Positions 1 through 64,000 of a DNA stretch of 64,000 nt are shown here, one piece after another. The notes under the pieces were generated by a model, which did not search any database, was not told the DNA's origin, and saw nothing but the letters and a program-made list of their open reading frames with translations. The DNA is taken from positions 1 through 64,000 of the forward strand of contig JAPLRS010000041.1 in NCBI GenBank assembly GCA_026399015.1. Reading direction: 5' to 3'. The first letter of the stretch is position 1; each line of letters opens with the position of its first letter. The position numbers and the translations under genes were made by a program. The stretch is from Methylococcales bacterium (GTDB taxonomy: Bacteria; Pseudomonadota; Gammaproteobacteria; Methylococcales; Methylomonadaceae).

Positions 1-338
1 ACGCGCAAATAAGATTTAGCCGCACTATCTGGCTCACGCGTACCCTGTTCCCAATCTCTGAGGGTGCCTAAAGGCAACTCAAATTGCTGAGAAAATTGCT
101 GTTGCGTCATATTTAAACGTTTACGAATCTCTTTAGGATTCGGTACTGGACGAAACTGCTTTAGCTCAGCATCAGTTAATAAGGGATTCTCTAAGTCGGC
201 CTCAGCCGCCGCCTCAATCTCTGCATCGGTTAATGCGTTTAACCGTGCCCAATAGGTTTTGTCGGCAAGCACTTGCTGAGTGCCATCTTTCATAAACTGT
301 ACTGTCGTGCCGTTTTTTCGTTCAACTGTTATAGTCAT
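1..338 (-). CDS. XRE-type HTH regulator / antitoxin-like protein, 3' end cut by window
   Basis: This frame is not in the ORF track. It reads leftward from an ATG at 338 for 112 codons and leaves the window without a stop. Residues about 35-65 carry the acidic 'ALTDAEIEAAA...PLLTDAEL' linker, and residues about 68-112 form a Cro/XRE helix-turn-helix (EIRKRLNMTQQQFSQ, then GTLRDWEQGTREPDS). This resembles the NadS/HigA type of regulator, which usually acts as the antitoxin or autorepressor of a short toxin operon. Family members are about 110-120 residues, so probably only a few residues are missing. The partner toxin, if any, is outside the window. HTH assignment is confident; the antitoxin role is inferred from the neighbouring TA genes. 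Confidence 0.75.
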   Translation of the reverse strand, partial: MTITVERKNGTTVQFMKDGTQQVLADKTYWARLNALTDAEIEAAAEADLENPLLTDAELKQFRPVPNPKEIRKRLNMTQQQFSQQFELPLGTLRDWEQGTREPDSAAKSYLR

Positions 339-639
339 AATAATTACTACCCATCATTCTTATAAATTTAATGAATAAAACTCATATACCTGAGTCTTTC
401 AGCCTTACTTGCCGGTCGTATAATAACTGGAGTCAGAGTAAACTCACGATTGGATAGTAGCTATACAACTTTCTGCTGATCAACCATTCTACGATCTGGC
501 GTTTTCGTCAGATTTAGGAAAAAAAGAATTTAATGCGGTGATTGTTAATCGAAATAAGTTTAAAAATTAGCTTTAGGCTAATATTTCAAAAATATGACCT
601 AATCAAGCAAAGGTCTGTATTTATTTTGGTGATACCTAC
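339..639. other. Intergenic stretch with a short orphan reading frame
   Basis: There is no complete gene here. A 42-codon frame without a start (442-570, +; from THDWIVAIQL to NRNKFKN and a TAG stop) has protein-like composition and follows directly on an in-frame TAA. It could be the 3' scrap of a lost gene, but I do not recognise the family. The remainder is AT-rich. Confidence 0.3.
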
Positions 640-1131
640 TTAAAACTCACCAACATTCTTTAAAATTGAATTAATAACAGTTGCAGATATTCTAAAATCA
701 GATTGGTACAATTGATTGAATGCCCCTTTTGCAGAAGAAATTAAACCTCGTTTTTTAGCCAACCCTATAATTGCAGCAGTTCCAGTCACGATCAAGCCTT
801 TTTCTTTAGCAACGGATCGCCCTGCTCGCTCGTCCATAATCAGTAACACTTTATCAGAATGACCTAAAGCGATGTTAATACAGTCGGTTTCACCGACATC
901 AAGATCAATATCTAGCATTAGCAGAATAGGTGCTGGCCAAAGCGTTATCCACCCAGTATCAATAGCGTGTGAAATTGCTGTTTCTCCAGGAGCATTTTTA
1001 CCTGGCAATACTTCTTGCTTTACTGTTTCGGGTAAAAAAACAGTTCCAAATATCTCAGGCAACCACTCTAAGCCACCTACTAAAGCTAAGCCTATTAGAG
1101 GACTTGAATCAATAACAACTATTCGTGACAT
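640..1131 (-). CDS. DUF3368-family PIN-domain toxin
   Basis: A 163-residue protein with a PIN-like nuclease fold. The N-terminal IVVIDSSPLIGLA gives the first catalytic aspartate (D8). The middle VGETDCINIAL gives the conserved acidic pair, and LLIMDERAGRSVA gives the third acidic site, followed by the 'VTGTAAIIGLAKKRGLI' segment typical of DUF3368. PIN toxins of type II TA modules usually cleave RNA. It begins 7 bases after the stop of the UPF0175-type antitoxin gene on the same strand, so the two are surely cotranscribed. Length is normal for the family and nothing suggests inactivation. Its exact RNA target cannot be read from the sequence. Confidence 0.85.
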   Translation of the reverse strand: MSRIVVIDSSPLIGLALVGGLEWLPEIFGTVFLPETVKQEVLPGKNAPGETAISHAIDTGWITLWPAPILLMLDIDLDVGETDCINIALGHSDKVLLIMDERAGRSVAKEKGLIVTGTAAIIGLAKKRGLISSAKGAFNQLYQSDFRISATVINSILKNVGEF

Positions 1132-1138
1132 AGAGCGC

Positions 1139-1483
1139 TTAAACTTCTTTTAACCACTGATCTAAAGTATCAACATCTCGACTAACATCCTCTTCGATTT
1201 GACTTATCACAGATAAGCCTAAACGAGATATATGCGCAATAAAACTCGCTAACGGCAAGTCAGCTAACTTAGCAGCACGAACTAAGGATAAATCACCTTC
1301 TTTAAATAATGCCGTAGCCAATGCTTTTCTAACGCCTGGCAAATCAATAATATTTGATGATTTAAGTCCAACCATTAAGGCATCAGGTTCATTTCTATTC
1401 ATCACTAAGACTAAATCATTATTAGCCATTCGCAATGCTTCACTAGGGTTGTTTTTTAAGCCACTTACGTTAACGGTTTTCAT
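1139..1483 (-). CDS. UPF0175-family antitoxin
   Basis: A 114-residue protein. Residues 1-40 resemble a Phd/YefM-type DNA-binding N-terminus (MKTVNVSGLKNNPSEAL). The C-terminal half (ALATALFKEGDLSLVRAAKLADLPLASF) is the UPF0175 helix-turn-helix typical of antitoxins paired with DUF3368 PIN toxins. It lies immediately upstream of that toxin. The palindrome-containing region just before its start is a likely autoregulatory operator. Family and pairing are well supported; neutralisation of the toxin is inferred from that. Confidence 0.85.
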   Translation of the reverse strand: MKTVNVSGLKNNPSEALRMANNDLVLVMNRNEPDALMVGLKSSNIIDLPGVRKALATALFKEGDLSLVRAAKLADLPLASFIAHISRLGLSVISQIEEDVSRDVDTLDQWLKEV

Positions 1484-1503
1484 GGTCTTTCCAGATAGGA
1501 ATA

Positions 1504-1542
1504 TAAGATAGGCCTATTATATAGGCAGCATTGTCTATCTTA
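1504..1542 (-). promoter_or_regulatory. Candidate operator of the UPF0175/PIN module
   Basis: About 25 bases upstream of the antitoxin start lies a perfect 10-bp palindrome, ATAGGCCTAT (1508-1517). It is nested in a wider inverted pair, TAAGATA (1504-1510) and TATCTTA (1536-1542). This fits an autorepressor site of a TA operon. No binding data; the role is inferred from position and symmetry. Confidence 0.4.
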
Positions 1543-1737
1543 AAGAATTCTTTATTAAACCCAACCATCTTTACCACATATTCCGCAATGGCTTTTGACG
1601 CTATTTCAGATTTGTTTAGTACAACGTAAAACTGACGTGGTTTATGTTTTTGATTCCTGATAGACTTTTAGGTAATTACATTTGTTGGGACATGTATCAG
1701 GTATTTGATAGATCCTCTATTTGAATTAACACTAAAT

Positions 1738-2028
1738 ATGACTCTTATGAGACTGACTTCTGAGCAAACTAAAATTATTAAGGATACGGCTTATTCCGTG
1801 TTAGGTGAAGGTTCACGAGTTATCTTGTTTGGTTCTAGAGTTGATGTCGAAAAAAAAGGCGGTGATATTGATTTGTTATTTGAAACTGAGCATATTCTTA
1901 ACAACCGAGTTAACGCAATAGGTGCTCTTTATGCTGCGTTGATACGTAAACTGGGTGATAGAAAAATAGATATTTTATTAAAAGACCCTAAGACTCCGAA
2001 TGCTGCAGTTTTGGAGATTGCTAGGTAA
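1738..2028 (+). CDS. MntA-type minimal nucleotidyltransferase (antitoxin of a HepT/MntA pair)
   Basis: The protein has the minimal nucleotidyltransferase signature: ILFGSRVDVEKKGGDIDLLF, i.e. GSRx(n)GDIDLL with the two metal-binding aspartates. In the HepT/MntA system, MntA AMPylates and so silences its HEPN toxin. The ORF track begins at a TTG (1705). I prefer the ATG at 1738, or the one at 1747, because they sit closer to the conserved region. A HEPN-type reading frame follows 14 bases downstream in the usual order, but it is truncated. The enzyme itself looks intact (about 96 residues). Confidence 0.75.
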   Translation: MTLMRLTSEQTKIIKDTAYSVLGEGSRVILFGSRVDVEKKGGDIDLLFETEHILNNRVNAIGALYAALIRKLGDRKIDILLKDPKTPNAAVLEIAR

Positions 2029-2042
2029 ACGGGGATCGAGTT

Positions 2043-2207
2043 ATGAGTTTGAGGTATCTTCCTGAATACGCACAAATTGTTATATTTTCTCTTGAATTAG
2101 CGCGTAAAGAAGCAGAACTTGCAGAAAAGGTAGGTGTTTTAGATAGTGTAGATGCGTTTATTGTCGCTCGTAAGTTAAGAAATACTCTTGTGCATCAGTG
2201 TTATTGA
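2043..2207 (+). pseudogene. Truncated HepT-like HEPN toxin remnant
   Basis: This 54-codon frame is too short for the ORF track. It starts at ATG 2043, just after the MntA-like gene. It encodes an acidic helix (LELARKEAELAEKVGVLDS) and then RKLRNTLVHQCY, the RNxxxH signature of HEPN ribonucleases. HepT proteins usually run to about 110-140 residues with an RX4HXY motif. Here the motif reads RNTLVHQCY and the protein stops one codon later, so both the AMPylated tyrosine spacing and the C-terminal half are lost. Another frame stays open for some codons after the stop, consistent with a small indel. Most likely an inactive remnant. Confidence 0.65.
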
Positions 2208-2483
2208 AAAAAACAGAATTAGAAATTAATCATCTAGGCGTTCAGAAATAAAGAGTCTTACTTCAAAACAGGGACTGCACTTAATAGTTGTTTTGTATAT
2301 TCTTTTTTGGTTGAGTTAAGACTTAAATCAGTCGATCTGCCGCTTAAAGCATGCCTCATTCAAAAAATCTTATAATTTCGTTAGATAGTGATATAAGATT
2401 AGCTAAACAAGAAAAGATCTAAGTTAATCAGCAATATAGTAGGGTTAATGTATCAAGCGATTGAAGCTGTCACATAATCTGGT

Positions 2484-2672
2484 ATGATCCAATTACTGAA
2501 GCCTGTTCAACTAGAAGAATATGAACGACTGGTTGTTTTAAGAATTTCCAAAAAATCAACTTACGCCGAAACAACATCCGCTACATCTAAAGATTGGAGA
2601 AAATTTGTGGGCTTGATTAAAGACAAAGAATATACCCGAACCATTGAAGTTATTAAATTAATAGAGGATTGA
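2484..2672 (+). CDS. Small hypothetical protein, possible antitoxin fragment
   Basis: A 62-residue frame beginning with ATG (MIQLLKPVQLEEYERLVV) and containing a 'KDWRKFVGLIKD' segment. It lies just before the short antitoxin-like frame and the PIN toxin gene, on the same strand. I do not recognise a defined family. Size and place suggest it belongs to, or is left over from, the antitoxin part of that module. It may also be a decayed gene. The 276 bases before it (2208-2483) hold nothing I can support. Confidence 0.4.
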   Translation: MIQLLKPVQLEEYERLVVLRISKKSTYAETTSATSKDWRKFVGLIKDKEYTRTIEVIKLIED

Positions 2673-2677
2673 TAACA

Positions 2678-2767
2678 TTGAATATTGAATCCACCGATTG
2701 GCTGATCGGTTTTTTTGAAAAAACCTTTGGCTCTATTCCTGAGATGTCTGAAATAGAATTAATTTAA
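2678..2767 (+). CDS. Short antitoxin-like ORF overlapping the PIN toxin start
   Basis: A 29-codon frame from TTG at 2678, not in the ORF track, encoding DWLIGFFEKTFGSIPEM. The W-x-x-GFFEKTFGS pattern resembles the C-terminal tails of many small antitoxins encoded before PIN or RelE toxins. Its TAA stop overlaps the ATG of the PIN gene (TAATG), so translation is likely coupled. It may be a complete mini-antitoxin, or the surviving tail of a longer one broken by an indel between it and the 2484-2672 frame. Confidence 0.45.
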   Translation: MNIESTDWLIGFFEKTFGSIPEMSEIELI

Positions 2768-3213
2768 TGAAAGTCATCTATTTAGATGTATGCACTTATT
2801 GCCGCCCCTTCGATAACCAAGATGCCCTCCGCATACGTTTAGAAACGGAAGCTTTTTATCTCATTTTGCAACATATCCAACACAATCATTATCAATCAGT
2901 TGTTTCGCCTGTTCACCTTAAAGAAATCGAAGCGATTAGTGCAATCGAAGAACGTCTGTTGTTAAAAGCTCAATTAGAAAAGTTTTTTTGCCCTGTCGTC
3001 CGTGATAAACAAGCCATTCGATCTCGTGCAGACTATTTGTATCAACTGGGGTTTGGTATTGCTGATGCCGCTCATTTAGCATATGCTGAAGTTTTAGCTG
3101 ATGTTTTTATCTCTTGTGATGATAAACTATTGAAAAAATATAAAAAAGAAGTCACTGCAAAAATAATTGCTTTGAACCCACTTGAATTCGTCTCATCTGA
3201 GGAGTTGCAATAA
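2767..3213 (+). CDS. PIN-domain nuclease (toxin)
   Basis: A 148-residue PIN protein. The N-terminus MKVIYLDVCTYCRPFD provides the first catalytic Asp. GFGIADAAHLAYAEVLADVF carries the conserved central acidic residue, and ISCDDKLLKKY the final Asp pair. Such proteins are usually RNA-cleaving toxins. The gene overlaps the ORFs on both sides by one base (TAATG at both ends), implying a tightly coupled three-gene unit. It appears full length. PIN assignment is confident; target and which neighbour neutralises it are not determined. Confidence 0.8.
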   Translation: MKVIYLDVCTYCRPFDNQDALRIRLETEAFYLILQHIQHNHYQSVVSPVHLKEIEAISAIEERLLLKAQLEKFFCPVVRDKQAIRSRADYLYQLGFGIADAAHLAYAEVLADVFISCDDKLLKKYKKEVTAKIIALNPLEFVSSEELQ

Positions 3214-3407
3214 TGGAACAAGCCTTTTTAACTACTGAAACTCAACTTATTCAACAAGCCGTTCAGGTTTTGCTTGAAAAACTAGGCACAACTGATACCA
3301 ACCGTTTCTTAGCGCTTAAATCTACAGAGCGATTGGATTCAGTTCTAAGACATCAAACGTGGCAAAAAGATTTAGATAAAGATAGTTTTTTTGATGAAGT
3401 ATTCTAA
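3213..3407 (+). CDS. Small PIN-associated protein (candidate antitoxin)
   Basis: A 64-residue acidic protein (MEQAFLTTETQLIQQAVQVL to WQKDLDKDSFFDEVF) starting at the ATG that overlaps the PIN stop codon. From memory, proteins of this form (helical, 'RHQxWQ..LDKDxFFDEVF' tail) recur beside PIN genes of this kind. The translational coupling makes an antitoxin or accessory role likely. No DNA-binding motif is obvious. Function is inferred from context only. Confidence 0.55.
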   Translation: MEQAFLTTETQLIQQAVQVLLEKLGTTDTNRFLALKSTERLDSVLRHQTWQKDLDKDSFFDEVF

Positions 3408-3478
3408 ATAGCCAAGGGAAATTATTAATAAAGTAATAACGATGTCAGAATAAACTTAAATCAGTCCACTATCAAAAA

Positions 3479-3504
3479 GGCGCATTAATATTAAAAAATG
3501 CGCC
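3479..3504. terminator. Hairpin after the PIN module
   Basis: GGCGCATT (3479-3486) pairs with AATGCGCC (3497-3504) around a 10-base AT loop, 70 bases after the last TA-module stop. It lacks a clean T-run, so a termination role is only likely. Confidence 0.45.
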
Positions 3505-3537
3505 ACTTAAAAATCACCCAATAAACCTATACATTAA

Positions 3538-3693
3538 TTACGGGACATATTGTTCGATGGGATCTGAAAAGTTATAAAGATTGAGTTTATTAGCTTCTGG
3601 GCTGGTTGCCGCCGCTTTGAAAATATGCTCTTTTTCAAGCAGATGAGTTTTAATGTTACCGTAGAGAGTATAGGCGCATTTCAAATAAAGACA
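3538..3693 (-). pseudogene. C-terminal remnant of an unidentified gene
   Basis: A leftward open frame of 51 codons with no start codon. It runs from just inside a TAG (3694-3696) to a TAA stop at 3538-3540. The peptide (CAYTLYGNIKTHLLEKEHIF ... ANKLNLYNFSDPIEQYVP) has good protein-like composition but matches no family I can name. It looks like the 3' end of a gene whose remainder has been deleted, as expected in an accessory strip. Confidence 0.4.
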
Positions 3694-3821
3694 CTATAAA
3701 TAGTATTTTTTATGAAAATAATTTATTATTTACCTCGTAACAAACTATAAGACGCTGATTTAATTGAAATATATAAATAAAATAACTCTTTCTCTGCTAC
3801 AGATAATGCTTTGGTTGCAAT

Positions 3822-3878
3822 AGATAGGGTGTTGTTCAGTCTGGAGTGCCCCACTCTAGACCGAACAACACCCTATCT
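3822..3878. repeat. 27-bp imperfect inverted repeat (long hairpin)
   Basis: Two 27-base arms (3822-3848 and 3852-3878) are reverse complements with two mismatches and only 3 bases between them. They contain AGATAGGGTGTTGTTC and its complement. The structure is too long, and lacks the T-tract, for a simple terminator. It resembles a folded intergenic repeat or the end of a small non-autonomous element. Confidence 0.7.
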
Positions 3879-3981
3879 GTTTTAAAGTGGGGCACTTTAA
3901 GCAATTCAAACTTTAGTTATGTTAGCGAGGGCTACTTTAAAGCAGATGGCACCCTATTTACCTTAAAGTGGGGCGCTTTAA
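3869..3981. repeat. Two copies of a 32-bp element with TTAAAG/CTTTAA palindrome
   Basis: Copies at 3869-3900 and 3950-3981 agree at 27 of 32 bases and are spaced 81 bases apart. Each begins CACCCTAT and ends in a palindrome (TTAAAGTGGGGCACTTTAA in the first). The first copy overlaps the right arm of the long inverted repeat. Related fragments (CTACTTTAAAG, ATAAAGTAGG) lie around them. Confidence 0.65.
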
Positions 3982-4216
3982 AGTAAACCAGCCTTTATCT
4001 GCCATAAAGTAGGTCACTCCAGAGTAGCTAAAGTATTATTTAGCCCTTTCGAACTATAATTTAATTAAAATTTATCCCTATCAATCGCCTTGACAGTATG
4101 ATTCATCGCAATCAATACCCTATCTATCGTGTTTATTGATAAAATAGTCTTTTAACGCTTTAACTCTCTTAAAGGCGATACCTTCACCCTTAGACAAACT
4201 CATCACTTTAGGCTTT

Positions 4217-5800
4217 ATGACTCAATTAAACCTTTGGCAACGCTATCAAGATTGGCTGTATTTTAATAACGAATTAGATTTGTATGTGGATGTTAGTCGC
4301 ATGCGCTTTGATGATGCCTTAGTTGAGGCGCTAACGCCTAAATTTACTAAAGCCTTTGCTGACATGGCGGCTTTAGAGCAAGGTGCTATTGCTAATCCAG
4401 ATGAAAACCGACAGGTTGGGCATTATTGGTTGCGTAACCCTGATGTAGCCCCAGCAGAACTACGCGCCGAGATCATCAATAATCTTGCGCAAATTGCGAC
4501 CTTTGTGCAACAGGTGCATGCCGGAGAAATTCGCCCACTTAGTGCCCCCAAATTTACGGATATACTATCCATTGGCATTGGTGGCTCCGCTTTAGGGCCA
4601 CAATTTGTTGATGAAGCTTTGGCGCCTGCAGCCGGTGATTTAGCCATTAATTTTATTGATAATACTGACCCTGCAGGTATTGATAAAATCTTAGCTAAAC
4701 TTAAAGACCGTTTAAAAAGCACGCTAGTTATTATTACGAGTAAATCCGGTGGCACACCTGAAACGCGTAATGGCATGCTAGAAGTTAAACACGCCTTTGA
4801 ACAACAAAACCTTAGTTTTTCTGATCATGCCGTGGCTATTACCATGCTGGGTAGTAAGATGGATGAAATTGAACGCAACGAAGGTTGGTTAGCAGAATTC
4901 CCTATGTTTGATTGGGTAGGTGGCCGTACGTCAGAAATGTCATCAGTAGGCTTACTGTCTGCAGCATTAATGGGTATTGATGTAAATGCCTTGTTAGCTG
5001 GGGCTAAGACTATGGATATTGCTACTCGCGTAGCCGATATTAAACAAAATCCCGCCGCTTTATTAGCCTTAAGTTGGTATTACGCGACGAACGGTAAAGG
5101 CGAAAAAGATATGGTTATCTTGCCTTATAAAGACAGTCTGCAATTATTCTCGCGATACTTACAACAATTGGTGATGGAATCACTGGGTAAACAAGTTGAT
5201 TTAGCGGGCAATATCGTCAATCAAGGCCTTACTGTTTATGGAAATAAAGGCTCAACTGACCAACATGCCTTTGTACAACAATTACGCGAGGGCGTGGCTA
5301 ATTTCTTTGCTGTATTTATTGAAGTTTTAAAAGATCGAGACGGCCCATCTATTACAGTTGATCCTGAAACGACTTCGGGTGATTATTTATCCGGTATGTT
5401 ACAAGGTACACGCCAAGCTCTTTATGATAATGGTCGTGATTCTATTACCTTAACCATTAAAGAAGTAAGCCCCAAAACAGTAGGCGCACTTATTGCCTTG
5501 TTTGAAAGAGCGGTGGGTATCTACGCCTCCTTAGTTAATATTAATGCCTATAACCAACCCGGCGTTGAAGCGGGTAAAAAAGCGGCGGAAACGTTATTAA
5601 ATTTACAACACCGAGTGCTTGCTGTTTTAAAAGTCGCAGATAAAGCGTTGTCTTTAACTGAATTAGCTGAAAAAGCCGATGCCAGTGCGCAAATTGAACA
5701 TGTTTATAAGATTGTTCGGCATTTAGCCGAAAACGAACGTGGGATTGTTTTACAAGGGGATTTTAAATTTCCAACTAGCCTACAGGTTTTAAAAGTTTAA
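4217..5800 (+). CDS. pgi: Glucose-6-phosphate isomerase
   Basis: Interconverts glucose-6-phosphate and fructose-6-phosphate in the cytoplasm; in methanotrophs it links the ribulose monophosphate pathway, glycolysis and glycogen synthesis. The 527-residue protein has the SIS sugar-isomerase fold, with [15 protein letters not shown] near residue 115, [13 protein letters not shown] near residue 175, and the isomerase signature region around [13 protein letters not shown]. It is of the shorter cyanobacterial/plastid-like class, not the 549-residue E. coli form. It is convergent with the LOG-family gene (29-base gap). The nearby PPi-phosphofructokinase acts on its product. Confidence 0.95.
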
Positions 5801-5829
5801 CTACCTGAGTATTAGCTAGCGAAAATAAA

Positions 5830-6420
5830 TCAAACTTCGGCTTTATTTAGCCACGTTTTAATAGGCGGCGCTTGATAATTGATAAATCGATCTAAAAGCA
5901 CATCTGGATCTGATTCAACCATTAATAAATCTCGCGTCTCCTGTTTAACAAATTGCTCTGCTAAAACATGATCTAAAAACTGTATTAAATGATCGTAATA
6001 ACCAGAAATATTCAGCAGACCAATAGGCTTATGATGAAAACCCAATTGCGCCCAGGTCCAGATTTCAAACAGTTCTTCAAAAGTACCAATACCACCGGGT
6101 AAAGCAATAAAACCATCAGATAATTCAGCCATCAGCATTTTGCGCTCATGCATACTTTCTGTGACATGCAATTGCGTAAGGTGATGGTGCGCTACTTCTT
6201 TATGCGCTAACGCTTTAGGTATAACACCAATCACTTCACCACCTAATGCCAAAATCCCATCAGCCACTTTACCCATAACACCAATACTTGCGCCACCGTA
6301 AACCAAACCCATATTATGTTTGACTAAAGCTTGTGCTAAGGCAGTACCCGCCTCACCATAAGCATCTAAGCGCCCATTACTAGAGCCACAATAGACGCAG
6401 ATATTTTTAATGACAGTCAT
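5830..6420 (-). CDS. LOG-family protein (nucleoside 5'-monophosphate phosphoribohydrolase, TIGR00730)
   Basis: A 196-residue Rossmann-fold protein of the LOG/lysine-decarboxylase-like family, whose characterised members release the base from nucleoside monophosphates (cytokinin activation in plants, AMP hydrolysis in bacteria). CVYCGSSNG at residues 8-16, YGGASIGVMG near 41-50, the HERKMLM arginine/lysine pair near 91-97 and the PGGIGTFEE signature at 108-116 are all intact. The name 'lysine decarboxylase' sometimes given to it is wrong. It stands alone between pgi and the dynamin-like gene. The physiological substrate is unknown. Confidence 0.88.
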   Translation of the reverse strand: MTVIKNICVYCGSSNGRLDAYGEAGTALAQALVKHNMGLVYGGASIGVMGKVADGILALGGEVIGVIPKALAHKEVAHHHLTQLHVTESMHERKMLMAELSDGFIALPGGIGTFEELFEIWTWAQLGFHHKPIGLLNISGYYDHLIQFLDHVLAEQFVKQETRDLLMVESDPDVLLDRFINYQAPPIKTWLNKAEV

Positions 6421-6472
6421 ATTATAAATAGGGGTGGCGACTGTTAATATTTATGCTTACTTTGCAGTTTGT

Positions 6473-8827
6473 TTAATAAACTTGAGAATAACTTTCTCTA
6501 ATTTCTTTAAGCTCTATAGCAATCTCTCTACGCATACGAAAATCGCGTCTAGAATGCGCAATGGTATAAGGGATTTTAGAGTTGCGTTCATATTTAACGG
6601 CAGTTCTAATAATACCGATCCACTGTCTATCGTTATCTTCCATTTCTTTAAAGCGATTACGAATGCGCTCTAATTCTTGATTACAGTAAGTCACAAAACC
6701 CGCCGCATAGAACACACTATTTTTTAAGTAATCTTCTAGGGCTGCTAAGTCGCCATTAATTTCTTCTACCACTTGTTCAAAATTAACGGGCTCGGGTAAC
6801 TTAATGGTGTCTTCAATAAGCTTACGCGCTTGATTAGCTTGGTCTGTAACGGATAAATTTTTGGCATCTTGACCAATAGCCGACTTAATTGCGGTTTTAA
6901 CGGTTCTACCCACAACGGCAGGCACGACCTCATTATGTGACCATAAGCCATAACGCAAATAATGCGTCACATCATGTTTATGTAAATCAGGACCTTGATA
7001 AAACGCTTCTAAGGTTTTAATTTCTGCAGAGCGTTCGTTTAATAAGCGCTCACGTGCTTGCAATGGTTTAGCAATAAAGGCTTCGACTGCTACCCGACCA
7101 AATCGTAAGAACAACACCTGAAAGCCATGACGAATCCGAGCTTGTTCGGCATTTTCATCCGTGTTTAATAAAGTCTTACGCACTTCTTCGGTTTCCCAAA
7201 GCAAGGCTTGCGTTTTTTGGGCAATTTGATCAATCAATACTTGTAAAGATTGTGCCAATTGATCAGTTAGTTCTGTTTCAAATTTTTGTTGAATCTCTCT
7301 AAAGAGCTCTTCACGAATTTTATAATTACCTTCCCGCGGATCGGGCATAGAAATGGTTCTACCCGCTGTATAGATACGCTTTAATTCATCCATTTGACCG
7401 GTCGTCAGATTTGACAACAAGGCTTCAATTTTTGCATCGTATGCGGCATGTAAAGTCGCTAACTCTTGATGCTCTGCACCTAAAGCATCGGCTTCTTTAC
7501 GACCCTGAATACTCTCGGCATACCAGACATCAAAATCTTTTTTAATGCGTTGCCATTCACGGCCCCACCACTGATTAAAGTCTTTACCTAAAAGATCATC
7601 TTCTTCTATATCACCTTCGGCAAACTCAGCATAAGTGGGTTCAAGTCTGACTAAAATATCACCGGCATATTGCAATATGTTGGCAACCAAAGCGTCACAA
7701 CGTCTTTGCAAAGCATCTGCACGCTCGTGATCAATATAATGGTTAACCATTTCTTTTAGGATACCGATACCATCGGTAATACCCAATTTCTTTAGTTTTA
7801 ATTTGTCATCCGCGTTTTTAGTGCGTCTTAAAGTGTCTTCTGATGGAATACCAAACTCTACTAAATGGGCCCGCGCACAAACTGGAATCATGCGTCTTTC
7901 TGGCACATCTGGCCAATAATTTCTGTGCTTTTGTAGAGTTTCTTTAAAGTCTATTTGATCATCTAAAGCATCAGCTTGTGTTAACACTAAAAACACTTTG
8001 TCAGACACTTTAATACTTGGGTCATCTGAATCCGCAATCAACAGAATTTCTTTTTCTGGTCCCGTAATAGAAGGCTGCTTCATCTCTTTTGCATAGATAA
8101 TCGCGTCGCAATGTTTTAGACGCTCTATCGCTTGATCAGAATGCATTTGAATACCTGAGTTAAAACCAGGTACATCATGAAAAACAATGTCTCTATCACT
8201 TCTTAAGCGCACTGTTTTAAGTTGAATACGTTTGATAGCCAGTGACTGTGCTCGATTCTTAAACACAGCGGCTTGCAGTTGTTCATGCACTTCACTGATG
8301 TCTATAAAACTTTGGGTATAGCCACTTTTTTGTTTCGTAAATTCGTAGATAGCACTGAGATTTTTTTCAGTGTAATCATAATCCTCTTGGATTTCTTTTC
8401 TTTCTTTATCATTCAACAGACCTTCTAGCGCCAATTTCCTTTGATGCTGTAAAGTGCCTATTTCTTCCTTGGTGTAATATTGAATGAATAGTAATTGATC
8501 TTGTTCAGTTTGAGCAGACCAAATCTCTGTGCTGGTAAAGGTACATCTTTCCCGAGCTGAAGGTAGAATCTCTTGGCCTAACCAAGCATTTAACAAGGCA
8601 CTCTTACCGGCCTTTTCTAAACCAATGACAGCGACTTCAAACCGATTTGCATGTAAGCGTTCTAGTTGACGATTTAAGCGTACTTGCTCAACATTAAGGC
8701 GTTGAACCAGTTCCGGTGCTAAATCTTCACCCGTTTTGTTACATAGCGTTACTAGTTTATCTGCGAGTACAGAAGTAACTTCTAATCGGGCAAGCTGTTC
8801 TTGACAAGTTTCTAGCCAGGTAGTCAT
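6473..8827 (-). CDS. Dynamin-family GTPase
   Basis: A 784-residue large GTPase. G1/P-loop GLEKAGKSALLN at residues 69-80, a G2-type threonine region (RERCTFTSTEIW), G3 DVPGFNSG near 220, and a G4-like LTQAD in place of NKxD. Long helical stalk regions with coiled-coil character fill the C-terminal 450 residues. Bacterial dynamin-like proteins remodel membranes or act in membrane stress and phage defence, often in pairs; here only one is present. It has no clear transmembrane hairpin, so membrane contact may be through amphipathic segments. It lies 100 bases downstream of the PPi-phosphofructokinase gene, with hairpins between. The role here is unknown. Confidence 0.85.
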   Translation of the reverse strand: MTTWLETCQEQLARLEVTSVLADKLVTLCNKTGEDLAPELVQRLNVEQVRLNRQLERLHANRFEVAVIGLEKAGKSALLNAWLGQEILPSARERCTFTSTEIWSAQTEQDQLLFIQYYTKEEIGTLQHQRKLALEGLLNDKERKEIQEDYDYTEKNLSAIYEFTKQKSGYTQSFIDISEVHEQLQAAVFKNRAQSLAIKRIQLKTVRLRSDRDIVFHDVPGFNSGIQMHSDQAIERLKHCDAIIYAKEMKQPSITGPEKEILLIADSDDPSIKVSDKVFLVLTQADALDDQIDFKETLQKHRNYWPDVPERRMIPVCARAHLVEFGIPSEDTLRRTKNADDKLKLKKLGITDGIGILKEMVNHYIDHERADALQRRCDALVANILQYAGDILVRLEPTYAEFAEGDIEEDDLLGKDFNQWWGREWQRIKKDFDVWYAESIQGRKEADALGAEHQELATLHAAYDAKIEALLSNLTTGQMDELKRIYTAGRTISMPDPREGNYKIREELFREIQQKFETELTDQLAQSLQVLIDQIAQKTQALLWETEEVRKTLLNTDENAEQARIRHGFQVLFLRFGRVAVEAFIAKPLQARERLLNERSAEIKTLEAFYQGPDLHKHDVTHYLRYGLWSHNEVVPAVVGRTVKTAIKSAIGQDAKNLSVTDQANQARKLIEDTIKLPEPVNFEQVVEEINGDLAALEDYLKNSVFYAAGFVTYCNQELERIRNRFKEMEDNDRQWIGIIRTAVKYERNSKIPYTIAHSRRDFRMRREIAIELKEIRESYSQVY

Positions 8828-8891
8828 AAAAATTCCAGGATTGTTGAATACTTTTTAAAACCAGAGTCCCTCCAGTTTTAGAGGGATTAAT

Positions 8892-8919
8892 GCGGGTAGA
8901 CGCTAAGGCCTCTACCCGC
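8892..8919 (-). terminator. Terminator-like hairpin after pfp
   Basis: GCGGGTAGA (8892-8900) pairs with TCTACCCGC (8911-8919), 9 bases beyond the pfp stop. A second stem (CCCTC 8868-8872 with GAGGG 8881-8885) follows on the transcribed strand, with a T-rich stretch after it. This probably limits readthrough into the dynamin gene. Confidence 0.6.
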
Positions 8920-8927
8920 TATTAGAC

Positions 8928-10157
8928 TTAGTGAGCTACTTCAACCTTTGCGCCTTTAACTTGGCCGATTTCTGCAAGTGTCTCATTAAACCAAGTTGTT
9001 TCAAGATCAAAAGGTTTACCACCTTTAATTCTTGGGAACTCAATTGCTCTTAATACATTGCCACGATCTTCATCATGACCACTTACGCCAGACTCACGAC
9101 GGAATGCACATTCCACAGCAAGGTCAGCACATGATTTAATCAAACGGATATCTTCAACATTTGAAGCAGCCGCTCTAGCAAAGTAACCTGATTTTTGAAT
9201 CAAGGTTTTTTCTGCGCCTAACATCTCTGCAAATTGCTCACCGAACCATTTACCAGGATTAACCGCATCCAATTTAACGTGGCCAAACGCATCACGCGGT
9301 ACTTCTTGGCCTTTAGCTTGCATTTCAGCAACGATTGATTCTACGCCAGCGCCTTCTGATACGAAGATGTTAACACAATCATATTTATCCATTACTGCAC
9401 GTAAACGCTCTGCTTCTGCAGCAATATCAATGGTCATTTCTGGAATAAATACGCCATGAACTTCAAATGCGTTACGGTCTAAACCTAATTCTGGTAACCA
9501 CTCAGAACGATCTAATAATTTACGGTACTCTAAAGCCGTTGCTGCTGTTAACCAGCCACAGCTACGACCCATCACTTCGTGTACGATTAACATACGTGGA
9601 TTTGCATTGTTTTCTGCAACCACATTAGCGAAATAACGTGCGCCTTGCTCAGCCGCAGTCCATGCACCTAAGGATTGTTTAATAGGGAATACATCGTTAT
9701 CAACTGTTTTTGGTAAACCAATAACTGTTAATCCGTAATTGTTGTTAGCTAAGAAAGCCGCTAAATCAGCCGCTGCCGTATTAGTATCATCACCACCGAT
9801 AGTATGCAAAATATCTACACCATCTTTTACTAATTGATCAGCCGCTACTTTTTGTGGGTCTTGACCTTCTTGCACTAAACCACGTTTTAAACAGTCTTTA
9901 ACGTTAGTTAGTTTTACACGACTGTTACCAATTAATGAGCCACCAAATTTGTGTAAAAGCCCAGCTTTTTCTCTAATAGCAGGTGTCACTGTGTAAAAAT
10001 CACCCAATAACAAACCTTTGTAACCACTACGGTAACAAATGATTTCGATAGAGGGATCAATTTCTGTATAACGCTCAATTAAGCTGCCGATTGCAGAGTT
10101 TAAGCATGGGGCTAGACCGCCCGCTGTGAGGATTGCTACTTTTTTTGGTTTGCTCAT
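8928..10157 (-). CDS. pfp: Pyrophosphate-dependent 6-phosphofructokinase
   Basis: Phosphorylates fructose-6-phosphate with pyrophosphate instead of ATP, reversibly; in Methylococcus the PPi enzyme replaces ATP-PFK in the RuMP/glycolytic cycle. The 409-residue protein shows TAGGLAPCLN near residues 11-20, GGDD at 121-124 (the second Asp replaces the Gly of ATP enzymes and marks PPi use), and PKTVDND at 149-155 with the catalytic aspartates. It is monocistronic, with a hairpin terminator behind it and a 213-base upstream region. Assignment to the PPi class is well supported by the GGDD motif. Confidence 0.93.
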   Translation of the reverse strand: MSKPKKVAILTAGGLAPCLNSAIGSLIERYTEIDPSIEIICYRSGYKGLLLGDFYTVTPAIREKAGLLHKFGGSLIGNSRVKLTNVKDCLKRGLVQEGQDPQKVAADQLVKDGVDILHTIGGDDTNTAAADLAAFLANNNYGLTVIGLPKTVDNDVFPIKQSLGAWTAAEQGARYFANVVAENNANPRMLIVHEVMGRSCGWLTAATALEYRKLLDRSEWLPELGLDRNAFEVHGVFIPEMTIDIAAEAERLRAVMDKYDCVNIFVSEGAGVESIVAEMQAKGQEVPRDAFGHVKLDAVNPGKWFGEQFAEMLGAEKTLIQKSGYFARAAASNVEDIRLIKSCADLAVECAFRRESGVSGHDEDRGNVLRAIEFPRIKGGKPFDLETTWFNETLAEIGQVKGAKVEVAH

Positions 10158-10370
10158 ATGAATTGTAAAGTATGAATAAAATGGTTTGAAAAGATGTTAA
10201 GTAACCAGAATACTGGGCCTGATATTTTAAGTGGTTTCTTTAAATATCAATATAAAATTTACCAAGCATAATGGTCATTGATTTATTAAATGCTTCCCGC
10301 AAAAGTACATCTCCGTTAATAAACTGCAAATTCTAACAATTTTTTGCTTAAAAATAATTAATTAAGACTT

Positions 10371-11717
10371 TTATTTCTTAAAGTAGCCACTCACCACCGC
10401 GCTAACAGACAATTCATTTTTAGCTAAAGGCTTGATAATCGTGAGCGCATCCAACAAAATCCTAAAAGCTCTAGGCACATTGCATATGTTTTCACGCACT
10501 AAATCAAAGGCCCCATAGACAGCTAAACACGCAAACTGCTTGATCAACGCATAATTATTTCTATTTAAGCCCGCCAAAATGCTAATCGATTCTTGGGCGT
10601 TAGAACCACCACATTTTAAATAATTAAACACCGCTGCTTTTAATAGATTGTTAGACATCACGCCATACAAGGCATTGGCTAATATATTTAAATTAGCATT
10701 AGCGCGCTGCCTATCTTGATAATAAGCTTCTATTTTTGTATGAATTAAATCATTGTTACTAAAGTCAGGCATGGCCAACAAATGCGCGCTTAAAATCTGG
10801 ATATCAGAAAAGACCGCCGTCAACCCACCACCGGTTAAAGGATGACGCATATTTAAAGCATCTCCTAACATAACTGCACCTTTACGAATAATCGGTTTTG
10901 CCGCCATGTAGTGATTAGGCATTACCTTAAAGCCACCTTCGTGCATGGCTTGTTGGTAACTTTTAAGCATCTCTGCTGGAATATAAGGTGTGACGTTACT
11001 GTCTAAATGCTCTTGTAATAAGGCTTTTCTAGGTAATTGATCACCCGGAAAGTCAATTAACAAGCGCACTTCATTAGATGAAATGGGATAACAAATAAAT
11101 GGAGTTGGGCCAGACAAAAACACATGCCCATGCTTAGGGAATGGCATTGCACAGTCTTTTAAAATAACGCCAATAAAGTACGAAGTCACCGACTTCTCAT
11201 TATTGCTTAAACTTTCTCTAAAATTTGAAAAGAAGCCATCACTGGTGATAGTTAAAGGCGCGTGTATAGATTTTATTTCTGAAGTGCCTTCTTCTCTATA
11301 ACTCACACCGATAATTTCATTACGCTCGTTTTCTAGCAATTGCAGCGCTTTGCCTTGTATTTGAGTAACGAAGTTATTTTTTAAAGCGGCGGCTCTGATG
11401 TTTTGTAAAAAAAGCCCATTGTGTAACCCCATGCCTTTATAACTAGCTGGGTAGGGAATGGTTATTTTTTGATCACCGTGTAACAACGCATAACCATCAA
11501 CCGGTTGCGCCTCGAAGCCTTCTAATAAATGTCCGAGTTGCATTTCTTCTAAAGATAACACGGCGCCCGGCTGTAGTAACTCCCCTACTATGCGCTTCTT
11601 TTCCTTAAAGCATTGATCAATCAAGGCAATTCTAATGCCTTTAGGTGCCAGATAAGCCGCGATAGTAGCACCGGCCATACCTGCCCCAATAATACAAATA
11701 TCAAATTCTGCTTTCAT
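10371..11717 (-). CDS. Squalene monooxygenase (squalene epoxidase)
   Basis: FAD-dependent epoxidation of squalene to 2,3-oxidosqualene, the committed step of sterol synthesis. The 448-residue protein has an N-terminal dinucleotide fold (DICIIGAGMAGATIAAYL, residues 6-23), VGELLQPGAV near 45, and the second FAD motif GDALNMRHPLTGGGLTAVFSD near residue 285. The C-terminal quarter is hydrophobic, consistent with membrane association. It is the last gene of the leftward operon, 44 bases after the oxidosqualene cyclase. Presence of the cyclase next door separates it from other FAD hydroxylases such as UbiH types. Confidence 0.9.
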   Translation of the reverse strand: MKAEFDICIIGAGMAGATIAAYLAPKGIRIALIDQCFKEKKRIVGELLQPGAVLSLEEMQLGHLLEGFEAQPVDGYALLHGDQKITIPYPASYKGMGLHNGLFLQNIRAAALKNNFVTQIQGKALQLLENERNEIIGVSYREEGTSEIKSIHAPLTITSDGFFSNFRESLSNNEKSVTSYFIGVILKDCAMPFPKHGHVFLSGPTPFICYPISSNEVRLLIDFPGDQLPRKALLQEHLDSNVTPYIPAEMLKSYQQAMHEGGFKVMPNHYMAAKPIIRKGAVMLGDALNMRHPLTGGGLTAVFSDIQILSAHLLAMPDFSNNDLIHTKIEAYYQDRQRANANLNILANALYGVMSNNLLKAAVFNYLKCGGSNAQESISILAGLNRNNYALIKQFACLAVYGAFDLVRENICNVPRAFRILLDALTIIKPLAKNELSVSAVVSGYFKK

Positions 11718-11761
11718 ATTAAGCTACTGGCCCAAATGCTTTAAATTTCGTTGGATTTTTA

Positions 11762-14005
11762 TCATCCTTGAATAATTTCCTTATAGTAGCGATTAAGCGC
11801 CCAGATTGGAAATATATTTCTATAATTAGCGTACGTTATCATGCAGTTGTAATTAAAAACACCCGAAATACTCTCCTGTTCCCAATCACCTTGATCTGTC
11901 TGCCTACTTTGCAATAAATTAATACCCGCAGCAATTACCGTTCTATCAACATTCTCTACAGCCAATAAAGCTAATACAGCCCAAGCTGTATTTACAACTT
12001 GCGAAGTTTCGGCCTCAGTATAAACCAACTTAGAGCAAGACTTAAAGGTCTCACCCCAACCGCCATCGGCTTTCTGTTTACTAACTAAAAACGCAACTGC
12101 GTTCTGCATACTATCCGCTAATACAGTGTCATTATAATAGCCTTTGCCTTTTGCTTTACTTAAAGCTTCAACGGCAAACCACGTAGCATAAGTAAAACAA
12201 ACTGCCCAACCACCATACCAAGAACCATCGGCTTTTTGTTGCTTAAGTATAAAAGCTAAACCTGCACTAATGGCTTTATGGAGTTCAGCGCTTTTATAGT
12301 CTGGATAAATATGTTGAATCTCTATTAAAGAAATAACACAAGCCGCCGTACATTCAGTCCAAGAATAGTCGATCATTATATCGGCAAACACTTCTGACGG
12401 ATTTAGTTTCTCCAACCACTTAGGCGCTCTTGATAACTCATAAGTTGCCCAGCCACCATCCTTATTTTGATATGACAAAATAATATCCACCGCTTGCTGA
12501 ATACGCTCCTCATCAATCGTTGGCTTAACCAAGCCCGACTCATGAACTGCCAAACTAGCACTTAAACCTTCTGCCGTACAATCTGCAACGGGCCAACCAT
12601 TCTCTGCCGTAGAAAACGGCCAACTACCGATCATAGGATGTCTAAAAAACTCCGAATGAGTAGCGTGTTCAGACTTGATTTGCGAATGCTCGATAAATTG
12701 ATAAGCTTTCTGAACAGTCTCTGGAAACAATTGGCCTAAATCACTCTCTAGTATGGCGCGCGTTGAAAAGGCGGTATCCCAAAGTTGAGAGCCATTATAA
12801 CCGCTCATCTTCATACCATCTTCTGCCACCCATAGGTAATCAAACCAACGCGTCACATGTTGTTTAAACTGTTCTGAGTCAGTACCGTAAGCGTGCCAGA
12901 TACAGATAGAATTAATTACTTTATTGACTGGACCAATATTAATGTAATCCGTTTGCTGATCTTCCGCATTTAAGTAGCGCAAAATGTAATCTGTCGCTTT
13001 TTTACGCAACCAACCACAACTGATTTTTTCATAACTGTTAGTGAATAAATTCATCCACTTTAATACTGGCGATAAAACCGTATACGAATCTTTATCACAC
13101 ACTGTATTACGTTGCTGAGGCCAATTAATCTCAGCATAGTCTTCGCTATAAATCTCTGTCCTTAGCGATAAAATCAAATCATTTTCGGGCATTTTGATAC
13201 GTTGCGCGTAACAATAAGCCATCGGCAAATACACCATACGACTATGGCACCAATAACGCCAAGGATGAAACGGTAACCATTTAGGAAATAACCACATCTC
13301 TGGAAACAGGCTATTAAAGCCCTGCCAGTCATATAAATTTAAGATGGATAAATAAAACTTACCCCAAGATGGAATACCCGTGGCACCACCATTAAGCTTA
13401 ATCCACGCTCTGGCTTTAACTAATGCCGGCTCATCTTTATCTACGCCCAACAACCTTAATGATACATATTGCATCACCGTGCCAAACATAGTCGATTCAC
13501 CTTCAATATGCATTCCCCAACCTGCATCTGCATTTTGGTGATTAAACAAGTAAAGCTTCATCATTTCTTGATGGGCTTTTGGAAATGGCGTGTGAGTGAC
13601 ATAAGAGGCAATTAATAAGCCCGGCAATAAAAATAATGGCCCACCATAATCGCCAGCCCAATGCCCATCCGCACTTTGTAAACTGGCAAAGTAGTTGATA
13701 CCCTTTATAACCGAGTCCGCTACTTTTTGCTGTTCAGGATTATTTGTTTGCGGCGTTACCCCTGTAAAACTTCTAAAGTTATTAGCGACCGCTACAAATC
13801 TAAAGACTTTATCACCTGAGTTGGGATTGACTTGCTTATCAAACTTAAAATCTTCCGCTGCTAAAGATATTTCCTGAGCCGAGATGTTATGGGCATTTTG
13901 TAAATGCTGATTGATATCCGTTGATGTTGGCTTAAAAGCCCAGATATGTCGGCCTTGCTCAGTTAATAACTGCCAGTTTTTCCAACTAGGTTTTACACTA
14001 TGCAT
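11762..14005 (-). CDS. Oxidosqualene cyclase (probable lanosterol synthase)
   Basis: Cyclises 2,3-oxidosqualene to a sterol skeleton. The 747-residue protein has repeated QW-type motifs (for example QSADGHWAGDYGG near 110, QNKDGGWATYE, QKADGSWYGGW, KQKADGGWGETF). It carries DCTAEG at 475-480, the epoxide-protonating Asp motif of oxidosqualene cyclases rather than the DXDD of squalene-hopene cyclases. Two residues before the Asp is Val (V473) and six before it is Asn (N469); Val there is lanosterol-synthase-like, cycloartenol synthases having Ile. It starts 5 bases after the NTF2-like gene in the sterol operon. Lanosterol as product is inferred from these residues and from Methylococcus. Confidence 0.93.
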   Translation of the reverse strand: MHSVKPSWKNWQLLTEQGRHIWAFKPTSTDINQHLQNAHNISAQEISLAAEDFKFDKQVNPNSGDKVFRFVAVANNFRSFTGVTPQTNNPEQQKVADSVIKGINYFASLQSADGHWAGDYGGPLFLLPGLLIASYVTHTPFPKAHQEMMKLYLFNHQNADAGWGMHIEGESTMFGTVMQYVSLRLLGVDKDEPALVKARAWIKLNGGATGIPSWGKFYLSILNLYDWQGFNSLFPEMWLFPKWLPFHPWRYWCHSRMVYLPMAYCYAQRIKMPENDLILSLRTEIYSEDYAEINWPQQRNTVCDKDSYTVLSPVLKWMNLFTNSYEKISCGWLRKKATDYILRYLNAEDQQTDYINIGPVNKVINSICIWHAYGTDSEQFKQHVTRWFDYLWVAEDGMKMSGYNGSQLWDTAFSTRAILESDLGQLFPETVQKAYQFIEHSQIKSEHATHSEFFRHPMIGSWPFSTAENGWPVADCTAEGLSASLAVHESGLVKPTIDEERIQQAVDIILSYQNKDGGWATYELSRAPKWLEKLNPSEVFADIMIDYSWTECTAACVISLIEIQHIYPDYKSAELHKAISAGLAFILKQQKADGSWYGGWAVCFTYATWFAVEALSKAKGKGYYNDTVLADSMQNAVAFLVSKQKADGGWGETFKSCSKLVYTEAETSQVVNTAWAVLALLAVENVDRTVIAAGINLLQSRQTDQGDWEQESISGVFNYNCMITYANYRNIFPIWALNRYYKEIIQG

Positions 14006-14010
14006 AGCTT

Positions 14011-14613
14011 TTAACGATTAAATAAAGCAATACGCACCATTGCCATAAAGCCTTTGAATTTCTTAAACAAACTAGGCTGTGGTCTTAAGCGCTCATGACC
14101 AGGTAATAATTGACCTTTTGCTAATTTACCAATTTTTGTTTTTACTGCAGGATCTAGTTTCCCATCACCAGCCAACTCAAAAAACAAGGCTTTTACATTA
14201 CCTAAATCAAAGAAATCGCGTTGCCATTCCCATTTATAGTTGCCGCCATAACGAAACCAAGAACCGCCAATCCCTTCTACTTGATAATGCGTACCATCTT
14301 CTCGCACTGCTGGAGAAACTTGGGTCCATAAACCAATAACCTCACCCTGTTTTTCATCAATTAAAATACGATGATAAGGATAACGCCATTCTTCAAAACC
14401 TTCCATTTGTACGCCTAAGGCCCACTCTTCAATCTCTTTACGACTGCGCGCGACAAACTCTTCATTTGGACCAATATTCCAACGGTATTCCGCATCATCG
14501 GTATACATTGCCCCTAAATATTTAGGCCAGTTACCTTCTTTTTCTGCGTCACGGTTAGCTTGTAACCAACGTTCTACCATTTCTTCAAGTTCTGCTCTGG
14601 GATATGCCGCCAT
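14011..14613 (-). CDS. NTF2-like (SnoaL/ketosteroid-isomerase fold) protein of the sterol operon
   Basis: A 200-residue protein. Residues 1-140 look like an NTF2/SnoaL alpha+beta cone: an N-terminal helix (ELEEMVERWLQANRDAEKEG), MYTDDAEYRWNIGP, and closing strands ending in WEWQRDFFDLG. The last 30 residues are basic and amphipathic (FKKFKGFMAMVRIALFNR) and may touch the membrane. It sits between the cyp51 fusion (11-base gap) and the cyclase (5-base gap), so it is cotranscribed with sterol genes. The fold includes ketosteroid isomerase, so a role in sterol modification, binding or handover is possible, but no catalytic assignment can be made from sequence alone. Confidence 0.7.
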   Translation of the reverse strand: MAAYPRAELEEMVERWLQANRDAEKEGNWPKYLGAMYTDDAEYRWNIGPNEEFVARSRKEIEEWALGVQMEGFEEWRYPYHRILIDEKQGEVIGLWTQVSPAVREDGTHYQVEGIGGSWFRYGGNYKWEWQRDFFDLGNVKALFFELAGDGKLDPAVKTKIGKLAKGQLLPGHERLRPQPSLFKKFKGFMAMVRIALFNR

Positions 14614-14624
14614 GGTTGTCTCTA

Positions 14625-16265
14625 TTACGTATTTGTGGTTTTAATAAGAATTGCTTTGGTAGGGCAATATTTTTCAGCGAGCTGGGCTTTTTCTAAAGCC
14701 TCTAAACTAGGGTTATCCTGAAGTACCGTCACATTGCCTTCGTCATCTACCTGAAAAAGCTCTGGTGCTTCTGCCATACAAGTCGCATGCCCTTGACATA
14801 ATTCTCTATCTAAATAAATTTGAAAGCCTGTTGGTTCAACGGTTAACGTCTGCGCCACGCTAGACTCAGCAATTTCTTCAGTACTGGCCTGTAGATTCTT
14901 GCGCTTAACATAACGCACTCGACAAGGTGATAACGGTTGCACCACCATCTGCGTAAAATCATCTTGATATTGGTCTTTTTCATCAACCAATTCAAAAGTA
15001 TAGCGTCGTAATAAGATGCTAAAAATAGCTTTTAACTGCAACATAGCAAAGGCATTGCCCGTACACTTATGCTTGCCACCACCAAAAGCAATCCAACTAA
15101 ACGGTCTTGCATCTTCTTGGCGTTCTTCTGAATACCGCTCTAAATCAAACTTTTCTGGGTCAGGAAATATTTCTGCAATACGATGTGAAACGCGTGGCGA
15201 AGCGCATACGTATTTACCTGCCTTAACGGTATACCCTTTAAAGTGAAAATCCTTCATCACTTTTCGAATTAAAAAGATCAATGGCGGATGCAATCGTAAG
15301 ACTTCTTTAACAACATTCTCTAGAACCGGAATTTCACGCAAAGACTGAAAAGTCACTTCACCATCAAAACCAAACAGTTGATCTAATTCCGTTAAAACCA
15401 ACTCCAATTGCTCAGGTCTTCTAGCTAATTCTAATAAAGTCCAAGCGGCAGTCCCAGCAGTTGTATGATGACCTGCGAAGATAGTCCCAATCAACATACC
15501 TGTAATTTCATGGGGTGATAAAGCCGTGCCATCATCATATTTTGAATCGATTAATAACTGAAATGCATCATCACTTTTTTCAGCTTTTAAAGCTCTTTTA
15601 GCAATAATACCCGTCACTAACTCTTGTAAGCGAGCTCGCGCTTTATCTCTGCGACGAAATACGGGGAGTGGCAAGTACGGAAAGACAAATGCTAAAGGAT
15701 TAACGCCTTTTTCCAAATCATGATAAATCTTGGCAAATTCTTCATTTAACTCATAACGAAACTCATCACCCAAGAGACAATGACTAGAGGTGTAAATTGT
15801 GAGTTCTTTCATGAACTCCAACAGATCAATTTCACCTGTTTCACCCCAGCCGGCAATCATATCTTCGACTTCTTGCACGATAACTTGCGCATAGCCACGC
15901 ATAGGTTTATCACGCAAAACTGGCATTAGCATTTTGAGTTGTTGATCTTTTTTATGCGGAGGCGCATCAAACACGACACCTTTACCAAAAATAGGCGTCA
16001 TTATTTTATAAGCTTGGCTTTGATCAAGCTGTGCATCGGGCGCACGAAAAAAAGCCTCATTAGCTTCTGGGCCCGTCATCAAAACCATTTTCTGATGAAA
16101 CATACGAAACTCGCCTATTTCTCCTAGGCTGTTTCTAAGATTCATCATATATAAAAAAGGATTTTTGCCGAACTTGAGCATGTGCCCAAAGAGAGGTAAT
16201 GCACCCGGCATTTTTGGAGGCTCTAGACCTAAAGACTGGGGTTGTTCTTGATTTGGTGTTGTCAT
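14625..16265 (-). CDS. Sterol 14-alpha-demethylase CYP51 fused to a ferredoxin
   Basis: Removes the 14-alpha methyl group of lanosterol by three monooxygenase cycles. Residues 1-455 are a cytochrome P450: the I-helix GTIFAGHHTTAGTAAW, ExxR (VVKEVLRLHPP), and the heme loop FGGGKHKCTGNAFA with Cys401. After a short linker, residues about 470-546 form a ferredoxin with CQGHATC and a distal CP (YCPTKAI), the three-cysteine pattern of [3Fe-4S] ferredoxins. The same fusion is known from Methylococcus capsulatus. There is no N-terminal membrane anchor, unlike eukaryotic CYP51. It is first in the sterol operon; the promoter should lie in 16266-16394. Confidence 0.95.
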   Translation of the reverse strand: MTTPNQEQPQSLGLEPPKMPGALPLFGHMLKFGKNPFLYMMNLRNSLGEIGEFRMFHQKMVLMTGPEANEAFFRAPDAQLDQSQAYKIMTPIFGKGVVFDAPPHKKDQQLKMLMPVLRDKPMRGYAQVIVQEVEDMIAGWGETGEIDLLEFMKELTIYTSSHCLLGDEFRYELNEEFAKIYHDLEKGVNPLAFVFPYLPLPVFRRRDKARARLQELVTGIIAKRALKAEKSDDAFQLLIDSKYDDGTALSPHEITGMLIGTIFAGHHTTAGTAAWTLLELARRPEQLELVLTELDQLFGFDGEVTFQSLREIPVLENVVKEVLRLHPPLIFLIRKVMKDFHFKGYTVKAGKYVCASPRVSHRIAEIFPDPEKFDLERYSEERQEDARPFSWIAFGGGKHKCTGNAFAMLQLKAIFSILLRRYTFELVDEKDQYQDDFTQMVVQPLSPCRVRYVKRKNLQASTEEIAESSVAQTLTVEPTGFQIYLDRELCQGHATCMAEAPELFQVDDEGNVTVLQDNPSLEALEKAQLAEKYCPTKAILIKTTNT

Positions 16266-16394
16266 AACTCAATCATATTCTAAGCATTTTTAAGAAAGGT
16301 TAACTATTCTTTCTAAAAAGCCTTAACTTTTAGTCGTGCAGTAAAACCCCAATCATGGGCTAATTTTACGCGGTGACCGATTATTGTACAAACC

Positions 16395-17057
16395 TTATTC
16401 TTTTCCGGATAGAAAGGGCACAAAGGTGACAGGTTCAATTTCTTCAACTTCATAACCACTGGTTTTACGCGTAACGCGTTGTAGCATTTGCTGACCATTA
16501 ACACCAACTGGAATCACCATAACGCCACCAATTGCCAACTGCTGTATTAGTTGAAAAGGTATTTCCGAAGGTGCCGCAGAAGCAATAATACCGTTAAAAG
16601 GGGCATATTCTGGCCATCCCACATTACCATCATTATAAAGATAACTGATGTTTTTAAGCTTTAATTCACCAATATGAGTTCTAGCCTTGCGTTGCAATGG
16701 CAAGATTCGCTCAACAGAATAGACCCTATCTACAAAAGGCGACAAGATAGCTGTTTGATAACCACAGCCTGTACCAATCTCTAAAACTTTTTCTAAATGT
16801 CCTGTTGTTTCCAACAGCAATTCAGTCATTCTAGCAACGATATAAGGTTGAGAAATTGTTTGATTATAACCAATCGGTAAAGCGGTATCTTCATAAGCTC
16901 GACTAGATAAAGCTTCATCCATAAAGATATGTCGCGGCGTATCCCGCATCACCTCTAGTACTCTTTGATTTTTAATACCTTGTTCAGACAAGCGTTTAAT
17001 CATGCGCTCGCGTGTGCGCAATGAGGTCATTCCCATGCCTTGTAAACTTATATTCAT
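16395..17057 (-). CDS. pcm: Protein-L-isoaspartate O-methyltransferase
   Basis: Repairs isoaspartyl residues in aged proteins by SAM-dependent methylation. The protein has [20 protein letters not shown] at the N-terminus, then [18 protein letters not shown], the SAM motif [15 protein letters not shown], and the C-terminal [20 protein letters not shown]. The track starts at a TTG (17063), but an ATG at 17057 overlaps the surE stop by four bases (ATGA), so I use that start (220 residues). In enterics nlpD and rpoS follow pcm; here the sterol operon follows instead. Confidence 0.95.
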
Positions 17058-17809
17058 AAACAATCTACCTTAGGCAACCACGCATTTAATGCGTTAATAC
17101 TTTCATAATCTGTTAAATCGATTTGCAAAGGTGTTACCGAAACATAGCCATTACTGACGGCATAAAAATCCGTACCTTCGCCCGCATCTTGTTCTGTACC
17201 AGGGGGACCTACCCAATAAATAACGCGTCCACGCGGATCGGCACTTTTAATCACCGCCTCAGACTTATGACGCTGACCTAAACGTGTTGCTTGATAACCT
17301 TTTAAGTCTGCAATAGGCACATCGGGGACATTCACATTTAGAATGATATCTTTAGCCAACGGTTGATTAATAATTTGTTTTAATAAATTGGCAGCAACTT
17401 CTGCGGCAGTTTCAAAATGCGTAGGATTACTTCCTACCAATGAAATAGCAATAGCGGGTAAACCAAGAAATCGTCCTTCTGTTGCTGCGGCAACTGTCCC
17501 TGAATACAAAACATCATCACCCAAATTAGAGCCATGATTAATCCCAGCAAATACCATATCAGGTTCTTTATCTAGTAAACCGGTAATGGCTAAATGCACA
17601 CAATCAGTCGGCGTACCATCAACTTTGATAAAGCCATTATCGGTTGAATGCGCGCGCAAGGGCATTTCTAAGGTTAATGAATTGCTAGCAGCACTGCGAT
17701 TTCTATCAGGCGCAACGACTGTTATTTCAGCATATTTCCTTAAAGCATTGGCTAGTGCTACTAATCCCTCAGCTAAATAGCCATCATCATTACTCAACAA
17801 AATATGCAT
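17054..17809 (-). CDS. surE: 5'/3'-nucleotidase SurE
   Basis: Metal-dependent nucleoside monophosphate phosphatase associated with stationary-phase survival. The metal-binding [13 protein letters not shown] is at the N-terminus, followed by [26 protein letters not shown] and [20 protein letters not shown]. The track begins at TTG 17815; the ATG at 17809 gives the canonical [11 protein letters not shown] start (251 residues). It overlaps pcm by 4 bases, as usual for the truD-surE-pcm block, but a Smr-type gene on the other strand separates it from truD here. Confidence 0.95.
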
Positions 17810-17884
17810 TATCAATTCGCCATTCAGCGTAAGAAACTATAAAATCAAACATATTAGCAACAATAACCAATAAAATCAGCTTTC

Positions 17885-18430
17885 GTGGTAAAAAAAAACC
17901 TTACACAAGAAGATAAAGATTTATTTCGTCAAAGTATTGGCCAAGTAAAGACACTTGATTCTAATAAAGTATTATTAAATCAAAAAGACAAGCCTAAACC
18001 TTACCCCAAACCTACAAAGACCGATCTAGACGATTCATTATTTAACGATACAAGCACCGACTTAGAAAAAGTCGGACTTGAAGATAGCCTGAGCTACACA
18101 GCACCAGGCTTACAAAACAATGTGTTAAAGAAATTACGCAAAGGCCACTTTGGACTTGATGCCGATATTGACCTACATGGTTTAACGAGCAATGCCGCTA
18201 AAAATCAACTACTGGTTTTTTTAAATAACTGTATTGCCTCAAACTACCGTTGCGTACATATTGTGCATGGCAAAGGCTATCGATCAGCAGATAGTCAGCC
18301 CGTTTTAAAAAATGACCTTAATTTATGGTTAAGACAACATAAAGACGTCCAAGCTTTTTGCTCTGCACCACAAAGCGCTGGCGGTACAGGCGCCTTATTT
18401 GTTTTATTAAAGGTTAATAATCTCTCTTAA
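17885..18430 (+). CDS. Smr-domain protein (SmrA/YfcN-like endonuclease)
   Basis: A 181-residue protein with a GTG start (17885). The first ~85 residues are polar and probably flexible. Residues about 95-180 form a Smr domain: DADIDLHGLTSNAAKNQL (the DLHGL motif), CVHIVHGKGYRS (the HGKG motif) and TGALFVLL. Smr proteins nick or cleave nucleic acids; SmrB-type members act on collided ribosomes or mRNA. It is the only + strand gene inside the conserved pyrG-pcm block, divergent from surE, and its last 24 bases overlap the 3' end of truD. Confidence 0.88.
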   Translation: MVKKNLTQEDKDLFRQSIGQVKTLDSNKVLLNQKDKPKPYPKPTKTDLDDSLFNDTSTDLEKVGLEDSLSYTAPGLQNNVLKKLRKGHFGLDADIDLHGLTSNAAKNQLLVFLNNCIASNYRCVHIVHGKGYRSADSQPVLKNDLNLWLRQHKDVQAFCSAPQSAGGTGALFVLLKVNNLS

Positions 18431-19441
18431 AACGGATGTTGCGTAACTGCCTGCAGGTAAAGTAAAACCGAGCTCTAATATATCTTCTTGTATAAACTGC
18501 CAATTTAAGTCGTTTACTTTAACGCGCAAAGCGCGTCTATCGCTCTCTACTCCAGCAACAATTAAACCTTGAACCAAGTCTGGATAACTATTCAAAATTG
18601 AACTTTCAAGCTCTAAAGCCAATGCAGATACGCTGACATCCCCTTTACCACATAAAGCACCGGAAACATGTATTTCCTGTGCTTGCAGACGCCGCATAAT
18701 TTCTGCATCGGGCTGATCTGATTTAAAACTACTATGCGAGCCATCAAACACATAAGTATCACCCACCAAAGCCTGATTCCAAGTTTGATTTGCTACTCGA
18801 TACCCTAAAATATGATTAAACAAATATGACCGAACTGCTGACAAGTACAAACTACGTTGCTCTCTGCCCACCTTTGCACCTTGAAACATCGTTAGGGCTT
18901 TCTGAACATTTAAACCTTTATGACCAAAGCGTTGCACACCAAAATAATTAGCCATGCCTTCAACTTTAATACGCTCTAATTGTTGAGCCGTTTTTTGTTG
19001 ATCACCTTGCCAATCTTTAATACGCAACTTAAAACTGTTACCAGACAATACGCCACGCTTTAATTTTCTGGCATGCCGAATAACCTGAAGTACCTTTATA
19101 TTATCTGTATTAAATAAAGTCCAATCAGGATCAGCTTTACCAGGCAACCAAACACTAAACCATTGCGTAGTAACGGCGTGTCGATCTTTTAAACCAGCAA
19201 AACTGACATCACGCTGTCTTACACTGGCAAAACGCGCTAATTGTCTTGCGACAAACTCGGTATTTTCGTCCGTTTTTTCTATCTGTAAAAAAACATGCTC
19301 ACCTGCCCCAGAAGGCTCAAAGGCTAAATGCTCTGTTACTATAAAATCTTCTGATGTAACTCGAATCTTCCCCTCGCCTGAAGGGCCTCCGTATACATAA
19401 GGCCATTCAGGTAGATCAATTATTTGATTGTTATCTTCCAT
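18407..19441 (-). CDS. truD: tRNA pseudouridine(13) synthase TruD
   Basis: Forms pseudouridine 13 in tRNA(Glu). The 344-residue protein has the N-terminal DFIVTEHLAFEPSGAGEH segment and the catalytic loop FAGLKDRHAVTTQWFSV with nucleophile D86. NYFGVQRFGHKG near residue 170 and the TRUD insertion domain follow. It is in its expected position downstream of ispF. The 3' end overlaps the Smr gene tail to tail by 24 bases, which makes antisense overlap of the two transcripts unavoidable. Confidence 0.94.
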   Translation of the reverse strand: MEDNNQIIDLPEWPYVYGGPSGEGKIRVTSEDFIVTEHLAFEPSGAGEHVFLQIEKTDENTEFVARQLARFASVRQRDVSFAGLKDRHAVTTQWFSVWLPGKADPDWTLFNTDNIKVLQVIRHARKLKRGVLSGNSFKLRIKDWQGDQQKTAQQLERIKVEGMANYFGVQRFGHKGLNVQKALTMFQGAKVGREQRSLYLSAVRSYLFNHILGYRVANQTWNQALVGDTYVFDGSHSSFKSDQPDAEIMRRLQAQEIHVSGALCGKGDVSVSALALELESSILNSYPDLVQGLIVAGVESDRRALRVKVNDLNWQFIQEDILELGFTLPAGSYATSVLREIINL

Positions 19442-19500
19442 AGCAATTTATATATTTACATCCATGCCAAAAAACAGAGCGACTCTTAGCTAGTAACATA

Positions 19501-19974
19501 TTATTTTTCAATCAAAACGACAGCTTGAACGGCAATACCTTCTTTACGACCCTCAAAACCCAATTTTTCAGTCGTCGTAGCCTTAACATTAATACAATCC
19601 ACTGCCACTTTTAAATCTTCGGCAATATTAGTGCACATAGCCACAATATGCGGCGCCATTTTAGGCGCTTGCGCGATAATAGTTATATCTGCGTTTACTA
19701 ATAAATAACCTTTTTCTTGCACAATGTTATAGACATGGCGCAATAAAACACGACTATCAGCACCTTTAAACTCAGGATCTGTATCCGGAAAATGCTTTCC
19801 TATATCCCCTAACGCGGCCGCGCCTAATAAAGCATCACATAAAGCATGTAACACCACATCACCATCAGAATGCGCTTCTAAGCCTTGCTCATAAGGAATT
19901 TTAACGCCTCCTAAAATGACATCACCGTCGTCTTTAAAACGATGCACATCATAGCCCATACCTACTCTAATCAT
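19501..19974 (-). CDS. ispF: 2-C-methyl-D-erythritol 2,4-cyclodiphosphate synthase
   Basis: Fifth enzyme of the MEP isoprenoid pathway. [13 protein letters not shown] supplies the zinc ligands D8 and H10, and [32 protein letters not shown] is the family signature. The protein has 157 residues, the usual length. It overlaps ispD by 8 bases, so the two are translated from one message. Its product feeds the isoprenoids from which the squalene for the nearby sterol genes is made. Confidence 0.96.
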
Positions 19975-20665
19975 TTTGATGCTCCATATAAAACTGCGCT
20001 AAGGCTAAATCTTCTGGTCGGGTAATTTTAATATTATCAGGACGACCCTCTACTATCTTCGGCTGTAAGCCTTGCAACTCTAATGCACTGGCTTCATCAG
20101 TGATGGCAGGATTACCTTCTGCAATCTCTAAAGCATTTTTTAAACTACCATACTTAAACATCTGTGGTGTTAATGCCCGCCAAATATGACTTCTATCTAA
20201 GGTGCCTACAATATTTTTACCCTGTACATCTTTTAGAGTGTCATGAGAGGATAAAGCCAAAATCCCACCCACCTCATCCGCACGCAAGGTATCAATTAAT
20301 AAATTTATATCTGTCGCTGTAATACAAGGCCTAGCAGCATCATGAACCAAGACCCAGTCTTCATCTGATGCCAAGTCTCTAATTGATTTTAATGCGGACA
20401 ATACTGAATCAGCTCGCTCTTTACCGCCATCAGCGGTGATCACTTGTTCATGCCCAGAAACCTCTAATTCTGGCCAATAAGGATCTTCTTTTGAAATAGC
20501 CACCGCAACTGCTGTAAATACATTGGCACTTAATAAGCGCAACAAAGTATGTTCAATGACTGTTTTACCTGCAAGTTCCAAATATTGTTTAGGCCTATCC
20601 GCGTTCATGCGCTTACCGACACCGGCAGCAGGAACCACTGCCCAAAACTTTATAGCTGTTGTCAT
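19967..20665 (-). CDS. ispD: 2-C-methyl-D-erythritol 4-phosphate cytidylyltransferase
   Basis: Third enzyme of the MEP pathway; transfers CMP from CTP to methylerythritol phosphate. The 232-residue protein shows [20 protein letters not shown] (the nucleotide-binding GxGxRM...PKQY motif), [10 protein letters not shown] near 105, and TDEASALE near the C-terminus. It follows ftsB and overlaps ispF. No unusual features. Confidence 0.95.
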
Positions 20666-20754
20666 TTATATTTCCGAAACCTCATAAACAGAAAAGGCGA
20701 CAATCCAAAAGTGCTGACCACTCTTAGCTTGCCGCCTTTATACTGCTTATAACA

Positions 20755-21024
20755 TTATTCTAGAACCTGAAAAAAAGTCTCACCATCTCTAATCATACCT
20801 AGTTCGTACCGGGCTCTTTCTTCAATAGCTTCTTGACCTTTTCTCACATCTTCAACTTCTGCATAAAGTGCTTTATTACGCGCACTTTTTTCTGCCACTT
20901 GTTTACTTAGATCGTCCATTTGCTGCTGGTAAGCTTCAATCTCTTTAATGCCACCATCACCATACCAAAGTCGGCATTGCAAAAGTACGATCAACAAAAC
21001 CACTAATGCCAGAAGAATTTTCAT
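20755..21024 (-). CDS. ftsB: Cell division protein FtsB
   Basis: An 89-residue bitopic protein. Residues 1-17 are a membrane segment (MKILLALVVLLIVLLQC), followed by LWYGDGGIKEIE and a coiled coil (QQQMDDLSKQVAEKSARNKALYAEV), then the RARYELGMIRDGETFFQV tail, all typical of FtsB. It works with FtsL and FtsQ in the divisome. Its position between eno and ispD is conserved in gammaproteobacteria. Confidence 0.94.
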   Translation of the reverse strand: MKILLALVVLLIVLLQCRLWYGDGGIKEIEAYQQQMDDLSKQVAEKSARNKALYAEVEDVRKGQEAIEERARYELGMIRDGETFFQVLE

Positions 21025-21100
21025 AATATTACAATTAAGTAAAGCACCCTATGCATCACTCTTAAAAGCAAAACACAGGGCACTTTATGCGTAAATAATA

Positions 21101-24854
<3,754 letters not shown>

Positions 24855-25387
24855 TTAAAATATGGAGTTCAGAGAGAAACTGCACGCAGCTAATGTAAAA
24901 CGATGCTATTTTAATCGACAATGGCTTTGTCGTCATTGTCTTTATTTGGCTAACCACCTAAATAATGACCGTTTTTATTAAAAATCATCTCCAAATCGAT
25001 TCTAGGTAATCAATTTTAGGCATCCAAGCTCATTATTTTTAAATTTCGATACGAAAGTAACTTCTCGGTTCAATATAAATTTCACCCAATATTCTAGTTA
25101 ATGACGACGGTTTATAAAAATTAATTTCCTACCAATCAACTCAAGAAAATTAATAACTTATATCGAAAAGCGTGCATTACTTAACTTAAATTTTAAAATA
25201 GTTTAACTTTTTTTCATTTTCCATTGAACCTTTTTAACATTCATTGCAATTAACGAGTAAGAAACATGATTTTATGGCTCTTCAACCTACAAACCATTAG
25301 AAATAAAGGTTGCTAGAAAAAATAAAAATTAATTATTTAACAGAACATCACATCCAACTAGACGCTTAACAATAGGGTATATTGACC
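24855..25387. other. 533-base AT-rich gap upstream of pyrG
   Basis: No coding frame of merit. It must contain the pyrG promoter (left side, minus strand) and that of the HTH gene (right side, plus strand). GGGTATATTG just before the HTH start may be part of a -10 region. No strong repeat or RNA fold was recognised by eye. Confidence 0.5.
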
Positions 25388-25651
25388 ATGATTCGTATTA
25401 AAGAACTTACCGAAGAAGAAAAAATCACTTTAGAAAGCATGAAAAAGAGCCACCCTGGCCATATGCCACGCATGAGAGCTCATGCAATTCTTTTAAGCCA
25501 CTCGGGTTTTGAAGTTCAAGAATTATCTGACATTTTTGGTGTTTGCAGACAAACTACTGCAACATGGTTGAAATCATGGACAAAAGAAGGCATCTGCGGT
25601 TTATTAGACAAACCAAGAAGCGGTCGTCCTCGCAAGATCATCGCAGCTTAA
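25388..25651 (+). CDS. Stand-alone transposase-type helix-turn-helix protein
   Basis: An 87-residue protein (ATG at 25388; the track uses an upstream TTG). EEEKITLESMKKSHPGHMPRMRAHAILLS and then FEVQELSDIFGVCRQTTATWLKSWTKEGICGLLDKPRSGRP form the winged HTH that begins IS630-family transposases (HTH_29-like). There is no DDE catalytic domain, no terminal inverted repeats are visible, and a strong terminator follows 21 bases after the stop. It therefore looks like a complete small gene with its own transcription unit, perhaps a DNA-binding regulator derived from a transposase, and not a random truncation. Target unknown. Confidence 0.72.
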   Translation: MIRIKELTEEEKITLESMKKSHPGHMPRMRAHAILLSHSGFEVQELSDIFGVCRQTTATWLKSWTKEGICGLLDKPRSGRPRKIIAA

Positions 25652-25672
25652 TCAATCAAAGCATTCCAAGAT

Positions 25673-25702
25673 AAAAAAGGCCTTAAGATTAAGGCCTTTT
25701 TT
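25673..25702 (+). terminator. Strong intrinsic terminator of the HTH gene
   Basis: AAAAAAGGCCTTAA and TTAAGGCCTTTTTT (25673-25686, 25689-25702) form a nearly loopless stem with A- and T-tracts on both sides, so it can terminate in either direction. It lies 21 bases after the HTH stop codon. Confidence 0.85.
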
Positions 25703-26071
25703 ATTTGTAAGACCCCACCTAGAAACACCTCAATCTCATCTTAATAGCCTTTCAATCGAAAAAACTTATTAACAGTTATTCATACTAATATTTATTTATT
25801 AAATCAGCACAACTTTTGTAATATTACACCCGATTGAAACAATGCTAACAAATTGATTTATAATAAAAAATTATAAAGCCTAATCTTTAGGCAATCTAAC
25901 AAAACGCAATAAAAATTATGCAGTTAGAAAGCGAAAACTACACTTACACACAAAGTTATCCACAGGTTTTGGGGATAACTTAATAAAGCATCATAAGGTC
26001 AAGCAGTTACACAACAAAGCTAAATTTACTATTAACAATATTGCCCAATGTTGTTTCTTTAAATAAATGAT
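25703..26071. other. AT-rich gap with a DnaA-box-like palindrome
   Basis: No gene is visible. The sequence is very AT-rich and contains a symmetric DnaA-box-like element at 25953-25981. The region is bounded by the terminator of the HTH gene and the 3' end of tilS, so it has no obvious need for a promoter. Confidence 0.5.
25953..25981. promoter_or_regulatory. Palindromic pair of DnaA-box-like sites
   Basis: TTATCCACA at 25956-25964 matches the DnaA-box consensus, and a near match (TTATCCCCA) lies inverted at 25970-25978. Together AAGTTATCC and GGATAACTT form a perfect 9-bp inverted repeat with 11 bases between. Could bind DnaA, or simply be a symmetric operator. No dnaA, dnaN, gyrB or mnmG gene is near, so an origin is not claimed. 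Confidence 0.4.
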
Positions 26072-27400
26072 CTACACTCTTAGCATCAGTAATTGCACAC
26101 AAGAAACATCAGCGTTTTCTTGATAAGAATCCGCACTCACCCATAAATCGCCAACGGCAACTAAGTCCTCATCTAAATAAACTAAAGGTATAAATTCCCT
26201 TTCCCAAGGTGGAATACCCGCCTCTTGAAACAGATCTTTTAAATCATGCCGCCCCTCTCGATTAGGTAAGCGTAATTTCTCTCCGCCTTTTCGAGCGCGA
26301 ACTGTCACAACGGATTGTTGCCATTTATCTAGAGGAATCCCATCCCCCGCAATGCATATTTTTAAAACCTGCTGCCTTGAGATCCTTACGGATAATAATC
26401 CTGGCCCCCAAATAGTTTCCGCAATCTGATCATCCGCCTTATTCTTTAAACAATATAAATTATCTCGATAGCGGCGAATAGAATAACCTCGCCCAGCCAA
26501 TATTGGATCGCCACCTTGTCTTGCGAGCATCACCTCAGTACGTAAGCGCTCAACAAAAACTTCTGAAGGCATTTTTAAACCTAAGAACTGAAACCACTCT
26601 CTAATAACCAACACCTGCTTAGAAATATCTAATGTTTGTAATTGATTTATTGATAATGTTTTATCAGCCGTATTAAAAACAGCATTAAACAAATCATTAG
26701 CTAGTTCAGAAAGTAAAACTTGCGCAGTAGCACAATGCTTTGCTGACCGAGAAACTGTTTTATCAATCGCAGACCAACGCTGTTTTAATAGCGGCAATAT
26801 GTTATTACGCAGGTAATTACGATCGTAATCATTACTAAAATTACTCGGATCGGTAATCCACTTAAGTCCATTAGCCACGGCATACTCATCAATCACCTGC
26901 TTAGAAACATTTAAGAAGGGACGTAATAATTGTCCTTTACCAAACACCATAGATTCTGGCATCCCAGACAAACCTTTTAGTCCACTACCACGAAACAACT
27001 GTAACAATACTGTTTCCAATTGATCTTCTCTATGCTGCGCCACTAGCAACACATCACCTTCATTAACTAAAGATTTTAAAGCGCTATATCGAGCATTACG
27101 CGCCGCCTCTTCCGGACTTTCTCCCTGATCTGGCAAGGCATTTACGCGTAACATTTTAAAATCAACTGCCAATTTATTAGCAACCGCTGCACAATGCACA
27201 GCCCAAGCATCCGCCTCAACTTGTAAGCCATGATGCACATAAACAGCGGTTATTTTCTCTTTTAACAGGGGAATGCCTGCACAAACATACAACAACACGT
27301 GCGAATCTACACCACCGCTATAACCAATAATGATGCGATTAGCCTGCCGACATTTATTAAATACGGAGATTAAAGAATCTGCTGAAAGCAAGTCCGTCAT
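26072..27400 (-). CDS. tilS: tRNA(Ile)-lysidine synthase
   Basis: Converts C34 of tRNA(Ile2) to lysidine so it reads AUA. The 442-residue protein has the PP-loop IIGYSGGVDSHVLL near residues 22-35, VYVHHGLQ near 55, QHREDQLETVLLQLFRGSGLKGLSGM near 130 and the TilS C-terminal domains (RKGGEKLRLPNREGRHDLKDLFQEAGIPPWER near 370-400). Monocistronic here. Usual length for gammaproteobacteria. Confidence 0.95.
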   Translation of the reverse strand: MTDLLSADSLISVFNKCRQANRIIIGYSGGVDSHVLLYVCAGIPLLKEKITAVYVHHGLQVEADAWAVHCAAVANKLAVDFKMLRVNALPDQGESPEEAARNARYSALKSLVNEGDVLLVAQHREDQLETVLLQLFRGSGLKGLSGMPESMVFGKGQLLRPFLNVSKQVIDEYAVANGLKWITDPSNFSNDYDRNYLRNNILPLLKQRWSAIDKTVSRSAKHCATAQVLLSELANDLFNAVFNTADKTLSINQLQTLDISKQVLVIREWFQFLGLKMPSEVFVERLRTEVMLARQGGDPILAGRGYSIRRYRDNLYCLKNKADDQIAETIWGPGLLSVRISRQQVLKICIAGDGIPLDKWQQSVVTVRARKGGEKLRLPNREGRHDLKDLFQEAGIPPWEREFIPLVYLDEDLVAVGDLWVSADSYQENADVSCVQLLMLRV

Positions 27401-27444
27401 AGAAGATTATTTGAAATGTATTGAAAGATAAAAGACTTAAAGAT

Positions 27445-27474
27445 CATTACCGAGCCATGATAGGCTCGGTAATG
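27445..27474 (-). terminator. Hairpin terminator after the cytochrome gene
   Basis: CATTACCGAGCC (27445-27456) and GGCTCGGTAATG (27463-27474) form a perfect 12-bp stem with a 6-base loop, about 50 bases beyond the cytochrome stop. A T-rich tract follows on the minus strand. Confidence 0.75.
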
Positions 27475-27523
27475 TTACTGACAACTTGCGTTATATTATC
27501 TATAACTCAAGCAAAAACTGAAC

Positions 27524-28429
27524 TTATTTTTTCAATTTACTTTTAATGACTGGCCAGACATGTTCCAACCACTGTGCTTTGAGAATCAATGCCAGAGGCT
27601 TAATTTTATCGATCGCAACCTTAAACAAAGCTAACACACGATCAGGAATCGACGCTTCCGCACTATCTCGCCACTCTAAATACCGAGACCCGAAACCATT
27701 AACAAAAATCGGCTTATACAGCCACATTTCTAATATAGAAGTAACCCACATAAACATAAACGAGATACCCATACCCATACCGGCAAAAATAACCAGCCAA
27801 GCAAACACGGGATCAATTTTGGTTAACCACCAAGACATAATATCAGCAATTAAAAACGCGTAAGGCATACCGATAGCAATACATTTGTACTGTGTCGTCG
27901 TTGTTTCTGAGAAACTAAAAATCAAGCCCACAAACATAAAAATAAAGCTAATTCCAAACAAATGGATATGCGATACGCGTGTAAGAGAAGCAAAAGTTGC
28001 ACCGGTATCTTGAGTGGTATAAGGCTTAAGACCTTCAAGCGTACTAAAATTTGGAATACCAGATGCTTCTTTGTTATGACACATCACACAACGCTCTTGC
28101 ACTATCTTCTCAATGCCATCATCCTTATATTCATAAGGATCCGCACCATCTCGCACCCAATCCATTATTTTAAAGCGTTCTTGTTCTGGGGCATTCTCCT
28201 TCATAGAGCCATTTAACTTTTGCTCCAACATCGTTCCGGAACGGTTGCCGTAATAACTATACACAATATCATCGACGGATAAACCAAACTGGCCATCCGC
28301 CATACCATGAGTAAATAGAATTTGTATCAAGGCAAACAGGTATCCAACACCAACCGTACAAAGGTAACCAGTGAACAATACCTTAATAGGAGTATCGTGA
28401 TCTTTTAGGGGGGTATATTTTTGAGTCAT
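27524..28429 (-). CDS. Membrane-bound monoheme cytochrome c protein of unknown role
   Basis: A 301-residue membrane protein with one c-type heme motif, CVMCH at residues 114-118. The motif lies in a hydrophilic, presumably periplasmic segment between the first membrane helix (about 15-40) and a bundle of three (about 155-175, 182-203, 208-235). A conserved-looking SHIHLFG opens the second helix; its histidines could ligate a metal. The C-terminal 60 residues are basic and cytoplasmic. I do not recognise a named family. It is monocistronic with its own terminator. It may be a quinol- or electron-transfer partner in respiration, but that is inference. Confidence 0.7.
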   Translation of the reverse strand: MTQKYTPLKDHDTPIKVLFTGYLCTVGVGYLFALIQILFTHGMADGQFGLSVDDIVYSYYGNRSGTMLEQKLNGSMKENAPEQERFKIMDWVRDGADPYEYKDDGIEKIVQERCVMCHNKEASGIPNFSTLEGLKPYTTQDTGATFASLTRVSHIHLFGISFIFMFVGLIFSFSETTTTQYKCIAIGMPYAFLIADIMSWWLTKIDPVFAWLVIFAGMGMGISFMFMWVTSILEMWLYKPIFVNGFGSRYLEWRDSAEASIPDRVLALFKVAIDKIKPLALILKAQWLEHVWPVIKSKLKK

Positions 28430-29058
28430 ATAGTCAACGAGTTAATGTGCGCTGGATTGTCCGTGAATCCATTAATTTAAACAAAGTACCTACCAAAACT
28501 CATTCACCTGAATTCTGCTTGTTAGTACCCAATGAGACAAAAAACCAACTTCAGAAAACATGAATTACTTGTTTATACAAGAGCTTAAAACAGACTAACT
28601 CTTTAATTTACCCTTAAAATTTATGCAAGTTTTACACCAACTTAGCTTATCTGTATTAAATCCACTCATTATTAGACAGAAAATACGATGCTCAATACTT
28701 AACAGCTCAAACTATAAGAGCAATTAAAAAAATCAGGCGAATAAAAAAAGCTATCCATATGAAATAGTTGACATATTATAATAGACAAATATTTCAATAG
28801 ACTGACATTGAGGAATTTGTAACGCATTAATAGCGTGAGTCTGCTTTCAGTTATTACCCAGAAAAACCAGCAGATCAACATTAATGCCACTAAACTAATT
28901 AAATTGGTGCAACTTTAGCCAACGATGCACTACAACATGACACTATAAGAGCTCTACAGACTAACCACGAACCCATAAACTTTTTCAGAATTTATAAATC
29001 TATAGAGCATGCTTAAACAAGAGCGAAGTAATTCGCCCTTGTGGAGTATTAAGAATTA
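28430..29058. other. 629-base AT-rich gap
   Basis: Lies between the 3' end of trpS and the 5' end of the cytochrome gene. The only ORF offered (28699-28890, minus) has poor composition and no recognisable start context. I see no tRNA, no convincing small RNA fold and no repeat. The cytochrome promoter should be near 28430-28560. Confidence 0.5.
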
Positions 29059-30072
29059 TTAGATGGATATTTTAGAAATACCGACTGCCTGACGTAACTC
29101 TTTTATAAACGGCGCACTCACTGCACGCGCTTTTTCTGCACCTTCTTGCAATTGTTGCTCGATATGCTCAGGCGCTTCTAATAAGGCCTCATATCGCTCT
29201 CTTGCTGGCGTAATATGATCGTTAATATGTTCAAACAATTCCCTTTTCATTTCACCCCAAGCAATACCATCAGTATAGCGTTGACGCATTTCTTGCAATT
29301 GCTCACTGCTAGCAAACGAACGATAAATACTAAACAAAGTACAATCATCAGGATCTTTCGGTTCACCTGGCTCTAGAGAATTGGTCTTAATCTTATTGAT
29401 TAGTTTCTTAAGTTTCTTTTCAGGTTCAAACAATGGAATCGTGTTGTTATAACTCTTACTCATCTTGCGACCGTCAAGTCCTAATAAAGTAGCACTCTGC
29501 GCATCCACTACCGCTTCTGGTAAAGTAAAATGCTCGCCGTAAACATGATTAAATCTAGCCGCAATATCTCTAGCCATTTCAATATGCTGAATTTGATCTT
29601 TACCCACAGGCACTTTATTAGCATTAAACATCAAAATATCGGCCGCCATTAAAATAGGGTAACTAAACAACCCCATGTTAATACCTTTATCAGGGTCATT
29701 TTCACCACTCTGTTCATTCTCTGCCACCGCCGCTTTATAAGCATGCGCTCTATTCATCAACCCTTTTGATGCCACACAAGTTAACATCCAAGCTAACTCA
29801 GTGATTTCTGGCACATCAGATTGTCGGTAAAACACCGCATTTGACGTATCTAAACCCAATGCTAACCAAGTAGCCGCAATCTCTAAACTCGATTGTCTTA
29901 CGCGTTCTGGCTCTTGGCATTTAATTAAAGCATGGTAATCAGCAAGAAAATAAAACGGCGCCACATTTTCATCTTTACTCGCCGCAATAGCCGGTCTAAT
30001 CGCCCCCACATAATTACCCAAATGTGGAGTACCTGTGGTGGTAATACCTGTTAAAACAATCGCTTTAGTCAT
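29059..30072 (-). CDS. trpS: Tryptophanyl-tRNA synthetase
   Basis: Class I synthetase charging tRNA(Trp). The 337-residue protein has TGITTTGTPHLGNYVGAI (HIGH-type TPHLGN) at the N-terminus, YPILMAADILMFNANKVPVGKDQIQHIEMARDIA in the middle, and GRKMSKSYNNTI with the KMSKS loop. Usual bacterial length, single-gene unit. Confidence 0.95.
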   Translation of the reverse strand: MTKAIVLTGITTTGTPHLGNYVGAIRPAIAASKDENVAPFYFLADYHALIKCQEPERVRQSSLEIAATWLALGLDTSNAVFYRQSDVPEITELAWMLTCVASKGLMNRAHAYKAAVAENEQSGENDPDKGINMGLFSYPILMAADILMFNANKVPVGKDQIQHIEMARDIAARFNHVYGEHFTLPEAVVDAQSATLLGLDGRKMSKSYNNTIPLFEPEKKLKKLINKIKTNSLEPGEPKDPDDCTLFSIYRSFASSEQLQEMRQRYTDGIAWGEMKRELFEHINDHITPARERYEALLEAPEHIEQQLQEGAEKARAVSAPFIKELRQAVGISKISI

Positions 30073-30290
30073 ATCTACCCATCTTATAATTATTGTTAAT
30101 GAAATATTACCTAAATTCTACTTTTAAGCCAATAAAACAGTCATATTCTTAATTTTTATTTAACTCAAACTTTAAGCTTAAATCCCATTAGTCCCTAAAA
30201 TATATCTAGCATTACCCATAACAACTGGAAGTCGATATACACTTTTGTAACAATAAAACAAACTTAATTTCTATTAATCAACTGAATCAA

Positions 30291-31580
30291 TTAAATGAGT
30301 TCGCCCTGCATATATTCTTCACCCACCGCCAACAAACGGGTCATTAAAGTCTTATTCTCAACAGATTCATCTGCATTAATCACACAAGCAACTTTTAAAT
30401 AATTCGGAGTATAACCAAACACGCGTTGCTTTTCGTCCTCCAAAGGCTCGCTATAACCCTCCCATAAGACAGGAAAAATTCCGCCAATATTTTCTTGGCA
30501 AAAATCCTGTTTCATCGTGTGCGCTAAAGCATGCAATTGTTGACTACGTTGCTTTTTAAGCTCATTAGGTACCTGGTCAGGTAATGTCGCGGCTTTAGTA
30601 CCTTCTCGACTAGAGTAAGTAAAAATATGAATATGTCCAAAACCAGTTTGCTTGATAAAGTCATAGCTATCTTGCCATTCTGCTTCCGTTTCACCAGGAA
30701 AGCCGACAATAATATCGGTGGTGATATTAAAGTGCGGGATTTTTTGACGCAACTGCCCAACAATACTAGCAAACTCAGGCGTTTTACAACGCCTTGCCAT
30801 ACGGCGTAACACGGTATCTGAGCCACTTTGCAAAGGTAAATGTAAATGCGGCATCAAACGCGGATTATCAAATAACGTAAAGAAGTTATCTGGCAACTCC
30901 CACGGCTCTAAAGAACCTAATCGTAAACGCGGAATAGTGGTTTCAGTCAAAATAGCCGTAATTAAATCCGAAAGATTATTACCTAAATCACTGCCATAAC
31001 CCCCTAAATGCACACCGGTTAAAATCACCTCGGTAATACCTTGTTGATGCAGAGCATTAATTTCATCAATAACGGCCTGCACCGGACGACTCGATTCCTC
31101 GCCACGCGCGACCGTTACAATACAAAAAGTACAGCGATAACGACACCCATCTTGCACCTTAACAAAGGCACGTTGCCTGCCTCGGGTAAATAAAGAAATC
31201 TCGCCTGGTTCTGTCGACATAGCCGGCATGACTTCCATCGTGAGCTCAGTTAAGGTTTTTTCTACTAACTGATCCTTATCTTTATTACTGACCACCAAAT
31301 CCACGCCCATCAAAGACTGCGCTTCCTCTTGATTTAAGGTCGCATAACAGCCACTTAATACTAATTTAGCTTGCGGATTATCCCTATGAATACGACGGAC
31401 TAATTGACGAGACTTTCTTGCCGCGTCTTGGGTAACAGCACAGGAATTAATCACAATCAAATTAGCCGCTTCTGCTTGGCGCGTAATTTGATGCCCAAAC
31501 TTTTGAAACGCCTGCGCCCAAGTTTCCAATTCTGCTTCATTAAGCCGACAGCCCAATGTTTTAAGGTGAACTTTCATCAA
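30291..31580 (-). CDS. mtaB: tRNA (t6A37) methylthiotransferase MtaB
   Basis: Radical SAM enzyme that turns t6A37 into ms2t6A37 in ANN-decoding tRNAs. The 429-residue protein has the N-terminal MTTase domain with its three cluster cysteines (LGCRLNEAE, NSCAVTQDA, LSGCYATL). The radical SAM motif CRYRCTFCIVTVARGEESSRP is near residue 145, LHLPLQSGSDTVLRRM is near 245, and a TRAM-type tail follows. 'ARGEESSRP' separates it from MiaB and RimO. It starts right after the SpmAB gene (adjacent bases), so the two form an operon. Confidence 0.92.
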   Translation of the reverse strand: MMKVHLKTLGCRLNEAELETWAQAFQKFGHQITRQAEAANLIVINSCAVTQDAARKSRQLVRRIHRDNPQAKLVLSGCYATLNQEEAQSLMGVDLVVSNKDKDQLVEKTLTELTMEVMPAMSTEPGEISLFTRGRQRAFVKVQDGCRYRCTFCIVTVARGEESSRPVQAVIDEINALHQQGITEVILTGVHLGGYGSDLGNNLSDLITAILTETTIPRLRLGSLEPWELPDNFFTLFDNPRLMPHLHLPLQSGSDTVLRRMARRCKTPEFASIVGQLRQKIPHFNITTDIIVGFPGETEAEWQDSYDFIKQTGFGHIHIFTYSSREGTKAATLPDQVPNELKKQRSQQLHALAHTMKQDFCQENIGGIFPVLWEGYSEPLEDEKQRVFGYTPNYLKVACVINADESVENKTLMTRLLAVGEEYMQGELI

Positions 31581-32810
31581 TTATCCAAAAAACCAATATC
31601 CCACTACAATTGCAGCAATAATACCCGAAAAATCGGCTATTATCCCACAAGCAGCAGCATGACGAATACGTTTGATACCCACAGCACCAAAGTAAATAGC
31701 CAAAACATAAAAAGTCGTCTCGGTACTGCCTTGTACAATAGACGCTAAGCGCCCCGCAAAGGAATCTGCACCATGAGTTTTCATGGTATCAATCATCATG
31801 GCTCTAGCACCACTCCCACTAAACGGTTTCATTAACGCCGTTGGCAAGGCATCAATAAAACGCGCATCCATACCCACACTGTGCACGGCCATTCTGGCTA
31901 AATCCGCTAATAAATCTAAGGCGCCACTCGCTCTAAACACCCCTATTGCCACCAACATTGCCACCAGATAAGGGACGATTAATATAGCGGTTTGAAAGCC
32001 TTCTTTAGCGCCCTCAATAAAAGCCTCATAAGCATTAATTCGCTTATAAACAGCGCCAATAATAAAACTGATGACTAAACTGAATAAAATAACATTGCTG
32101 ATAATACCTGACTGCACCAGCATTTGCGCTTGCGATAAACTAGAAAAATAAGCCAATAATCCGGCAACAATTAAAGTAAAACCACCTAGATAAGCCATCA
32201 CTACTTTATCGAGCAGATTAATCTTTTGTACAAAAGCTACTGCTAATAAACCCAGCATTGCAGATACATACGTAGCAATCAAAATAGGAATAAATACATC
32301 CGTCGGATTTAAAGCGCCTAACTGCGCACGATAAGTAAAAATGGTGATGGGGAATAAAGTGACCCCAGACGTATTAATCACCAAAAATAGAATCTGTGCA
32401 TTACTAGCCGTATCTGGCTTAGGATTTAAAGTTTGTAATTCTTGCATAGCTTTAATACCCAAAGGTGTTGCGGCATTATCTAAACCCAAGGCATTTGCAG
32501 AAATATTCATAACAATAGCGCCCAAAGCGGGATGTCCTTTTGGCACCTCTGGCATTAAGCGACTAAATAACGGTGTAAGACTGCGAGTAATTAGAGCAAT
32601 AAAACCACTCTTTTCTCCAATCTTCATAATGCCTAACCATAAAGCCAACACACCGGTTAAACCTAAAGAAATTTCAAAAGCAGACTTTGATAAGCTAAAC
32701 ATCGCTTGCATCAACTGCGCAAAAACTTGCTGATCACCCAAGATAAACAACTTAAAAAGAGCTGTTAAAAAAGCGATTAAGAAGAAAGAAATCCAAATAA
32801 TATTTAACAC
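31581..32810 (-). CDS. Fused SpmA-SpmB nucleoside-recognition (Gate) membrane protein
   Basis: A 409-residue multi-spanning protein. The N-terminal half matches SpmA (MLNIIWISFFLIAFLTALFK, MKIGEKSGFIALITRSLTPLFSRLMPEVP, NISANALGLDNAATPLGIKAM). The C-terminal half matches SpmB (GAKEGFQTAILIVPYLVAMLVAIGVFR, LMKPFSGSGARAMMIDTM, GSTETTFYVLAIYFGAVGI). In Bacillus these are two spore-maturation proteins; in proteobacteria the single fused form is common and its transport role is unknown. Upstream of mtaB in the same transcription unit. Confidence 0.9.
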   Translation of the reverse strand: MLNIIWISFFLIAFLTALFKLFILGDQQVFAQLMQAMFSLSKSAFEISLGLTGVLALWLGIMKIGEKSGFIALITRSLTPLFSRLMPEVPKGHPALGAIVMNISANALGLDNAATPLGIKAMQELQTLNPKPDTASNAQILFLVINTSGVTLFPITIFTYRAQLGALNPTDVFIPILIATYVSAMLGLLAVAFVQKINLLDKVVMAYLGGFTLIVAGLLAYFSSLSQAQMLVQSGIISNVILFSLVISFIIGAVYKRINAYEAFIEGAKEGFQTAILIVPYLVAMLVAIGVFRASGALDLLADLARMAVHSVGMDARFIDALPTALMKPFSGSGARAMMIDTMKTHGADSFAGRLASIVQGSTETTFYVLAIYFGAVGIKRIRHAAACGIIADFSGIIAAIVVGYWFFG

Positions 32811-33028
32811 GATAGGAGAATAGAATTATCTTGGTGAATGAACTCAATTAGTTAGCGCGAATTATAATAGTTATTCAATGCAGAATGGATTTAATCCTGA
32901 ATCACTCACTTTAAAGACGACTAATAAGCGTTAATGAATCTCAACTAACCCTTGTCTTTTATGCTTAAAATATTAAACATTATTATCTAAACTTTAACTA
33001 AACAGCCTCAGGAATACACAGTTAACTT

Positions 33029-33448
33029 ATGTGGACACAAAAAGAATTTAATTTACCCGCCAAACCCAGAGGCTTTCATCTCATTACGGATGAAATCATT
33101 AAAGCACTGCCAGAATTGAAGCAAATTGATTGCGGATTACTACACCTTTTTATTCAACATACTTCGGCGTCATTAACAATTAATGAAAATGCCGACCCGA
33201 CAGTCCGGCTTGATTTAGAAAGTCACTTTAATATCTTTGTACCAGAAAAAGCACCTTACTATCGACATGATTATGAAGGTGATGACGATATGCCGGCCCA
33301 TATTAAAAGTTGTCTTTTAGGCAACAGTGTCACCCTACCGATAACCAAGGGAACTCTGAATATGGGTATCTGGCAAGGTATTTACTTATGTGAACATCGT
33401 AACAGAGGAGGAAGTCGACGCTTTGTAGCCACTATTCAAGGAGAGTAG
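33029..33448 (+). CDS. YjbQ/UPF0047-family protein
   Basis: A 139-residue protein of the YjbQ family (annotated as secondary thiamine-phosphate synthase because one member has a weak activity of that kind). [42 protein letters not shown] and LGTWQG-like [20 protein letters not shown] carry the conserved His/Asp/Glu set. It is convergent with the efflux outer-membrane gene, only 1 base apart. Physiological role unknown. Confidence 0.9.
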
Positions 33449-33449
33449 T

Positions 33450-34841
33450 TTAACTAAACCCACCACCCATCGACTTATAACAAGCGATTAAATAAGTTGC
33501 GGTTGCCGCCTCTGATCTAGCTAAATCAATTTGCGCGGCATATAAAGTGCGTTGTGAATCCAAAACTTCTAAAAAGGTACTAACACCTTCTTGATAGCGC
33601 AGTTCTGATAAACGCACGGACTCTTGAAGTTCTGAAATTGATCTAAGCAGAGCTTGTTGACGAAGCTCTTCTTTTAAATAGCGCGTTAACGTTGTTTCAG
33701 TTTCTTGCAAAGCTTCTAAAACAAGTTTCTCATACTCTAAATAGGCCACTTTTTGTTTAGATTCTGCTAAATCAATACCCGCTTGTATACGCCCAAAGTC
33801 CAACAGAGGTTGCACAAAATTAGCGGCCGTACCATAAGAAAATGCGGCCGATTTAAATAGAGTATCTAAATCAGTATTACGTAAACCAAAAAAAGCCGAA
33901 ATAGATATCTTAGGAAATTGCTCCGCAATTGCAGCCCCTTGCATAGCAGTTGCCGCAGCAAGTCGACGTTCTGCAGCTTGAATATCCGGACGATTTTGTA
34001 TAGTGGCTATGGGTGTTGATAAAAATACCTGACCTGGGATAACAGGCATTTTGTCTGTCGCATTAAGTTCTTTAGCTAAACTACCAGGCTGTTGCCCCAA
34101 TAAGACTTCAAGCTGATATAAAGAGGCCATTAAATTAGCTTCTAAATCTGGAATCTGTGCTGACGTCGATTCAACCTGCGCTTTTGCCCGCACCACATCG
34201 TATCGCGCATTAACGCCTTCAGTGTAAAGTTGCTCAGTGAATTTTAGAGTATGTTGTTGTGCAGATAAATTAGAACGGGTGATGCGTAATTGGTTTTGTA
34301 AGCTACGATAACCGATATAACTTCGTGCTACCTCAGATGTTAAAGTCACCAAGGCTTGATGATGCAGTTCAGTAGCAGACTCTTGCTCAGCCACAGCCGA
34401 TTCTAAGCGACGTTGTTGGCGACCGTATAAATCAATTTCCCAGATGGCATCAAAACCCATTTCAAACATATTATATTTAATGCCCTGAGCTAAGCCAGGG
34501 AAGGGATTATTTTGCCGTTGCACACCTGCTGTGGCATTAACTTTAGGAAATAATTCTGCACGCACACCACGACGCTCAGATCTAGCTTGTTCAACCCGAG
34601 CCAATGCTATTTTTACATCTAAATTATTTTGTAAGGCTTTATTAATTAGCGTGTTTAACTCAGCATCAGCAAAACTCAGCCAGTATGTTTTTAGATCAAG
34701 CGCTTTAGAGGTTTGAATATGCTCATTTGATGCAGACTGCCATTGCTTTGGAACGGTCGGTTCCACTTTGTGATAATCAGGTCCTACCGTACAACTCACT
34801 AAACTTATTAAAACCAGGCAACCACCAACTCTAAACTTCAC
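33450..34841 (-). CDS. Outer-membrane efflux lipoprotein (NodT/OprM family)
   Basis: TolC-like outer-membrane channel of a tripartite pump. The 463-residue protein has a lipoprotein signal peptide (MKFRVGGCLVLISLVSC with the lipobox Cys near 17), VGPDYHKVEPTVPKQW, then two outer-membrane-factor repeats (ALQNNLDVKIALARVEQARSERR; ESKQKVAYLEYEKLVLEALQETETTL). It is divergent from the EmrA/EmrB-type genes across 93 bases that should hold both promoters, so all three probably work as one exporter. Confidence 0.9.
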   Translation of the reverse strand: MKFRVGGCLVLISLVSCTVGPDYHKVEPTVPKQWQSASNEHIQTSKALDLKTYWLSFADAELNTLINKALQNNLDVKIALARVEQARSERRGVRAELFPKVNATAGVQRQNNPFPGLAQGIKYNMFEMGFDAIWEIDLYGRQQRRLESAVAEQESATELHHQALVTLTSEVARSYIGYRSLQNQLRITRSNLSAQQHTLKFTEQLYTEGVNARYDVVRAKAQVESTSAQIPDLEANLMASLYQLEVLLGQQPGSLAKELNATDKMPVIPGQVFLSTPIATIQNRPDIQAAERRLAAATAMQGAAIAEQFPKISISAFFGLRNTDLDTLFKSAAFSYGTAANFVQPLLDFGRIQAGIDLAESKQKVAYLEYEKLVLEALQETETTLTRYLKEELRQQALLRSISELQESVRLSELRYQEGVSTFLEVLDSQRTLYAAQIDLARSEAATATYLIACYKSMGGGFS

Positions 34842-34934
34842 TACGCTGTCCTTTTAGAAATATAAGAAGCCATTTGCTAAACATTGGCTTACTGTTTAGA
34901 CTAAACCACCCCGATTAGTTAAGCAACAAAATTA

Positions 34935-35960
34935 ATGCCAGTTATCGTGTCTAAAAAGTCCATCATCACTATTCTATTTTTACTTAGCTTTATCAGTGCG
35001 GGTATCTGGTATTGGTTACACGTAGTGCATCCCTACGAATCTACTGACAACGCTTATCTAAAAGCCCACACCTTGGTGATTAGCCCTAAAGAAGGGGGCT
35101 ATGTTAAAGAAGTCTTATTTCATGACAATCAAAAGGTAAAACAAGGTGACTTGCTAGTTGTTATAGATGATCATGATTTTCAAGCAAAAGTTAAGCACGC
35201 AGAAGCGCAGGTCTTATTAGAAACGGCACATATAAAAACCCTAGAAATGGATAAGCGTGGCCAAACAGCAAAGGTACAGCAAGAGTCTGCCGGTATTGAA
35301 GCATCAAAAGCAGAACTGGATAGAGCCAGTAAAGACCTTAAGCGTTTTATTAATTTAGCTAAAGAAGGTGCCATCTCTGCACAAACAAAAGACACAGCCG
35401 AATCCTCTCATAAACAAGCCACAGCCCAATTAAATAAAGTCACCTCCGCTCGCTTAGAAGAAGAAAGTCAGTTAGCAACCCTAGAGGCTCAAATCGAAGA
35501 AGCCCGGGCTCGCATTAAAATCGCCAACACCACTTTAGAATTAGCACGTATTGATTTAGCAAATACGCGTATTACAGCCCCTAGTAATGGCACTTTAGGC
35601 AACCGTAGTGTAGAAGTCGGTCAATTACTCAAACCTGGTAGCCCCTTAGCTTATTTAATACCCAACGAAGGCTTATTTGTAGCCGGTAATTTTAAAGAAA
35701 CCCAAATAACAGAAATGCAAGTCGGCCAGACTGTTGAAATCAAAGTTGACGCCTATCCAGACCAAGAATTCAAAGGCGTTATTGATAGCTTCTCACCTGC
35801 CTCAGGCTCAGAATTTAGTTTATTACCCACCGAAAATGCGACTGGCAACTTTACTAAAATCGTGCGCCGTGTCCCCGTAAAAATTATTTTCTTACCGGAT
35901 AACGATATTAGCCAACTAAAACCCGGACTATCCACCGCCATTAAAGTAAAAGTACGCTAA
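34935..35960 (+). CDS. HlyD/EmrA-family membrane fusion protein
   Basis: Periplasmic adaptor of the efflux pump. The 341-residue protein has one N-terminal membrane anchor (SIITILFLLSFISAGIWYWL, about 9-28), a biotinyl-lipoyl-like segment (YVKEVLFHDNQKVKQGDLLVVID), a coiled-coil hairpin of about 100 residues, and the matching lipoyl half (RITAPSNGTLGNRSVEVGQLLKPG) before a beta-barrel domain. Five bases upstream of the MFS transporter gene. Confidence 0.92.
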   Translation: MPVIVSKKSIITILFLLSFISAGIWYWLHVVHPYESTDNAYLKAHTLVISPKEGGYVKEVLFHDNQKVKQGDLLVVIDDHDFQAKVKHAEAQVLLETAHIKTLEMDKRGQTAKVQQESAGIEASKAELDRASKDLKRFINLAKEGAISAQTKDTAESSHKQATAQLNKVTSARLEEESQLATLEAQIEEARARIKIANTTLELARIDLANTRITAPSNGTLGNRSVEVGQLLKPGSPLAYLIPNEGLFVAGNFKETQITEMQVGQTVEIKVDAYPDQEFKGVIDSFSPASGSEFSLLPTENATGNFTKIVRRVPVKIIFLPDNDISQLKPGLSTAIKVKVR

Positions 35961-35965
35961 GTTCT

Positions 35966-37525
35966 ATGTCCGAGGTAACCGAAGCCAAAACCGTTAGCAC
36001 TGAGCAATGGATAGGATTTTTTTCAATGGTGCTGGGCATCTTTATGGCTATTTTGGATATCCAGATCGTTGCCAGTTCTTTAGAACAAATTCAGGCCGGT
36101 CTTTCTGCTACTCAAGATGAAATCACTTGGGTGCAGACCGCTTACTTAGTGGCCGAAGTTGTTATCATCCCTTTATCGGGCTGGCTAGCCAGACTACTTT
36201 CTACCCGCACCTTATTCGTTATAGCGTGTGGTGGATTTACACTCATGAGTTTTTGTTGCGTACTGGCATGGAATTTACCTTCAATGGTCATCTTTAGAGC
36301 CTTGCAAGGCTTGTTTGGCGGCGCGATGATTCCAACGGTATTTGCTTGCATTTACACTTTATTTCCCCGCCACTTACAACCCGCAATGGTGATTGTAGTC
36401 GGCATGGTAGTTATGATTGCCCCCACAGCCGGCCCAGTTTTAGGGGGATATTTAACTGAAATCATGTCTTGGAAAGCTTTATTTCTGATTAATCTAATTC
36501 CTGGGGTTTTAGTTTGCCTATCCACATGGCGTTTTGTAAAAGTCGATGAACCCGAATGGGATTTACTCGATAAGATTGATTTCTTAGGCATTGCCTTAAT
36601 TGTGATCTTTCTAGGTAGCTTGCAATTTGTTTTAGAAGAAGGCGCAAAAGAACAATGGTTTGAAAGTCGAGAAATTGTGTTGTTTAGTGTTATCGCCTTA
36701 TTGTCAGGCATCGCTTTATTTTATCGAGAATTAACCATAGCCCATCCTATTGTAGATTTAAAAGCCTTTAGAAATGGTAATTTCGCAGTTGGATGTACCC
36801 TAGGATTTATTTTAGGTATTGGTCTGTTTACCCTCATGTTCTTAATTCCGGTTTACTTAGCTAATGTAAAAGGCTTAAATAGTTTACAGATTGGCCAATA
36901 CATCATGGTTACCGGTATGTTTCAATTATTATCGGCTTTCGTCGCTGGCCCAATAGCAAAACGCATGGACCCGCGACTAATGTTAGCTTTAGGCTTATCT
37001 GGCTTTGCTTTAGGCAGTTGGATGAATGGTAATTTAACGCAGGAATCTGGCTACTGGGAGTTTTTCTGGCCCCAAGCAGTCAGAGGTTTCTCATTAATGT
37101 ACTGTTTTTTACCTATCAATTCATTAGCATTGGGTACATTACCACCCGATGAAGTAAAAAACGCCAGTGGCCTCTATAATTTAACCCGAAATCTTGGCGG
37201 TGCCCTAGGCTTGGCAGTCGCCAATACCTTGATGAATTATTTAAACAAATTACATTACGCGGTCCTAAGAGAACATATCACACCTGGCTCACCGCAAGCA
37301 GAAGCCTACCTGGGTGGTTTAACAGAGCGTTTATCCAATATGGGTGTACCCAATCCAGAAACAGCCGCTTTAAAACAATTATCGGGCTTATTAATGCGAG
37401 AAGCCGAAGTATTAACTTTAAATACACTTTTTCATACTCTATCCATCATCTTTTTAATGGCACTATTATTAATGCCATGGGTTAAAAAAGTAGCGCCCGA
37501 TGCAGGCGAAGTAGCAGGACATTAA
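35966..37525 (+). CDS. EmrB/QacA-type (DHA2) MFS drug transporter
   Basis: Proton-driven inner-membrane exporter with 14 predicted membrane segments, 519 residues. Helix 1 contains the DHA2 motif LDIQIVASSLEQIQ; TQDEITWVQTAYLVAEVVIIPLSGWLARLLSTR is the classic motif A region, and GPVLGGYL is motif C. Together with the EmrA- and NodT-type proteins it makes a complete tripartite system. Substrate cannot be predicted. No regulator gene is adjacent. Confidence 0.92.
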   Translation: MSEVTEAKTVSTEQWIGFFSMVLGIFMAILDIQIVASSLEQIQAGLSATQDEITWVQTAYLVAEVVIIPLSGWLARLLSTRTLFVIACGGFTLMSFCCVLAWNLPSMVIFRALQGLFGGAMIPTVFACIYTLFPRHLQPAMVIVVGMVVMIAPTAGPVLGGYLTEIMSWKALFLINLIPGVLVCLSTWRFVKVDEPEWDLLDKIDFLGIALIVIFLGSLQFVLEEGAKEQWFESREIVLFSVIALLSGIALFYRELTIAHPIVDLKAFRNGNFAVGCTLGFILGIGLFTLMFLIPVYLANVKGLNSLQIGQYIMVTGMFQLLSAFVAGPIAKRMDPRLMLALGLSGFALGSWMNGNLTQESGYWEFFWPQAVRGFSLMYCFLPINSLALGTLPPDEVKNASGLYNLTRNLGGALGLAVANTLMNYLNKLHYAVLREHITPGSPQAEAYLGGLTERLSNMGVPNPETAALKQLSGLLMREAEVLTLNTLFHTLSIIFLMALLLMPWVKKVAPDAGEVAGH

Positions 37526-37531
37526 GACACT

Positions 37532-38671
37532 ATGACATTACCCCCTCTTAGCCTATACATTCATATTCCTTGGTGCATTAAAAAATGTCCTTATTGTGAT
37601 TTTAATTCTCATGCGGTTAAAAGCGATACCCCCGAAGCGGCTTATATAGACACTTTGCTAAATGATCTAACAGAAGACATGCAAAGATATGCAATAACCC
37701 GCCCCATTAGCAGTATCTTTATAGGTGGTGGGACACCGAGTTTATTTGCCCCTGAATCTTTTGAGCGCTTATTAAGTGGCATCAAACAACGCATCGCATT
37801 AATTCCCGACATTGAAATTACTTTAGAAGCCAATCCAGGCACCTTTGAAAGTCAGAAGTTTGCTGAATTTAGAGCCTTAGGGATTAACCGCCTTTCTATA
37901 GGTATTCAAAGTTTTAATGATGTGTTATTACAAAAACTAGGGCGTGTACATTCCGCTAAAGAAGCCTTAGCGGCGGGTGATATTGCCCAACATGCGGGCT
38001 TTGACAACTTTAATCTGGATCTTATGTTTGGCCTACCCGACTCAAATCCAGAAGACAGTATTAATGATGTTAAAACTGCGATCAGTTTAAAACCTACGCA
38101 CTTGTCTTTCTATCAGTTAACGCTAGAACCGAACACTTACTTCCATAAGTTTCCACCTCAATTACCCAACGATGAAAGCATTTTTAGCACCCAAAACCAG
38201 GCACAACAAATTCTAGCCGAGCATGGCTATCATCAATATGAGGTATCGGCTTATAGCCAGAGAAATCGACAATGCCAACATAATTTAAACTACTGGCAAT
38301 TTGGCGATTATTTAGGCATCGGGGCTGGTGCGCACGGTAAAATCACCCAAGCACTACCGCAATCTATTACCCGCAGCTTTAAACCTAAAAGCCCAGAACA
38401 ATATCTAGCTAATACGCATAAAAATGGCGGAGCAGATTTAATTTCTAGCGCTGAGCTACCGCTAGAATTTGTAATGAATCATCTGCGTTTAAAACAAGGT
38501 TTTACTGTCGATACTTATCAAGCCAGAACTGGCTTAAGCATTGATACTTTAGATCCTGCACTCTCAAACTGTCTTAAAGAAGAATTGCTAATCTATCGCA
38601 ATAACCATTATTATTGCACCGAACAAGGCTGGAATTTTATGGATAATATCTTAGAAAAATTTATCCCTTAA
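37532..38671 (+). CDS. hemW: Radical SAM heme chaperone HemW
   Basis: HemN-like protein that binds heme and delivers it to target proteins. The 379-residue protein has [20 protein letters not shown] (CxxxCxxC plus the extra Cys-lacking HemW context), [30 protein letters not shown] and [10 protein letters not shown]. The C-terminal HemN domain is present. It follows the MFS gene by 6 bases, but this is probably chance, as hemW functions independently of efflux. The short length and motifs favour HemW over oxygen-independent coproporphyrinogen oxidase HemN. Confidence 0.9.
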
Positions 38672-38754
38672 AGATAGTCTTAACACGACCCACAAGGTGT
38701 ACTAAACGAAAATGCAGCGCACCATACTCCAACATTAACCTGACAATCTTTATC

Positions 38755-39393
38755 ATGCTTGATTATCAAAAAGAATTTATTACTTATGCGCTTGAATGTG
38801 GCGTCTTAAAATTTGGTGAGTTTCATTTAAAGTCTGGTCGTACCAGCCCTTACTTTTTTAACACCGGCTTATTCAATACCGGTGCGCAATTAGGTAAGCT
38901 AGGCCATTTTTATGCACAAGCATTAATACAATCAAAGCTTAATGTTGATATTCTGTACGGTCCTGCATACAAAGGTATTCCACTGGTCAGCGCTACTTCA
39001 ATTGCTTATGCGCAAATTACCGGTAACGATATTCCTTTTGCCTTTAACCGCAAAGAAGCCAAAGATCATGGCGAAGGTGGCAATTTAGTCGGTACACCCT
39101 TACAAGGTAATGTCATTATTTTAGATGACGTGATTACCGCAGGTACTTCTGTCAGAGAATCTGTTGAGATTATTAATGATGCTAACGCAACACCTGCAGG
39201 TGTACTCATTGCTTTAGACAGACAAGAAAAAGGCTTAAATGATTGCTCAGCGATTCAAGAAGTTGAAGCGAATTTTAACATGCCCGTAATTGCCATCATT
39301 ACTTTAGAAAACATCATCGACTATTTAAAAGCTGAAGCGAATGCCGAGCAACTTAACGCTATTAAAGAATACCAAAGCCGTTACGGCATTTAA
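38755..39393 (+). CDS. pyrE: Orotate phosphoribosyltransferase
   Basis: Makes orotidine monophosphate in pyrimidine synthesis. The 212-residue protein has [16 protein letters not shown] near residue 28, [14 protein letters not shown] near 65, [12 protein letters not shown] (flexible catalytic loop) near 100, and the PRPP-binding [19 protein letters not shown] near 121. Its last 4 bases overlap the convergent waaC gene. Confidence 0.96.
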
Positions 39394-40388
39394 TACCGCA
39401 ATAAGAGCTCAGCTAATTGAATGATATCCTGCTCAGCAATTTCTTGAATTGAGAAATCTTGTTTATTTAATTTAAACGGATTAACAATAGAAGGCGATTT
39501 AAGCACTTTATTGATATCCGTTTGATAAACCCGACTTACCGGCGTGGGACCAAATAAGGTAATAGATGGAACATTCAAGCCCCAAGCCATATGGGTAGGA
39601 CCCGTATCATTACCTATCAACAAATCCGCTTTGGCAATCAGAGCTTTTACGCTGTTTAAATCTAATCTAGGCAACACTTTAATGGTTTTGGCTTGTTGCG
39701 CCATCCACTCGGCTTTAGCTTGCTCTTCTGGACTACCCCAAATCACCAAACAGTTTTGTTGCAAAGCTTCTGCTACTTTTACAAATTTGTCAGCAGGATA
39801 ATTTCGACTTTCCCATGTTGAGCCTATCACCAACACAATATTACGTTTATCTGGCGATAAGAAATCGTAAATGCGCTGGTCTTCCGATTTAAAAAACAAG
39901 AACGGCGCTTTATGATGAATTTGCTCTGGGGTAATAGTTAAACCCAAAGGCTGCGCTAATACTGTGGCATTTCTATCAATGGTATTGGCATCATAAGCAC
40001 TCGCCACTTTCACTTGATATAACCAAGCTGCGGCTTTTTCTCTGATAGAATCGGCATCAAAACCAGCACGACGCTTACCTAATAAACCCGCTACCACAGC
40101 CGACTTAATTAGCCCTTGCGCATCAATCACTACATCATATTCTTGAAGGGCCTGATGTCTTAAAGCTTTGATTTGGGCAAACACACCCAACTTATGCGTC
40201 TTTAAAGCCTTTAAATTTACCGTAATAATATTGTCTATATCAGGATTATGTCTTAACACCTCAGCAAAGCGTGCTTCCACAATCCAATCAATTTGAGCAG
40301 TCGGTATCGTCGCTTTAATAAACTGCAAAGCCACCATGGCATGCACGATATCCCCTAAGGCTGATAACTTTACGATGGCAATTTTCAT
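39390..40388 (-). CDS. waaC: LPS heptosyltransferase I
   Basis: Adds the first heptose to KDO in the LPS inner core. The 332-residue GT9 protein begins [21 protein letters not shown], contains [28 protein letters not shown] near 85-115, and ends in a nucleotide-sugar-binding half with [27 protein letters not shown]. It overlaps waaF by 4 bases. Order ilvE-waaF-waaC is as in Pseudomonas. Confidence 0.92.
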
Positions 40389-41440
40389 AGTGGGGCGTTA
40401 ATCAGCTTTAATACATTATCTGGGCTAATATCCCTTAAACACGCTAATGTACCCAAAGGACAATCTCGTTTAAAACACGGCGCACAAGCTAACTTTAAAG
40501 ATACAATCTGCGCCTTTGCATTTAACGGTGGAGTAAAACCAGGATCAGACGAACCATAAAGTGCCACCAAATTTTTATCTAAAGCAGCCGCCACATGCAT
40601 TAAACCCGAATCATTAGATACCACAGTATGCGCTAAAGACATTAAATCCACGGCTTCGGCTAAAGCGGTTCTACCCGTAAAATCCACACAAGCATTCGAT
40701 GCTAAGGTATTAATCTGTGCCGCACTGGCTTTATCTTTTTCTGAACCAAACAACCAAACCTGCCAGCCCTCCGCTAATTTTTGTTTAGCCACTGCGGCGT
40801 AATGCTCAACTGGCCAACGCTTCGCTTCTCCGTATTCTGCACCTGGACAGAGCGCTAAAATAGGCTGTAATGCTTGAGGAACTTCAGATTCAGACACCAT
40901 AGAAAACAGGGCACTTAAATCAAATTTTTCAATCACCTTAGCTTGTTGCTCAACGCTAATAGACAAACTAGGTGTCGGACAAACAGGCGGTAAAGCCGCA
41001 GTACGCGGCAAGCCTAAAGCCACAAAACGCTGTACCGTCATGGTTAACACTGATTTATCTAAACGCCTTGCATCATTTAATAAACCCCATCGACACTCAC
41101 CGACATTGCCAGTGCGTAACGGGATACTAGCAAAAAAAGGGCTTAAAGCAGACTTCCAAGAGTTGGGTAACAAAATCGTTTGATCATAAGCCGCAGATCG
41201 CAACGATTTTCCTAATTTGAGTCTAGCAGAAAAGTTGAACTGACCATGCGCTAAAGGCATAGCAAGCGCGTGTGTCACTTCTGGCATACGTTCCATAAGA
41301 GCCAATGACCAAGACGGTGCCAAAACATCAATTTGGCAATCAGGATGATTGTTTTTTAAAGTGATGAACAGACTCTGCGCCATCACCATGTCGCCAACCC
41401 AAGATGGGCCGACGACCAGTATCTTAAATGGTTTTTTCAA
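40385..41440 (-). CDS. waaF: LPS heptosyltransferase II
   Basis: Adds the second heptose of the LPS inner core. The 351-residue GT9 protein has ILVVGPSWVGDMVMAQSLF at the N-terminus, ILLPNSWKSALSPFFASIPLRTG, LCPGAEYGEAKRWPVEHYAAVA (the ADP-heptose-site motif of WaaF) and VVSNDSGLMHVAAALDKNLVALYGSSDP. Between ilvE (3 bases before) and waaC (4-base overlap), on one message. Confidence 0.94.
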   Translation of the reverse strand: MKKPFKILVVGPSWVGDMVMAQSLFITLKNNHPDCQIDVLAPSWSLALMERMPEVTHALAMPLAHGQFNFSARLKLGKSLRSAAYDQTILLPNSWKSALSPFFASIPLRTGNVGECRWGLLNDARRLDKSVLTMTVQRFVALGLPRTAALPPVCPTPSLSISVEQQAKVIEKFDLSALFSMVSESEVPQALQPILALCPGAEYGEAKRWPVEHYAAVAKQKLAEGWQVWLFGSEKDKASAAQINTLASNACVDFTGRTALAEAVDLMSLAHTVVSNDSGLMHVAAALDKNLVALYGSSDPGFTPPLNAKAQIVSLKLACAPCFKRDCPLGTLACLRDISPDNVLKLINAPL

Positions 41441-41443
41441 AAG

Positions 41444-42367
41444 TTATTGTACGTAAGTTAACCAATCTGCATGATCATCTCTACGACCGTGCACATAATC
41501 AAAGTATAAAGACTGAAGTTTCTCAGTAATCACACCACGACTACCGGTACCAATTTTACGATTATCTAATTCTCTAATCGGGGTTACTTCAGCTGCAGAA
41601 CCCGTAAAGAACGCTTCATCCGATACATAGATTTCATCACGGGTAATGCGTTTTTCAATCACTTCAAAACCTTGTTCTCTAGCGATAGTAATAACAGTAT
41701 CACGGGTAATACCTTCTAAAGCAGAAGTGGTTTCGGGTGTATAAATTTTACCGTTACGAATCACAAATAAGTTTTCTGCACTGCCTTCTGCCGCAAAACC
41801 TTCATGATCTAACATTAAGGCTTCATCATAGCCATTAGCTAAAGCTTCTTGTAATGCCAAAATAGAATTGATGTAATTACCATTCGCTTTCGCTTTACAC
41901 ATCGTGCTGTTATGGTGATTACGCGTGTAAGAAGAAGTACGAATACGAATGCCTTTTTCAATACTTTCAGCGCCCAAATAAGCACCCCAAGGCCAAGCAG
42001 CCACGATCACATGTACTTTTAAATTATCAGCTCTTAAACCCATCCCTTCTGAGCCATAAAAGCACATAGTACGAATATAGGCGCTATCTAATTTATTATT
42101 TTTTAAAGCATCTAATTGCGCTTGATTGATTTCTTCTTTAGAAAAAGACATCGGCATATTCATAATATGCGCAGATCTAAATAAGCGATCAGTATGTTCT
42201 TGATTTCTAAAAATAGCCGTACCTTTTGTAGCATGATAGGCTCTAATCCCTTCAAACACGCCTAGTCCATAATGCAAAGTATGCGTTAACACATGGACTT
42301 TAGCTTCACGCCATTCTACCCAAGCGCCATCTAGCCAAATCACGCCATCTCTATCGTCCATTGTCAT
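41444..42367 (-). CDS. ilvE: Branched-chain amino acid aminotransferase
   Basis: PLP-dependent class IV transaminase for Leu, Ile and Val. The 307-residue protein has VIWLDGAWVEWREAKVHVLTHTLHYGLGVFEG at the N-terminus. The PLP lysine is in CKAKANGNYINSILA, and EGSAENLFVIRNGKIYTP and GITRDTVITIAREQG follow. It is the first gene of the leftward ilvE-waaF-waaC operon; the linkage to LPS genes is a conserved chromosomal arrangement, not a functional one. Confidence 0.95.
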   Translation of the reverse strand: MTMDDRDGVIWLDGAWVEWREAKVHVLTHTLHYGLGVFEGIRAYHATKGTAIFRNQEHTDRLFRSAHIMNMPMSFSKEEINQAQLDALKNNKLDSAYIRTMCFYGSEGMGLRADNLKVHVIVAAWPWGAYLGAESIEKGIRIRTSSYTRNHHNSTMCKAKANGNYINSILALQEALANGYDEALMLDHEGFAAEGSAENLFVIRNGKIYTPETTSALEGITRDTVITIAREQGFEVIEKRITRDEIYVSDEAFFTGSAAEVTPIRELDNRKIGTGSRGVITEKLQSLYFDYVHGRRDDHADWLTYVQ

Positions 42368-42667
42368 CTTTGGAATTCCTCAATCTGTTTAAAGTGTCGG
42401 TCTATCAAACACAGTCGGCATAGGACCTAAATAGACACGGTTAAAATGTGCGAATTGTACTATAAAGTTAGCATTAGCAGTACCTGTAAAATCTTAGACC
42501 TACTGATTTGCTATAAAAAACCATCTGATAATTATGGATAAACATAGCAAAATTAATCATAAGCAACACATTGTTTAGCCTCAGTTATCCTAGTAAACTC
42601 CAACACTATAAAGACAACTTAAGTATTTAAAAACACCACCAACCACATTTACTGGACATTGCCGCCA
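42368..42667. other. Divergent promoter region between ilvE and chrA
   Basis: About 300 bases with no coding frame. It must hold the ilvE promoter to the left and that of chrA to the right. I see no clear hairpin or operator. Confidence 0.5.
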
Positions 42668-44032
42668 ATGAACCACACTCCAAATGCATCATCAAAACCA
42701 CAGTTGGCCCGCCCTAACCCGGTTAATTTTTGGGTAGCCTTTCAATTCTGGCTAAAGATGGGGTTTATTAGTTTTGGTGGCCCAGCTGGCCAAATTGCCA
42801 TCATGCACCAGGAGTTAGTTGAAAAGCGGCGCTGGATATCAGAACAGCGATTCTTACATGCTTTAAATTACTGTATGTTATTGCCTGGCCCAGAAGCTCA
42901 ACAACTTGCTATTTACATTGGTTGGTTAATGCATCGTAATATCGGTGGCATTGTGGCAGGCAGTCTTTTTGTTATACCTTCTTTATTAATTTTAATTGCC
43001 TTAAGTTGGATCTATCTCGCTTTTGGACAGTTACCCGCCATCGCTAGTATTTTGTACGGCATTAAACCCGCAGTCACTGCCATTGTTATATTTGCCGCGT
43101 ATCGTATTGGTTCTAGAGCCCTTAAAAACCCATTACTCTGGGCCATGGCTAGCTTAGCGTTTCTAGCTATCTTTTTTTTAAAAACGCCCTTTCCATTGAT
43201 TGTGCTCAGCGCAGCTATATTAGGCGGACTTGGAGGGAAATTTTTGCCCGAAAAGTTCAGCTTAGGTGGCGGACATAGCAACAGTCAAAAGTCTTATGGC
43301 CCCGCCCTGATAGATGACGACACGCCCACCCCAAGTCATGCTGTCTTTAACTGGGTTAAACTGAGCAGCGTTATTATTACGGGTTTGTTGTTATGGATCG
43401 GCGCCATGGCTTATCTGTGTGGAAACTATGGCTGGAATGGTGCATTAACTCAGATGGCGTGGTTTTTTACTAAAGCCGCCTTAATGACATTTGGTGGTGC
43501 TTATGCGGTTTTACCTTATGTTTATCAAGGCGCTGTTGAACACTTTCAGTGGCTAAGTCCACAACAAATGATTGATGGCTTAGCCTTGGGTGAAACTACA
43601 CCAGGCCCCTTGGTTATGGTGAACACTTTTGTGGGATTTGTGGCCGGATGGAATCAAGAAATCTTTGGCCACGAGCAGTTATTAATAGCCGGTACTATTG
43701 CAGCCATTATTGTGACTTACTTTACCTTTTTACCCAGCTTCATATTCATTTTAGCCGGTGGCCCACTAGTAGAATCCACACAGGGTAATTTAAAATTTAC
43801 AGCGCCACTCACCGGCATAACCGCTGCTGTAGTCGGGGTTATTTTGAATTTAGCCGTCTTTTTCGCAATGCATGTATTCTGGCCTACAGGCTTTAAAGGC
43901 CCTATCGATGTCCCGTCAATCATCATTAGCCTTGCGGCCTTTTTAGCGCTAATCCGCTTTAAAGTAGGTGTTATACCGGTCATAATTACTTGCGGAATAA
44001 CAGGCTTGGCGATTAGCTTTATTAAAACCTGA
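42668..44032 (+). CDS. chrA: Chromate transporter (ChrA, CHR family)
   Basis: Multi-spanning inner-membrane protein that exports chromate, probably by exchange. Two homologous halves are visible: FWLKMGFISFGGPAGQIAIMHQELVEKRRW...LLPGPEAQQLAIYIGW in the first, and FFTKAALMTFGGAYAVLPYV...ALGETTPGPLVMVNTFVGFVAGW in the second, the long-chain bidomain form. The ORF track starts at a TTG (42659); the ATG at 42668 gives 454 residues. No chrB-type regulator lies nearby. Many such transporters are of uncertain physiological substrate. Confidence 0.92.
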   Translation: MNHTPNASSKPQLARPNPVNFWVAFQFWLKMGFISFGGPAGQIAIMHQELVEKRRWISEQRFLHALNYCMLLPGPEAQQLAIYIGWLMHRNIGGIVAGSLFVIPSLLILIALSWIYLAFGQLPAIASILYGIKPAVTAIVIFAAYRIGSRALKNPLLWAMASLAFLAIFFLKTPFPLIVLSAAILGGLGGKFLPEKFSLGGGHSNSQKSYGPALIDDDTPTPSHAVFNWVKLSSVIITGLLLWIGAMAYLCGNYGWNGALTQMAWFFTKAALMTFGGAYAVLPYVYQGAVEHFQWLSPQQMIDGLALGETTPGPLVMVNTFVGFVAGWNQEIFGHEQLLIAGTIAAIIVTYFTFLPSFIFILAGGPLVESTQGNLKFTAPLTGITAAVVGVILNLAVFFAMHVFWPTGFKGPIDVPSIIISLAAFLALIRFKVGVIPVIITCGITGLAISFIKT

Positions 44033-44137
44033 AAAACGCCCTATTTTAAGTGCTAAAATGCTCAGCCTTGATACAAAATGCAGTCACTTATATCTTATAT
44101 AGCATTTATTCTCCTTTAATAAAGTTTAAGGATAACC

Positions 44138-46021
44138 ATGTCTACACCTTCAAAAAACCAATCCAAATCACAAATAGCCACCCTAGCCATGGGCGCAATA
44201 GGTGTCGTATTTGGAGATATTGGCACCAGCCCACTTTACGCACTTAAAGAAGTTTTTTTAAGCGGACTAACTATCGATAAACTGCATGTCTTGGGCGCCT
44301 TATCCTTAGTTTTTTGGACCCTAACGCTTATTGTGACCATCAAATATTCAATCTTTATTATGCGTGCAGATAATAAAGGTGAAGGTGGCATCATGGCCCT
44401 TATAGCCTTAGCGCTACAAGGCTCTAAAGGTGATAATAAAAAAATACATTATATTGTGACGGTTGGCTTAATAGGAGCCGTACTTTTTTATGGCGATAGC
44501 ATTATCACTCCCGCCATTTCTGTAATCAGTGCTGTAGAAGGCTTACAAATAATAGCACCCTCATTAGAGCGCTTTATATTGCCGATTACAATTGCAATAT
44601 TAGGTTGGCTTTTTATGTTACAAGCCAAAGGCTCTGGCAAAATGGGCAGATTATTTGCACCTGTCATGTGCATCTGGTTTGTTTTACTCGCTGTACTTGG
44701 TGTTGTTAACATTATTAAACAGCCGTCTGTTTTACTAGCCATTAACCCTATGTATGGCATCCAATTGCTTGCTGAATCTGGCTGGCATGGCTTCTTAATT
44801 ATGGGGGCCGTTGTATTAACTATTACTGGTGCAGAGGCGCTTTATGCTGACATGGGGCATTTTGGCCTTAAACCCATTCGATACGCTTGGTTCGGTTTAG
44901 TCTTTCCAGCTTTATTACTCAACTATTTTGGTCAAGGTGCTCTTTTAATCACTAACCCAGAGGCCATTTCTAATCCATTTTATTTACTAGCCCCCACATG
45001 GGCTTTATATCCCCTACTGATCATATCAACACTTGCCACAGTAATCGCCTCACAAGCCGTTATTTCGGGTGCATTTTCTATGACTAGACAAGCAATCCAA
45101 CTAGGCTACTGCCCCAGGATGTCGGTATTGCACACCTCAGGTGAAGAAATAGGTCAAGTTTATGTGCCAGCCATTAATTGGTTATTAATGTTCGCAGTGT
45201 TTATTTTGGTGTTAACGTTTAAATCCTCGACCGCACTTGCTTCAGCTTATGGCTTAGCTGTAACCGGCACTATGATTTCCACCACCCTATTAGCGTTTAT
45301 TGTGATTCAAACGATTTGGAAATGGAAAAAGTATAATAGCTATATATTCTTAAGTATTTTTCTGGCTGTCGACTTAATCTTTATTTTTTCAAATAGCTTA
45401 AAGATTCCGACAGGAGGTTGGCTACCTCTCGTGGTTGGCACTGTATTATTTCTTGTGATGACCACTTGGATTAAGGGCAGAGCCTTAGTATCTGAACACA
45501 TGGACGAAAGAAAAGTTTTATTTGAAGACTTAGAAGATAAGGTAAATGTACAAACAGACCGAGTACCAGGTACCGCGATTTATTTAACCCGAAGCTTGCA
45601 CGGTGTACCTCTAGTTTTATTACAAAATCTGTCTCATAACCATGTCATGCATCAACGCATGATCGTGCTCTCTATTGTGACCACTAACGAGCCATTTGTA
45701 GATGAGAGTCATCGTCTTAAAATTCGTACTTTTGGAGAAAACAAAGGCTTTTATCGCGTCAAACTTTATTATGGTTTTAAAGAAAGTGCAGACGTGCGCC
45801 GGGCTTTAGAATTATGTGCGCATAATGGTTTAGAAATAGATACAAAAGACACCTCGTTTTTCATCGGTAGCGAGAAAGTATCTTTCAGAAATAAAAATCC
45901 ATTCCCAAAATGGCGTCGCGCTTTATTTAGCTACCTATTTCATAACTCATCCAGCGCCATCGAATTCTTTAAAATCCCCGCTGATCAAATCATGGAAATT
46001 GGCATCAGGGTAGAGTTATAA
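44138..46021 (+). CDS. kup: Low-affinity potassium uptake protein Kup
   Basis: Proton-coupled K+ importer of the KUP/HAK family, 627 residues with 12 predicted membrane helices. The signature GVVFGDIGTSPLYALKEVF is near residue 23, NKGEGGIMALIALA near 78, YGDSIITPAISVISAVEG near 118 and TGAEALYADMGHFG near 230, with a soluble C-terminal domain of about 170 residues. An SD-like AAGGAT stands 8 bases before the ATG. Monocistronic. Confidence 0.96.
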   Translation: MSTPSKNQSKSQIATLAMGAIGVVFGDIGTSPLYALKEVFLSGLTIDKLHVLGALSLVFWTLTLIVTIKYSIFIMRADNKGEGGIMALIALALQGSKGDNKKIHYIVTVGLIGAVLFYGDSIITPAISVISAVEGLQIIAPSLERFILPITIAILGWLFMLQAKGSGKMGRLFAPVMCIWFVLLAVLGVVNIIKQPSVLLAINPMYGIQLLAESGWHGFLIMGAVVLTITGAEALYADMGHFGLKPIRYAWFGLVFPALLLNYFGQGALLITNPEAISNPFYLLAPTWALYPLLIISTLATVIASQAVISGAFSMTRQAIQLGYCPRMSVLHTSGEEIGQVYVPAINWLLMFAVFILVLTFKSSTALASAYGLAVTGTMISTTLLAFIVIQTIWKWKKYNSYIFLSIFLAVDLIFIFSNSLKIPTGGWLPLVVGTVLFLVMTTWIKGRALVSEHMDERKVLFEDLEDKVNVQTDRVPGTAIYLTRSLHGVPLVLLQNLSHNHVMHQRMIVLSIVTTNEPFVDESHRLKIRTFGENKGFYRVKLYYGFKESADVRRALELCAHNGLEIDTKDTSFFIGSEKVSFRNKNPFPKWRRALFSYLFHNSSSAIEFFKIPADQIMEIGIRVEL

Positions 46022-46041
46022 CGAGTAAACCACGGTCATAG

Positions 46042-46066
46042 GATGCGCCGACAACGGAGGCGCATC
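46042..46066 (+). terminator. Hairpin downstream of kup
   Basis: GATGCGCC (46042-46049) pairs with GGCGCATC (46059-46066) across 9 bases, 21 bases after the kup stop; a T5 tract follows 9 bases later. Plausible but suboptimal intrinsic terminator. Confidence 0.5.
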
Positions 46067-46139
46067 GATCCAGTTTTTAATAAACTCGGGCGTGCCATCC
46101 GTGAAGCCTGTGCCACGATGACGCAATAACTAATAAGGA

Positions 46140-46469
46140 TTAAACTGTGCGAAGTAAACGTCTTATAAGTAGAGTTTTTAAGTCACGTCGAGCGTCTACA
46201 ATAATATGGATATACAAAATATCTTGCCGTACTTCATAAATGATGCGATTCATTCCGGAGATAATTTGTCGATATTGACTAATATTAAGTCTTTCGAATT
46301 CTTCGGGAATAGCACCCGAATAAGGAAAATCACTCAGCACACGAATTGATTTTTTTAGGTTACCCAAAGTATCCTGCCAAGTTGAAATCGAGAATTGTTT
46401 AATGAGATAGACTCTGAGTTCTTTAATATCTTGTTCATCTGATGCCAGTATGACGATCTTAACGGTCAT
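46140..46469 (-). CDS. RelE/ParE-family toxin
   Basis: A 109-residue protein with the ParE/RelE fold: VKIVILASDEQDIKELRVYLI helix pair, SIRVLSDFPYSGAIPEEF, then the core strands YRQIISGMNRIIYEVRQDILYIHIIVDARRDLKTLL. Members either cleave mRNA on ribosomes (RelE) or inhibit gyrase (ParE); which one is not clear. It overlaps its antitoxin gene by 4 bases, in the normal antitoxin-first order. Complete. Confidence 0.85.
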   Translation of the reverse strand: MTVKIVILASDEQDIKELRVYLIKQFSISTWQDTLGNLKKSIRVLSDFPYSGAIPEEFERLNISQYRQIISGMNRIIYEVRQDILYIHIIVDARRDLKTLLIRRLLRTV

Positions 46470-46738
46470 TCTAGATCGACCTTATCTAACTCCTCAAATA
46501 CATCCTCAATATCACGAAATTTTCCTTGTTCTATTTCATGATTCCCTAGCGCAAGAATCTTGAGTAAAGCCAAAGTTTCCTCTTGCTCTTCATACGTTTT
46601 AATATCCAAAACAACAAGCTTTGCTTCACCATTTTGAGTTATGAGTAAAGGCTCTCTTGATTCGGAAATGTTTTTTACAATTTCAGCCGTATGGCTTTTA
46701 AGATAACTGATAGGTCTGATTTGGGATGAAAACTTCAT
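46466..46738 (-). CDS. Phd/YefM-family antitoxin
   Basis: A 90-residue protein whose first 60 residues are a Phd/YefM fold (IRPISYLKSHTAEIVKNISESREPLLITQNGEAKLVVLD). The C-terminal tail (LKILALGNHEIEQGKFRDIEDVFEEL) is acidic and would wrap the toxin. It autoregulates in known systems. First gene of the pair; the IS3 remnant lies just upstream in the opposite direction. Confidence 0.88.
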   Translation of the reverse strand: MKFSSQIRPISYLKSHTAEIVKNISESREPLLITQNGEAKLVVLDIKTYEEQEETLALLKILALGNHEIEQGKFRDIEDVFEELDKVDLE

Positions 46739-46890
46739 CTTTAAGTTCCAATGTGAGCAACAAGACTTAGTATAGTCTTGTGTCGATTTTAATTGGAAAA
46801 ATAAATCCGGAAAAGAGTCTGAGAGTTCCAGAAAATTTTACGAAATCTCAATCGATTAAGTGTTCTAAACTAGAGCCATCTATCTCATAA

Positions 46891-47145
<255 letters not shown>

Positions 47146-47250
47146 AAAACTTGACCACTACAGCGGTCGAGGTACAGGATTATCTGGACATTAATATCGC
47201 CAATCAGCAATTGACGGTTTATGTAGTCATGTAGGTTGGGCTCGGCTACC

Positions 47251-47585
47251 TAAACCTTTGACAATGTTTGTGAAAGGTTTAACTCGCCTTTCTTAACCTT
47301 TGAAAATGTCTGTTAAAGGTTTAACTCACCTTCCTAAACCTTTAACAATGCCGGTAAAGGCTTTAACTCAACTTGTTAAGGGTTTCACAATGCCACTGAA
47401 AACCTTAACTCAATTTGTTAAGACTTTCGTAATGCCGGTGAAAGCTTTAACTCGCCTTCCTTAACCTTTAACAATGCCTGTAAAGACTTTAACTCAACTT
47501 GCTAAGGGTTTCGCAATGCCGGTGAAAACATTAACTCACCTTGTTAAGGGTTTCGTAATGTCTGTGAAAGCTTTAACTCACATTT
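47251..47585. repeat. Eight tandem copies of a 42-bp repeat
   Basis: The region holds about eight diverged direct copies of a 42-base unit with the core TTAA(GG/CC)(G/T)TT...AATG, GTGAAAG and TTTAACTCACCTT. Copies abut head to tail without spacers. Adjacent units can pair through AAAGGTT and AACCTTT. The unit is 14 codons, so the + strand reads as repeated 'MPVKTLTHLVKGFV' in the right part (track ORF 47474-47722), but the left copies carry stops. The array ends 4 bases from the glnE stop codon. Together with the 47146-47250 flank it fills the IS3-glnE gap. Confidence 0.85.
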
Positions 47586-47588
47586 TTG

Positions 47589-50459
47589 CTACTCCATCAC
47601 ATACTGCCAAACTTGCGCCACTTGCGGACTTAACTCGGCTACTTCTTGTGCATCTATTAGCACACTCTCACCTTGTAAAACCTGCTGGTGGCCGGTATCT
47701 CGATAAATACAATAGGCTTTAGTTAATAAATCAGCTTGGGCTTTAGTAAAAAAGCCAACCGCTTCTAGCTTAACTAATAAGCGTACATTATCGGTATAGG
47801 TCGTCAACTCAGGATTAATTGCGGCTTTTGCTAACACTCCAAACTGCACCATAAACTCTATATCAACAATACCCCCAGGGCTGTGCTTTAAGTCAAACTG
47901 ATGTTGTACTTTAGTTGCTAAGGCAGAGCGCATTTTCTCGCGCATATCTCGCACTTCGGTTTTTAAGTTTTCTAAATCTCTGGGCAAACTCAATATGCAA
48001 GCGCGGATGGCTTCATAAGCTGTTTTTAAATTTATATCACCGGCTATAAACCGGCCACGTACTAAGGCTTGATGCTCCCATGTCCACGCTTCATCCTGTA
48101 AATAATGCTCATAAGTATGAATCTGAGTCACCAATAAACCCGAATTACCATTAGGCCGTAAGCGCATATCCACGTCATACAGCACGCCGGATAACAGTTT
48201 AGTATCTAAAATATGCCGAACCTTTAAGCCCAAGCGCCCATAAAATTGCATACAAGAAATGGGCTTTTCTCCTAGTGTTAATGCATTACCATCGGAGCAA
48301 TCATAAATAAACACCAAATCTAAATCTGAGCCATAAGCCAATTCGATACCGCCCAATTTACCAAAGCCCAAGACAGCAAAACCTTTATGTGCTAAATCAC
48401 TGTCAGGTGGCGCCCCATGCTTATCGACTAACATTAACCAAGCACTTTCTATCACCTGGGCCACGATGCTTTCTGCAATATAAGTCAGATAATCACTCAC
48501 CACCATTAGCGGAATCACATCCATAATATCGGCCGCTGCCACTTTTAAAACATGAATATGTTTAAACTGCCGTAAAGCGATCATGATTTGCTCAAGATCT
48601 TGCTTATCGATGGTTTTTATTACATTTGCTATTTGTGAATCTAAATCTACTTTTTTGAGTGGTTCGTACAAGGCTCGAGTATCTAATAACTCATCGAATA
48701 ATATGGGATACATAGCCAAATAATCACAAACCCAAGTACTCGCAGCCGCTAACTTTAATAACTGAGCTAAGGCATCTGAATTTTCAGCTAATAAGGCTAA
48801 ATATACATTTCTACCAGCGACTGCTTCAAACAAGCCTAATAAGCGCTTTAAAGTAAGATCTGGATTAGCCACCTTTTGCAAAGCGCTAATGAGTTGTGGC
48901 ATTAATCTATCTAAAGTTTGTGCACCTTTCGCCGTTAAGCGCCTAATTGTCGGTGCGGTTTTAAACTGCTGAATCGCTAGCAAACTTGCTGCACTATCTT
49001 TAAAACCATAGGCCGTTAGATAGGCTTCTAACTCTCCCGTATCAGTTAATCCCGTCCATATTTGGAGACTTTGCTCCTCTTTTATTGCTTGCTTAGATAC
49101 AGAAAAAACTTGATCAAACACCGCTTGTACGGCGTCACGCATCTTATCTAAATGGGTTTTAAAGGTATCCCAATCTGCATAATCTAAAGAATACGCTAAG
49201 CGCTGTTGCCCCTCAAAACTAACAGGTAAATCATGAGTCTGTTGATCTTGATATTCCTGGATATGATTTTCTACGCGGCGCAAAAAACCATAAGCCACCA
49301 TTAATTGCTCAGCATCTTCCTTAGGTAGCAAGCCTAGCGTGCTTAATTGACTCAACACTTCTAAAATAGGTCTAACTTGCAGACACTTATCGGTACCACC
49401 ACGGATTAACTGAAAAGCTTGGCCTATAAATTCACATTCGCGAATACCACCCGGCCCTAACTTTACATTCTCCATGCGATCTTTACGAAGCAACTCTTGA
49501 GTAATCTGCATCTTTAAGGAGCGCAGTTCTTCAAAAGCGCCATAATCGAGATAACGCCGATACACAAAAGCATTCAACATCGCCATGAGTTGCGCCCCTG
49601 TATTAAAATCCCCCGCCACCTGCCGAGCTTTAATCATCGCGTAGCGTTCCCATTCTCGGGCTTGAGTTTGATAATAGTTTTCCATGCCCTCAAAACTCAT
49701 AATCACAGGGCCACTATCACCAAACGGTCTTAAGCGAATATCTGTCCGAAATACAAAGCCATCCACAGTGATTTCATCTAACACCTTAACCAAGCGTTGA
49801 CACAAGCGGGTAAAAAATTCGCTATAGCTAGTTTCTTTTCTATCCGCTAATACGCCGTTTTCTGGATATGCAAATATCAGATCAATATCAGAAGAATAGT
49901 TAAGCTCATAAGCGCCTAACTTACCCATGCCTAAGACAATAATTTGTTGAGGTGACCCATTTGATAAGACAGGAGTACCTCTTCGCTCGCAAGCTTCTTG
50001 ATATAAAAATGCCAAGGCGAATTGAATACAGGCATCGGCTAACCAAGACAGCTCGGATAAAGTTTCTGATAAAGGCCCCCAACCCGCTAAATCACGCCAA
50101 GCGATTCTAACCATTTGTTGGCGCCGAAAATATCGCAGTTTTTGCATTAACTCGTCTTCAGTTGATACCGATAACTGAGCTAATTTGAGGGCGTAACTAT
50201 TTTGTAGATAGGCCTTAAATAAATCGCCCGTATTGACTAAATCAATCAGTAATTCCGGATATCTGATACAACTATCAGAGACAAATTGACTAGAACCCCA
50301 GACCTTAATGAAGCTAGAACTCAGTTCTGAAGATGAAAATAAATCGATATTTAACTTCTCTACCTGCGCATCCCACTTATCTAACGCTATAAATACCGGT
50401 GCTTTTATGGCCTCAGGGAGTAAATCCAGTTCTGATTTAAAGCGTGCAATAGAAGTCAT
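47589..50459 (-). CDS. glnE: Bifunctional glutamine synthetase adenylyltransferase/deadenylylase
   Basis: Adds or removes AMP on glutamine synthetase according to PII state. The 956-residue protein has two nucleotidyltransferase domains: the N-terminal deadenylylase with LGAYELNYSSDIDLIFAYPE near residue 185 and TDIRLRPFGDSGP, and the C-terminal adenylylase with GGIELAYGSDLDLVFIYD near 700 and DMRLRPNGNSGLLV. Both Asp pairs are intact, and the GlnD-PII-uridylyltransferase-type helical domains follow each. Its 3' end meets the 42-bp repeat array. Confidence 0.96.
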   Translation of the reverse strand: MTSIARFKSELDLLPEAIKAPVFIALDKWDAQVEKLNIDLFSSSELSSSFIKVWGSSQFVSDSCIRYPELLIDLVNTGDLFKAYLQNSYALKLAQLSVSTEDELMQKLRYFRRQQMVRIAWRDLAGWGPLSETLSELSWLADACIQFALAFLYQEACERRGTPVLSNGSPQQIIVLGMGKLGAYELNYSSDIDLIFAYPENGVLADRKETSYSEFFTRLCQRLVKVLDEITVDGFVFRTDIRLRPFGDSGPVIMSFEGMENYYQTQAREWERYAMIKARQVAGDFNTGAQLMAMLNAFVYRRYLDYGAFEELRSLKMQITQELLRKDRMENVKLGPGGIRECEFIGQAFQLIRGGTDKCLQVRPILEVLSQLSTLGLLPKEDAEQLMVAYGFLRRVENHIQEYQDQQTHDLPVSFEGQQRLAYSLDYADWDTFKTHLDKMRDAVQAVFDQVFSVSKQAIKEEQSLQIWTGLTDTGELEAYLTAYGFKDSAASLLAIQQFKTAPTIRRLTAKGAQTLDRLMPQLISALQKVANPDLTLKRLLGLFEAVAGRNVYLALLAENSDALAQLLKLAAASTWVCDYLAMYPILFDELLDTRALYEPLKKVDLDSQIANVIKTIDKQDLEQIMIALRQFKHIHVLKVAAADIMDVIPLMVVSDYLTYIAESIVAQVIESAWLMLVDKHGAPPDSDLAHKGFAVLGFGKLGGIELAYGSDLDLVFIYDCSDGNALTLGEKPISCMQFYGRLGLKVRHILDTKLLSGVLYDVDMRLRPNGNSGLLVTQIHTYEHYLQDEAWTWEHQALVRGRFIAGDINLKTAYEAIRACILSLPRDLENLKTEVRDMREKMRSALATKVQHQFDLKHSPGGIVDIEFMVQFGVLAKAAINPELTTYTDNVRLLVKLEAVGFFTKAQADLLTKAYCIYRDTGHQQVLQGESVLIDAQEVAELSPQVAQVWQYVME

Positions 50460-50651
50460 ATAAAAAGAATAGGTTTAAGCAAAAAGCCATCATACCCAAT
50501 CTTTCTACATAGAGATATATACAAACACGGACTCAGTAAAACTATAGAGTAATCAGTTCAAACGGACTGATTTAGGAGGACTCAACTTAAACCACCCATA
50601 CCAAAACATAGATTGTGAAAATTGAAGCATTTAATTCATCACGTTTTCGTC

Positions 50652-50954
50652 TTATTCAATCTGCGTGTATTTTAAAGATTCATGCACCCGCTCTTTTAAT
50701 TCTTTTCCGGGCTTAAAATGTAATAAAGATTTGGGTGTTATGCTAACAATCTCTCCCGTCTTTGGATTTCTGCCTTGCCTAGCGGCATAATGATGCACAG
50801 AAAAAACCCCAAATCCACGGATTTCAACCCGCTCATTAGTAATTGCCGCCTGGCATAATCTTTCTACAATTAAATCGACAGCCAAAACTACATCTTTATG
50901 AAATAAATGTGCTTGTTTTTCTGCGATAGTGTTAATTAAATCTGATTTATTCAT
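50652..50954 (-). CDS. ihfB: Integration host factor beta subunit
   Basis: Small DNA-bending protein of the HU/IHF family, 100 residues. MNKSDLINTIAEKQAHL and the long helix open it; VEIRGFGVFSVHHYAARQGRNPKTGEIVSI is the DNA-binding arm region with the intercalating-proline RNPKTG. The extended C-terminus favours IHF-beta over HU. In E. coli it follows rpsA; here it is alone and divergent from the TonB locus. An A/T-rich weak stem (50551-50572) lies downstream. Confidence 0.88.
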   Translation of the reverse strand: MNKSDLINTIAEKQAHLFHKDVVLAVDLIVERLCQAAITNERVEIRGFGVFSVHHYAARQGRNPKTGEIVSITPKSLLHFKPGKELKERVHESLKYTQIE

Positions 50955-51007
50955 ATATTCCTATTACAACAAACTGAACTTGCGTTAATAATTCTAAAAT
51001 AAGGCAT

Positions 51008-51073
51008 ATGACTCACTTTAGTGCGTGATATGACACACTTTAATGCGTTAAATGACGCACTAATGTACTAGGC
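51008..51073. repeat. Three tandem 22-bp repeats
   Basis: Units starting at 51008, 51030 and 51052 are spaced exactly 22 bases apart (two helical turns). All begin ATGAC and share CACTTTA(G/A)TGCGT or its shortened form. The motif CACT...TGCG is partly palindromic (GCACTTTAATGCG-like). The helical phasing suggests a multimeric regulator binding upstream of ihfB or of the hupE-like operon. Confidence 0.65.
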
Positions 51074-51181
51074 TTCTATTAAAAAACCGCGTAAAACCTG
51101 AGTTTAACGATATTTAATAAGATTTAAGATTAATTATAGCAATAAAAATGCCAAAAAATATTATCAACGCATTGTTTTTAA

Positions 51182-51198
51182 ATGCTTTCAGGAAGCAT
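51182..51198. repeat. Short inverted repeat upstream of the hupE-like gene
   Basis: ATGCTT (51182-51187) and AAGCAT (51193-51198) around TCAGG, followed closely by another AAAGCAT. It might be an operator for the TonB locus; support is only its symmetry and position. Confidence 0.35.
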
Positions 51199-51347
51199 CC
51201 TTAAAGCATTGGCTTATCTTAAAGTCAGCCATCAGTATTCCATAGACTCATACTAAAGAGAAATATCTAATACGACATAAATACTTGCCTAATCTAATAA
51301 AATAGCCGAAAATTCGCGCTCAAATTTAAATCGTCAGATTCTATTTA

Positions 51348-52634
51348 ATGTCAATTAAGCCAACCACTGCTCTAACTCGCCTCAGTAAGCCACGCATAGC
51401 GTTAGGTTTGGGCTTGTTGCTGACTGTTGTTTTGGCCATTTTCACACAATTTACGACAATGGACCTGATCGGTTGGTCTAGCGGTTTTACGCATCCTTTA
51501 CATGGTTCTGATCATTTATTAGCTATGCTAGCTGTCGGTATCTGGGCAGCACAACTGCGCGGTTCAGCTATCTGGTTATTACCACTTACTTTTGTTGGCG
51601 TAATGAGTTTAGGTGGTCTGGTTGGCGCAACAGGCATTTTATTACCCGGCGCAGAAGCCATTATCTTTTGTTCTTGTATAGCGTTTATCGGCCTTATTTT
51701 TAAACGCATACGCTTTAGTCACCCAATCAATGTAGGTATAGTAGCGTTTTTTGCTTTCTTTCATGGCTTTGCACATGGCCAAGAGATATCAACTTCTGCC
51801 AGCTTAATCTCTTATACCCTAGGTTTTATGGTAGCAACGCTATTATTGCATGGTACTGGTATTATTATTGTGCGATTATTAATTGCTGTTTTTGCATTAT
51901 TTTTGAGTCATGCTGTTTATCCAGAACCACTACAAAATAATGATGCTGTCCTCAGTATAAAAACCTCAGCCACAGTATCTACTATTTATACTCTTGAAAA
52001 CAGTACCCATTTAAACGCAAATCCTGATTCAGCATCCGTACAAGATATAACGCAAGCGGTTAATCCACCACCTATAATAGCCACGGATCATCCGAGTAAT
52101 TTGAATAAAGCATTTAACACGGTGCTATTCATCACAGAAAGCGCCTTATTTAAATTTAGTGCATTTAATTATCAAACAGGTATCGATTTTTTAACCAACG
52201 GCGTAGGTTTAACTTCGCCCCCGTTATGGCTGACTTTGTCTAAACTTTGTTATTTTGACTCCCCAGTTATTAACTACTTCAGCCTTTCCTTTCTTAGCGA
52301 TAGACTTCTCTCATCTCTCTATCACTACACCCGCTTACAAAATCTTTACTTACTCGCAACTAGCTTTTTAACAAACGGCGTTGGTGCAACCTCACCCCCA
52401 ACTTCTGATCTAGTTGTTATCGTTGTATTCCTCTGCTGCATTGTTACCGCATTTTATTTTTCTTCTGTTTTAAAAAACCTCAGATTGCCGCTTGCAATCA
52501 AACAACTCGTTTTCAGTAATTCTCAACTTCAGCCGTGCTTCTTGCTAACAGACGGGCAACTCGCCTATCACACGACCGAATTGGCCATCAAAAATAATAA
52601 TAAATATTGGACCTTTAAAGGATTGTCATCATGA
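51348..52634 (+). CDS. HupE/UreJ-like membrane protein with long C-terminal extension
   Basis: Residues 1-190 are a HupE/UreJ_2-type permease: a hydrophobic first helix, FTHPLHGSDHLLAMLAVG at 47-64 and FFHGFAHGQE at 137-146, both carrying the conserved histidines thought to bind metal. HupE proteins are normally about 200 residues; this one has 428. The extra part has a polar linker, two copies of FLTNGVGxTSPP (281-292 and 340-351) and a further membrane helix (about 355-373). Its stop overlaps the TonB-receptor start (ATGA). The family is linked to nickel or cobalt; the substrate here is unknown. A later fusion or decay of a second gene could also explain the tail. Confidence 0.75.
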   Translation: MSIKPTTALTRLSKPRIALGLGLLLTVVLAIFTQFTTMDLIGWSSGFTHPLHGSDHLLAMLAVGIWAAQLRGSAIWLLPLTFVGVMSLGGLVGATGILLPGAEAIIFCSCIAFIGLIFKRIRFSHPINVGIVAFFAFFHGFAHGQEISTSASLISYTLGFMVATLLLHGTGIIIVRLLIAVFALFLSHAVYPEPLQNNDAVLSIKTSATVSTIYTLENSTHLNANPDSASVQDITQAVNPPPIIATDHPSNLNKAFNTVLFITESALFKFSAFNYQTGIDFLTNGVGLTSPPLWLTLSKLCYFDSPVINYFSLSFLSDRLLSSLYHYTRLQNLYLLATSFLTNGVGATSPPTSDLVVIVVFLCCIVTAFYFSSVLKNLRLPLAIKQLVFSNSQLQPCFLLTDGQLAYHTTELAIKNNNKYWTFKGLSS

Positions 52635-54934
52635 CCCGACAAATAATAAATTCTGCGCAGCAATTAGTATTAAAAAGCCAGGCTCGACAACTACAAAAAG
52701 CCGGCCTGATCCTATTTGCTTGTAGTTTTCTATTGGGTTTTAGTCATTTCTCTCAGGCAGTAGAAAACACACCTGAGACCCAAGAAAAAAGTGCGTCGCA
52801 ACATTCGATTACAAACACAAGCGCTGAAGATACAAAACTAATAGACGCCAAAAAACCAATTAAAAAAGCGCCTAAAGCCAGTAAGAAAAACCCAAAGACC
52901 GATACCATTGAACTTAAAGACATGGTTATTCGTGAAGATGCCCGCGCCAAAAACCTCATCGGAATTACCGGCTCAGCCTCGCAAGGAGAAGTTAACCAAG
53001 CCCAGTTTCAATATCGCCCACTGTCCAGAAATGGTGAGGTATTAGAAGTAGTACCCGGGGTTTTAGCAACCCAACACAGCGGTTCAGGTAAAGCCAACCA
53101 ATATTTTTTACGTGGTTTTAACTTAGACCACGGCACAGACTTTACTACTTATGTGGACGGCATTCCGATGAATATGCCAACTCATGCCCATGGCCAAGGT
53201 TACATGGATGTTAATAGTGTTATTCCCGAATTAGTAAAAAATATTGAATACGGTAAAGGACCTTATTATGCAGAGGTAGGGGATTTTTCTGCAGCAGGTT
53301 ATTCAAAGTTATTCAGCATGGATACGTTACCTAATGGGATTGCCAAATTTACGGCCGGTGAGTTTGATTATTACCGAACCCTAGTAGCAAACTCTCACAA
53401 GGTCGGTGAAGGTAACTTGCTGTACGGTGGTGAGTTCAATCTTTATAACGGTGTTTGGCAACAGCCCGAAGACTCTAAAAAGTTTAATGGCATGTTGCGT
53501 TATAGCATCGACAAAGATAATTGGGGGTCATCTATCAATGCTAAAGCTTATAACAATGCCTGGACTGCAACCAATCAGATTGCCCAAACCTCTATTGATA
53601 AAGGTGATCTAGGTCTTTATGGCACTATGGATCCAACAGATGGTGGCACAACTAACCGCTACAGTTTGTCGAGTAATATTTGGAACAAAGGCACAGGCTG
53701 GAAAAATGACGCGAATATTTACGCCCTTTATTCTGATGTTGATCTTTATTCAAACTTTACCGGCTATTTAGATAACCCCGTCACTGGCGACCAAATCCAT
53801 CAATTTGAGAAGCGCGTCCAAACCGGTGGCAATATTGAACATACTCGCTATAACAAATTGTTTAATATCGATATGGACAACAGCTACGGCTTACAATTTA
53901 GACATGATAGCATCATGAATGTTGGCCTAGACCATACCCAAAACAGACAATATTTAAGTACTGTGAGTCATGATGATGTTAGCCAAAGTACCGGTGGCGC
54001 TTACTTTAAAAACCAAACTTATTGGCATGAAAAAGTGCGCACTACGGTTGGTTTAAGAGGCGACTTTATCAATAATGATGTCACCGTATTGGATACTACT
54101 ACTCATAATCCACTGATAAATGCCGGCAATTCTGGCACATCTGGCCAAGGTGTGTTTAGTCCAAAAGTTGGCTTAGTATTAGGCCCTTGGCACAACACTG
54201 AATACTTTGTAAATGGCGGTTATGGTTATCATTCAAATGATGCCAGAGGTACTACCTTACAATTTAATCCCAGTGATGGTAATGCATTAGGTGCAAATTC
54301 AAGACGTATTTCGCCTATGGCTCAATCACGTGGTGCAGAAACAGGTATTCGCAGTAATTTTATTAAAAACTTAAACAGTACCATCGCATTTTGGTGGTTA
54401 GAAAGTAGCCAAGAACTTGTCTTTAAGGGTGACCAAGGCAATACCGAAATTAATGGCAAATCTAATCGTTATGGTGTTGAATTTACTAACTACTACAAAG
54501 CGACAGAATGGTTAACTTTAGATGCCGATTTTGCGTTTACCTCTGCACACTTTGCTCAAACCCCTGTGGGTGAAACAAACAGTTACATCCCTAATTCAGT
54601 AGGAAGAGTGATTACCACCGGCGCTACTGTAGTCGCACCCAACGGCTTATTTGGTTCAGTGCGCTTACGACACTTTGGTGAAGTACCGTTGGATAAATCC
54701 GGTTCATTTTGGGCAGGTGATACCACCATTGTTAACTTAAGCTCCGGTTATCAACAAAAACGCTTTAAGCTTGAAATTGATGTGTTTAATATTTTTGGCT
54801 CCAACGCCAATGACATAGCCTACGCTTATGACTATCGCTATCCATCTGGCGCAGGTACTGATCCTCAATATGGCATTATGAAGCACCCTGTTGAACCCAG
54901 AATGGTGAGAGGCACCATCACTGTTAATTTTTAA
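52631..54934 (+). CDS. TonB-dependent outer-membrane receptor
   Basis: A 767-residue receptor that imports a scarce solute at the cost of the proton-motive force. A signal segment (AGLILFACSFLLGFSHFSQA, about 28-47) is followed by a Lys-rich linker with a TonB-box-like DTIELKDMVIRED. The plug (PLSRNGEVLEVVPGVLATQHSGSGKANQYFLRGFNLDH) carries a THAHGQGY His patch near residue 190. A 22-strand-type barrel ends in aromatic RGTITVNF. This plug subfamily lacks siderophore hallmarks. Coupled by 4 bases to the HupE-like gene and followed at once by its own tonB-exbB-exbD, so the set is dedicated. A metal ion or small metallophore is the likeliest cargo. Confidence 0.9.
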   Translation: MTRQIINSAQQLVLKSQARQLQKAGLILFACSFLLGFSHFSQAVENTPETQEKSASQHSITNTSAEDTKLIDAKKPIKKAPKASKKNPKTDTIELKDMVIREDARAKNLIGITGSASQGEVNQAQFQYRPLSRNGEVLEVVPGVLATQHSGSGKANQYFLRGFNLDHGTDFTTYVDGIPMNMPTHAHGQGYMDVNSVIPELVKNIEYGKGPYYAEVGDFSAAGYSKLFSMDTLPNGIAKFTAGEFDYYRTLVANSHKVGEGNLLYGGEFNLYNGVWQQPEDSKKFNGMLRYSIDKDNWGSSINAKAYNNAWTATNQIAQTSIDKGDLGLYGTMDPTDGGTTNRYSLSSNIWNKGTGWKNDANIYALYSDVDLYSNFTGYLDNPVTGDQIHQFEKRVQTGGNIEHTRYNKLFNIDMDNSYGLQFRHDSIMNVGLDHTQNRQYLSTVSHDDVSQSTGGAYFKNQTYWHEKVRTTVGLRGDFINNDVTVLDTTTHNPLINAGNSGTSGQGVFSPKVGLVLGPWHNTEYFVNGGYGYHSNDARGTTLQFNPSDGNALGANSRRISPMAQSRGAETGIRSNFIKNLNSTIAFWWLESSQELVFKGDQGNTEINGKSNRYGVEFTNYYKATEWLTLDADFAFTSAHFAQTPVGETNSYIPNSVGRVITTGATVVAPNGLFGSVRLRHFGEVPLDKSGSFWAGDTTIVNLSSGYQQKRFKLEIDVFNIFGSNANDIAYAYDYRYPSGAGTDPQYGIMKHPVEPRMVRGTITVNF

Positions 54935-54935
54935 G

Positions 54936-55688
54936 ATGACCTCAAATAACATGTCACTAATAAAAACAGCTCAATTTGATAACGTGAGTTTTAACCCTCT
55001 CGTTTCTAAAAAGAAACAGCACATAATTGCCAGCAGCACTTTTGGTGTGGTTGTGTTGTTACACCTTTGCGTGGCCATTTATTTGATAAAGCGCCCTGAG
55101 GTTAAAGAGGTAAAGCCTATCTTTACCATGGCCGTGGAAATGACTAATGCCCAAAAAACTGAGACAAAAACAGTCACTCCACCTGCGCCACCGGTTATAA
55201 AAGCGCCCGAAAAGCCTAAACCTATTAAGCCGCAACCCATTATTAAAAAAACGGAACCTGTTTTGCCAAAAGCAAAAGAGGCTGAACCAATCCCCATGGC
55301 CACAAAAACACCTGTTGCTTCACCACCGGTATCAACACCCTCCCCAGTAACGCCATCTAGTTCGGTCAGCGCCACACCGACCAGCAATAAAGCAAACACA
55401 TCGACACCTACTGTCAGTTCGGGGGTAGTTCCTATTTCACGCGTAGAAGCAGAATACCCGGCTATTGCAAAACGCCGAGAAATAGAAGGTTGGGTAAAAA
55501 TTGAATTTTCTATTACGCCAGATGGCTCTGTTGAAAATGCCGTTGTTGTTGATGCAGAACCAGAAAACATCTTTAACGAATCTGCACTAACAGCCATTGA
55601 ACAATGGAAATTTAAAGGAAAAATCGTGGATGGCGTCGCAGTCAGTCAGCGCGCAGTTCAGAAACTCCAATTTAAACTTGAACACTAA
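54936..55688 (+). CDS. tonB: TonB energy-transducing protein
   Basis: Connects the ExbBD motor to the receptor. The 250-residue protein has a single N-terminal membrane helix (FGVVVLLHLCVAIYLIKRP, about 32-50), a periplasm-spanning Pro/Lys-rich stretch (PPAPPVIKAPEKPKPIKPQP) and a TonB C-terminal domain (YPAIAKRREIEGWVKIEFSITPDGSV...ESALTAIEQWKF). One base separates it from the receptor's stop codon. Dedicated to this locus by position. Confidence 0.92.
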   Translation: MTSNNMSLIKTAQFDNVSFNPLVSKKKQHIIASSTFGVVVLLHLCVAIYLIKRPEVKEVKPIFTMAVEMTNAQKTETKTVTPPAPPVIKAPEKPKPIKPQPIIKKTEPVLPKAKEAEPIPMATKTPVASPPVSTPSPVTPSSSVSATPTSNKANTSTPTVSSGVVPISRVEAEYPAIAKRREIEGWVKIEFSITPDGSVENAVVVDAEPENIFNESALTAIEQWKFKGKIVDGVAVSQRAVQKLQFKLEH

Positions 55689-55722
55689 CTCTTAAAAATC
55701 TCTCACTAAGGAAAATAATCAC

Positions 55723-56376
55723 ATGCTTGATAACATTTCACCTCAAATCATCATAGACGGCACACTCTATACGCTGATCTTTTTTTCAGTGGTTACTTGG
55801 ACGCTTATTCTCTTTAAGACTTGGCAATTTATGCATAATGAGCGTTGCAACAAACGCTTCGAAGCTGACTTTTGGCGTCTTGCAGATTTAAAACAACTTA
55901 AAAACTTACCTGCAGAAATAGCTTTAGGTACTAAAGCGCGTCTTGCTTATATTGGTACTACTTGGTTAGAAGAAAACCAACAATCTGCCGGCAAACAACT
56001 TAAACATACGGGCGATATCACGGAATTATTAGAACAAGAATTACGCGGCCAATTACAAAAAGAACAACACTCATTAGAAAATGGCTTAACCCTATTAGCC
56101 AGTATTGGTAGTACTGCGCCATTTGTGGGTTTATTTGGTACGGTTTTAGGTATTATGCATGCCATGCATGAAATTACTGCAAGTGGTTCAACGAGTTTAG
56201 ATGTTGTCGCTGGCCCAATTGGTGATGCCTTAGTGGCTACGGCAATTGGTATTGCGGTGGCGGTTCCTGCAGTATTAGCTTATAACTTTGCCCTTCGCCA
56301 ATTAAAAATTCAACGCTCTGATATGGAAAACTTTGTCGCTACTTTTATGACAGTAGCTCTTACCAACAAAAGTTAA
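55723..56376 (+). CDS. exbB: ExbB proton-channel protein
   Basis: MotA/TolQ/ExbB-family inner-membrane protein, 217 residues, three membrane helices (about 14-32, 118-142, 160-185). LASIGSTAPFVGLFGTVLGIMHAMHEI and PIGDALVATAIGIAVAVPAVLAYNF are the conserved helices 2 and 3. It powers TonB together with ExbD. An SD-like AAGGAAA precedes the ATG. Third-last gene of the operon. Confidence 0.93.
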   Translation: MLDNISPQIIIDGTLYTLIFFSVVTWTLILFKTWQFMHNERCNKRFEADFWRLADLKQLKNLPAEIALGTKARLAYIGTTWLEENQQSAGKQLKHTGDITELLEQELRGQLQKEQHSLENGLTLLASIGSTAPFVGLFGTVLGIMHAMHEITASGSTSLDVVAGPIGDALVATAIGIAVAVPAVLAYNFALRQLKIQRSDMENFVATFMTVALTNKS

Positions 56377-56388
56377 TAGGACTGAATC

Positions 56389-56799
56389 ATGGCTTTTAAA
56401 CCACAATCAGAAGATGAAAGCGCTTTAAGTGATATTAACGTGACGCCTCTTGTAGATGTCATGTTGGTACTGGTGATTATTTTATTAGTCACGGCGCCGC
56501 TACTGACGCAATCCGTGCATGTTAGTTTACCTAAAACAACCCAAACCACCGCTGATATCCATAAACAGCCCTTACAATTAGGTATTGATGCTCAAGGCGC
56601 TATTACGCTAAATAAAACCTCCATTACGGACTTAGGGGCGCTTGAAAGTAATTTAAAAACAGAACTAGAAAAAGACCCAGAAATTAGCGTACATTTATAC
56701 GCTGATAAAGCGGTTGTTTATGAAAAACTTGCGCAAGTCATGGCCACAGTTCAACATGTTGGTATTACTAAAATGGCATTTGTTTCAATAGAACAATAA
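56389..56799 (+). CDS. exbD: ExbD proton-channel protein
   Basis: Partner of ExbB, 136 residues. The N-terminal cytoplasmic tail leads into LSDINVTPLVDVMLVLVIILLVTAPLL, a single membrane helix with the proton-carrying Asp (VDVMLVLV). A periplasmic domain follows. It is the last gene of the TonB operon and is followed by a bidirectional terminator. Complete and canonical. Confidence 0.94.
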   Translation: MAFKPQSEDESALSDINVTPLVDVMLVLVIILLVTAPLLTQSVHVSLPKTTQTTADIHKQPLQLGIDAQGAITLNKTSITDLGALESNLKTELEKDPEISVHLYADKAVVYEKLAQVMATVQHVGITKMAFVSIEQ

Positions 56800-56838
56800 T
56801 ATGTTTTAACTGCTCTGAAACAGAGGGGCAACTTATAC

Positions 56839-56865
56839 AAACGCAGGTTTAAATCACCTGCGTTT
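56839..56865. terminator. Bidirectional terminator between exbD and the metal-binding mini-protein
   Basis: AAACGCAGGT (56839-56848) and ACCTGCGTTT (56856-56865) form a 10-bp stem with a 7-base loop between the two convergent genes, with A/T-rich tracts on both sides. Confidence 0.75.
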
Positions 56866-56870
56866 AAATT

Positions 56871-57062
56871 CTATTTCTTTTTTGATTTGGAATCAGGCTT
56901 GGGTTTTGGCTCAGGTAGCAACAAATCTGCTTTAAGCAACTTAAATACAGCTACACAGCCTTCACAACAAAATATTTTTTCGCCCTGCTTGGTTGGCATG
57001 GTGAACAATACTATTTGTATAGGTAAACCGCAAAGACTACAATCTTTAGTTGTATCAGTCAT
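56871..57062 (-). CDS. Stand-alone metal-binding mini-protein (P-type ATPase N-terminal-like)
   Basis: A 63-residue protein. CSLCGLPIQIVLF and FCCEGCVAVFKLLKADL match the four-cysteine metal-binding domain (CxxC...FCCxGC) normally found at the start of heavy-metal P-type ATPases, followed by a Lys/Pro-rich tail (PEPKPKPDSKSKKK). The ATPase body is absent and the frame is complete with an ATG and stop, so it is a free domain. It may chaperone copper or zinc. Convergent with the TonB operon 71 bases away; the link is only positional. Confidence 0.75.
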   Translation of the reverse strand: MTDTTKDCSLCGLPIQIVLFTMPTKQGEKIFCCEGCVAVFKLLKADLLLPEPKPKPDSKSKKK

Positions 57063-57131
57063 ATATGATTAATATCATTACAAGATAACCGTGTATCATA
57101 TCAAAATTTAAATTCAACTACAAACCCACCC

Positions 57132-58313
57132 ATGACAGTCATAGCTAACCTTGAATATTTGCACAACGACATGCGTCAATGGCGTCAACATTTGCATCAA
57201 TTTCCTGAAACTGCCTTTGAAGAAACTCAAACCGCACAATTTATTGCGGACAAACTTACTAGCTTTGGACTAGAAGTGCACCAAGGCCTAGGAAAAACTG
57301 GAGTAGTTGCGACACTATCAGTAGGTAACAGCCATAAAAAAATTGCCTTACGCGCTGACATTGATGCCCTATTTATCCAAGAACAAAACACCTTTGCTCA
57401 TAAGTCCTGTCATGAAGGCAAAATGCACGCCTGCGGTCATGATGGACATTCTGCGATGTTATTAGGTGCCGCTCAATATCTATCTAAACATAAAAATTTT
57501 GACGGTACGGTGTATTTTATTTTTCAACCTGCCGAAGAAGGTCGAGCAGGTGCAAAAGAAATGATATCTGATGGCCTGTTTGAGCAATTTCCTGCCGATT
57601 GCGTCTTTGGTATGCACAATTTTCCAGACATTCCAGCCGGTCACTTTGCGGTAAAAACCGGGGCAATGATGGCCTCTTTTGACTGTTTTGAAATCACCCT
57701 CACTGGACTAGCTACACATGCTGCCATGCCACACTTAGGTAATGATGCCATTTTAGCCGCAGCACAATTAATCACCGCGATACAAAGCATCGTCAGTCGA
57801 AATGTAAATCCAGCCGACGCGGCCGTCGTTAGTATTACCCAAGTACATGCCGGTAATACTTGGAATGCCATTCCAGAAACCGTCGTACTAAGAGGTACTT
57901 TTAGATGCTTTAGCCATACGGTAAAAACCTTAATTGCCGATAAATTAACACATCTGGTTCAGCATATTTGTACCAGTTTTGAAATTAATTCAACACTCGT
58001 TTTTAATCCAGAAAACGCGGGTTATCCAGTGACTTTTAATACCGAAACTGAAACCGCTATCGCCTTGCAAGCAGCCAGAGCTATTGCTGGTACTGAGGGA
58101 GTGAATACTAACCCCACACCGAGCATGGGGTCTGAAGATTTTGCTTTTATGTTGCAAGAAAGACCCGGTTGCTATCTTTGGATAGGCAATGGATCTTCTG
58201 AAAATAGTTGTTTACTGCATAACCCGCATTATGATTTTAATGACGAGATCTTAACTATCGGTGCGGCTTATTGGGTTAAATTAGTGGAGATTACTTTAGG
58301 CTCTAAGGCTTAG
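57132..58313 (+). CDS. M20 family metallo-amidohydrolase (HipO/N-acyl-amino-acid hydrolase-like)
   Basis: A 393-residue M20D-type hydrolase. MHACGHDGHSAMLLGAAQYL near residue 100 gives the metal Cys/His ligands, FIFQPAEEGRAGAKEMI near 135 the catalytic Glu pair, and GMHNFPDIPAGHFAVKTG the next metal His. The dimerisation domain and final SMGSEDFAFML follow. Such enzymes release amino acids from N-acyl derivatives; the exact substrate (hippurate, acetyl- or aminobenzoyl-compounds) is not readable. It overlaps ribA tail to tail by 11 bases. Confidence 0.88.
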   Translation: MTVIANLEYLHNDMRQWRQHLHQFPETAFEETQTAQFIADKLTSFGLEVHQGLGKTGVVATLSVGNSHKKIALRADIDALFIQEQNTFAHKSCHEGKMHACGHDGHSAMLLGAAQYLSKHKNFDGTVYFIFQPAEEGRAGAKEMISDGLFEQFPADCVFGMHNFPDIPAGHFAVKTGAMMASFDCFEITLTGLATHAAMPHLGNDAILAAAQLITAIQSIVSRNVNPADAAVVSITQVHAGNTWNAIPETVVLRGTFRCFSHTVKTLIADKLTHLVQHICTSFEINSTLVFNPENAGYPVTFNTETETAIALQAARAIAGTEGVNTNPTPSMGSEDFAFMLQERPGCYLWIGNGSSENSCLLHNPHYDFNDEILTIGAAYWVKLVEITLGSKA

Positions 58314-58908
58314 GTTCGAACAACATGTGCGCCATTTTTTTAGCTTTAGTCTTTAAATAACCTACATTCTCATCATGAGCCACAACTTGCACCGGAATAC
58401 GCCCAGTCACATTGATACCTAACTTGGTTAAAGACTCCATTTTCTCAGGATTATTAGTTAACACTCTGACAGACTTTACTTGCAAGCTTCCAAGTATCAA
58501 GCCTGCAATGTTATATTCTCTTTCATCTGCTAAATAACCCAAATGGATATTGGCATCAACGGTGTCCATACCTTCGTCTTGTAAGTTATAAGCCTGTAGC
58601 TTCTTTAACAAGCCAATACCACGACCTTCTTGACGTAGATAGATTAAAACACCGTAACCTAAATCATTAATCAGTTGCATGGCCATCGCTAATTGCTCAC
58701 CGCAATCACAGCGTCTTGAGCCTAAAACATCGCCAGTAAAACACTCGGAATGTATACGCACGGGCACATCGTCTTTATTCGCTACATCGCCTTTTACCAA
58801 AGCCATGTGCTCTTTATTATCAATTGTATTACTGTAGTAATGTAAGACAAACTCACCTTGTTCAGTGGGGAGTCTGGTCTGAACTAAATCTTCTACCTGT
58901 TCTATCAC
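58303..58908 (-). CDS. ribA: GTP cyclohydrolase II
   Basis: First enzyme of riboflavin synthesis. The 201-residue protein (GTG start) contains VPVRIHSECFTGDVLGSRRCDCGEQL with the zinc cysteines near residues 57-70, LIYLRQEGRGIGLLKKLQAYNLQD near 95, and VLTNNPEKMESLTKLGI near 155. No DHBP synthase domain is fused, so ribB must be elsewhere. Confidence 0.95.
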   Translation of the reverse strand: MIEQVEDLVQTRLPTEQGEFVLHYYSNTIDNKEHMALVKGDVANKDDVPVRIHSECFTGDVLGSRRCDCGEQLAMAMQLINDLGYGVLIYLRQEGRGIGLLKKLQAYNLQDEGMDTVDANIHLGYLADEREYNIAGLILGSLQVKSVRVLTNNPEKMESLTKLGINVTGRIPVQVVAHDENVGYLKTKAKKMAHMLFEPKP

Positions 58909-59063
58909 TTTTATAAAAATCCAAATACTGTTACCCAGAACTCTTGGGCAAAAATAAAAACTTGCTTGTTAAGGCTATTTTACACGACAGATAAGATTAA
59001 TGTTGATGAAGCTTTATATCTCGCTGTAATATTCAGCAACTTAATTTACACCCTGAAAGCATT

Positions 59064-59681
59064 ATGAAAACAGACAGTGACTTAATTAAAAAGAAATATG
59101 ACCGTATTGCACCTTATTTTGAAATGATGGAAGCAATGATGGAAGGCTTGTTTTTTAGGTCTTGGCGTAAAAAACTCTGGTCGAAAGTTGAAGGCCATCA
59201 TATTCTTGAAGTAGGCGTAGGCACAGGTAAAAACTTTGAGTATTACCCAGATGAAGCGCGGATTACTGCGATTGATTTTAGTACAGAAATGCTCAAGCTG
59301 GCTAAAGATAGACAAACTAAGAAAGCCATAAAGGTTGACCTAGACCTAATGGATATTCAAACACTCGCGTTTGCCAATAATAGCTTTGATACGGTGATTG
59401 CTAGCTTTGTGTTTTGCTCTGTTCCGCAACCGCTTAAGGGCTTAAAAGAACTGCATCGGGTTTGCAAGCCAGGTGGGCAAGTATTATTACTGGAGCATGT
59501 GATTAGCAGCAACGCTTTATTAGCTAAACTCATGAACTTTATTAACCCCATCGTGCTTAACTTAGTTGGCGCTAATATAAATAGAAATACCCTAAGAAAC
59601 GTTAAAGCCGCTGGCTTCGCTTGGGTGCGTGTTGACCAACGCAGCAGTCATTTAATTAAATTAATTGAAGCTAGAAAATAA
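59064..59681 (+). CDS. Class I SAM-dependent methyltransferase (UbiE/PmtA-like)
   Basis: A 205-residue methyltransferase. ILEVGVGTGKNFEYYP near residue 48 is motif I, ITAIDFSTEMLKLAKDR motif II region, FDTVIASFVFCSVPQP the post-motif, and HRVCKPGGQVLLLEHV motif III. The YDRIAPYFEMMEAMME start resembles UbiE and bacterial phospholipid N-methyltransferases. The substrate is uncertain: a quinone precursor or phosphatidylethanolamine are both possible. Convergent with coaBC, 3 bases apart. Confidence 0.82.
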   Translation: MKTDSDLIKKKYDRIAPYFEMMEAMMEGLFFRSWRKKLWSKVEGHHILEVGVGTGKNFEYYPDEARITAIDFSTEMLKLAKDRQTKKAIKVDLDLMDIQTLAFANNSFDTVIASFVFCSVPQPLKGLKELHRVCKPGGQVLLLEHVISSNALLAKLMNFINPIVLNLVGANINRNTLRNVKAAGFAWVRVDQRSSHLIKLIEARK

Positions 59682-59684
59682 GCC

Positions 59685-60887
59685 TTAAAGCGCTTTTAAA
59701 CGCTCAGCGATTAAAGCCATTAACTGCTCTGCTAGTTGAGCTTTATCTGTCATAGGTAAAGACTTATCACCAGTAGCCCAAAAAACTTGCAGGGCATTTT
59801 CTTCACTATCAAACCCGCCTTGCTCTTGACCCACCCAGTTTGCTGCAATCATATCTAAATTTTTTCTAGTTAACTTATCGCGTGCATAGGTCTCAAGATC
59901 GTGTGTTTCTGCGGCAAATCCTACTGTAAAAGGCCGAGGCGTATGCGCCGCTACATCCGCCAAGATATCTTTATTTTTTTGCAGTACTAAGGTTAATTGC
60001 TCGGCTTGTTTTTTAATCTTCTCAGGCTGAGTCAGCACTGGGCTGTAATCCGCTACCGCTGCAGCACCGATATATATGCCATGCGTTGCGACCTTTGACA
60101 TCACCGCTTGATACATTTCCTCGGCTGTTGTTACTTTAATTAAATCAACACCAGCGGGGGCAGATAAAGCAACGGGGCCACTTATTAAGCTTACATCTGC
60201 ACCGGCTTTTAACGCAGCAGTCGCTAATGCGTAACCCATTTTTCCTGAACTACGATTGGTTAGGTAACGCACCGGGTCCAATGGCTCACAAGTAGGTCCA
60301 GCACTAATTAATACTTTATGCCCCGCTAAATAGGGTTCAATTGTTGCGACGGCAATTTCAGCATACGCTAAGACATCTGCACAAATAGCCGCCGGTTCAG
60401 ACATGCGACCATAACCTGTTTCGCCACACGCTTGGTCACCTTGTTCTGGGCCAATAAACTTAACGCCATGGCGGTGTAATGTCTGTATGTTTTCTTGAGT
60501 GACTACTTTATTCCACATCGACTGGTTCATAGCTGGCGCCACATAAACCGGACAAGTAGCCGCTAAATAGAGGGTCGATAATAAATCATCTGCTAAACCA
60601 TGCGCTAATTTTGCTAAGGTATTAGCAGTCGCAGGAGCGATCAATAACACATCCGCCCAACGCGCCAAACTAATATGACCCATGGCATTTTCTACATCGG
60701 CATCTAACAACTCTGTATGGACAGGATTTCCTGACAAGGCTTGAAATGTTAACGGACTGATAAATTGCATTGCTGATTTTGTCATCACCACTTGCACTTC
60801 AGCACCTTGTTTTCTTAATAAGCGCACTAATTCAGCTGACTTATAAGCCGCAATACCCCCAGTAACACCCAATAAAATACGCTTCAA
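59685..60887 (-). CDS. coaBC: Phosphopantothenoylcysteine decarboxylase / synthetase
   Basis: Bifunctional coenzyme A enzyme. The N-terminal CoaC flavoprotein half begins ILLGVTGGIAAYKSAELVRLLRKQGAEV and carries APAMNQSMWNK near residue 115 with the substrate-binding segment and GYGRM. The C-terminal CoaB half has LISAGPTCEPLDPVRYLTNRSSGKMGYALA near 190 and VGFAAETHD near 315. Usual length of 400. In many genomes dut follows; here it does not. Confidence 0.95.
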   Translation of the reverse strand: MKRILLGVTGGIAAYKSAELVRLLRKQGAEVQVVMTKSAMQFISPLTFQALSGNPVHTELLDADVENAMGHISLARWADVLLIAPATANTLAKLAHGLADDLLSTLYLAATCPVYVAPAMNQSMWNKVVTQENIQTLHRHGVKFIGPEQGDQACGETGYGRMSEPAAICADVLAYAEIAVATIEPYLAGHKVLISAGPTCEPLDPVRYLTNRSSGKMGYALATAALKAGADVSLISGPVALSAPAGVDLIKVTTAEEMYQAVMSKVATHGIYIGAAAVADYSPVLTQPEKIKKQAEQLTLVLQKNKDILADVAAHTPRPFTVGFAAETHDLETYARDKLTRKNLDMIAANWVGQEQGGFDSEENALQVFWATGDKSLPMTDKAQLAEQLMALIAERLKAL

Positions 60888-60928
60888 AACTTTACCTTTA
60901 ATTATAAAATCGATTTAATACAACGCGC

Positions 60929-62164
60929 TTAAGACAATACCCAGGCTATTTGCTTGGGTAAACAAACCGTTTTAAGATCATAATTTGCAATAACAAACTC
61001 GCGGGCATTTGCTCCTAAACGTTGTCTCGCGGCTTCATCATCTAATAAGTTACACACCTGATCAGTTAAACCGTTTATATCAAAAAAATCCACCAAGCGC
61101 CCCGTTTGATCATGCTCTATCGCTTCATGCAAAGGTTTTGTATCACTCGCCACAATCGCACAACCTGCACTCATGGCCTCTAACAAACTCCAACTTAAGA
61201 CAAAAGGATAGGTTAAATAAATGTGTACCGTCGAAAGTTGTAACAAAGATACAAAAACCGGATAACTCACTTTACCCAAAAAATGTACCCGTTGCCAATC
61301 ATTATCACTGATTAAAGGCCGCACTTCTTTAGCATAGATTTCTTTCCAGGATTGATCAGATTTTGGTTTCATACTGTAACTAACATCATCCCCACCTACG
61401 ATTAACACCAGAGCATTGGGGCGGCGCTTAAGCAATTCTGGTAAAGCACGCATGAATATATGGTAACCACGTAAAGGCTCTAAATTACGATTAAAAAATG
61501 TAATTATCTCATCCGCTTTTGTTAACTGACGTGCGCCTTCGGGATTATTTAAGGACAGACTCACGCTCGCATTTGGCGTGACGGCATTGGTATCAATACC
61601 ATCATGAATAACGGTAATTTTTTTGCGAAACGCATCTGGAAAAGTACTTGCTTGCCACTGGGTAGGTGAAATACCCGCATCAGCAATCTCAAAGTGCAAT
61701 AGGTTATTCGCATTTTTTAAACGCACTCGACACATAACATCTTGATCTGCGTTTTCAAACTCTGGATCAAAGCCGACATCAGCGCCCTTTGCATGATAAT
61801 AAAATTCGCTATAAATCTTTAACTTTGCATCTGGCCATACGTCTTTAATAAACAGACTTTCACCCCAACCCGGGTGTGCAATGATTACATCAGGATAAAA
61901 CCCAGCGGCTTTCATTTTTAATGCCGCTCTAAAACACGCTTCACCGCGAATAGTTTTAGTCTCAAAATCACCAGCCCATGGATGCACATTTGGCGTTGAG
62001 CCTTTTTGACTAGAATAAGACACTAACTTAACGCCTTGCCAGTCTTTTGCGCCCATATCCCGCATTGCCATAGCAACTACCGTGTGCTTAGGATCGGCAG
62101 CTAAAGCCGGTGCCAAATGTTTAAATTGTCCGGGGAAATTCTGATGAATAAAGAGAATGTTCAT
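60929..62164 (-). CDS. GT4-type glycosyltransferase
   Basis: A 411-residue GT-B glycosyltransferase. MNILFIHQNFPGQFKHLAPAL opens the acceptor domain; IIAHPGWGESLFIKDVWPDAKLKIYSEFYYHAKGADVGFDPEF is typical of a subgroup of large-operon exopolysaccharide enzymes. The donor domain has FFNRNLEPLRGYHIFMRALP and SWSLLEAMSAGCAIVASDTKPLHEAI with the EX7E-like motif. The sugar and acceptor are unknown. It is isolated from other polysaccharide genes. Confidence 0.85.
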   Translation of the reverse strand: MNILFIHQNFPGQFKHLAPALAADPKHTVVAMAMRDMGAKDWQGVKLVSYSSQKGSTPNVHPWAGDFETKTIRGEACFRAALKMKAAGFYPDVIIAHPGWGESLFIKDVWPDAKLKIYSEFYYHAKGADVGFDPEFENADQDVMCRVRLKNANNLLHFEIADAGISPTQWQASTFPDAFRKKITVIHDGIDTNAVTPNASVSLSLNNPEGARQLTKADEIITFFNRNLEPLRGYHIFMRALPELLKRRPNALVLIVGGDDVSYSMKPKSDQSWKEIYAKEVRPLISDNDWQRVHFLGKVSYPVFVSLLQLSTVHIYLTYPFVLSWSLLEAMSAGCAIVASDTKPLHEAIEHDQTGRLVDFFDINGLTDQVCNLLDDEAARQRLGANAREFVIANYDLKTVCLPKQIAWVLS

Positions 62165-62254
62165 AGATACAAAAGTGATTAAATACTAAGAGATTAATTT
62201 TAAAAACATAATTAATAACGGCATTCTATTGCATCGCATAAGCACTCCACAACA

Positions 62255-63277
62255 TTAATTAACAGTCTGCACCTGCTCTCCAGCAATATTGGTTTCTATA
62301 AATGTCTGTATTTGCTGTGGGTCTGTAAAATTACCATAGGCTAATAACAGTTTTACATAGGCTGATTCAATAGACATATTCCATAACATTTCGGCACCTT
62401 GATCTAAAAGCACTCGAGTACTTTGATAAGCAGAGATCGATTTAATAGCGGGCGCCAAATAAACTTTTACATCCTGTTGCACACAACGTTCAATAAAAGC
62501 CACTAAAGAATATGAGTCACCCCATTCATTAGAGGCACAAGCGGTGCCTGAATGATATAAATCATGTAAAACCACATCGCCTTGCACCAGTTTAATAGCT
62601 GCATAATTTAAACCGGGATAAGGCTTTAACATGATAATTCTTTCGGAAAATTTAGCTGACAATCTAATACCCGATTCTACCGGCAAACTTGCATCCAACT
62701 GCGTAAACACCTGATTGTCATAGTGCATAAAAGGTTTGTTTTGCACACTATAAAAATCACCGGTTAACTGTAAAGAACACGTTAAACGCGCAGCATGATG
62801 CACTTGCATCGTTTGGTTTTGATTAGCATAAGGTACAAACACACCCGCCCGAATATTTTGGCGAATAAAATCTACCGCACATCTAAAATTAGATAAGCCA
62901 TTGGCTCTAGCATCATCTAAAGAATAATCACTCGACACTAATAACATCGGCACTTTAAGCGCATTAAAATAATAGCTTAAAGCGGCTGCCGTATAGGCTA
63001 AGGTGTCGGTACCATGCGTAATAATAATGCCATCATAACTGGCTAAATTTTGTGATTCGATAGCATTAATCAATATCTGCCAAGCCGCTGGCGCCATATT
63101 CTCACTAAGAATGTGCAAAGGCTGTAAAGTAGTAAACTGTATATCTTGAGCCTGAGGATCAGCGTCTTTAAACTGTTGTAAGAGTTTAAATGCTTGCGTA
63201 TTTGCGGTATTAATAACACCTGCAGAGACTGTAGAGCCTATGGTGCCACCTGTAAATATAACCAAAACCTGTTTCAT
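62255..63277 (-). CDS. ansA: Type I (cytoplasmic) L-asparaginase
   Basis: Hydrolyses asparagine to aspartate and ammonia. VLVIFTGGTIGSTVSAGVIN opens the protein with the first catalytic Thr, and IIITHGTDTLAYTAAALSYYF near residue 85 holds the second Thr and the Asp. There is no signal peptide, which argues for the cytoplasmic type. The track starts at a TTG (63295); the ATG at 63277 (MKQVLVIFTGG) is the better start, giving 340 residues. Confidence 0.88.
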   Translation of the reverse strand: MKQVLVIFTGGTIGSTVSAGVINTANTQAFKLLQQFKDADPQAQDIQFTTLQPLHILSENMAPAAWQILINAIESQNLASYDGIIITHGTDTLAYTAAALSYYFNALKVPMLLVSSDYSLDDARANGLSNFRCAVDFIRQNIRAGVFVPYANQNQTMQVHHAARLTCSLQLTGDFYSVQNKPFMHYDNQVFTQLDASLPVESGIRLSAKFSERIIMLKPYPGLNYAAIKLVQGDVVLHDLYHSGTACASNEWGDSYSLVAFIERCVQQDVKVYLAPAIKSISAYQSTRVLLDQGAEMLWNMSIESAYVKLLLAYGNFTDPQQIQTFIETNIAGEQVQTVN

Positions 63278-63337
63278 AGATAGTATGATATTCAAATTGT
63301 TAATTTTGCTAACTATTAAAACACTCTGCTCTAAAAA

Positions 63338-63829
63338 ATGAAAATATCACTGATTGTTGCGATGGCAACCAATAGAGCCATTGGCCTAGATAACAAAATG
63401 CCTTGGCATTTATCAGCCGATTTAAAAAAATTTAAAGCCATCACCATGGGCTCTCCGATTGTAATGGGTAGAAAAACCTATGAATCCATCGGCAGACCCT
63501 TACCTGGCCGCAGTAACATCATCATCAGCCGAAATTTAGACTATCAACAGACTGACTGCTTAGTTTTTAATGATATTAAAACTGCCATAGCAGCGAGTAG
63601 TAAAGAGTCTGAAGAAATCTTTATTATTGGCGGTGCAGAACTTTATAAAGCCACTTTGCCACTCGCTGATAATCTGTATTTAACCTTAATCAACCAAGAA
63701 TTTACTGGTGATACCTTCTTTCCCGAGATTGATTTTAAGGCATGGTCAGAAGCATCAAGAGAAGACATCTCTGATGATCCATCTGTTAATTTTAGCTATA
63801 GTTTTTTAAAACTTAGCAGAACAAACTAG
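63338..63829 (+). CDS. folA: Dihydrofolate reductase
   Basis: Reduces dihydrofolate to tetrahydrofolate. The 163-residue protein has ISLIVAMATNRAIGLDNKMPWHLSADLKKFK at the N-terminus (Met20-loop region and the catalytic Asp in SADLKKF), then GSPIVMGRKTYESIGRPLPGRSNIIISR and EEIFIIGGAELY. Typical chromosomal form and length. No thyA lies next to it. Confidence 0.96.
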   Translation: MKISLIVAMATNRAIGLDNKMPWHLSADLKKFKAITMGSPIVMGRKTYESIGRPLPGRSNIIISRNLDYQQTDCLVFNDIKTAIAASSKESEEIFIIGGAELYKATLPLADNLYLTLINQEFTGDTFFPEIDFKAWSEASREDISDDPSVNFSYSFLKLSRTN

Positions 63830-63923
63830 CACAAAACCCGCAAAAACTCACAAGAAGCACCTGAAAACGGTTAAAATAACCCGATTTATGATCACCTTGT
63901 AAAAGCAACAGCTTGGTAGCCGC

Positions 63924-64000
63924 ATGCAAACGAAATATAACACTGATGACTTGAGAATTTGTGGAATGAAAGAAGTGATTCCACCGGTCCAAGTTCATGA
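63924..64000 (+). CDS. 3-deoxy-7-phosphoheptulonate (DAHP) synthase, N-terminal fragment (cut by window)
   Basis: The last 77 bases read MQTKYNTDDLRICGMKEVIPPVQ in frame from ATG 63924 and run off the end without a stop. This matches the N-terminus of the AroF/AroG/AroH type (tDDLRI..IKELlPPv). The enzyme opens the shikimate pathway. The ORF track gives only a minus-strand shadow here (63813-63998). Which isoenzyme it is cannot be told from 25 residues. Confidence 0.7.
   Translation, partial: MQTKYNTDDLRICGMKEVIPPVQVH

Follow-up and report, generated by a model that had tools for sequence, protein, structure and literature searches.

A probable 8,14-sterol reductase encoded between cyp51 and the oxidosqualene cyclase gene in a Methylococcales bacterium

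Background

The question raised by this locus is what the one unnamed gene of a bacterial sterol operon encodes. The window (the whole 64,000-nucleotide stretch of Methylococcales DNA analysed) contains at 14011-14613, on the minus strand, an ATG-started ORF of 200 aa, recovered in an ORF check of the window, which a sequence-only reading had taken for an undescribed bacterial sterol enzyme, a sterol carrier or a CYP51 accessory. Judged from its homologues and predicted fold, with function taken from a Methylococcus capsulatus orthologue described in a recent report (PMC13277303), we put at roughly 95% the probability that this gene, with its NTF2-fold product, is the methanotroph form of the bacterial 8,14-sterol reductase (8,14-Bsr).

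Gene and operon layout

The gene is separated by 11 bases (14614-14624) from the preceding cyp51-ferredoxin fusion (14625-16265, minus strand; PF00067 and Fer4_15), whose product joins a P450 to a 4Fe-4S ferredoxin and, as the sterol C-14 demethylase, would supply the substrate. On its other side, a gap of 5 bases (14006-14010) leads to an oxidosqualene cyclase gene (OSC; 11762-14005, minus strand; SQHop_cyclase/TIGR01787, 685 bits, over the cut-off), followed after 44 bases by squalene epoxidase, a monooxygenase (SQE; 10371-11717, minus strand; PF08491, 266 bits). With all four sterol genes on the minus strand, the spacing makes their cotranscription as cyp51-bsr-osc-sqe likely; a promoter and terminator scan gave chance-level matches only. 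The coordinates, length and 11- and 5-base gaps of the sequence-only reading proved exact on recheck, and the neighbouring sterol genes (cyp51-ferredoxin, OSC and SQE) are recognised by their Pfam and TIGRFAM domains.

A search of GTDB genomes returned 105 stretches encoding relatives of the window protein, of which 80 (64-100% identity), overwhelmingly from Methylococcales, were kept, and an alignment of 40 members has 70 invariant columns. The ORF is therefore not a chance reading frame. NCBIfam lacks a model for the 8,14-Bsr family, none of the 40 members giving a match.

A characterised orthologue

8,14-Bsr was described in May 2026 by Lee, Giner and Welander in J Bacteriol (PMC13277303). 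The M. capsulatus Texas gene H156_RS0106965 was picked there by comparative genomics, and its occurrence in the sterol clusters of methanotrophs and membership of the NTF2 superfamily were noted. Alone, it had no effect in lanosterol-making E. coli; when the M. capsulatus CYP51-ferredoxin was expressed as well, no 4,4-dimethylcholesta-8,14,24-trienol remained detectable, all of it having been turned into 4,4-dimethylcholesta-8(14),24-dienol, as confirmed by NMR. Two distant homologues, one from Mycobacterium tuberculosis and one from an uncultured Sandaracinus, carried out the same conversion less efficiently (PMC13277303). Activity was lowered by the substitutions D133A, Y43F, Y43A, Y37A and Y78A and not by D136A, Y80F, Y80A, Y37F or Y78F, so that the M. 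capsulatus enzyme needs the Y43 hydroxyl, D133 and aromatic residues at positions 37 and 78 (PMC13277303).

The window protein is 68% identical, without internal gap, to the homologue at the M. capsulatus Texas locus L072, which is the single one in that genome, just as the window's own genome has a single one. We take L072 to be H156_RS0106965 because the strain is the same, there is no second homologue and the residue numbers match: Y37, Y43, Y78, Y80, D133 and D136 have the same numbers in the window protein and are invariant in the 40 members. The two proteins thus share these six pocket residues, the NTF2 fold and the partnership with a Cyp51-ferredoxin; they differ in gene setting, the M. 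capsulatus gene being unlinked to cyp51 whereas the window gene lies inside the cyp51-bsr-osc-sqe operon.

A bacterial sterol enzyme was correctly anticipated in the sequence-only reading, since orthologues turn the CYP51 product into an 8(14)-sterol; "undescribed" no longer applies, the enzyme having been published in May 2026 (PMC13277303). The enzyme family has been known since that date, and the window gene, so assigned, encodes in a further methanotroph an enzyme already described. As a small, soluble protein of NTF2 fold that has a basic helical tail and is encoded next to cyp51, it could in principle be a carrier of sterols or an accessory of CYP51, passing intermediates between enzymes and performing no chemistry. 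Yet the M. capsulatus orthologue fully converts the CYP51 product, pocket point mutants lose turnover, and in E. coli CYP51 forms its product even when 8,14-Bsr is absent (PMC13277303). Product formation refutes a carrier or accessory role for the M. capsulatus orthologue, and the same findings leave both proposals unsupported and very improbable for the window protein.

Co-occurrence with cyp51

Among 151 Methylococcales genomes, the 8,14-Bsr gene and a close CYP51 (E below 1e-150) each occur in 59; 58 genomes have both, 91 have neither, and one is discordant each way. The association is strong (Fisher p about 1e-39, a value that overstates independence as the genomes are related), and both discordant genomes are incomplete MAGs (G507, 83%; G509, 72%). 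The co-occurring CYP51 orthologues are 57-98% identical. In 65 of the 80 GTDB loci cyp51 lies at most 2 kb upstream, on the same strand (within 200 bases in 61 of these), and in 7 further loci it is on the opposite strand of the same fragment. Only one of 398 other Pseudomonadota genomes (G032) carries the gene, and there too it stands beside a cyp51-ferredoxin fusion (L093). The homologues therefore track cyp51, and the wide spread through bacteria without sterol genes that would have told against a sterol function is absent from these genomes. Our counts cover Methylococcales and other Pseudomonadota; the occurrence in Mycobacteriales and myxobacteria is taken from PMC13277303.

Within the 35 loci holding all four sterol genes, 8,14-Bsr ranks first in conservation at 32, with a median identity to the window of 91.5%, compared with 84% for CYP51, 82% for SQE and 77% for OSC. 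This degree of conservation fits the report that deletion of the 8,14-Bsr gene was attempted in M. capsulatus and failed (PMC13277303).

Predicted fold and C-terminal tail

At the sequence level, the relationship of the window protein to other NTF2 proteins is weak: the Pfam families SnoaL_2 (21 bits against a gathering cut-off of 27) and SnoaL_4 (15.9 against 24) both stay below threshold, and PDB searches with the single sequence and with a profile gave no convincing solved relative, the matches being designed or unrelated proteins. The predicted fold is clear. An AF2 model (40 alignment rows; pLDDT 93.6, pTM 0.86) has the helix and strand order expected for NTF2 proteins and, beyond that, a C-terminal extension with a terminal helix, and Foldseek relates it at E of about 1e-6 to 1e-5 to SnoaL-like cyclases, NsrQ-type isomerases, PhzA/B, limonene epoxide hydrolases (LEH) and 3-ketosteroid isomerase (KSI), in agreement with the NTF2/KSI-type fold proposed from the sequence.

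Since the KSI structure 6uad is among these matches and the fold class is the same, one might suppose that the protein is a KSI-type enzyme that only shifts double bonds. KSI and SnoaL-like proteins of the NTF2 superfamily do share with 8,14-Bsr a cone fold with a hydrophobic pocket; they differ in their pocket residues, in lacking a significant sequence match and in not performing a reduction. We reject the KSI hypothesis, which we consider the least probable of the alternatives, because no KSI in the PDB is matched by the single sequence or the profile, the KSI catalytic residues do not align (PMC13277303) and the orthologue's reaction adds two hydrogens overall, a net reduction.

The terminal helix (residues 182-198; 14020-14070, minus strand), delimited from AF2 secondary structure and hydrophobic moment, corresponds to the basic amphipathic tail noted earlier; it is basic (net charge +4/+5) and moderately amphipathic (muH about 0.3-0.47). 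A contact with the membrane or with CYP51 is possible. The helix has no counterpart in the distant Nonomuraea and Sphingobium homologues described below, and the tail is therefore not essential to the family.

Reaction mechanism

CYP51 strips the C-14 methyl group from lanosterol to leave a conjugated 8,14-diene, and 8,14-Bsr then adds two hydrogens across the ends of this diene, at C-15 and C-9, leaving a single 8(14) double bond. In the mechanism that we propose, Y43, acting as the acid with help from D133, would protonate C-15 to give an allyl cation spanning C14-C8-C9. The hydride would then be delivered to C-9, with NAD(P)H as its most likely source. Reduction and apparent isomerisation would then be a single 1,4-addition, because hydrogens at C-15 and C-9 of C9=C8-C14=C15 give the 8(14) product directly. 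Such a one-step addition agrees with the authors' failure to separate the two activities by mutation (PMC13277303). The order of events in that report is the opposite one, with hydride at C-15 followed by a proton at C-9 (PMC13277303).

The C-14 reductase ERG24 (PF01222) likewise takes the CYP51 product and reduces its delta-14 bond, and a Tyr acid and an Asp may be common to both enzymes. It differs from 8,14-Bsr in being a membrane protein of unrelated fold, with a known NADPH site and a delta-8 product. An unactivated diene is in general a poor hydride acceptor. This, together with the precedent of ERG24, for which protonation of C-15 by a Tyr acid with an assisting Asp is reported to precede NADPH hydride transfer to C-14 (PMC12489058), leads us to favour the proton-first order (C-15 proton, then C-9 hydride), to which our analysis gives moderately better odds than the reverse.

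The 8,14-Bsr report finds no recognisable NAD(P)H site in the enzyme (PMC13277303), and we regard NAD(P)H as the probable hydride donor. An 8,14-Bsr that draws its electrons from the ferredoxin domain fused to CYP51 instead is an improbable variant. In its favour, every CYP51 co-occurring with 8,14-Bsr is reported as fused to or co-localised with a ferredoxin (PMC13277303), as is Cyp51 beside the window gene and in the G032 and Nonomuraea clusters described below, and the reported CYP51-dependent assays had the CYP51-ferredoxin fusion expressed alongside 8,14-Bsr (PMC13277303). Against it, an isolated diene is difficult to reduce in one-electron steps unless a flavin takes part, and no flavin is known or predicted in this case.

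Other sterol enzymes of the host genome

No match to PF01222 was found in the window's own genome (86% complete) or in that of M. capsulatus, and the window protein itself has no Pfam match to this family; the same search gave 412-414 bits in the positive-control genomes containing L032 (Methylotuvimicrobium buryatense) and L041 (Methylomicrobium sp. wino1). An EBP isomerase was likewise not matched in the window's own genome (86% complete), in a search that had no strong positive control, and no SdmA scored above the cut-off there, two other genomes being positive. These absences are provisional because of the 86% completeness. With no ERG24, EBP or SdmA detected, removal of the 14-ene in this genome has 8,14-Bsr as its sole visible candidate, and from the lack of a detectable SdmA or ERG24 homologue we infer that the host sterol, and the product expected to accumulate, is 4,4-dimethylcholesta-8(14),24-dienol.

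Variant loci and distant homologues

A number of loci show other arrangements. Those of a Methylocaldum/Methylumidiphilus-type lineage (L066, L068, L071, L073, L074, L075, L076 and L080) encode downstream an OSC only about 36% and an SQE only about 22% identical to those of the window, with 8,14-Bsr (64-70%) and CYP51 (about 60%) much closer. The OSC of L071 passes TIGR03463 with 983 bits, whereas the window OSC fails it (655 bits against a cut-off of 851). It is possible that OSC and SQE entered the two lineages independently. In a Bathymodiolus japonicus symbiont (L047:8639-11210), cyp51 and 8,14-Bsr are followed not by OSC and SQE but by the sterol C-4 demethylation genes SdmA (NF052579) and SdmB (NF052578), both over the cut-off, and related Methyloprofundus-type loci also have no OSC or SQE on the fragment.

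Outside the class of the window organism, the cluster in the Pseudomonadota genome G032 (L093:5059-9234) comprises a cyp51-ferredoxin, a 3beta-HSD-like short-chain dehydrogenase (SDR), 8,14-Bsr and a 276-aa membrane-type protein, which we presume to resemble plant cycloeucalenol cycloisomerase and which has no Pfam or NCBIfam match. The cluster probably modifies imported sterols, because no oxidosqualene cyclase was found in this genome with the family model used.

Two further groups came from tblastn of plasmid records. In Nonomuraea gerenzanensis (L095:4260-6543), cyp51, a separate ferredoxin and an 8,14-Bsr of 55% identity that ends before the C-terminal helix stand in a row; this is an actinomycete of the Streptosporangiales, an order that the available part of PMC13277303 does not name for 8,14-Bsr. 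The other group is represented by TomTYG73_30440 on plasmid AP027340.1 of Sphingobium sp. TomTYG73 (L094:12001-12528), which is 30% identical over 178 positions, keeps Y37, Y43, D133 and D136, lacks the C-terminal tail and has Phe in place of Y78, a change tolerated in M. capsulatus (PMC13277303). Its steroid-degradation cluster includes a 3-oxosteroid 1-dehydrogenase, several SDRs, a putative oxygenase and a TonB receptor, and no annotated cyp51 occurs in the 24 kb read. Similar homologues (about 30%) are found on plasmids of other Sphingobium isolates, and isolates bearing these strain names are described as alpha-tomatine degraders (PMC10653915). These Sphingobium homologues suggest a wider family of steroid-acting NTF2 proteins. 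A more ambitious and still speculative proposal, which we hold to be rather unlikely as a whole, is that 8,14-Bsr, as a soluble enzyme of NTF2 fold, binds NAD(P)H though it has no known cofactor motif, protonates C-15 and passes hydride to C-9, within a wider NTF2 reductase family whose steroid-degradation members in Sphingobium act independently of CYP51.

Significance

Identification of the gene as 8,14-Bsr would explain the sole unnamed member of the window operon and would account for the 8(14)-sterols that characterise these methanotrophs. The high conservation of 8,14-Bsr provides a clear set of residues for probing how an NTF2 fold carries out a reduction without a recognisable cofactor site.

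Follow-up and report, generated by a model that had tools for sequence, protein, structure and literature searches.

The locus considered here raises the question of why a permease that heads a metal-transport operon should carry a second, C-terminal half of its own, and why a short motif within that half should be duplicated and so well conserved. In the window (the whole stretch of DNA that was analysed, 64,000 nucleotides) the tailed HupE is followed by a TonB-dependent receptor, TonB, and ExbB- and ExbD-like proteins (Table 1), with no intrinsic terminator or separate promoter exceeding the shuffle background. A preliminary description had divided the protein into a HupE/UreJ core of about 190 residues and a tail of about 240 with two copies of FLTNGVGxTSPP, and this is borne out by the open reading frame, the Pfam match and the motif positions (FLTNGVGLTSPP at residues 281-292, FLTNGVGATSPP at 340-351). 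The PF04955 match of 138 bits, against a cut-off of 23, assigns the core to the HupE/UreJ permeases, for which nickel or cobalt transport is the family expectation. For the tail, neither Pfam nor NCBIfam gave a match at E<=1, so that a known protein domain is rejected; no report of a HupE tail or of a HupE-receptor fusion was found in the open-access literature searched, and the tail is previously undescribed.

Table 1. Features of the HupE-tail operon in the window, and HupE-receptor fusions in other loci.
Feature	Position	Strand	Remarks
HupE + tail ORF	51348-52634	+	428 aa; as in the preliminary description
HupE/UreJ permease core, residues 1-189	51348..51914	+	PF04955 at residues 42-179, E 2.6e-40; dN/dS about 0.05-0.15
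Last HupE helix, R176-A189, RLLIAVFALFLSHA	51873..51914	+	signal-peptide-like; possible signal peptidase I site SHA|VYP
Polar, fast-evolving linker	51915..52157	+	predicted periplasmic during synthesis; dN/dS about 0.4
First putative arrest block, residues 271-292, ending FLTNGVGLTSPP	52158..52223	+	from entropy profile
C-over-G, rut-like coding stretch, first motif to stop codon	52224..52631	+	skew -0.33
Second motif copy FLTNGVGATSPP, residues 340-351	52365..52400	+	
TonB-dependent receptor	52631..54934	+	Plug PF07715, E 1.2e-13; start overlaps HupE stop by 4 nt (ATGA)
TonB	54936..55688	+	TonB_C PF03544, E 3.5e-19
ExbB-like	55723..56376	+	by sequence, without profile search; homologues after TonB in relatives
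ExbD-like	56389..56799	+	by sequence, without profile search; homologue beside ExbB and TonB in L069
HupE-receptor fusions	L063:7419-10163, L071:5854-8583, L072:5800-8496, L074:869-3574		
Truncated HupE-receptor fusions	L013-L019, L021-L025, L065		

Searches of 101 related genomes and of a species collection, in which the named relatives are Methylococcales including Methylobacter, returned about 40 non-redundant Methylococcales loci where HupE core and tail form a single ORF of 330-496 aa. The motif, [FL]L[ST][NS]GVGxTSPP, is single in most tails and double in a Methylobacter-type subgroup. As a DNA pattern, NGVGxTSPP has 12 matches in the 101 related genomes, all inside HupE tails (reversed control 0); a looser pattern gave 18 matches in the relatives (15 HupE tails and three others), its reversed control giving about 17, and when used to look for tail copies elsewhere in a class-wide sample it gave background only. 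It had been proposed that relatives encoding a short HupE and a separate gene would reduce the tail to a chance fusion. Stand-alone HupEs of about 190 aa do exist, but they form a separate clade of the HupE tree (98/97), and about 40 loci keep core and tail in one ORF; the tail is not a chance fusion.

Selection acts unevenly along the protein. By pairwise NG86 estimates, for which near-identical pairs are uninformative, dN/dS is about 0.0-0.17 in the core, where HPLHGSDH and FFHGFAHGQE are invariant or nearly so across 35 relatives. In most pairs the motif has a value of about 0-0.1, its changes falling nearly all at third positions, and the tail outside the motif one of about 0.3-0.55. Because the motif value of about 0-0.1 stands against about 0.4, the typical figure for the remainder of the tail, the motif is selected as a peptide, the rest of the tail being, on the same estimates, weakly constrained as protein. 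The two 36-nt copies in the window agree with this, as had been argued before: their seven differing sites comprise five synonymous third positions and two in a variable Leu/Ala codon.

The extent of the conserved element was obtained from an entropy profile of 34 non-redundant tails aligned at the last Pro of the first motif. Mean entropy is 1.18 bits at positions -22 to 0, compared to 3.34 upstream and 3.24 downstream; conservation is limited to about 22 residues, with the consensus ...PGxxFL[ST]NGVGxTSPP, and ends sharply at the Pro-Pro. About 22 residues is close to what the exit tunnel of the ribosome holds, a length shared by SecM and the RAPP peptides, and a conserved tunnel-length stretch ending at a putative stall codon is the general signature of an arrest peptide. 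The first motif ends 93-184 aa past the last HupE helix; at that distance the nascent chain could have engaged the translocon, and its exported part could be clear of both tunnel and translocon. The motif lacks the RAPP-type form, a R-A/G-P/G-P core at the C terminus, having instead a TSPP that lies 69-180 residues before the end; to our knowledge, known arrest motifs are located at the very end of the peptide. Both this placement and the difference between TSPP and the RAPP, RGPP and RAGP of demonstrated arrest peptides weaken a nascent-chain account.

Beyond the motif the nucleotide composition of the coding sequence changes. Mean G-C skew drops from +0.06 for the core to -0.05 for the linker and -0.28 beyond the motif. 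In 39/39 loci the post-motif value lies below that of the locus's own core; as the loci come mostly from one family and a few clades, they are not 39 independent tests. In 60-nt steps the fall, from -0.16 to -0.33, coincides with the end of the motif, and the skew is back to about 0 within 120 nt past the HupE stop, inside the receptor gene. Third codon positions after the motif have C 0.31 and G 0.14, compared to C 0.28 and G 0.26 in the core, and because G is depleted at these positions the bias is not just one of amino-acid usage. A skew of -0.28 is reached by 0.3% of 1256 300-nt windows from long ORFs of the same loci, a background set that may include spurious ORFs; we therefore added a stricter test within the window only, where the 408-nt tile at 52188 (the motif start) is the most C-skewed of 569 tiles from 44 non-overlapping genes. 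The strongest C skew in the window, -0.48, lies between the two motifs; its linker is already skewed at -0.25, and a mild negative linker skew is seen in some loci. Methylomonas-type loci, with a single motif, have their strongest skew after it. The composition change point lies a median of 79 nt from the motif end, compared to 195 nt for random tail points (0/2000), a comparison biased by the TSPP codons, whose own high C content draws the change point towards the motif. The post-motif mRNA, 200-540 nt in length, also folds more weakly than that of the core (-0.167 versus -0.263 kcal/mol/nt). RNA that is rich in C, poor in G and weakly folded, and that precedes the receptor gene, has the features of a Rho-dependent attenuator, and the stretch is a likely candidate for a Rho loading (rut) region. 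Other candidates for this part of the gene were rejected: an RNA element or riboswitch, with no Rfam match in the window or 11 relatives; a structured RNA, the post-motif fold having an unremarkable z of -0.84; and a hidden antisense gene, with no minus-strand ORF of at least 40 aa in the skewed region.

In nearly all tailed loci the next ORF is a TonB receptor or another TonB-system gene, close by or overlapping, and in most the receptor starts at -32 to +48 nt relative to the HupE stop; the tail goes with a neighbouring TonB-dependent receptor. There are other arrangements. In L044 (L044:3711-9654) a motif-bearing tailed HupE precedes ExbB-like, CobN-like and TonB receptor genes; in L042 the next gene is another HupE-like ORF, and the receptor lies about 3.7 kb further along; in L063 the gene after the tailed HupE is itself a HupE-receptor fusion. 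Two motif-less tails (L020:1477-2475 and L059:1643-3127) have no receptor gene next, TonB lying directly after that of L020. These two tails share IEKPPLIN[YH]S.QWL.LSPP, possibly another stall sequence, and the L059 ORF seems to run into a second HupE.

As a protein, the tail is predicted to be disordered rather than a folded domain. In an AlphaFold2 model based on a 35-sequence alignment, pLDDT is mostly about 60-84 in the core helices and below 50 at residues 196-246, 268-363 and 369-428, the linker also being mostly below 50 except for a helix at about 249-271; values this low nearly throughout speak against the folded C-terminal domain of the preliminary description. The second hydrophobic helix suggested there is present in the window tail as a stretch at about 353-372 (modelled as a helix at 355-371 with low confidence), but is not conserved among relatives. 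A metal site likewise finds no support: the motif is devoid of metal-ligand side chains, Cys does not occur in the window linker, and disorder is predicted for the tail. The linkers of relatives have no conserved Cys pair and, more generally, no conserved Cys/His pattern or metal-binding residues, so that the linker offers no candidate sensor, a point against a nascent-chain switch.

We suggest that the tail is a cis-acting nascent-chain regulatory module for the receptor gene, translated as an extension of the permease, a reading of the sequence patterns in which we place somewhat better than even confidence. Four observations point this way: the short conserved block with its sharp end at the Pro-Pro, the C-over-G stretch, the restriction of the motif to HupE tails that nearly always precede a separate receptor or TonB-system gene, and the lack of both motif and C-over-G stretch in 17 relatives whose HupE is fused to the same receptor family. 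The last HupE helix would insert N-in/C-out like a signal peptide, the linker would be exported, and once the ribosome had reached the end of the block of about 22 residues the nascent chain in the exit tunnel would stall it at the Pro-Pro. On the C-rich, G-poor, weakly folded 200-540 nt beyond the motif, Rho could load when no ribosomes follow. Sustained arrest would then end transcription before the receptor gene and would also deprive the receptor of a translation-coupled start; with arrest relieved, ribosomes would cover the stretch and the receptor would be made. Candidates for the relieving signal are the export pull on the tail, the insertion of HupE and metal status. Given such a nascent-chain mechanism, arrest would probably switch the receptor off; this is the simplest reading, as most of the skewed region follows the motif and the receptor starts so close to the HupE stop. 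The same module could also work with the opposite sign, stalled and queued ribosomes shielding the mRNA from Rho so that arrest switches the receptor on, as in the CruR and TnaC models; CruR has been so modelled for a TonB receptor (PMC9426467), and the part of the window with a skew of -0.48 could be covered by ribosomes queued at the second motif. We consider this unlikely, as the C-over-G bias lies mostly downstream of the motif, where a stalled ribosome exposes the RNA, and as the single-motif Methylomonas-type loci are most skewed there.

The closest known system is the copper-responsive CruR/CutF. CruR (DUF2946) is the uORF of bfrG in Bordetella pertussis, where RAPP and Rho control a TonB receptor (PMC9426467). 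Like the tailed HupE, it is exported, has a conserved Pro-Pro motif and a C-over-G, rut-like region, and is the product of the first gene in the operon of a TonB-dependent metal transporter. CruR is, however, a small dedicated uORF with CXXC, RAPP near the C terminus and an intergenic gap of 162 nt (PMC9426467), whereas the HupE tail is grafted onto a permease, carries GVGxTSPP well before its end with the skew after the motif, and has no CXXC, no RAPP, no DUF2946 match and nearly no intergenic gap. Membership of DUF2946 was rejected, with no PF11162 match in the tail (E<=1) or in the source genome (2.70 Mb, 86% complete), as was a CruR/CutF copper motif (CXXC/CXXXC) upstream of the stall motif, the window linker being free of Cys. 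CutF of Rhodobacter capsulatus, which reportedly acts by opening a stem-loop in the RNA over the start of cutO (PMC9973294), is likewise exported and has a putative stall motif rich in proline, the nascent protein controlling the next, metal-related gene; in the HupE tail, by contrast, the distance from the motif to the next start is 200-540 nt. ApdA, ApdP and SecM share with the tail a conserved tunnel-length block with a final proline, export and an upstream position (PMC10951233; PMC12992588), the tail differing from them in its TSPP core, its non-C-terminal and as yet putative stall, and its presumed target, a receptor rather than the Sec machinery. RAPP/RGPP uORFs are enriched upstream of TonB receptors (PMC12992588). 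In E. coli reporters without EF-P, a Pro-Pro stall with a downstream rut causes Rho-dependent loss of expression (PMC5021804).

A different arrangement of the same genes is seen in 17 loci, where the HupE core and the same receptor family are fused in one ORF of up to 915 aa, with HupE_UreJ, Plug and TonB barrel profiles all within the single protein. These fused forms occur in Methylococcales, one other gammaproteobacterium and two Verrucomicrobiota, and the AlphaFold2 model of a Methylococcaceae fusion (mean pLDDT 65) consists of a helical bundle followed by a barrel, its fold neighbours being TonB-dependent transporters such as PqqU/YncD, FecA and OprC. Whether tailed or fused, these proteins have a last helix that terminates in small residues with A-x-A spacing (AYA|Q, ALA|K, NA|Q; AYAQ, NAQE, ALAK), a signal-peptidase-like ending that was not found in stand-alone HupEs, where the chain simply ends. 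By eye, the A-x-A type site is clear in most tailed and fused relatives and weak in the window. A periplasmic location of the C terminus agrees with the topology of HupE, and from the helix endings we infer that signal peptidase may cleave here; an internal signal peptide is the only evident route of the fused barrel to the outer membrane. FbcH, the Bradyrhizobium cytochrome b/c1 polyprotein, is an inner-membrane protein whose later segment has an internal signal peptide and thus provides a precedent for the fusions, but both of its products serve in one inner-membrane complex, whereas the second part of the HupE fusion is an outer-membrane barrel. Stand-alone HupE/UreJ Ni/Co permeases (PF04955) have the same core fold and His motifs, and neither the signal-peptidase-like site nor the tail. 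The putative site preceding the tail would also suit a tail that signal peptidase releases and that serves, once exported, as a peptide or small protein in the role of substrate, signal or chelator, the motif then marking it for proteolysis or secretion, but a fast-evolving, disordered and length-variable tail fits this poorly and the nucleotide-level skew would go unexplained, which makes it very improbable.

All 17 fused forms are without the motif and without the C-over-G region. This bears on the function first proposed for the motif, that of a peptide in the periplasm which binds metal or docks onto TonB or the receptor plug; such a role would account for its conservation as a peptide, the expected periplasmic location of the tail and the receptor gene that is nearly always adjacent. 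We regard it as improbable: a docking peptide should still be useful in a receptor-fused HupE, the motif offers no metal ligands, and both the C-over-G region and the abrupt end of conservation at the Pro-Pro would be left unexplained. In the HupE tree the tailed forms are nested among the fused forms, with several forks open, and because of this nesting we suggest that the split, tailed form derives from the fused one. The same nesting would agree with a tail that is nothing but the decaying remnant of the gap left by the split of an ancestral fusion, which is nevertheless extremely doubtful, given the strong purifying selection on the motif and the persistence of open frame and skew at near-saturating divergence in about 40 loci. 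Taken together with the nascent-chain module favoured above, a further-reaching scenario is that PGxxFL[ST]NGVGxTSPP is an arrest motif of a new class which, with a built-in rut, controls the receptor from within a functional permease, and that it arose by the split of a single-ORF permease-receptor fusion joined by an internal signal peptide; this we put forward tentatively, at a little short of an even chance.

The neighbouring genes point to more than one metal. CopC lies within the available flank of about half of the long-flanked tail loci, and pmoCAB lies near the CopC cluster in one tail locus (L041); the CopC, HupE_UreJ_2 and pmo neighbours suggest copper. Homologues of the receptor adjoin HoxN in Cupriavidus, NikR in Methylomagnum and cobalamin genes in Methylorubrum, neighbours that suggest nickel or cobalt. 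The recurrent neighbour cluster consists of CopC, a lipoprotein-like protein of about 220 aa without known family, HupE_UreJ_2 and a BNR-repeat protein, and clusters of this type were seen in L033, L035, L041, L045, L049, L050, L051, L061, L063, L068, L070 and others.

If the regulatory account is true, nascent-chain control of a partner gene would not be confined to disposable leader peptides but could also be built into a working transporter; the stall motif would fall outside the RAPP family, and the rut region would be part of the coding sequence itself. The HupE-receptor fusions would place inner- and outer-membrane transport steps on one chain, presumably separated at the internal signal peptide, and both claims bear on the supply of metal for methane oxidation. 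Elsewhere in the window, at 46140-46738 on the minus strand, two small adjoining ORFs resemble, by eye, a RelE/ParE-type toxin and a Phd/YefM-type antitoxin.
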